IMG/VR virus record: IMGVR_UViG_3300025313_000136 | Span: 1-20,645 of that record | Source: a virus | Direction: 5' to 3' (one strand) | DNA: 20,645 nt | Part shown: positions 1 to 20,645 of the stretch, piece by piece | Layout of the letters: every line of letters begins with the position of its first letter | Position numbering within the stretch: the stretch's first letter is position 1 | The notes under the pieces: model-generated | The model's database searches: none | What the model was told of the DNA's origin: nothing | Seen by the model: only the letters and a program-made list of their open reading frames with translations | Translations under genes and position numbers: made by a program

Positions 1-402
1 GTGGAGTTAGCTGATAGATTAAGGGTATATGCGGAGTTAGAGACGTCCTTTTTCTTAGATCCTTTTCCTCTGAGTTACGGTTATTCAGTCTATAAGTTTA
101 AGAAGCAATGGAAAGCACATAATGAGTATTTTGCTGATGCAGTTGAATATGCTATACAGGCAATTAACTATCGCAGAAATGAGATGCTTGCTTTTAGTAC
201 TGAACTGATTGATCGCAAGGATTGGTTGGATAAGCGTCCATTATATGATGCTGAATTCAGAGAGTGGCGTATTGAAGAGAAGCAAGCATCTAAGCCTGAA
301 GTATTAACGGGTGCTGAGAAGATAGTTGTTGAGTATATGAAGGTACCGAGTGACGACCGCGTTAAGCCATTGAAAGATGACGAATGTCAAAACAAACAAT
401 AA
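1..402 (+). CDS. Hypothetical phage protein, possibly 5'-truncated
   Basis: The reading frame is open from the first base, where a GTG could serve as start, but the true start may lie outside the window. The visible 133 residues are charged and rich in Tyr, Glu and Lys, with no membrane segment, signal peptide or cysteine motif. The central part (about residues 30-75) looks helical. The 3' end overlaps the next gene by 19 bases, so the two are probably co-transcribed and translationally linked. I do not recognise the family. Its position upstream of terL makes a packaging or regulatory accessory role possible, but nothing in the sequence shows it. Confidence 0.7.
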   Translation: MELADRLRVYAELETSFFLDPFPLSYGYSVYKFKKQWKAHNEYFADAVEYAIQAINYRRNEMLAFSTELIDRKDWLDKRPLYDAEFREWRIEEKQASKPEVLTGAEKIVVEYMKVPSDDRVKPLKDDECQNKQ

Positions 403-1070
403 TTCTGTTGAAAGGCACTCAGTTTCATGGCTGGACAGTTATTAAGAAGTGTGATGAAGTTACGGGTACTCGCGCATCTTATATATGCAAATGTGAGTGC
501 GGTCTGATCAAGCCTGTTATTGCATCCCGTCTTATTTATGGGTTAACTAAGCGATGTAGGACGTGCTCTAACAAGATAATCAATAAGAAAGCAGTTGGGC
601 GTAAACGGCTCAATCGAATAGGCGAGAAGTATGGCAAGTGGAAAGTAGTTGATTTTGTAGGTCTTAAGCCAAGATTTGGAAATGAATACCGTCCTGTGTA
701 TAAGATTAGATGTGAGTGTGGCTTTGAAATCATTATGAAACAGTTCTGTAACATGAATACACGGGCGCCTAAATGCCACAATTGTTATAAAGGTCGAAAG
801 TACCACAACTCAATGATTAAAAATAAAGATTACTCTGGTGTTATTATCGACTCGAAATATGAAGGACATAAGTATAGTTATTCTGCTAATGATAATCGTG
901 AAGTCATCAAGAATTATACGAAGCCAATTAAGGGTAAATCTCCAAAAAGTTCTAGTGTTGATTCAGCAATGCATGATAGATTAATAGAGACACAACGTGA
1001 ACAAAATAACTATGATGTAGCAGGGGAATATACTATGGCTGGTCTATTAATGGGATGGAAAAAGAAATGA
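384..1070 (+). CDS. Protein with two tandem Cys4 zinc-ribbon-like repeats
   Basis: This 228-residue protein contains two copies of one module. Each begins with a G-x-x-(F/Y)-G-x-W-x-V strand (about residues 11-19 and 80-88), continues to a C-x-C-G knuckle (C37/C39 with C35 nearby; C110/C112) and closes with C-x2-C (C58/C61; C131/C134). Such modules are seen as DNA-binding parts of phage HNH or AP2-type endonucleases. No HNH, GIY-YIG or AP2 catalytic segment is visible here; the C-terminal third is basic and low-complexity. A nucleic-acid-binding role is inferred. The ATG at 384 lies inside the previous gene after a weak purine-rich site, and the stop overlaps the next start as ATGA. Confidence 0.85.
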   Translation: MSKQTIILLKGTQFHGWTVIKKCDEVTGTRASYICKCECGLIKPVIASRLIYGLTKRCRTCSNKIINKKAVGRKRLNRIGEKYGKWKVVDFVGLKPRFGNEYRPVYKIRCECGFEIIMKQFCNMNTRAPKCHNCYKGRKYHNSMIKNKDYSGVIIDSKYEGHKYSYSANDNREVIKNYTKPIKGKSPKSSSVDSAMHDRLIETQREQNNYDVAGEYTMAGLLMGWKKK

Positions 1071-1177
1071 ATGAACTGTTATTAATATGTCTATGTGGAT
1101 TAGCATCATTTGTATCAGCTGTTGCGGTGAATATGTATCTTGCTGGAGATTCTTGTGCGAACAAAAAGAAGGAATGA
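1067..1177 (+). CDS. Tiny single-pass membrane protein (36 aa)
   Basis: The start ATG overlaps the stop of the preceding gene (ATGA), a common arrangement for translational coupling. The product is 36 residues: a short N-terminus, one hydrophobic helix covering about residues 4-25, then a basic tail ending in K-K-K-E. The helix contains two cysteines (residues 8 and 10). It could be an inner-membrane peptide, but it lacks the two-gene layout of Rz/Rz1 spanins and is very short for a holin. Function unknown. Support comes from the coupling geometry and from the tight fit to the next gene, whose Shine-Dalgarno site lies in this gene's 3' end. Confidence 0.55.
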   Translation: MNELLLICLCGLASFVSAVAVNMYLAGDSCANKKKE

Positions 1178-1178
1178 T

Positions 1179-1445
1179 ATGGGGAAAGGATATCAACGAG
1201 CTGATTCGCTTGCTGAGATATTGGCAAAGCGCGCTGAGAAGCAACGGCTAACACCAGCGGACAGATGCCGACAGATTGTAGACAACTCAACCGTAGACAA
1301 AATGTCGACAGTTGCAAAGTATGGCACATTAGCCAATCCATATCAGTTCAAGACAACTGGCATGAAGCTTGAAGTGATTGAAGAGAAAGACTTGAGGAAA
1401 GAGATACCGGGACAGTTGGACTTGCAGACTAAAGAGAGTGAGTAA
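1179..1445 (+). CDS. Hypothetical protein (88 aa)
   Basis: The ATG at 1179 was chosen because AAGGA lies a few bases upstream, overlapping the end of the previous gene; an in-frame TTG at 1140 would overlap that gene deeply and has no better site. The product is hydrophilic: a basic helical N-terminus (about residues 1-40), a central part with T-V-D-K and a C-terminus rich in Glu, Lys and Gln. No cysteine cluster or membrane segment is present. The family is not recognised. It is the last gene before a 172-base gap, so it probably ends a small transcription unit. Confidence 0.7.
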   Translation: MGKGYQRADSLAEILAKRAEKQRLTPADRCRQIVDNSTVDKMSTVAKYGTLANPYQFKTTGMKLEVIEEKDLRKEIPGQLDLQTKESE

Positions 1446-1448
1446 GGA

Positions 1449-1476
1449 AATAGATATCTAGTTAAAGATACCTATT
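1449..1476 (+). terminator. Weak AT-rich hairpin in intergenic gap
   Basis: Eleven-base arms (1449-1459 and 1466-1476) pair with one mismatch around a six-base loop and are followed by a T-rich stretch. The stem is AT-rich, so this is at best a weak terminator or an RNA-processing site. The rest of the gap, to 1617, is AT-rich. I looked for a sigma70-type promoter there and found no convincing -35/-10 pair; a TTGATA at 1531 lacks a matching -10 at normal spacing. Confidence 0.3.
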
Positions 1477-1617
1477 TATTTACTCTTTAAGGGGCTTAAT
1501 AGAATATTGTAATAATTAAATATTAAAATATTGATATTAACAACGCTACCCTTACTGGGTCATTCGCGACAGGAACAATATATATAACTTTTTACTATCT
1601 GACAATAAGGAAAAAGA

Positions 1618-2016
1618 ATGATATCGATTGAGATAATGTTAGTAATGGCCTTTACTTTGATGGCTGGTGTAATGTATATGATGTGGCGTTACTTTGATAA
1701 TTTGATATGCGAACTTACTAGAGTAGTTGATTACTATGAAGAGAATGGTCGCTTTGGATTGAATTGTGAAAAGGAAGTTCTGAACAAGCGCATTGATTTG
1801 CATGAGCAAAAGACTAAAGATGCTATTCAAAGTAATTCTATTTGTTGCCGCTCTGCTATGGATAGAATAAACTCGCGCCTATTGGTATTGGAAAAAGATA
1901 AACACGGATCAATTAATGTAGTTATATCAGAACCAAAAAAGGATAAAGATAATGGAACACGTAAACCTACCTCCTCAAAAAATGTCTCTTCCGTATATAA
2001 TAAAAGCAACGAATGA
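1618..2016 (+). CDS. Membrane-anchored coiled-coil protein
   Basis: The 132-residue product starts with a hydrophobic helix (about residues 3-24, many Met residues), followed by a hydrophilic region with heptad-like spacing to about residue 105 and a Lys/Ser-rich tail. The start is well supported by AAGGAAAAAG just upstream. The same plan, an N-terminal anchor then a short coiled coil, recurs in the genes at 2918 and 6874, so these may form a diverged family. The 3' end overlaps the next gene by 65 bases. A membrane-tethered structural or adaptor role is inferred only from topology; no enzyme motif is present. Confidence 0.8.
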   Translation: MISIEIMLVMAFTLMAGVMYMMWRYFDNLICELTRVVDYYEENGRFGLNCEKEVLNKRIDLHEQKTKDAIQSNSICCRSAMDRINSRLLVLEKDKHGSINVVISEPKKDKDNGTRKPTSSKNVSSVYNKSNE

Positions 2017-2320
2017 AAGACGTGCTGAGCAGAACCAGGACCGCTTAGAACCACACATGCTGTTCTTGCCACATGATATATCAAGACGCATGAGTGAACA
2101 GCTACAGAAAGAGAATAGCGATATTCATATGTTTGTTCATCAGGCCTGTGTTCAATATCTTAATATGGTAGATAATGATCAAAGGGATTTAGATAAATGG
2201 CTAGCCTTGAGTGAGATGCAACTGAGCGAGTCTAATCACTGGAAAGGCTGGTCATATAATGAAGAAGATGAAGATATCTTTAAGCAGCCAAGAGTAAATA
2301 GTGATGAGGAAGGTGAATAG
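1952..2320 (+). CDS. Small protein with RHH-like core
   Basis: The product has 122 residues. The segment about residues 34-72 has a short strand (M-L-F-L-P), then helix, turn, helix ending in V-H-Q-A-C-V-Q-Y-L. This resembles the strand-helix-helix pattern of ribbon-helix-helix DNA-binding proteins, and the protein at 6379 has a matching arrangement. The C-terminus is very acidic (E-E-D-E-D). The ATG at 1952 follows AAGGATAAAGATA inside the preceding gene; an internal ATG at 1982 is possible but has no comparable site. The stop overlaps the next start by one base. DNA binding is inferred from the fold pattern alone. Confidence 0.75.
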   Translation: MEHVNLPPQKMSLPYIIKATNERRAEQNQDRLEPHMLFLPHDISRRMSEQLQKENSDIHMFVHQACVQYLNMVDNDQRDLDKWLALSEMQLSESNHWKGWSYNEEDEDIFKQPRVNSDEEGE

Positions 2321-2925
2321 TGGAACAAGTTGTCCTTAATATTGATCCTGTTTTGATGAGTAGGTTGAAGATCGTATATGCATTTCAAAAGAACTCATAT
2401 AACGTTGATCTTAAGCCTACATTTGAGAAGTGGATTCTCGAAGAGCTTGCTCTTGTTATAGGTAATGAAGAGCTGCGCATAGCTAACCAATCATTTTATG
2501 CACAGAGATCAGTTGCTGATGAAGTAATTAACAGGCCGCAGATAATACGACAACCATATGTTGAACCTATTGAAGCATTGCTCGAAAATGAATCTGAGTT
2601 TTCTGACGATCTAGCAATAGCTTTGGGTGTGTTGGATTATAAAAAGAAGAATCAGCATATATGGTGGGATTGTTGTTTATGTAGTCATTGTGGTGATGAA
2701 GAAGAAGATGATGATGGAGATAAACTTAGATGCAATTGCCATTCTTGCTGTGTATGTTGGTGTGAAGAAAGTCATTACTATACTAATAGCTACACTAAAG
2801 ATGGCGTGAAGTACAAATATAAAGGCGTGAAGCCTGATATTGGTTGTCCTGGTCATCGCGAATGTAAGTCTGTTCGACCTTTGAGTGTATCGGCTGCTTT
2901 ACGTTTGAGGAAAGATAATGATTGA
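2320..2925 (+). CDS. RHH-like N-terminus fused to cysteine-rich putative zinc domain
   Basis: This 201-residue protein starts at GTG 2320, preceded by AGGAAGGTG. Residues 1-47 show a strand (V-V-L-N-I) followed by two helices, similar in plan to the neighbour at 1952 and the protein at 6379. After a linker, residues 114-150 hold a dense cluster of Cys and His (C118, C119, C121, H123, C124, C138, C140, H141, C143, C144, C146, C148) interrupted by an acidic run, with further candidates at C176, H179 and C182. Several metal sites are possible. The combination suggests a nucleic-acid-binding regulator; the family is not recognised. The end overlaps the next gene by 8 bases. Confidence 0.8.
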   Translation: MEQVVLNIDPVLMSRLKIVYAFQKNSYNVDLKPTFEKWILEELALVIGNEELRIANQSFYAQRSVADEVINRPQIIRQPYVEPIEALLENESEFSDDLAIALGVLDYKKKNQHIWWDCCLCSHCGDEEEDDDGDKLRCNCHSCCVCWCEESHYYTNSYTKDGVKYKYKGVKPDIGCPGHRECKSVRPLSVSAALRLRKDND

Positions 2926-3265
2926 GCCAGAAGCAGTTCATAATAACGCTTTAGGTTTTGCTATTATATTAGTGTTAATCACCTTGGTGGCATTCGGCAT
3001 GTGGGTATACAAATCCTTTATATGGAAGCCCGAACCGTCCGTTAATGAAATGCCTCATCGTTATGATGGTTTGACACCGTTACAAGCGTTGCATGATATG
3101 GAAGAGCGAATAATGATGCTTGAAGACGGTATCATGGGTCTTATTAAGAGATGTGATAGCATTGAACTTGGTGATGAACGCGAAAGTATATCAAAGCGAC
3201 TTGATCATCTGGGCAAATGGATAAGTAAGATTGAAGACAAGGTGCAACGAAATGAAGAAATGTAA
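2918..3265 (+). CDS. Membrane-anchored coiled-coil protein
   Basis: The product has 115 residues. A short N-terminus is followed by one hydrophobic helix (about residues 12-32), a linker, and an amphipathic region from about residue 57 to the end with heptad spacing. The start has GAGGAAAG upstream. The C-terminal pattern E-S-I-S-K-R-L-x2-L...I-E-D-K resembles E-S-I-S-F-L-S-K-R-I-E-N-L-E in the protein at 6874, so the two may be paralogues. Topology suggests a single-pass protein with a cytoplasmic coiled coil. Function is unknown. A small zinc-ribbon-like gene begins inside its 3' end. Confidence 0.8.
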   Translation: MIEPEAVHNNALGFAIILVLITLVAFGMWVYKSFIWKPEPSVNEMPHRYDGLTPLQALHDMEERIMMLEDGIMGLIKRCDSIELGDERESISKRLDHLGKWISKIEDKVQRNEEM

Positions 3266-3410
3266 TGAATGCAATAGGCTATTCTTTGAGTCTAATAATT
3301 GGCCTGAGGGGTGCGATACGTGCACTATGTGCAGAGCATTCACTTATGAAATGAATGAGATAGAAAAATTACTGGAGAGTAATAACCATGAAGCCCAGCC
3401 AACTACGTAA
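3252..3410 (+). CDS. Small zinc-ribbon-like protein (52 aa)
   Basis: This short gene overlaps both neighbours (14 bases upstream, 23 downstream). Its product carries C4-x2-C7 near the N-terminus, then C21-x2-C24-x2-C27, the spacing expected for a compact zinc ribbon, followed by an acidic helix rich in Glu and Asn. Similar small ribbons occur at the N-termini of phage endonuclease VII-like proteins, but the catalytic part is absent here. The cysteine spacing is the main reason to accept it as real. Role unknown; possibly a nucleic-acid or protein-binding adaptor. Confidence 0.6.
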   Translation: MKKCNECNRLFFESNNWPEGCDTCTMCRAFTYEMNEIEKLLESNNHEAQPTT

Positions 3411-3573
3411 AATATTATGGCGAGTCATGATATGGAGAAATGCTCGTGAGCGTTGGATAGCAAATGAGCTATCTCAACACTTCTATAGAAATTATGAACG
3501 CAAGCCAAACGATATACAGAAGGTATCTAAAGGCCCATTCTTAATGAATTTAACATTCAAAGGGGCAAAGTAG
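3388..3573 (+). CDS. Small basic protein upstream of terL (61 aa)
   Basis: The product is strongly basic, with many Arg and Lys and a Trp-rich N-terminal helix (about residues 5-30). The start ATG at 3388 is preceded by GGAG in the overlapping upstream gene, and the stop lies three bases before the terL start. Position directly before terL is where the small terminase subunit often lies, but 61 residues is shorter than any typical TerS and I see no helix-turn-helix. It may be a packaging accessory or DNA-binding peptide; that is inference from charge and location. Confidence 0.65.
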   Translation: MKPSQLRKILWRVMIWRNARERWIANELSQHFYRNYERKPNDIQKVSKGPFLMNLTFKGAK

Positions 3574-3575
3574 TA

Positions 3576-4934
3576 ATGAAAATAAAGATGGATAAATTCG
3601 TACCAAGACACTATCAGGTTCCTATACTTGATGCAGTCATAAACAAAGGCTATAAACGTGTGTTGGCAATCCTTCCTCGACGTGCTGGTAAAGATATCTG
3701 TGCTTGGAATCTGGCTATTCATGCAGCGCTGTCTAAGACACAGGTAATCTATTATATCTTCCCATCTTATGCGCAAGGCAAGAAGGTAATATGGGATTCG
3801 GTAACCAACTCGGGTGATCGCTTTTTGGATTATATCCCTAAAGAAGTCATTCATTCTACCAACAGCCAAGAAATGAAGATTCGCTTTGTGAATGATAGCC
3901 TACTACAAATTGTAGGTAGCGATAATTACGATTCTTTGATGGGAACTAACTGTCAAATGGCAATATTCTCTGAGTATGCATTACAAGATCCTAGAGCTTA
4001 CCAATATATCCGCCCGATCCTGACCGCCAATCAGGGAACTGCTATCTTCTTGTCCACGCCACGAGGCAAGAACCATCTTTGGGAGTTATATCAGATCGCA
4101 CTCAACCTCGATGATTGGTTTGTGCTCAAGCTGACTGTTGAAGACACCGGTCATATCCCACTTGCTTTAATCGAAAAAGAAAAGACTGAAGGGGTGATGA
4201 GTGAAGACTTAATTCAGCAAGAATATTATACTTCGTTTACTATGGGTGTAGAGGGTGCGTACTATGCTAAATATATGGATAGAATGCGAGTAAAGGGACA
4301 GATTGGCCAGGTGCCATGGGAGTTCGGCTTTAAGGTACATACTGCATGGGATATTGGTATGCGTGACAGTACGACAATCATCTTCTTTCAGGTTATCGGG
4401 CAGACGGTTCGGATTATAGATTGCTATAGCAACTCTAAAGAAGGCCTTGAGCATTACGTAAATGTAGTCAACTCCAAGGAGTACTCATACGGAAAGCACA
4501 TAGCTCCGCATGATATCGCCGTGAACGAGTGGGGGTCAGGCATGACGCGTATTGAAAAGGCAAAACAGCTTGGAATTAAGTTCACAATCTCTGAAAACGT
4601 CAGTATAATGGACGGTATCGAATCAGTAAGAAGCGCGCTGAGTAAGATTTGGATTGATGAAGTGAATTGTGCTCCTTTGTTGAAATCACTGGAGAACTAT
4701 CGCCAAGAGTATGACAATAAGAAGAAAGTCTACAAATCACAACCTTTACATAACTTTGCGTCACACTTCTCCGATGCTATGAGGTATCTTTGCGTATCAC
4801 TGCCTAAGACACGCGACGGCCTATCAGCTGAAGAACTCGATAAACGTTACATGGATGCCGTGTATGGCAATAACAGTACAATGCCCGGGGTTTTTCGCGA
4901 TGACTTACCTCAAAGCGGCCCTGGGTTCTTTTAA
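3576..4934 (+). CDS. terL: Terminase large subunit (packaging ATPase/nuclease)
   Basis: TerL pumps phage DNA into the prohead through the portal and cuts the concatemer. The 452-residue length is typical. The N-terminal ATPase shows an adenine-binding Q-type segment (R-H-Y-Q-V-P, about residues 11-16), a deviant Walker A P-R-R-A-G-K-D (34-40), a Walker B ending in the catalytic pair S-E (132-133), and a coupling motif S-T-P-R-G (150-154). The C-terminal RNase H-like nuclease has candidate metal-binding acids D249 (A-W-D-I-G-M), D313 (A-P-H-D) and D410 (H-F-S-D-A). The start has AAGGGG upstream. The Walker A ends in Asp instead of Ser/Thr, as in some podoviral terminases. Identification is secure; the cutting mode (pac or cos) cannot be told. 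Confidence 0.97.
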   Translation: MKIKMDKFVPRHYQVPILDAVINKGYKRVLAILPRRAGKDICAWNLAIHAALSKTQVIYYIFPSYAQGKKVIWDSVTNSGDRFLDYIPKEVIHSTNSQEMKIRFVNDSLLQIVGSDNYDSLMGTNCQMAIFSEYALQDPRAYQYIRPILTANQGTAIFLSTPRGKNHLWELYQIALNLDDWFVLKLTVEDTGHIPLALIEKEKTEGVMSEDLIQQEYYTSFTMGVEGAYYAKYMDRMRVKGQIGQVPWEFGFKVHTAWDIGMRDSTTIIFFQVIGQTVRIIDCYSNSKEGLEHYVNVVNSKEYSYGKHIAPHDIAVNEWGSGMTRIEKAKQLGIKFTISENVSIMDGIESVRSALSKIWIDEVNCAPLLKSLENYRQEYDNKKKVYKSQPLHNFASHFSDAMRYLCVSLPKTRDGLSAEELDKRYMDAVYGNNSTMPGVFRDDLPQSGPGFF

Positions 4935-4943
4935 AGGGGTAAT

Positions 4944-5252
4944 ATGCTAATTACAATAGGGATTTTTCTAAAGAAAGTAATAGATAATGATATATCATTA
5001 AAATTAGCTATTTTATATACTTCATTAGAAATCATTAAACAAAAAGAAAAAATAAAAGTGATCGAAGATTATATAGGACGTAAGTCAGAATTTCCTGAAT
5101 TAATTCAAGCAACTAATGATATTGAAATTCAATTTATCAAGGCAAAAATTGAAAACCTTGAGGGTGTTCAAAATATCTTTTATGCTATAAATGGTTTGCC
5201 TGTAAGTATGAATGCCTTGATTAAAATTGATACAGAAAGATTTGAGAATTAA
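4944..5252 (+). CDS. Hypothetical protein, AT-rich gene
   Basis: The 102-residue product is rich in Ile, Lys and Glu and looks all-helical, with an amphipathic region from residue 15 to 75. No motif is recognised. The gene is visibly more AT-rich than terL and uses AAA, ATA and TTA codons heavily, which may mean later acquisition. The start follows AAGGGG, which lies at the terL stop. It leads a chain of tightly packed small genes running to the portal. Confidence 0.75.
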   Translation: MLITIGIFLKKVIDNDISLKLAILYTSLEIIKQKEKIKVIEDYIGRKSEFPELIQATNDIEIQFIKAKIENLEGVQNIFYAINGLPVSMNALIKIDTERFEN

Positions 5253-5253
5253 C

Positions 5254-5571
5254 ATGAGTAACTCAGTTTTAGTTAAAGAACTTTGCGATCACTTCATTTT
5301 TTATTACGACGGCATAAAAGCACAAAAAGATATAGATGAATCACCACTTTGGTATTATAAAAAAACTACACATGTATTAAAATTAGTTATGGAAGTTGGT
5401 TTATTAAAAGAACTATGCGAATTGCTTCCTAAGCATACGGAATGGATTGTGAGTGATATATTGGAAAATATACTTCCAGAAACAGGAGATTCAGTTCGCA
5501 TTTCAAAAGCATTATATGATATATCAGAAAAAATTGATCTTACTGCTAAACAAATATATTTAAAGGGTTAA
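5254..5571 (+). CDS. Hypothetical helical protein, paralogue of next gene
   Basis: The ATG at 5254, one base after the previous stop, gives M-S-N-S-V-L-V-K-E-L-C; an upstream in-frame non-ATG start would overlap the previous gene without benefit. The 105 residues are helical. Residues 1-75 align along their whole length with the next protein: both start M-S, then share L-C near residue 10, an F, a hydrophobic L-x-L-(V/I) helix, L-K-x-(L/F)-C, P-(K/D)-H and a C-terminal hydrophobic helix. This indicates tandem duplication. Function is unknown. AT-rich codon use resembles the gene before it. Confidence 0.8.
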   Translation: MSNSVLVKELCDHFIFYYDGIKAQKDIDESPLWYYKKTTHVLKLVMEVGLLKELCELLPKHTEWIVSDILENILPETGDSVRISKALYDISEKIDLTAKQIYLKG

Positions 5572-5572
5572 T

Positions 5573-5812
5573 ATGAGCGCTAACTCATTACTATTTAAAA
5601 AGCTTTGTGAAAAATATGAATTCAGTTTACGAGCGCTTGATGATTGCGTGAAGATGGATAACAAAAAGGGTGCGCAAGAATACTTTGATAAGATCGGTGG
5701 TTTATTGCGCTTGATCAAAGACCTGCATTACTTCAAGTCATTCTGTGATAAATATCCTGACCATGTATATAAAGTAATCGATCACCTTATATTTACTGAG
5801 CCAAAGGTATAA
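5573..5812 (+). CDS. Hypothetical helical protein, tandem paralogue
   Basis: This 79-residue protein is the shorter member of a tandem pair with the gene at 5254. The shared positions include the N-terminal L-C, the central L-L-R-L-I helix, F-C in place of L-C, P-D-H and a final hydrophobic helix. It lacks the roughly 25-residue C-terminal extension of its partner. The start is one base after the preceding stop and has AAAGGG upstream. Codon use is closer to the phage average than in the partner, so the two copies have diverged in composition. No known family is recognised. Confidence 0.8.
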   Translation: MSANSLLFKKLCEKYEFSLRALDDCVKMDNKKGAQEYFDKIGGLLRLIKDLHYFKSFCDKYPDHVYKVIDHLIFTEPKV

Positions 5813-5813
5813 C

Positions 5814-6377
5814 ATGATTTATGCAGACCTTCAGAACAAAAACATAGAAGACCTAAATGAACGCGTTGAGACTTTGGGGTTTTCTGTTCGCTCTATAAGC
5901 AAAAGTATCGCAGAGCTCAAATCGCAAATGGGCAAGGATATGGTTGAGCATGAACTTGCATCGTTCAATTTCCAGAAGAAGTTGGAGCAATCGTGTAATG
6001 CGCTTCATGAACTAACTCTCCAGGAAGACCTTGAGAGAAAAGAACTTGAAAAAGCTCATACGATACTCGATAACTCGCGCTTTGATGCATTTCGTGATGA
6101 TCGTGGTGAGTCGGTCGAGTCTCTTCCAATTGGCCCATTAGCCATCGTCCCATTAGGATCTTCTGGAGTAATGCCACCCAATGCTGAATGGACCGATAAA
6201 GATGCATATATAATTCATGGTTCATGTAAGGGTAATATGAGTAATATTGAATTTAAAGAATGCCATCACAAGCGCTTTGAAGGGCCATTTATAAAATGGG
6301 GCGGCACATACACCTGCAATAACTGTAAGACTTCAGAACTAGCATGTTATGAATGCAAAAAAGAACTAAAGGACTAA
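5814..6377 (+). CDS. Coiled-coil protein with C-terminal zinc-ribbon-like motif and capsid-like peptide
   Basis: The 187-residue product has three parts. Residues 1-85 form a long charged coiled coil. Residues 105-125 are a proline- and glycine-rich segment, P-L-A-I-V-P-L-G-S-S-G-V, followed by M-P-P, which closely resembles a stretch near residue 55 of the major capsid protein. Residues 137-185 hold C-x2-C...C-x2-C (in Y-T-C-N-N-C and C-Y-E-C) plus further Cys and His, consistent with a zinc ribbon. The start has AAAGG upstream, one base after the previous stop. A structural or assembly role that touches the capsid is a speculative reading of the shared segment. Confidence 0.8.
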   Translation: MIYADLQNKNIEDLNERVETLGFSVRSISKSIAELKSQMGKDMVEHELASFNFQKKLEQSCNALHELTLQEDLERKELEKAHTILDNSRFDAFRDDRGESVESLPIGPLAIVPLGSSGVMPPNAEWTDKDAYIIHGSCKGNMSNIEFKECHHKRFEGPFIKWGGTYTCNNCKTSELACYECKKELKD

Positions 6378-6378
6378 T

Positions 6379-6618
6379 ATGCAAGAAGCACCAATACAAT
6401 CATTAAGTTATGAACAACTCATTATGATCATGGATTCCATGAATGATGAAGATAAGAAGTGGCTCAACGAGATACGTACTATTCGCTTACCAGAGACACT
6501 TTACCTTTATGTGTTACAGCAAGCTAACTTAGATGGTAAGACGTTTGATGAGTGGGTGCGCAATGCCTGTATATCATATGCATTCCATCGTATGGCACAG
6601 AGGAAACATGATAAATAA
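6379..6618 (+). CDS. Small RHH-like protein
   Basis: The 79-residue product contains, at about residues 33-75, a strand (I-R-T-I-R-L-P) followed by two helices with a turn and W-V-R-N-A-C-I-S-Y-A. This is the clearest ribbon-helix-helix-like pattern in the window, and it parallels the segment at 1952 (L-P...V-H-Q-A-C-V-Q-Y-L). RHH proteins bind operators as dimers through the strand; here arginines alternate in it. An AAAGGA site precedes the ATG. The 3' end overlaps the next gene by 11 bases. It is a candidate binder for a palindrome such as the one at 7075, but no direct evidence links them. Confidence 0.8.
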   Translation: MQEAPIQSLSYEQLIMIMDSMNDEDKKWLNEIRTIRLPETLYLYVLQQANLDGKTFDEWVRNACISYAFHRMAQRKHDK

Positions 6619-6877
6619 AAAACTAATTGATCTTATAAATAAGTATCGCAGTAAAGTCGATGACTTAGAGGATATTTATGGTGATCAAGCACGCGCTATA
6701 ACTACCACTAGAGAATTCATTGATCTTATTTATAACTATCGCGTTGATAATTGTAGCGACGCTACTCATTCATCTCTTGCATATTTTGACGATGTTGATG
6801 AAATGAATGACCTCGAATCTTCTCTCCATAAGTTTTTTGAATGTTCAGTTCATGAATGTGATTGCGTGCAATCATGA
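6608..6877 (+). CDS. Hypothetical acidic protein (89 aa)
   Basis: The ATG at 6608 was chosen because AGAGGAAAC lies just upstream; an in-frame ATG at 6533 would sit deep within the preceding gene. The protein is acidic and helical. Two segments look alike, L-I-D-L-I-N-K-Y-R (about residues 6-14) and F-I-D-L-I-Y-N-Y-R (about 38-46), which suggests an internal repeat. Four cysteines cluster at the C-terminus but not in a clear metal-binding pattern. The stop overlaps the next ATG as ATGA. Function unknown. Confidence 0.75.
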   Translation: MINKKLIDLINKYRSKVDDLEDIYGDQARAITTTREFIDLIYNYRVDNCSDATHSSLAYFDDVDEMNDLESSLHKFFECSVHECDCVQS

Positions 6878-7044
6878 TTTGGTCTTTTATAAGTGGAATT
6901 GTATTCTGCATCTTTTGTGGATTTGCATTATACATAGGCCATCAAGTTGACCTAATGGAAAATAAGTTTAAAAGTGATACAACAGAATCAATATCTTTTT
7001 TAAGTAAGCGTATTGAAAATTTAGAATCTAAATACGTTAATTAA
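6874..7044 (+). CDS. Small membrane-anchored coiled-coil protein (56 aa)
   Basis: The ATG at 6874 overlaps the preceding stop (ATGA), so translational coupling is likely; a TTG at 6862 in the same frame is a weaker alternative. The product has an N-terminal hydrophobic helix (about residues 2-25) then a short amphipathic helix, E-S-I-S-F-L-S-K-R-I-E-N-L-E. It matches the plan of the proteins at 1618 and 2918 and shares S-I-S and K-R elements with the latter. It is the last gene before the portal promoter region. Function unknown. Confidence 0.65.
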   Translation: MIWSFISGIVFCIFCGFALYIGHQVDLMENKFKSDTTESISFLSKRIENLESKYVN

Positions 7045-7047
7045 TTC

Positions 7048-7076
7048 TTGTCGAAAAATAATCGCACTCCTAGTCT
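7048..7076 (+). promoter_or_regulatory. Repeated promoter-like element before the portal
   Basis: A 29-base stretch here matches 14514-14542 at 26 positions. Both copies start TTGTCGA, contain AAATAATCGCACT and end in CTAG followed by a base and CT. If TTGTCG is a -35, the hexamer 17 bases downstream (TAGTCT here, TAGACT there) sits where a -10 belongs, though it is a poor sigma70 match. Placement in the two gaps before structural genes, with no match in the coding regions next to it, points to a phage late promoter or activator site. Confidence 0.6.
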
Positions 7077-7094
7077 AATGTGATATCACATTAG
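7075..7094. promoter_or_regulatory. Perfect 20-bp palindrome, operator-like
   Basis: The sequence CTAATGTGAT followed by its exact reverse complement forms an uninterrupted 20-bp dyad. It starts at the end of the promoter-like element and stops just before the portal Shine-Dalgarno site, so it would overlap the transcription start. It contains TGTGA and TCACA but with two bases between them rather than the six of a CRP site. An operator for a dimeric repressor is likely; a hairpin in the mRNA leader is the alternative. Confidence 0.6.
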
Positions 7095-7107
7095 GAAGGA
7101 TGTAGCG

Positions 7108-9174
7108 ATGCCATTATTTCCCCAACTTGGACCTGAGTATTATGACGAAAGCGACAGAGGAATACTCTCTCGCATGTCTGCTTTTTACGCAGAAAGCATA
7201 TCTATAAACCAATCTTTTTGGACCGAGGCCGATACCGATACCCGTTTCTTAACGGGCGATCAAACGGTCTGGAACGATATCTATGGCAATTTGCCAGCAA
7301 ACAGAAGAAAATCATTCTCTTTTAATCGCATTAGGCGTGTTGTTGAGATGGTATCAGGCCACCAACGGCGCAATCGCAAGAGCACAATAGTCGTTCCGGT
7401 TGAGAATGCCGATGAAGGAACCGCTGATCAGTACACTAAGATACTATTATGGTGCAATCAACAAGAAGGCGTGCTCGAGACTATCTCTGATGCCTTTCAT
7501 GGATCTCTTGCTACTGGTATGAACCTATTGCAGGTCTGGCTAGACTTTAGGTCTGATCCAATATCGGGCAATATCAAGGTAGATAACTGCTCCTACAATA
7601 GCTTTCTTATTGACCCATTCTTCCGCAAACAAGATTTATCAGACTGTAATGCTATATGGAAACGCTCGTTCTTAACTAAGAGTGAGTGTTCTTCATTGAT
7701 ACCAGACAAGGTAGATCAGATCATGCAGCTTATGGGCAATGATAACCGTGATGGCAAATTCCAGTTTATGCCTGAGAATTACAACTATGGCATGAAAAAT
7801 TTACTCACCTATGATGAATTTTACTATAGAGATTATCGAAAACAAAAGATGTTAGTCGATTCACAAACTGGCGAAGTACAAGAATGGCGCAATCAGGATG
7901 ATGAAGCGCTTAAGATGTTCTTATATCAAGAGCCTACGTTGACTATGATTGAACAAGAAGTACCAACAGTACGACAAGCTATAGTAGTACAAGGTAAGGT
8001 GCTTTATGATGGCCCAAATTATCTAAATATCGATTCGTATCCATTTGTTCCAGTTTTTGCTTATTATACGCCGGAGATGCCGTACTTCCCTGGACGAGTT
8101 CAAGGTATGGTTCGTGGTCTACGTGATGCTCAATACTTATACAACCGCCGTAAAGCAATAGAACTCGATATATTAGAAAGTCAGATTAACTCTGGTTGGA
8201 AATATAAAGAAGATGCTCTCGTTAACCCCCGAGATATATTCCTGAGTGGACAAGGTCGTGGACTTGCGGTAAAAACTGAAGCACAAATGTCAGATGTAGA
8301 GCAGATTATACCACCCCAAGTCCCACCTTCCATGATTCAGCTTTCAGAGATTCTTGCACGTGAAGTACAAGAGATATCGGGCGTAAATGAAGAACTACTC
8401 GGTTCAGCAATCGATGACAAGGCAGGTGTTCTAAGCATGCTTCGTCAAGGGGCTGGCCTTACTACTCTTCAACGGCTTTTCGATCAACTGGATCGATCCC
8501 AGAAACTGTTGGGTAAAGTTATGATCGATATTATCCAGAGCAACTTCACTCCAGGTAAAATAAAGAAGATTATACAAGAAGAGCCTGCTCCGCAGTTCTA
8601 CAACAAGGCCTTCGGGAAATACGATTCTGCTGTTGAAGAAGGTATTAATAGCTCAACTCAGAAGCAAATGCAACTTGCTCAATTAATGCAATTGCGTGAG
8701 ATGGGTATACCAATTCCTGATTCAGTAATTATTGAATCGGTTACCGTTCAAGATAAGCGTAAATTACTTGCCGCTATGGAACAAGAAAAACAACAAGCTA
8801 TGCAATCACAACAAGCACAAGAACAGATGGCACAACAAGAAGCGCAGTCTCGTATTGAACTTGCTAATGCTCGCGCACAAGCTGATCAAGGGCTTGGTGC
8901 TGAGCGTTATAGTCGTATTGAAGAGAATCAAGCACTTGCTGAAGAACGTCGTGCAGCTGCTATTAAAGACCATGAGCTTGGATTACTCAATTTAGTGAAA
9001 GCAATGAAAGAATTAGATGGGATGGATATTAATCACTTGGCTCAGCTTGTTACTGTTGCTAAGACCCTTAAAGATGCGAGCGCTGTACAAGAAGTTGAGC
9101 AGCGAGAAGTGCAAAAACAAACAGTGCAACAACCAGCTATGCAAGAGCAATCTATGCAGCCAATGATGCAGTAG
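7108..9174 (+). CDS. Portal protein, P22 gp1-like
   Basis: The portal is the dodecameric ring at one vertex that takes in DNA and joins head to tail. The 688-residue length fits the P22-type family. The N-terminus contains the expected region with F-x-F-N-R-I-R-R-V-V-E-M-V-S-G and R-N-R-K-S (about residues 72-95), followed by the G-S-L-A-T-G-M-N-L-L segment (about 131-140) and a clip/stem region with the R-D-A-Q-Y-L-Y-N-R-R helix near residue 340. From about residue 550 the protein is Gln- and Ala-rich and coiled-coil-like, as expected for the barrel. AGGAAGGA lies upstream of the ATG. Family call is strong; exact boundary of domains is inferred. Confidence 0.93.
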   Translation: MPLFPQLGPEYYDESDRGILSRMSAFYAESISINQSFWTEADTDTRFLTGDQTVWNDIYGNLPANRRKSFSFNRIRRVVEMVSGHQRRNRKSTIVVPVENADEGTADQYTKILLWCNQQEGVLETISDAFHGSLATGMNLLQVWLDFRSDPISGNIKVDNCSYNSFLIDPFFRKQDLSDCNAIWKRSFLTKSECSSLIPDKVDQIMQLMGNDNRDGKFQFMPENYNYGMKNLLTYDEFYYRDYRKQKMLVDSQTGEVQEWRNQDDEALKMFLYQEPTLTMIEQEVPTVRQAIVVQGKVLYDGPNYLNIDSYPFVPVFAYYTPEMPYFPGRVQGMVRGLRDAQYLYNRRKAIELDILESQINSGWKYKEDALVNPRDIFLSGQGRGLAVKTEAQMSDVEQIIPPQVPPSMIQLSEILAREVQEISGVNEELLGSAIDDKAGVLSMLRQGAGLTTLQRLFDQLDRSQKLLGKVMIDIIQSNFTPGKIKKIIQEEPAPQFYNKAFGKYDSAVEEGINSSTQKQMQLAQLMQLREMGIPIPDSVIIESVTVQDKRKLLAAMEQEKQQAMQSQQAQEQMAQQEAQSRIELANARAQADQGLGAERYSRIEENQALAEERRAAAIKDHELGLLNLVKAMKELDGMDINHLAQLVTVAKTLKDASAVQEVEQREVQKQTVQQPAMQEQSMQPMMQ

Positions 9175-9195
9175 TTAGAGGATATTAAACAACCT

Positions 9196-9211
9196 TGAGG
9201 ACTCGTCCTCA
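9196..9211 (+). other. Short hairpin after the portal gene
   Basis: Arms TGAGGA and TCCTCA enclose CTCG, forming a compact GC-containing hairpin between the portal stop and the next Shine-Dalgarno site. No T-run follows, so termination is unlikely; it may protect an mRNA 3' end or modulate expression. Confidence 0.45.
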
Positions 9212-9229
9212 GTTACTACAAGGAACAGT

Positions 9230-9490
9230 ATGAAGAAAAGACATTATAATCAAGGCGCTTATGAAGGTGCTGATTCACGTCGCAAACAAGAACGTGAAGA
9301 TGGTGGCATGATCAGTGAAGATCGTAGCGCTATTGCAAACATGCCACAAGGCGTGATTATGAAAGCGTATCCATCTATGTATGAGTCTGAAGTATTCCCA
9401 CATCTTAATGACACTATTAGTGGTGTTGATAAGCAAATTCATGAAGATGAAGGTGGTATGAAACGTCATAGATCTAAGTCTAAATATTAG
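9230..9490 (+). CDS. Small conserved-looking phage protein (86 aa)
   Basis: The product is hydrophilic, with basic ends (M-K-K-R-H and K-R-H-R-S-K-S-K-Y) and a less charged middle (about residues 30-70) containing P-Q-G-V-I-M-K-A-Y-P and D-x-I-S-G-V-D. No membrane segment or cysteine is present. AAGGA precedes the ATG. Its place between portal and scaffold suggests a minor head or assembly protein. I do not recognise a named family. Confidence 0.8.
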   Translation: MKKRHYNQGAYEGADSRRKQEREDGGMISEDRSAIANMPQGVIMKAYPSMYESEVFPHLNDTISGVDKQIHEDEGGMKRHRSKSKY

Positions 9491-9498
9491 GAGTCATT

Positions 9499-9648
9499 AT
9501 GCCAGCCTCTATTCGTAAAAAGGGCAAAGCAACCAAGATTGCTGAGCGCATATTGAATATTAATACTAAAGATGAGACTAAGAAGAAGACTAAAGAGAAT
9601 GAAGTCAAAAAGAGGCTTCAGTTCGAAGATACGTATCGGGTAAGATAG
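9499..9648 (+). CDS. Short lysine-rich protein (49 aa)
   Basis: An AGGAG site overlaps the previous stop and lies at good distance from the ATG. The 49-residue product is very basic, with K-K-G-K near the start, a helical centre and T-K-D-E-T-K-K-K-T-K. There is no recognisable domain. It belongs to a set of three short, charged proteins between portal and scaffold. A nucleic-acid or scaffold contact is suggested only by charge. Confidence 0.65.
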   Translation: MPASIRKKGKATKIAERILNINTKDETKKKTKENEVKKRLQFEDTYRVR

Positions 9649-9658
9649 ATGCATGGTT

Positions 9659-9695
9659 GGGCAGAGGTGTTACTCTGTCCTTCCTTAAAAAGGAA
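9659..9695 (+). promoter_or_regulatory. Double hairpin covering the Shine-Dalgarno of the next gene
   Basis: The first hairpin pairs 9659-9666 with 9673-9680 (eight pairs, one G-U). The second pairs TTCCTT (9681-9686) with AAGGAA (9690-9695), and that AAGGAA is the ribosome-binding site for the gene starting at 9701. The mRNA could therefore hide its own initiation site. The second stem is weak, so it may only dampen translation. Confidence 0.45.
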
Positions 9696-9700
9696 ATAGA

Positions 9701-9949
9701 ATGGCAAAGCACAAAGGTAAAAAAGCACCAATGAGTAAAAAACCTCGTGGTATGGAAATTGAAATAGAGATTGAGCACAAAGAAAAGAAGAAGAAGAAAG
9801 AACCTGCTAAAAAAGGTGGTAAAGTTGCAAAAGTGATGCACGAGTTCAAGGAAGGCGACCTTCATAGCGGCTCTAAAAAAGGCCCTAAGGTAAAGAATAA
9901 ATCTCAGGCTTTAGCAATCGCCATGAACGAAGCAAGAAAAAATGGTTGA
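9701..9949 (+). CDS. DUF6496-like small basic protein
   Basis: The C-terminal half (about residues 44-80) reads V-M-H-E-F-K-E-G-D-L-H-S-G-S-K-K-G-P followed by K-V-K-N-K-S-Q-A-L-A-I-A, which matches my memory of the DUF6496 signature. The N-terminal half is a low-complexity stretch of Lys and Glu with an alternating E-I-E-I-E-I segment. Members of this group are small basic proteins of unknown function from bacteria and phages. Here it lies in the head module, between portal and scaffold. The last 8 bases overlap the next gene. Confidence 0.85.
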   Translation: MAKHKGKKAPMSKKPRGMEIEIEIEHKEKKKKKEPAKKGGKVAKVMHEFKEGDLHSGSKKGPKVKNKSQALAIAMNEARKNG

Positions 9950-10436
9950 TGCACGAGAAACCGTCGGTAAAGTGTCATCTGATCTCATAGTAAAGCCTGT
10001 TGAAGCAGAGAATTCCTATGAGCAGATGACCGAGCAGCTTTCCGATTGGGATAAAAACATATATGAGTGCGTAAATCGCTGCAAGATTGATTATCCAGGC
10101 GACTTTTATGTAGTAGTGATCACTAAAAAAGAAAAGCTAATGCAGAATGTCATACGCAACTACTTTTTTGGTACTAATTCCTGCCCGACACCGACCTGGG
10201 ATCAAACCGTCTTCGCATACAATAGATCTGATGAGAGTATAGACTTCTTATGGACTATACCAGACAAGATTACATGCATGACATTTAAATGGTACCCCAA
10301 ATTGGTACCGGCTGAAGAGTATCAACTTTTGAAGTTTGTACTTGAATTTGAAGATGGGACACTTTTAGAGATTGCTAAAAAGCGCAATGGCGAGATCGAT
10401 ACGCCTCCAGTAATTAAATTAGATATACCTGCTTAA
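9942..10436 (+). CDS. Conserved phage protein of head module (164 aa)
   Basis: The 164-residue product looks like a small alpha/beta protein. Visible features are F-Y-V-V-V-I-T (about residues 56-62), a conserved-looking C-P-T-P-T-W-D-Q-T-V-F (81-91), then I-D-F-L-W-T-I-P-D (99-107), a pattern I associate with hypothetical proteins near portal genes in environmental phages. There is no membrane segment. The start lies inside the end of the DUF6496-like gene, with a weak purine-rich site, so coupling is likely. A structural or assembly role is inferred from position. Confidence 0.8.
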   Translation: MVDARETVGKVSSDLIVKPVEAENSYEQMTEQLSDWDKNIYECVNRCKIDYPGDFYVVVITKKEKLMQNVIRNYFFGTNSCPTPTWDQTVFAYNRSDESIDFLWTIPDKITCMTFKWYPKLVPAEEYQLLKFVLEFEDGTLLEIAKKRNGEIDTPPVIKLDIPA

Positions 10437-10449
10437 GAAAAGGGTAAGC

Positions 10450-11175
10450 ATGCAAGATAATGAACATTTCCCAGCTACAGAAACACATGAAGAAAATACA
10501 CAGACAAATAATGACGCTGAACAGGTTAATCACCAGCCACAGCAACACGCCTCTACAGAAGAAAGCTCATCAGCACGAAACTTCCGCCAACTCAGAGAAA
10601 AGGCTGAGCGAGCAGAAAGAGAACGTGATGAGGCAATGCAATACATACGCACTATGCAAGCGCAACAACAGAAGCCTAAAGATGAAGATGATGATCTTGC
10701 TGATGATGATCTTGTTGAGCGTAAGCATGTCGATCGCATAGTCGATAAGAAGATCCGCAAGTATGAAGAGCAACTACAGCAATATTCTATGATGCAACAA
10801 GAACAACAAGTGCTTAATCAATGTAAGGATTATTATGCAATTGTGAATGATGATGCAATCGCTATGCTTCGTGAACAAGAGCCTGATATTGCTGCTACAT
10901 TGGCTGCAAATCCTGATCTTAAGAGTAAAGCAATTGCTACCTACAACATCATTAAAAAGCTTGGTCTTAATAATGCAGCAGCTGCTGCACAACCTTACTC
11001 ACAAGATATTGAACGCATTCAAAAGAATGCAGCAAAGCCTAAACCTTTAGCTTCAGTGAATCCACAACAGGGTGATAGTCCGCTATCTAGAGCTAATGCC
11101 TTTGCTAATGGCCTTACTGAAGAACTTAAAGATCAATTACGTAAAGAAATGTCAGAATCCCGACGCGGATATTAA
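10450..11175 (+). CDS. Probable capsid scaffolding protein
   Basis: The 241-residue protein has the look of a phage scaffold: a very acidic, Gln- and Asn-rich N-terminus, a long coiled coil (about residues 45-125) with Q-rich stretches and a D-D-D-L-A-D-D-D-L repeat, an Ala-rich helical part (about 145-185) and a basic C-terminal tail (K-E-M-S-E-S-R-R-G-Y) of the type that binds capsid protein. It lies before the major capsid gene as expected. Scaffolds vary too much in sequence for a family match by eye, so the call rests on composition and gene order. AAGGG lies upstream of the ATG. Confidence 0.8.
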   Translation: MQDNEHFPATETHEENTQTNNDAEQVNHQPQQHASTEESSSARNFRQLREKAERAERERDEAMQYIRTMQAQQQKPKDEDDDLADDDLVERKHVDRIVDKKIRKYEEQLQQYSMMQQEQQVLNQCKDYYAIVNDDAIAMLREQEPDIAATLAANPDLKSKAIATYNIIKKLGLNNAAAAAQPYSQDIERIQKNAAKPKPLASVNPQQGDSPLSRANAFANGLTEELKDQLRKEMSESRRGY

Positions 11176-11198
11176 AAAGCCCACTTTTCTCATGTAAA

Positions 11199-11230
11199 CC
11201 ATCCCTACTCGCCTTTCCGGGTAGGGATGG
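11199..11230. terminator. Strong hairpin between convergent genes
   Basis: Positions 11199-11211 pair with 11218-11230 in 13 base pairs including one G-U, around a six-base loop. The hairpin lies between the scaffold stop and the stop of an opposing gene. Neither side has a long T-run; on the minus strand the stem is followed by TTTA. It is probably a two-sided transcript end or processing barrier. Confidence 0.65.
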
Positions 11231-11276
11231 TCAAAAAACAGGGTAGTTTTGACTAAGTTATGGTTGTTTTACAAGG

Positions 11277-11534
11277 TTAATATCTTCTAAACTGTGAAGA
11301 ATTAATCATATTCATTGCCATCATAGTAGTCATCAATGGCAGAGTAGAAGAGTAATCGCTTTTGTCTCTCTTTGCGGGCTTTATTGTTTCTGTTTTTGTT
11401 ACTTTGCCATCAGGTGTTGTAGTGTAAGTAATTGTTATACGCGGCTTTGGTTCTTCTTCACAATAAACACAAATGCCAAAAATTATTACTAACGCTATAG
11501 CCAATATTATTAGCCACCCAGCTTCATTATCCAT
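11277..11534 (-). CDS. Small single-pass membrane protein on opposite strand
   Basis: The start at 11534 (M-D-N-E-A-G-W) was chosen because AAGGAAAAT lies directly upstream; a longer form from 11561 has no such site. The 85-residue product has a hydrophobic helix at about residues 6-25 ending in C-V-Y-C, then E-E-E-P-K-P and a Thr/Lys-rich region that looks like beta strands. It may be a lytic accessory, an envelope-modifying cargo protein or an immunity factor; no family is recognised. It is an inverted gene inside the head operon, with its own upstream gap and a strong hairpin downstream, the usual layout of a phage moron. Confidence 0.7.
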   Translation of the reverse strand: MDNEAGWLIILAIALVIIFGICVYCEEEPKPRITITYTTTPDGKVTKTETIKPAKRDKSDYSSTLPLMTTMMAMNMINSSQFRRY

Positions 11535-11553
11535 ATTTTCCTTCCAAAATATA

Positions 11554-11704
11554 AATCGCACGATTATTTTATTTATAGCGTTACAGAGATTCGCTCACTC
11601 TATCTAAAAAATCCATCGGTGTACAGAGACTCACCACCTCAACTCGACGTAAAGCAAGTCTCGTCAACTTAGAATAATTACATAATTAATCTAAGGAAAT
11701 GCTT
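11554..11704 (+). promoter_or_regulatory. Leader of the major capsid gene
   Basis: This gap holds several signals. AATCGCAC at 11554-11561 is the octamer also found inside both promoter-like elements (7060 and 14526), but the flanks differ. TACAGAGA followed by T or C and TC occurs at 11582 and again exactly 40 bases later at 11622. GAGACT (11626-11631) can pair with AGTCTC (11657-11662). The capsid ribosome-binding site AAGGA is at 11693-11697. The region probably contains the capsid promoter and a structured mRNA leader. No clear sigma70 hexamers were found. Confidence 0.4.
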
Positions 11705-12658
11705 ATGGCAATTACAACTACTTCAACTTTGCCTGCTCCAGTGCAACAAAGTTTTTCATACAAGCTGCTAAGTGTACCAGTGCCGAATATGATTCACAAA
11801 ATTCCAGCAATGCATAAACGTATGCCACGCAATGGTGGTACAACCTTACGTATGCGCAGATATAATCCCTTGGCTGTAGCAATGGTACCACTAGGTAATA
11901 CTGGTGTGACTCCTCCGCCACAAAATTTAACAGCCGTGGATATCGATGCCAAAATCTCATTTTATGGCACTTATGTACAACTTAACGAGCAAGTGACGCT
12001 TCAAAACCAAGACCCTGTCTTGAACGAATGCGCAGCTCGTTTAGGCGTCTCTCTACGTCAAACAGAAGATCAACTAACTCGTGACATGCTTGCAGCAACT
12101 GCTTCATTCATTAACTGTGTGGGTGGTATCAATGGTGATTCTCCAACTAATATTACACGTTTCGACGTTGATACTGTTGTTCGTGCTTTGCTTAATAACA
12201 ATGCATACACAATCTTAGACAACATTGAAGGTGAAGATAAGTTCGGTACTGCGCCAGTTCGTGATGCATACTTCGCTATGTGTTCTACAAACTTGACTGG
12301 TAACTTGGATATAGTTAATGGTTTCATTCAAAAGAACAATTACCCATCTCCAATGAATGCACTTAGATCAGAATGGGGTTCAATTGGTAACTTACGTTTC
12401 TTGATCTCATCTATTGGTTCAGTTGTGCCTAATGCTTCTGCTCTTAACGCGAATGTGTATAACATCTTCGTTACGGGTATGGAAGGCTATGCATGTATCG
12501 AACAAGATGGCTATTCTGCTACATTTATTTACAGACCGCCAATTTATGATGGACCTTTAGCATTAAATGCTTCAGTTGGTTATAAATTTGCAGAAGTGCC
12601 GCGCATAACTAATGACTTATGGGTACTAAATTTACGCGCAACCCTATTAGGTTCATAA
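11705..12658 (+). CDS. Major capsid protein, N4-gp56-like
   Basis: The protein forms the icosahedral shell. The 317 residues show the N4-gp56 pattern: an N-terminal arm rich in Thr and Pro, a basic loop with R-M-R-R-Y-N-P-L-A (about residues 49-57), then S-F-Y-G-T-Y-V-Q-L-N-E-Q-V and D-P-V-L-N-E-C-A (about 83-108) followed by a long helix with R-D-M-L-A-A-T (about 125-132), which forms the spine of an HK97-type fold. The C-terminus carries an E-Q-D-G-Y-S-A-T-F-I-Y-R-P-P segment. The ATG at 11705 is seven bases from AAGGA; an ATG at 11699 is too close. Identification is by pattern memory and gene order, and I consider it firm. Confidence 0.9.
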   Translation: MAITTTSTLPAPVQQSFSYKLLSVPVPNMIHKIPAMHKRMPRNGGTTLRMRRYNPLAVAMVPLGNTGVTPPPQNLTAVDIDAKISFYGTYVQLNEQVTLQNQDPVLNECAARLGVSLRQTEDQLTRDMLAATASFINCVGGINGDSPTNITRFDVDTVVRALLNNNAYTILDNIEGEDKFGTAPVRDAYFAMCSTNLTGNLDIVNGFIQKNNYPSPMNALRSEWGSIGNLRFLISSIGSVVPNASALNANVYNIFVTGMEGYACIEQDGYSATFIYRPPIYDGPLALNASVGYKFAEVPRITNDLWVLNLRATLLGS

Positions 12659-12667
12659 GGAGTAATC

Positions 12668-13684
12668 ATGGACGGAACTATAATTTTACAAGGTCAATTT
12701 ACTTCTACTGGCGCTGCTACATTCATTCCATTACGCTCTGGTGTAGATTGGATGGAAGTCATTAATATGACTGAAGCTGCTGCTGCAAATGCTTCTCATG
12801 GTGTAAGTTATGATTGGCAACTTGGCATGGCTAACAATGATGGTCTTGTTACCTTGCGTAATGCGGCTGCAACTGAAGTCAATATAGATACTTCGGCTGG
12901 TCTTGCGGTTGATGGCTTCCAGCTACTTGATACATCAGTACAAACGACTGGTGCTAATAGAGCGGTTACTAATATCAGTGGTGCAGCTATACCTGTAGTG
13001 TCCGCTGCTAATACAACTGGATTAATTGCAAACGAAACAATTGTTCGTATGTATTTCCAAACAACTGCTGGTGCTGGTCTTTTGGCAAATCAACTTGCTG
13101 GAATTGATTTTACAGTAGGTGTGGTAAATGCTGGTGCTGATTTCCAATTACAGAATATGGCACAAATTGTTGGAACAGATGCGGTTATTGCTTCTAATTA
13201 TCGTGTAATTCCATTCAATCCTATTTTCTATCCACGTAGACGCGTGATTTCTAAGATTACTCAAGCTGTTCAAGCAGTAGTAACTACTACGGTAAATCAT
13301 GGCTATATACCTGGTCAGCAAATCAGATTCTCTAATGTTAGACAAGTAAGAGCAGGAGCAGCTGCTTATGGGATGGTTGAGATTGATGGTCTTGTTGGGA
13401 ACATTGTTGATACAACTGCTTCTACTTTTACTGTTGATATTGATACCACTGGCTTTACTGCCTTTGTATTCCCATTGACAGCCAACTATCCATTTACTCC
13501 TGCGCTAGCTATTCCAGTTGGTGAAGATACTGCAACGGCGTTGGATCTTGGTGAAGATATCTTAAGTGATGCAACCATTAACACTGCTGAAATCGGTATG
13601 TTGCTTGGTGCTGGTATTACTTCTCCTGCTGGTACAGTTGGTCAATCGATCTTCTGGAAAGCTGGAAAGTCTTTTAACGTTTAA
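12668..13684 (+). CDS. Probable capsid decoration or head-fibre protein
   Basis: The 338-residue protein is rich in Ala, Thr, Val and Asn and looks mostly beta, like virion surface proteins. It directly follows the capsid gene with a strong AAGGAG site. At about residues 186-265, N-P-I-F-Y-P...V-V-T-T-T-V-N-H-G-Y, D-G-L-V-G and T-F-T-V-D-I-D form a beta module that occurs in shortened form in the gene at 14151 and resembles repeats in phage tail proteins. The C-terminus contains I-P-V-G-E-D-T-A, also shared with that gene. Decoration of the capsid is inferred from order and composition; a head-fibre role is the main alternative. Confidence 0.7.
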   Translation: MDGTIILQGQFTSTGAATFIPLRSGVDWMEVINMTEAAAANASHGVSYDWQLGMANNDGLVTLRNAAATEVNIDTSAGLAVDGFQLLDTSVQTTGANRAVTNISGAAIPVVSAANTTGLIANETIVRMYFQTTAGAGLLANQLAGIDFTVGVVNAGADFQLQNMAQIVGTDAVIASNYRVIPFNPIFYPRRRVISKITQAVQAVVTTTVNHGYIPGQQIRFSNVRQVRAGAAAYGMVEIDGLVGNIVDTTASTFTVDIDTTGFTAFVFPLTANYPFTPALAIPVGEDTATALDLGEDILSDATINTAEIGMLLGAGITSPAGTVGQSIFWKAGKSFNV

Positions 13685-13691
13685 TTAATAC

Positions 13692-13711
13692 GGGGAGGAG
13701 CGCTCCTCCCC
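13692..13711 (+). terminator. GC-rich perfect palindrome after the capsid pair
   Basis: GGGGAGGAGC followed by its exact reverse complement forms a very stable hairpin. Only TCTTG follows, so termination is likely partial. It may lower expression of the genes after the abundant capsid and decoration genes, or stabilise their mRNA. Confidence 0.6.
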
Positions 13712-13730
13712 TCTTGAAAGGAAGATTCGT

Positions 13731-14141
13731 ATGAAAACAGAAGTAGCAAGTGCACCAGTTAAGATGGGTTGCCCAGATCCTAAAAAAGACATGTCTGGTT
13801 ATTTAAAGTATATGCGTGATAAAGATCGTGAAATGGTACGTGGTATATTCAGATTCTTTGAGGTGCCCGATGGCTTTATGAGCTTTGTATTCAGGGCTTA
13901 CAAAGAAGATGAAGTGGAGCGCTATGATATGTATGATGGCGAGATCTATACCGTGCCACTAGGTGTTGCAAAACATCTTAATAAAAACGGTTGGTATCCA
14001 GAGCATGCATTTGTTCAAGATGAAACAGGCAAGCCTATCGCTAAAATCGGTAAAAAGATCCGCAGATTCGGATTCCAAAGCCTTGAGTTCTTTGATGAAT
14101 CAGAAGCAGCTCCTGATCTAATTACTGTCCAAAAAATATAA
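13731..14141 (+). CDS. Conserved-looking structural-module protein (136 aa)
   Basis: The product is a small alpha/beta protein. An N-terminal tail leads to D-K-D-R-E-M-V-R-G-I-F-R-F-F-E-V-P (about residues 32-48), then a beta-rich section with Y-T-V-P-L-G-V-A-K-H-L-N-K-N-G-W-Y (about 67-84) and a basic strand I-G-K-K-I-R-R-F-G-F-Q-S-L-E-F near the end. I have a sense of this pattern from head genes of environmental podovirus-like phages but cannot name it. AAAGGAAG precedes the start. It lies between decoration and adaptor genes, so head completion is the likeliest area. Confidence 0.8.
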   Translation: MKTEVASAPVKMGCPDPKKDMSGYLKYMRDKDREMVRGIFRFFEVPDGFMSFVFRAYKEDEVERYDMYDGEIYTVPLGVAKHLNKNGWYPEHAFVQDETGKPIAKIGKKIRRFGFQSLEFFDESEAAPDLITVQKI

Positions 14142-14150
14142 AGGAATAGT

Positions 14151-14513
14151 ATGCCACGATGTTATGCTGACCCAGATCCAATTTTCAAGCCAGCTATGCG
14201 ATTAATAGCAGCAATATCGCAGTCTAATCCCATGGTTGTTACAACTACATTTGCTCATCAGTATATTACTGATATTTATGTACGACTTCGTGTGCCAGTA
14301 GCAAATGGTATGACAGAAGCACATGGATTGACTGGCTACATCGTGGTTACTTCTCCCACTACGTTTACATTGCCTTATAATTCAATGCCATTTACGCCTT
14401 TTGTGATACCTATTATGCCCAATCCTCATGATGACATATGTGCTCAAGTGATACCAGTCGGTGAGGATAATGCGATACTTTTAGCGGCAGTACAAAATAC
14501 TCTACCTTTTTAG
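14151..14513 (+). CDS. Short paralogue of the decoration protein's C-terminal module
   Basis: The 120 residues align with about residues 184-300 of the protein at 12668. D-P-I-F-K-P, V-V-T-T-T-F-A-H-Q-Y, G-L-T-G, T-F-T-L and I-P-V-G-E-D correspond to N-P-I-F-Y-P, V-V-T-T-T-V-N-H-G-Y, G-L-V-G, T-F-T-V and I-P-V-G-E-D there. The gene is therefore a single-module copy, probably a virion surface or head-tail protein. A clear AAAGGAA lies upstream. Just after its stop begins the second copy of the promoter-like element. Confidence 0.8.
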   Translation: MPRCYADPDPIFKPAMRLIAAISQSNPMVVTTTFAHQYITDIYVRLRVPVANGMTEAHGLTGYIVVTSPTTFTLPYNSMPFTPFVIPIMPNPHDDICAQVIPVGEDNAILLAAVQNTLPF

Positions 14514-14542
14514 TTGTCGAGAAATAATCGCACTTCTAGACT
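14514..14542 (+). promoter_or_regulatory. Second copy of the repeated promoter-like element
   Basis: This matches 7048-7076 at 26 of 29 positions and starts right after the stop codon of the preceding gene. The hexamer TAGACT lies 17 bases after TTGTCG. The palindrome that follows the first copy is absent here; instead an AT-rich segment leads to the GGGAG site of the next gene. The copy suggests a second late transcription start for the adaptor-tail genes. Confidence 0.6.
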
Positions 14543-14577
14543 GTGTTATAGTTTAATTGATTACCGGGAGCGTGTTA

Positions 14578-15555
14578 ATGGCAGATTCAACACTTAATGC
14601 GATTCGTATCAAGGTGCGCCGATTAACGCGCTCCATGAATGAATCATTACTTAGTACAGTAGAATTGGATAACTATATAAATACTTTTGTCCAATATGAT
14701 TTCCCTGAGCATCTTCGTACATTTACCTTAAGAACTACATTAACGTTCTTCACTGATCCCTTTGTAGATGTCTATGAGACTAATACTGTAGATCCTGCAA
14801 ATCCTCTCTACCAATTCAAGCAGAAATATCTTAGTGTTCATGAACCTATATACATTGCAGGTAGGCAAGTTCTTTACTCCCAATCACGTGAGCAGTTCTT
14901 TGGTATATATCCACAGATAAACTTTATTGCTCAAGTTGGCTCTGGTGATGGCGTGGCCACTATATTTGCAGGGACTGTTCCATCTCGACCTATATTAAGA
15001 AATAATGTTTTATTTAATAGTATTACTGCAACGGGTGCAGGACTTGAACTTAATGATGATGGACAAGGCAACCTTACTGGTGATGGGATAGGCACTATAG
15101 ATTATGTAACAGGTGCCTTTATATTGCAATTCAATATAGCACCAGCAGCAGGTTCTATTATAAATAGCCAGACAGTGCCATATGTAGCGTCATTACCACA
15201 AGCATTATTGTTTTATGATTCTAAGTTTACCGTCCGTCCTGTTCCTGATCAGGTATATCGCATTAACATGGAAGTATATATACGCCCAACTGAATTGCTA
15301 GCGGCTAATCAGTCTCCCGAACTTGAGGAGTGGTGGCAATATATTGCTTACGGTTCGAGTAAAAAGATATTTGAAGACCGTATGGATATGGAATCAGTGC
15401 AGATGATCATGCCTGAATTTATGAAGCAGCAATCTATGATGATACGTCGCACTATCATGCAAAATTCAAATGAACGAGTAGCAACAATATACACTGAACA
15501 AAGCTCTTTTGGTCCTGGATCCGGTTCTTGGGGCTGGGGCGGTGGTCCGTTTTAA
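14578..15555 (+). CDS. Probable head-tail adaptor / tail tubular-like structural protein
   Basis: The ATG at 14578 has GGGAG upstream; a TTG at 14557 in frame is less likely. The 325-residue protein has an N-terminal helical part with V-E-L-D-N-Y-I-N-T-F and Y-D-F-P-E-H-L-R (about residues 28-47), a feature I associate with adaptor-like proteins next to tail genes. Residues 122-205 form a separate beta module (G-D-G-V-A-T-I-F, D-D-G-Q-G-N-L-T-G, G-T-I-D-Y-V-T-G-A-F) known from many phage tail proteins. A helical C-terminus contains E-E-W-W-Q-Y-I-A-Y-G, then a Gly/Trp/Ser-rich tail. A connector role is inferred. Confidence 0.75.
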   Translation: MADSTLNAIRIKVRRLTRSMNESLLSTVELDNYINTFVQYDFPEHLRTFTLRTTLTFFTDPFVDVYETNTVDPANPLYQFKQKYLSVHEPIYIAGRQVLYSQSREQFFGIYPQINFIAQVGSGDGVATIFAGTVPSRPILRNNVLFNSITATGAGLELNDDGQGNLTGDGIGTIDYVTGAFILQFNIAPAAGSIINSQTVPYVASLPQALLFYDSKFTVRPVPDQVYRINMEVYIRPTELLAANQSPELEEWWQYIAYGSSKKIFEDRMDMESVQMIMPEFMKQQSMMIRRTIMQNSNERVATIYTEQSSFGPGSGSWGWGGGPF

Positions 15556-15567
15556 CAAGGAATTAAT

Positions 15568-16170
15568 ATGGCTTATGTAGATGTACCATTAGCTCCACAG
15601 CGGATAAAAGATTCGCAACCAATTATACGACAGAATTTTATAGAAATTAATGCTCTTATAGACGTAGATCATTATACTTTTGGATCGCCAACCATTGGTG
15701 AACATAAAAAAGTAACATTGCCAGACCAGGGATTACCTCCTGTATTTCCTGGTAATGATTTAGGAATATATGCGCAAGTACCTACAGCGGTACCACAAAC
15801 TGGTGTAAATGAACTTTATATCAGAAAACGCAATAATGTGCGTGTTCCCATTACAGCAGCTTTATTGAATGGTGATGGTTGGGCATATTTGCCATCAGGA
15901 TTACTTATTAAATGGGGAACATCTAATGTAAATGGATTTAATCAACCGGTTGTTTTCCCTGATGATGGCAATATAGCAATACCACGCTTTGGTGTTGGCT
16001 CTGTATTTCAAGTTTTTTTATCTTCATCTCCTGCTGTAATCACCCCTACTTTTATTTGTACATTAGTTTCAGGAAGTGTAAACAACTTAGGATTTAATGC
16101 TAATAGTTTTACATCTAATACAGGCTTAGCAGCTAATGGATTTATAGATTATTTAGCTATAGGAATTTAA
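15568..16170 (+). CDS. Probable short tail-fibre protein
   Basis: The 200-residue protein begins with P-L-A-P-Q-R-I-K-D-S-Q-P-I-I-R-Q-N-F (about residues 7-24) followed by D-H-Y-T-F-G and G-E-H-K-K-V-T-L-P, an N-terminal attachment pattern seen in phage fibre-like proteins. The second half has L-P-S-G-L-L-I-K-W-G-T (about 108-118), typical of the start of fibre tip domains, followed by a beta-rich, Asn/Ser-rich C-terminus. It probably binds the host surface or forms part of the tail tip. AAGGA lies upstream. Confidence 0.75.
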   Translation: MAYVDVPLAPQRIKDSQPIIRQNFIEINALIDVDHYTFGSPTIGEHKKVTLPDQGLPPVFPGNDLGIYAQVPTAVPQTGVNELYIRKRNNVRVPITAALLNGDGWAYLPSGLLIKWGTSNVNGFNQPVVFPDDGNIAIPRFGVGSVFQVFLSSSPAVITPTFICTLVSGSVNNLGFNANSFTSNTGLAANGFIDYLAIGI

Positions 16171-16171
16171 T

Positions 16172-18388
16172 ATGCCAACAGATCGCTTTGTTATTGCCCC
16201 TCTTGATACTGGTCTTCAGAATGATGTTAAACCATTCTTGATACCAGATGATGCATTTTCTGAACTTAATAATGCATATGTTTTTCGTGGAAGAGTAACA
16301 AAACGATTTGGCTCACGTCTTATGAACATGGCAGTAGATGATGACGTAGCACAGTTGTATTCACGACTAGGTATTGCCATTGGAGTAACTAATGGTGCAG
16401 GAATATTCGGTCCTGTTGTTGTTCCTGGTATAACCTGGAAAATAGGCCAGATGTTCGCTATTGGTGATCAAATTTATACAGTATTTCAACCAAATGGTCC
16501 TATGCTATCTACGGCAGTTGGACCTATTGCGTCATTTGATACCGCTACAGGAATAGTTCAGTTTGCAGGTGCTACGCCCGGCACTATTGTCTATTTCTAC
16601 CCGTCCGAACCCGTTATGGGAATCACTAACTATCAACGAGCGGCAATAAATAATGAAGAAACTATTGCATTTGATACACAATTTTCGTATCACTATGTAG
16701 CTGGTAGATGGGAAAGTCTTGAAGCGCCACCAGTAAAAATATGGACTGGTACAGATTCACAATTCTTCTGGTCAACGAATTTTAGGGGTCTTCAGGCAAG
16801 CGATTATACTTTATTTACAACGAATTTCAATCCACCTGATTTTATGGCTTATTGGACTGGTGGACCTAATTGGACTAATTTTAGACCAGCTTATAATGTG
16901 GCTGGCGATACTGTCGATACTGCTCGGCTTATAATTCCATTCAAGGGTAGATTATTGCTACTTAATACTTTTGAGACCATTACTGCAACTGGGGTTCAAT
17001 CTGCATTCAGTCAACGTTGTCGTTTTTCACAAGTAGGTAGCCCACTTAATGCAGATGCGTTCTTTCAGTTACCTGAGACAGCTGGCAGAGGCGGATATCT
17101 TGATGCATCCACCCGTGAAGCAATCATAAGTTGTAGAATATTAAAAGATCGATTAATAGTATTTTTTGAGCAAAGCACCTGGGAATTAGTCTTTACTAAT
17201 AACCAAGCTAATCCATTCTTGTGGCAAAAGATTAATGCAGAGCTCGGCATTGAATCAACCTTTTCAACTGTATTATTTGATAAAGTTGTTATGGGTGTTG
17301 GTAACGTAGGTATAGTTGCATGTAACGGAGCAAATGTTGATCGCATAGATCAAAAGATACCATATGATGTATTTCAGATACGCAATTCAAATGATGGCAC
17401 AGAGCGGGTACAGGGCATTCGTGATTATTATAACGAGATGGTCTATTGGACATTTCCTATTGAAGATGTTAATGATGTATATCCATCTAAGATATTGGCT
17501 TTTAACTATAAAAATGGATCATGGGCATTCTTTGATGATTCAGTTACCTGTTGGGGATACTATCAAGATCAGATAGATCGCACATGGGGCAACATGAGTA
17601 TAAGATGGCAAGATGCTACTGAGACTTGGGATGGTGCTACATATCAAGCGCAATTCAGAAATATTGTTGCTGGCAACCAACAAGGGTTTGTATTTATAGT
17701 AGATGATAATCTTACTATTAATGCACAGGCTTTACAGATTACTGATATAAACCAAGCTGCTCCAGGTAGCTTCTTCAATGTGGTATTTCATATTGTTGAC
17801 CATAATCTTACAGAAGATGATTTTGTATATATTGATAATATATCAGGCACTAATGACTTCTTACAGTTTAATGGCTTTGTGTGGAAGGTATATCAGCGCA
17901 TAGACTCAAGCACCATTATTATCCAATTGCCCGGTGGTTCCGTCTTAAGTAACTATAATGGTGGTGGCACAATCCGCCAAGTGAGCCGTGTAGATATTCT
18001 TACTAAGATGTATAATTTCTATCCGCAAGCCGCCCGTAATATGCTTATATCTAAGGTTGATTTCAACGTAGATACTACACAAAATGGTGCAGTGACGGTT
18101 GATTATTTTACATCTTCTTCAGTTCAAGGGCTCACTGCTGGTGCTGCTGCAACTGGTGCACTTATAGGTGATGGTACATTGGATATGACGCCTTATGCGT
18201 TGGTTCCACAAGAAGCAACACGAGACTACTTGATTCATCCTGTTTATATTCAGGCTGATGGTGAATGGGTGCAATTGAGAATCTATTATAGTGATGCGCA
18301 GATGTTGGCTAACTTGGTATCTTCTTCTGACTTTGAGCTTAATGCGATGATATTCTATGCAACACAAACATCAAGTAGATTACAATAG
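16172..18388 (+). CDS. Tail stabilisation / hub protein, P22 gp10-like
   Basis: At 738 residues this is the largest protein in the window. The N-terminal segment D-T-G-L-Q-N-D-V-K-P-F-L-I-P-D-D-A-F followed by L-N-N-A-Y-V-F-R-G-R-V-T-K-R-F-G (about residues 12-46) is characteristic of tail stabilisation or hub proteins in short-tailed phages. The middle (about 180-460) is Trp- and Tyr-rich and beta-repeat-like, suggesting a propeller. Around residues 515-590 a beta module with V-D-H-N-L-T-E-D-D-F-V-Y-I-D-N and I-D-S-S-T-I-I-I-Q-L resembles those at 12668 and 14151. The protein likely closes the portal channel and carries fibres. AGGA precedes the ATG, one base after the fibre stop. Confidence 0.75.
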   Translation: MPTDRFVIAPLDTGLQNDVKPFLIPDDAFSELNNAYVFRGRVTKRFGSRLMNMAVDDDVAQLYSRLGIAIGVTNGAGIFGPVVVPGITWKIGQMFAIGDQIYTVFQPNGPMLSTAVGPIASFDTATGIVQFAGATPGTIVYFYPSEPVMGITNYQRAAINNEETIAFDTQFSYHYVAGRWESLEAPPVKIWTGTDSQFFWSTNFRGLQASDYTLFTTNFNPPDFMAYWTGGPNWTNFRPAYNVAGDTVDTARLIIPFKGRLLLLNTFETITATGVQSAFSQRCRFSQVGSPLNADAFFQLPETAGRGGYLDASTREAIISCRILKDRLIVFFEQSTWELVFTNNQANPFLWQKINAELGIESTFSTVLFDKVVMGVGNVGIVACNGANVDRIDQKIPYDVFQIRNSNDGTERVQGIRDYYNEMVYWTFPIEDVNDVYPSKILAFNYKNGSWAFFDDSVTCWGYYQDQIDRTWGNMSIRWQDATETWDGATYQAQFRNIVAGNQQGFVFIVDDNLTINAQALQITDINQAAPGSFFNVVFHIVDHNLTEDDFVYIDNISGTNDFLQFNGFVWKVYQRIDSSTIIIQLPGGSVLSNYNGGGTIRQVSRVDILTKMYNFYPQAARNMLISKVDFNVDTTQNGAVTVDYFTSSSVQGLTAGAAATGALIGDGTLDMTPYALVPQEATRDYLIHPVYIQADGEWVQLRIYYSDAQMLANLVSSSDFELNAMIFYATQTSSRLQ

Positions 18389-18393
18389 TTAGA

Positions 18394-18485
18394 TAATAGA
18401 CAGAGGTCGAATCGAACGACTAGGCAACAGCCTCCGTATGCATAATATACATCCGTCACCATTCACCCCATGGTAGTATCTATTA
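18394..18485 (-). tRNA. Atypical tRNA-like element with long variable arm
   Basis: Read on the minus strand, ends pair over nine bases (TAATAGATA with TGTCTATTA, one G-U). A T arm GTCG-TTCGATT-CGAC, a variable arm AGGC-TGTT-GCCT, a D-arm-like ACCA...TGGT and an anticodon-like hairpin GTAT-ATTATGC-ATAC are all visible. The latter would give anticodon TAT, but a long variable arm does not fit tRNA-Ile. Several unpaired bases separate the arms, and no CCA is encoded. It is either a degenerate tRNA or a tRNA-like RNA. Confidence 0.4.
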
Positions 18486-18490
18486 TAATT

Positions 18491-18568
18491 TGGGGTGATT
18501 GATTGGGTTCGAACCAACGACATCCAGGTTCACAGCCTGGCGCTCTATCCAGCTGAGCTACAATCACC
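18491..18568 (-). tRNA. tRNA-His(GTG)
   Basis: A full cloverleaf is visible on the minus strand: acceptor GTGATTG/CAATCAC, D arm GCTC...GAGC, anticodon stem CCAGG/CCTGG with loop CTGTGAA (anticodon GTG), five-base variable loop, and T arm GTTGG-TTCGAAC-CCAAT. The extra 5' G at position -1 opposite C73, the His identity element, is present. CCA is encoded at 18491-18493, unlike in the neighbours. This is the best-formed tRNA of the cluster. Confidence 0.95.
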
Positions 18569-18589
18569 ATATATTTCAATAATAATCTG

Positions 18590-18654
18590 GGGATAAGTTT
18601 AAGCGATCACGCTAGATGCTTCCATGGGCTATTAACCCTCACACCCCTTATCCC
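18590..18654 (-). ncRNA. 65-nt structured element closed by 8-bp helix
   Basis: GGGATAAG and CTTATCCC form a perfect closing helix. Inside (minus strand) are a hairpin GGG-TTAATAG-CCC with a seven-base loop (18626-18638) and a hairpin AGCG-TGAT-CGCT (18602-18613). The overall plan, closing stem, anticodon-like loop with T at its second place, then a small arm, imitates a tRNA but has no TTCGA-type T loop. Strand is assumed from the neighbours; the closing helix fits either strand. Confidence 0.4.
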
Positions 18655-18668
18655 TCTGCTTTTAATTG

Positions 18669-18734
18669 ATTCGCCTTTAGGTAGATAATTATTTATTCAG
18701 AGTTTTAATCTGTATAAAAATTCTAAAGGCGAAT
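18669..18734 (-). ncRNA. 66-nt element closed by perfect 12-bp helix
   Basis: ATTCGCCTTTAG at 18669-18680 and its exact reverse complement at 18723-18734 enclose 42 AT-rich bases. In the middle lies CAGA/TCTG around a seven-base loop (18698-18712), placed where a tRNA anticodon arm would be. No D or T arm is visible. It fills one tRNA-sized slot in the cluster. It could be an armless tRNA-like RNA, a processing hairpin, or a terminator of unusual form; strand is not decided by the sequence. Confidence 0.4.
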
Positions 18735-18754
18735 TATATTCCAACTTTAATAGG

Positions 18755-18827
18755 TATTCTGGTTGGATTTGAACCAACGTCCAACGACTTAACAGAAGTT
18801 GCTCTAACCGGGCTGAGCTACAGCATA
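18755..18827 (-). tRNA. tRNA, probably Asn(GTT), with irregular anticodon arm
   Basis: Acceptor TATGCTG/CAGAATA (one mismatch), D arm GCTCAGCCCGGTTAGAGC and T arm GTTGG-TTCAAAT-CCAAC are good. The anticodon region contains CTGTTAA, the classic Asn loop, but the flanking bases do not pair properly and the section is one base shorter than usual. Alternative pairing (ACT/AGT) would shift the anticodon. No CCA is encoded. Beyond the acceptor the stem continues with ATAGG/CCTAT. Confidence 0.65.
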
Positions 18828-18846
18828 CCTATATATTTTAAGCGAA

Positions 18847-18935
18847 GTAGAAAGAAGGATTCGAACCTTCGACCAATGATCTCTCATGGTTAGGGTTTTC
18901 AAGGCCCACGCATTCAGCCACTCTGCCATTTCTAC
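18847..18935 (-). tRNA. tRNA-Ser(TGA)
   Basis: Acceptor GTAGAAA/TTTCTAC, D arm GCAGAGTGGCTGAATGC, loop CTTGAAA (anticodon TGA), a long variable arm pairing ACCATGA with TCATTGGT (one bulge), and T arm GAAGG-TTCGAAT-CCTTC give a typical type II tRNA-Ser. The closing pair of the anticodon stem is a C-A mismatch. CCA is not encoded, and the acceptor helix extends outward by GAA/TTC. Confidence 0.9.
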
Positions 18936-18940
18936 TTCTA

Positions 18941-19007
18941 TCTGAATGTAGGAATTGAACCTACTCCCTGGGTATTATCCAGTGCCTGCACCACAGACCA
19001 ATTCAGT
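18941..19007 (-). tRNA. Compact 67-nt tRNA-like gene
   Basis: Minus strand: acceptor ACTGAAT/ATTCAGA (six of seven pairs), D arm GTCT-GTGGTGC-AGGC, anticodon hairpin with CTGG/CCAG around ATAATAC, only two bases of variable loop, and a perfect T arm GTAGG-TTCAATT-CCTAC. It is about six to nine bases shorter than a normal tRNA. Read literally the anticodon is AAT (Ile), which is unusual because bacteria rarely use A at the wobble position. It lies five bases upstream of tRNA-Ser. Confidence 0.5.
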
Positions 19008-19038
19008 GTATATTTCAAATTCAAGCCAGCTCTTCCCT

Positions 19039-19073
19039 GACATGGGTCCGCTATTTCAGGTCCGTGTCTTTTT
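19039..19073 (+). terminator. Rho-independent terminator, + strand
   Basis: GACATGG (19039-19045) pairs with CCGTGTC (19062-19068), one G-U, and is followed by five T. It would end transcripts that run on from the structural genes across the tRNA region. Confidence 0.7.
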
Positions 19074-19086
19074 ATTACAAACTAAA

Positions 19087-19114
19087 GCCTCAGAAGATGA
19101 AGCGCATCTGAGGC
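19087..19114 (-). terminator. Rho-independent terminator, minus strand
   Basis: GCCTCAGA and TCTGAGGC form a perfect 8-bp stem. Read on the minus strand it is followed by TTTAGTTT, so it probably ends the transcript of the fibre-like gene at 19165-19710. The tRNA cluster lies beyond it and must depend on read-through or its own promoter. Confidence 0.7.
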
Positions 19115-19164
19115 CCAACAAAATAAAAGAAGAAAATGAAAGTAAGTAATACTGATATAGTACA

Positions 19165-19710
19165 CTAGCCTTTAAAAAATTCAAGCACAATTAAAACGCG
19201 TGAAAACGCAGTTGCATTCCAATTAGTAGTAATATTAACGTTGACTGCATCTACATATATATCAGCTTGATTACCAGTAGTAACGAAAGTAATAGGGATA
19301 GGAAAGTATATCAAATTAACTGGATCACTTGCTGTCGCATATATCCTGCTAAAAGTAACTTGTGCATCAATATTTGGTATACCGTGTGGTACAGATTTTA
19401 ATCCTGTGTTAGGCAGCGCACCAAAATCTACTACTTTTCGATAGACTCCTCGATATGTTGGTTCTTCTGGTGTAGATGAAGATAATGCTTTATTTGGAAA
19501 GTACACTTGTCCACAATTAAACAGCTCTTCAATATAATAGCCAGCATCTCTAAAATTGACCCCTACAGCAATTTTATTAGTGTGCTGACGCAAACGTACT
19601 AGGAATTCTTTAAACTCATCACCTTTGACATCTAGCGATCGAATCATGTCAACATCATAGACATCAGTTGTCTCAACAAAAGCACTTTGTATGCCACTTT
19701 GGTCTGCCAT
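19165..19710 (-). CDS. Tail-fibre-like virion protein on opposite strand
   Basis: The 181-residue protein has a helical N-terminal half (D-E-F-K-E-F-L-V-R-L-R-Q-H-T-N, about residues 31-45) with N-K-A-L (about 74-77), then Y-R-G-V-Y-R-K-V-V-D-F-G-A-L-P-N-T-G (about 87-104), V-P-H-G-I-P and a beta-rich C-terminus with I-Y-V-D-A-V-N-V-N-I and V-L-I-V-L-E-F. This central pattern recurs in phage tail and fibre-associated proteins. AAGGA is upstream. Inverted orientation, own terminator and a divergent start region mark it as a separately expressed unit, maybe an exchangeable receptor-binding part. Confidence 0.75.
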   Translation of the reverse strand: MADQSGIQSAFVETTDVYDVDMIRSLDVKGDEFKEFLVRLRQHTNKIAVGVNFRDAGYYIEELFNCGQVYFPNKALSSSTPEEPTYRGVYRKVVDFGALPNTGLKSVPHGIPNIDAQVTFSRIYATASDPVNLIYFPIPITFVTTGNQADIYVDAVNVNITTNWNATAFSRVLIVLEFFKG

Positions 19711-19791
19711 TATATTTCCTTCTTTTAAAACTTGTATCGCAGCTTTATGATTATAATATATGTGCGCACAAAATTACGTTAGGAGATAGTT
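19711..19791. promoter_or_regulatory. Divergent intergenic region with TATAAT
   Basis: This 81-base gap separates two genes that start away from each other. It holds TATAAT at 19752-19757 on the + strand, with TTGTAT 14 bases upstream, shorter than ideal. On the minus strand ATTATAAT is also present. TGTGCGCACA at 19761-19770 is a perfect 10-bp palindrome. AGGAG and AAGGA sites serve the + and minus genes. Promoters for both directions are likely here. Confidence 0.5.
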
Positions 19792-20645
19792 ATGGCAGAT
19801 CAAACAAATGATTGGGGACAGCAATTTAGGAGCCCTATTAGTAAAATAGGGGGCATATTTTCAGGGCCAGGTAGGCAATTATACGATATCCCTACCCATG
19901 CTCCTGTTCAAGAATTAGCTAAATATCCTCTTTTTGCAAAAGCACTAGGGAATTTAGTAGGTGGTAGGCAAACTGCACCATTTAATCCGGCTTATGCACG
20001 ACAAAAATTTGAACGTGAAACAGTTCCGTCTATTGCACAAAGATTTGCAGGAACTGGAGACACAGCAGCATCATCTGGATTTATGGGAGAACTTGCTAAG
20101 GCAGGGACTGATCTTGAAGCTCAATTAGAACAAGAGCGTGCCAAATTTGGACAAGAAGAAGAACGATTACGTCAAAGCGAACTTGAAGGGCTTCTTAAAT
20201 TTGGTATGCAGCCAACTTCAGAAAAAATATTGATGCAGAAGCCAGAAGGCGAAGTGCCAATCACGCAAGAAAAAAATCTTGCTGAAAATATTTTTCCTGG
20301 AATAAAAAAAGAGCTGATAAGTACTGCTAATTGGACTGATAAGAAATTGCGCGATAAGATCGAAGAAAAGTATGGGCCAGAAGGTTTATCGAAGTATGAA
20401 TCATTAAAAGAACAATTTGGTATTGGAAAAGAAAAAGGAAAAACAACTACTACAGAAGAAGATATTGCTACTGATGATTGGCTTAAAAGTGCTCAGTCAA
20501 AAGGATATGAAAATCGTGTAAAGGGCGCAAATAAAGAAGTCGAAAAGTTTAAAGACCCTAATGAGCAGCGTGAATTAAGCGAGATTATGGATAGAGCAGG
20601 CGTAAAAAATGCTTCTGAGCTTGCTGCTTTTAGCCCAAAAAATAA
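19792..20645 (+). CDS. Probable virion structural protein, cut by window end
   Basis: The start ATG follows AGGAG at good spacing, and the frame stays open for 284 codons to the window edge. The N-terminus includes L-Y-D-I-P-T-H-A-P and A-K-Y-P-L-F-A-K-A-L; around residues 65-90 there is F-N-P-A-Y-A-R-Q-K-F-E-R-E-T-V-P, then A-Q-R-F-A-G-T-G-D, a pattern I associate with tail or ejection proteins of short-tailed phages. A coiled coil rich in Glu and Gln follows (about 108-145), then a charged hydrophilic region. No membrane segment is visible. An internal virion or ejection role is inferred; the missing C-terminus could change that. Confidence 0.75.
   Translation, partial: MADQTNDWGQQFRSPISKIGGIFSGPGRQLYDIPTHAPVQELAKYPLFAKALGNLVGGRQTAPFNPAYARQKFERETVPSIAQRFAGTGDTAASSGFMGELAKAGTDLEAQLEQERAKFGQEEERLRQSELEGLLKFGMQPTSEKILMQKPEGEVPITQEKNLAENIFPGIKKELISTANWTDKKLRDKIEEKYGPEGLSKYESLKEQFGIGKEKGKTTTTEEDIATDDWLKSAQSKGYENRVKGANKEVEKFKDPNEQRELSEIMDRAGVKNASELAAFSPKN

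What the first reader, a model, noticed from the sequence alone, without database searches (positions are those of the whole stretch)
18394..19007. Seven-slot minus-strand array mixing tRNAs and tRNA-sized non-canonical RNAs
Reading 5' to 3' on the minus strand, the units are: a 67-nt compact tRNA, tRNA-Ser, an Asn-like tRNA, a 66-nt helix-closed element, a 65-nt helix-closed element, tRNA-His and a long-variable-arm tRNA-like. Gaps are 5, 19, 20, 14, 21 and 5 nt, so the two unusual elements occupy regular tRNA slots. This suggests one precursor processed into seven RNAs, some with functions other than normal decoding, for example decoys for anticodon nucleases, or tRNAs eroding after acquisition.
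Basis: partly seen in the sequence, partly recalled or inferred. Interest (0 to 1): 0.75.

Follow-up and report, generated by a model that had tools for sequence, protein, structure and literature searches.

The report
Conserved small RNA among phage tRNAs
A small phage carries a cluster of transfer-RNA genes, several of them damaged, and hidden among them is a short folded RNA of a kind not found in the public RNA library, which a distant relative has kept almost letter for letter; the phage therefore probably uses it, although what it does is unknown.

Summary
The array is real, but it is not seven equivalent units. Three slots are recognised as tRNAs: His, Ser, and an Asn-like tRNA with a broken anticodon arm. 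Slots 1 and 7 look like tRNA relics. Slot 4 is an A+T-rich rod hairpin with no counterpart in the relative. Slot 5 (S5) is the real find.

The closest relative in IMG/VR (L009, 74-88% protein identity) has its own array at the same place, with different tRNAs but with S5. Four-fold degenerate sites between the two phages are only 35% identical, i.e. saturated. In about 40 core nt of S5, including a 19-nt invariant block, the only differences are four that form two compensated A-U to G-C pairs in an 8-bp closing helix. S5's 19-mer is the longest identical non-coding word between the genomes.

S5 is not a tRNA. It matches no Rfam family, and pattern scans of IMG/VR, one 25-mer scan of GTDB genomes and blastn of annotated phages found no further copy. 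The L009 copy is about 53 nt, so "tRNA-sized" is incidental.

Best reading: a conserved three-helix RNA in a tRNA island that turns over and partly decays. Its function is open. Decoy and processing claims were not tested directly.

The parts
18587..18658 (-). S5 (slot 5): conserved three-helix RNA element. P1 18654-18647 with 18597-18590, variable P2 region 18646-18614, P3 18613-18610 with 18605-18602 (loop UGAU), joining UAAA 18601-18598
   Evidence: conserved in L009:1753-1805 with 2 compensated pairs; R1 model 41.9 bits (the model was built partly from this sequence); fold z -2.45; no Rfam family
18597..18615 (-). 19-nt block CTAGCGTGATCGCTTAAAC, identical in the relative
   Evidence: longest identical non-coding word between the two phage sequences; blastn E 1.5e-4
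18491..18567 (-). tRNA-His (GTG), canonical, CCA encoded
   Evidence: ARAGORN, Rfam 66.7 bits
18844..18936 (-). tRNA-Ser (TGA), no encoded CCA, anticodon stem weakened (C.A and T.T mismatches)
   Evidence: Rfam 51.7 bits
18753..18827 (-). Asn-like tRNA with broken anticodon arm, G4.A69 acceptor mismatch and no CCA; probably non-decoding
   Evidence: ARAGORN 'tRNA-???'; Rfam 42.7 bits
18941..19007 (-). slot 1: compact tRNA-like relic (5-nt D loop, perfect T arm, anticodon loop ATAATAC)
   Evidence: fold; only a weak tRNA-Sec match, 17.7 bits
18669..18734 (-). slot 4: A+T-rich rod hairpin closed by 12-nt perfect arms; not found in the relative
   Evidence: inverted repeat, z -6.0; no blastn counterpart in the L009 array
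18396..18483 (-). slot 7: long-variable-arm tRNA-like relic with extra unpaired bases
   Evidence: sequence and fold; no Rfam or ARAGORN match
19087..19103 (-). terminator-like hairpin between the 181-aa gene and the array
   Evidence: consensus match only
19165..19710 (-). 181-aa gene upstream of the array on the same strand (no Pfam or PHROG family), 73-74% identical in L009
19711..19796 (-). conserved upstream region of the 181-aa gene (AT-rich -10-like sequence and ribosome-binding site), possible promoter for that gene and the array
   Evidence: alignment; the promoter role is inferred

Best explanation
The region is a phage tRNA island inserted between two convergent genes (738-aa and 181-aa proteins). 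It is a mixture. One or two tRNAs look fit for decoding (His, perhaps Ser), three genes look like eroding or non-decoding tRNAs (slots 1, 3 and 7), and one RNA, S5, is under purifying selection. Shown: S5 is conserved in sequence and in its closing helix against a saturated neutral background, and sits at the same place on the same strand in the relative. Inferred: S5 is co-transcribed with the tRNAs, cut free when host enzymes trim its tRNA neighbours, and acts as a small structured RNA whose 3' half (hairpin AGCG-UGAU-CGCU plus UAAA, at the junction of P1, P2 and P3) is a binding site for a phage or host protein. The exact partner is unknown.
For: Same-place array in L009 with S5 but different tRNAs. 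Four-fold sites 35% identical over 407 sites, so neutral sequence is randomised. In the first 41 columns of the core alignment there are only 5 differences, four of which make two compensated A-U/G-C pairs; sliding the partners loses the pairing. The 19-mer is the only identical non-coding word of 19 nt or more between the sequences. The rest of the array aligns only at generic tRNA motifs. No tRNA or other above-threshold Rfam match for S5, also none for its strand with permissive filters at E up to 5 that covers it credibly. Aberrant anticodon loops in 3 of 8 tRNAs against 1 of 180 in controls (Fisher p about 2e-4, my arithmetic).
Against: Only two sequences of S5 exist in the collections searched, so two compensations are the whole covariation record; the column-shuffle control cannot be significant with two rows (116 of 500). 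P2 is not conserved in length or sequence. No expression data. Strand and processing are inferred from the neighbouring tRNAs. A DNA-level function (for example a protein-binding or cruciform site) cannot be excluded.
Confidence: 0.6

Rival explanations
1. S5 is a cis-acting element, not a free RNA: a processing, stability or transcription-pausing structure that shields or punctuates the tRNA precursor, acting only in the transcript.
For: It lies between tRNA units on the same strand in both phages, with short linkers to the next tRNA; a hairpin precedes it in both (slot 4 here, TGAGTC-AAATG-GACTCA in L009).
Against: A simple punctuation hairpin does not need a 19-nt invariant sequence including loop and joining bases; neighbouring linkers carry no such element.
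Confidence: 0.17
2. S5 is a DNA-level site (protein-binding, packaging or replication site) whose inverted repeats mimic RNA helices.
For: Single copy per genome; contains the palindrome-like AGCGTGATCGCT with GATC; double-sided changes would also keep a DNA inverted repeat.
Against: Sits inside a tRNA array on the tRNA strand in both phages; the P2 pairing here uses G-U pairs that exist only on the minus strand; an 8-bp repeat with about 50 nt between its arms is an unusual DNA site.
Confidence: 0.13
3. The non-canonical units are decoys for anticodon nucleases, or anticodon-altered tRNAs that resist them.
For: Phage tRNAs with anticodon-loop mutations predicted to evade such nucleases are described (PMC10264068); aberrant anticodon loops are enriched in these two arrays.
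Against: S5, the only strongly conserved unit, has no conserved anticodon arm and is 53 nt in L009; the altered loops are broken in length and stem, which would hinder decoding as well as cleavage; that paper concerns loop mutations in usable tRNAs, and a text search of it found no mention of decoys. No such nuclease was sought or found.
Confidence: 0.06
4. Chance: S5 is a leftover of shared ancestry or a recent exchange, without function.
For: Only two copies known.
Against: Neutral sites are saturated (35%); flanking array sequence shows no recent exchange; differences fall exactly into compensated pairs.
Confidence: 0.04

Closest known systems
Phage tRNA islands with anticodon-loop-altered tRNAs (van den Berg et al. 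2023, PMC10264068)
   Same: Phage-borne tRNA cluster, with tRNAs whose anticodon loops depart from the canonical form.
   Different: There, substitutions in usable tRNAs; here, loop-length and stem defects that probably stop decoding, and a non-tRNA RNA in the array.
GOLLD and ROOL RNAs (PMC12286853)
   Same: Non-tRNA structured RNAs of unknown cellular function found near tRNA islands of phages and prophages.
   Different: Those are far larger (GOLLD members often exceed 800 nt) and have Rfam models; S5 is 53-72 nt and matches neither.
Stable RNAs C and D of the phage T4 tRNA cluster (from memory, not tested)
   Same: Stable non-tRNA products encoded within a phage tRNA cluster.
   Different: No sequence comparison was made; S5 is, as far as I recall, shorter.
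tRNA (RF00005)
   Same: Neighbouring units are true tRNAs; S5 is closed by an 8-bp helix and is of similar length in the window.
   Different: No T arm, no anticodon arm in the relative, no match to the tRNA model.

Membership tests
tRNA (for S5) | cloverleaf with T arm and TTC loop, match to RF00005 | tested here: not met
   no tRNA match at E up to 5 in either phage; fold is a P1/P2/P3 junction
tRNA (for slots 2, 3 and 6) | match to RF00005 over the gathering score | tested here: met
   51.7, 42.7 and 66.7 bits against 29
decoding tRNA (for slot 3) | 7-nt anticodon loop on a paired 5-bp stem | tested here: not met
   ARAGORN assigns no amino acid; stem mismatches
tRNA (for slots 1, 4 and 7) | match to RF00005 over the gathering score | tested here: not met
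   no RF00005 match at E up to 5
GOLLD / ROOL | match to the Rfam model | tested here: not met
   no match in the window at gathering score or in 18300-19200 at E up to 5
known self-cleaving ribozymes and riboswitches in Rfam | match to the Rfam model | tested here: not met
   no match at E up to 5 with permissive filters
anticodon-nuclease decoy | RNA bound or cut by a host anticodon nuclease | not testable with these tools
   needs biochemistry
T4 stable RNAs C/D | sequence or structural homology | not tested
   no model or sequence of them was compared

The most novel reading that the evidence does not exclude
S5 is the first example of a new class of compact, trans-acting phage RNA with an invariant hairpin-and-junction core, carried and processed as a cassette within tRNA islands, and the neighbouring anticodon-broken tRNAs are kept for a shared non-decoding role (for example against a host defence that acts on tRNA).
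Probability: 0.15. Interest if true: 0.75.

Novelty: new variant of a known kind. Interest (0 to 1): 0.5.

Why it matters
Why phages carry tRNA clusters is still debated, and annotation stops at the tRNAs that programs recognise. Here the one unit that stays constant while the tRNAs turn over is not a tRNA and is invisible to annotation. If it is a functional RNA, other phage tRNA islands may hide similar passengers, and the whole array may be kept for reasons other than decoding. The claim is testable with a short deletion and small-RNA sequencing once a host is known.

Tried and rejected
Other copies of S5: exact and partly degenerate patterns in IMG/VR, a 25-mer in GTDB genomes, blastn in annotated phages, covariance model over held loci and 49 relative records. 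Nothing beyond L009. The Helicobacter and Staphylococcus phage hits (22-26 nt, E 2-7) lack the flanking helix and are chance. Loose pattern hits lack a P1 of 7-8 bp.

Array in other relatives: about 95 loci around the 738-aa/181-aa junction have no such array; a few have one ordinary tRNA, and one relative has four ordinary tRNAs elsewhere.

Orthology of degenerate units (Asn-like with L009 'tc'; slot 1 with the L009 unit at 1589-1668; His with L009 'ga'): suggestive features (shared G4.A69 mismatch, similar D arm), but global alignment scores lie within the range given by unrelated phage tRNAs, so not claimed.

Antisense targets of S5 within the two phages: mostly G-rich pairings with many G-U pairs, none evidently shared.

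Host: no relative of the 738-aa protein in GTDB genomes, so the host is unknown.

A first MAFFT alignment of S5 misplaced the 5' strand of P1; core-only sequences, with the variable P2 removed by hand, were used instead. The alignment therefore rests on my choice of core, although both flanks match without gaps.

Full report
What was checked. The window is a 20,645-base virus record with terminase, portal and major head genes; it is probably a fragment, as its relatives run to about 35 kb, and the host is unknown. Programs recognise three of them as tRNA: His, Ser and an Asn-like gene with a broken anticodon arm. Slots 1 and 7 have tRNA-like parts (T arm, variable arm, anticodon-like hairpin) but fail the tRNA model. 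Slot 4 is a long rod hairpin (12-nt perfect arms, z -6.0). Slot 5, called S5 here, folds into a closing helix with two inner hairpins.

The comparison that decides. Among the relatives found with the 738-aa and 181-aa proteins, only one contig, IMGVR_UViG_3300044980_000225 (L009 and others), is close, and only it has an array at the same place. Its array holds Glu, Asp and Gly tRNAs, two tRNAs with aberrant anticodon loops, one further tRNA-like unit with an enlarged anticodon loop, and a copy of S5. The two genomes are far apart at neutral sites: 35% identity at 407 four-fold degenerate sites, so unconstrained sequence is randomised. Against this background the S5 core alignment shows, in its first 41 columns, five differences, of which four form two pairs that change together from A-U to G-C in the 8-bp closing helix P1; the fifth opens its outermost pair. 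The 3' half, CTAGCGTGATCGCTTAAAC, is identical over 19 nt and is the only identical non-coding word of 19 nt or more between the two sequences. The rest of the two arrays aligns only at motifs common to all tRNAs. With two sequences the shuffle control has no power (116 of 500), so the argument rests on saturation plus exact compensation, not on a covariation statistic.

What S5 is not. It is not a tRNA, and no Rfam family reaches its cut-off; with permissive filters up to E 5 nothing credible covers it. Its length is 72 nt here and 53 nt in the relative, the difference lying in the P2 region, so filling a tRNA-sized slot is incidental. Pattern, model and similarity scans found no third copy. 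The scans of IMG/VR used exact or lightly degenerate strings, so diverged homologues could be missed.

The tRNA-like units. In ten control phage loci 1 of 180 ARAGORN tRNAs has an aberrant anticodon loop; in the two arrays it is 3 of 8. The controls were chosen as similarity hits, not at random. The simplest reading is turnover: tRNAs are gained, lose decoding ability and fade, while acceptor and T arms persist longer. Selection for non-decoding tRNAs is not excluded. Apparent orthology between individual degenerate units of the two phages was tested and is not secure.

How it may work. Strand, spacing and neighbours suggest one minus-strand transcript, possibly from the conserved region upstream of the 181-aa gene, although a terminator-like hairpin lies between that gene and the array. 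Host tRNA-processing enzymes would then release the pieces (established for tRNA clusters in general; inferred here). The invariant hairpin loop and joining bases suggest a binding site for a protein. None of these steps was shown.

Place among known things. GOLLD and ROOL are precedents for non-tRNA structured RNAs near phage tRNA islands (PMC12286853), and anticodon-loop changes in phage tRNAs are described (PMC10264068). S5 sits in a similar setting but belongs to neither. The find is a small, probably new RNA motif known from two phages.

Noticed in passing
window 19711-19796; L009:2735-2835: The region upstream of the 181-aa gene is strongly conserved between the two phages (TGCGCAC, a TATA-rich stretch, CTGCGATACAAGTTTT and the ribosome-binding site), although neutral sites are saturated; it may hold promoters for both divergent genes.
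   Followed up: partly
window 19165-19710 and relatives: The 181-aa gene is inverted relative to the 738-aa gene in some relatives and direct in others, with gaps from about 10 to 1200 bases, so this junction has been rearranged repeatedly.
   Followed up: partly
L009:1589-1668 minus: A tRNA-like unit whose anticodon loop is enlarged to about 15 nt and contains a small hairpin; part of it matches an arm of a hairpin at L009:1226-1239.
   Followed up: no
L009:1671-1744 and 1939-2012 minus: Two tRNAs with 6-nt anticodon loops and a mismatch at the second pair of the anticodon stem; otherwise good tRNA scores (56.6 and 47.7 bits).
   Followed up: partly
L038, L240, L241 (relatives): Several relatives carry a single intact tRNA-Glu (TTC), in L038 at the same junction as the array.
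   Followed up: partly
L239:1000-3527 minus: A relative (contig of L041) has four ordinary tRNAs (Glu, Thr, Cys, Asp) spread among small genes elsewhere in its genome.
   Followed up: partly
window 16172-18388 and 19165-19710: The 738-aa and 181-aa proteins match no Pfam or PHROG family, and the 738-aa protein has no tblastn match in annotated phages, yet relatives are found on hundreds of IMG/VR contigs.
   Followed up: no
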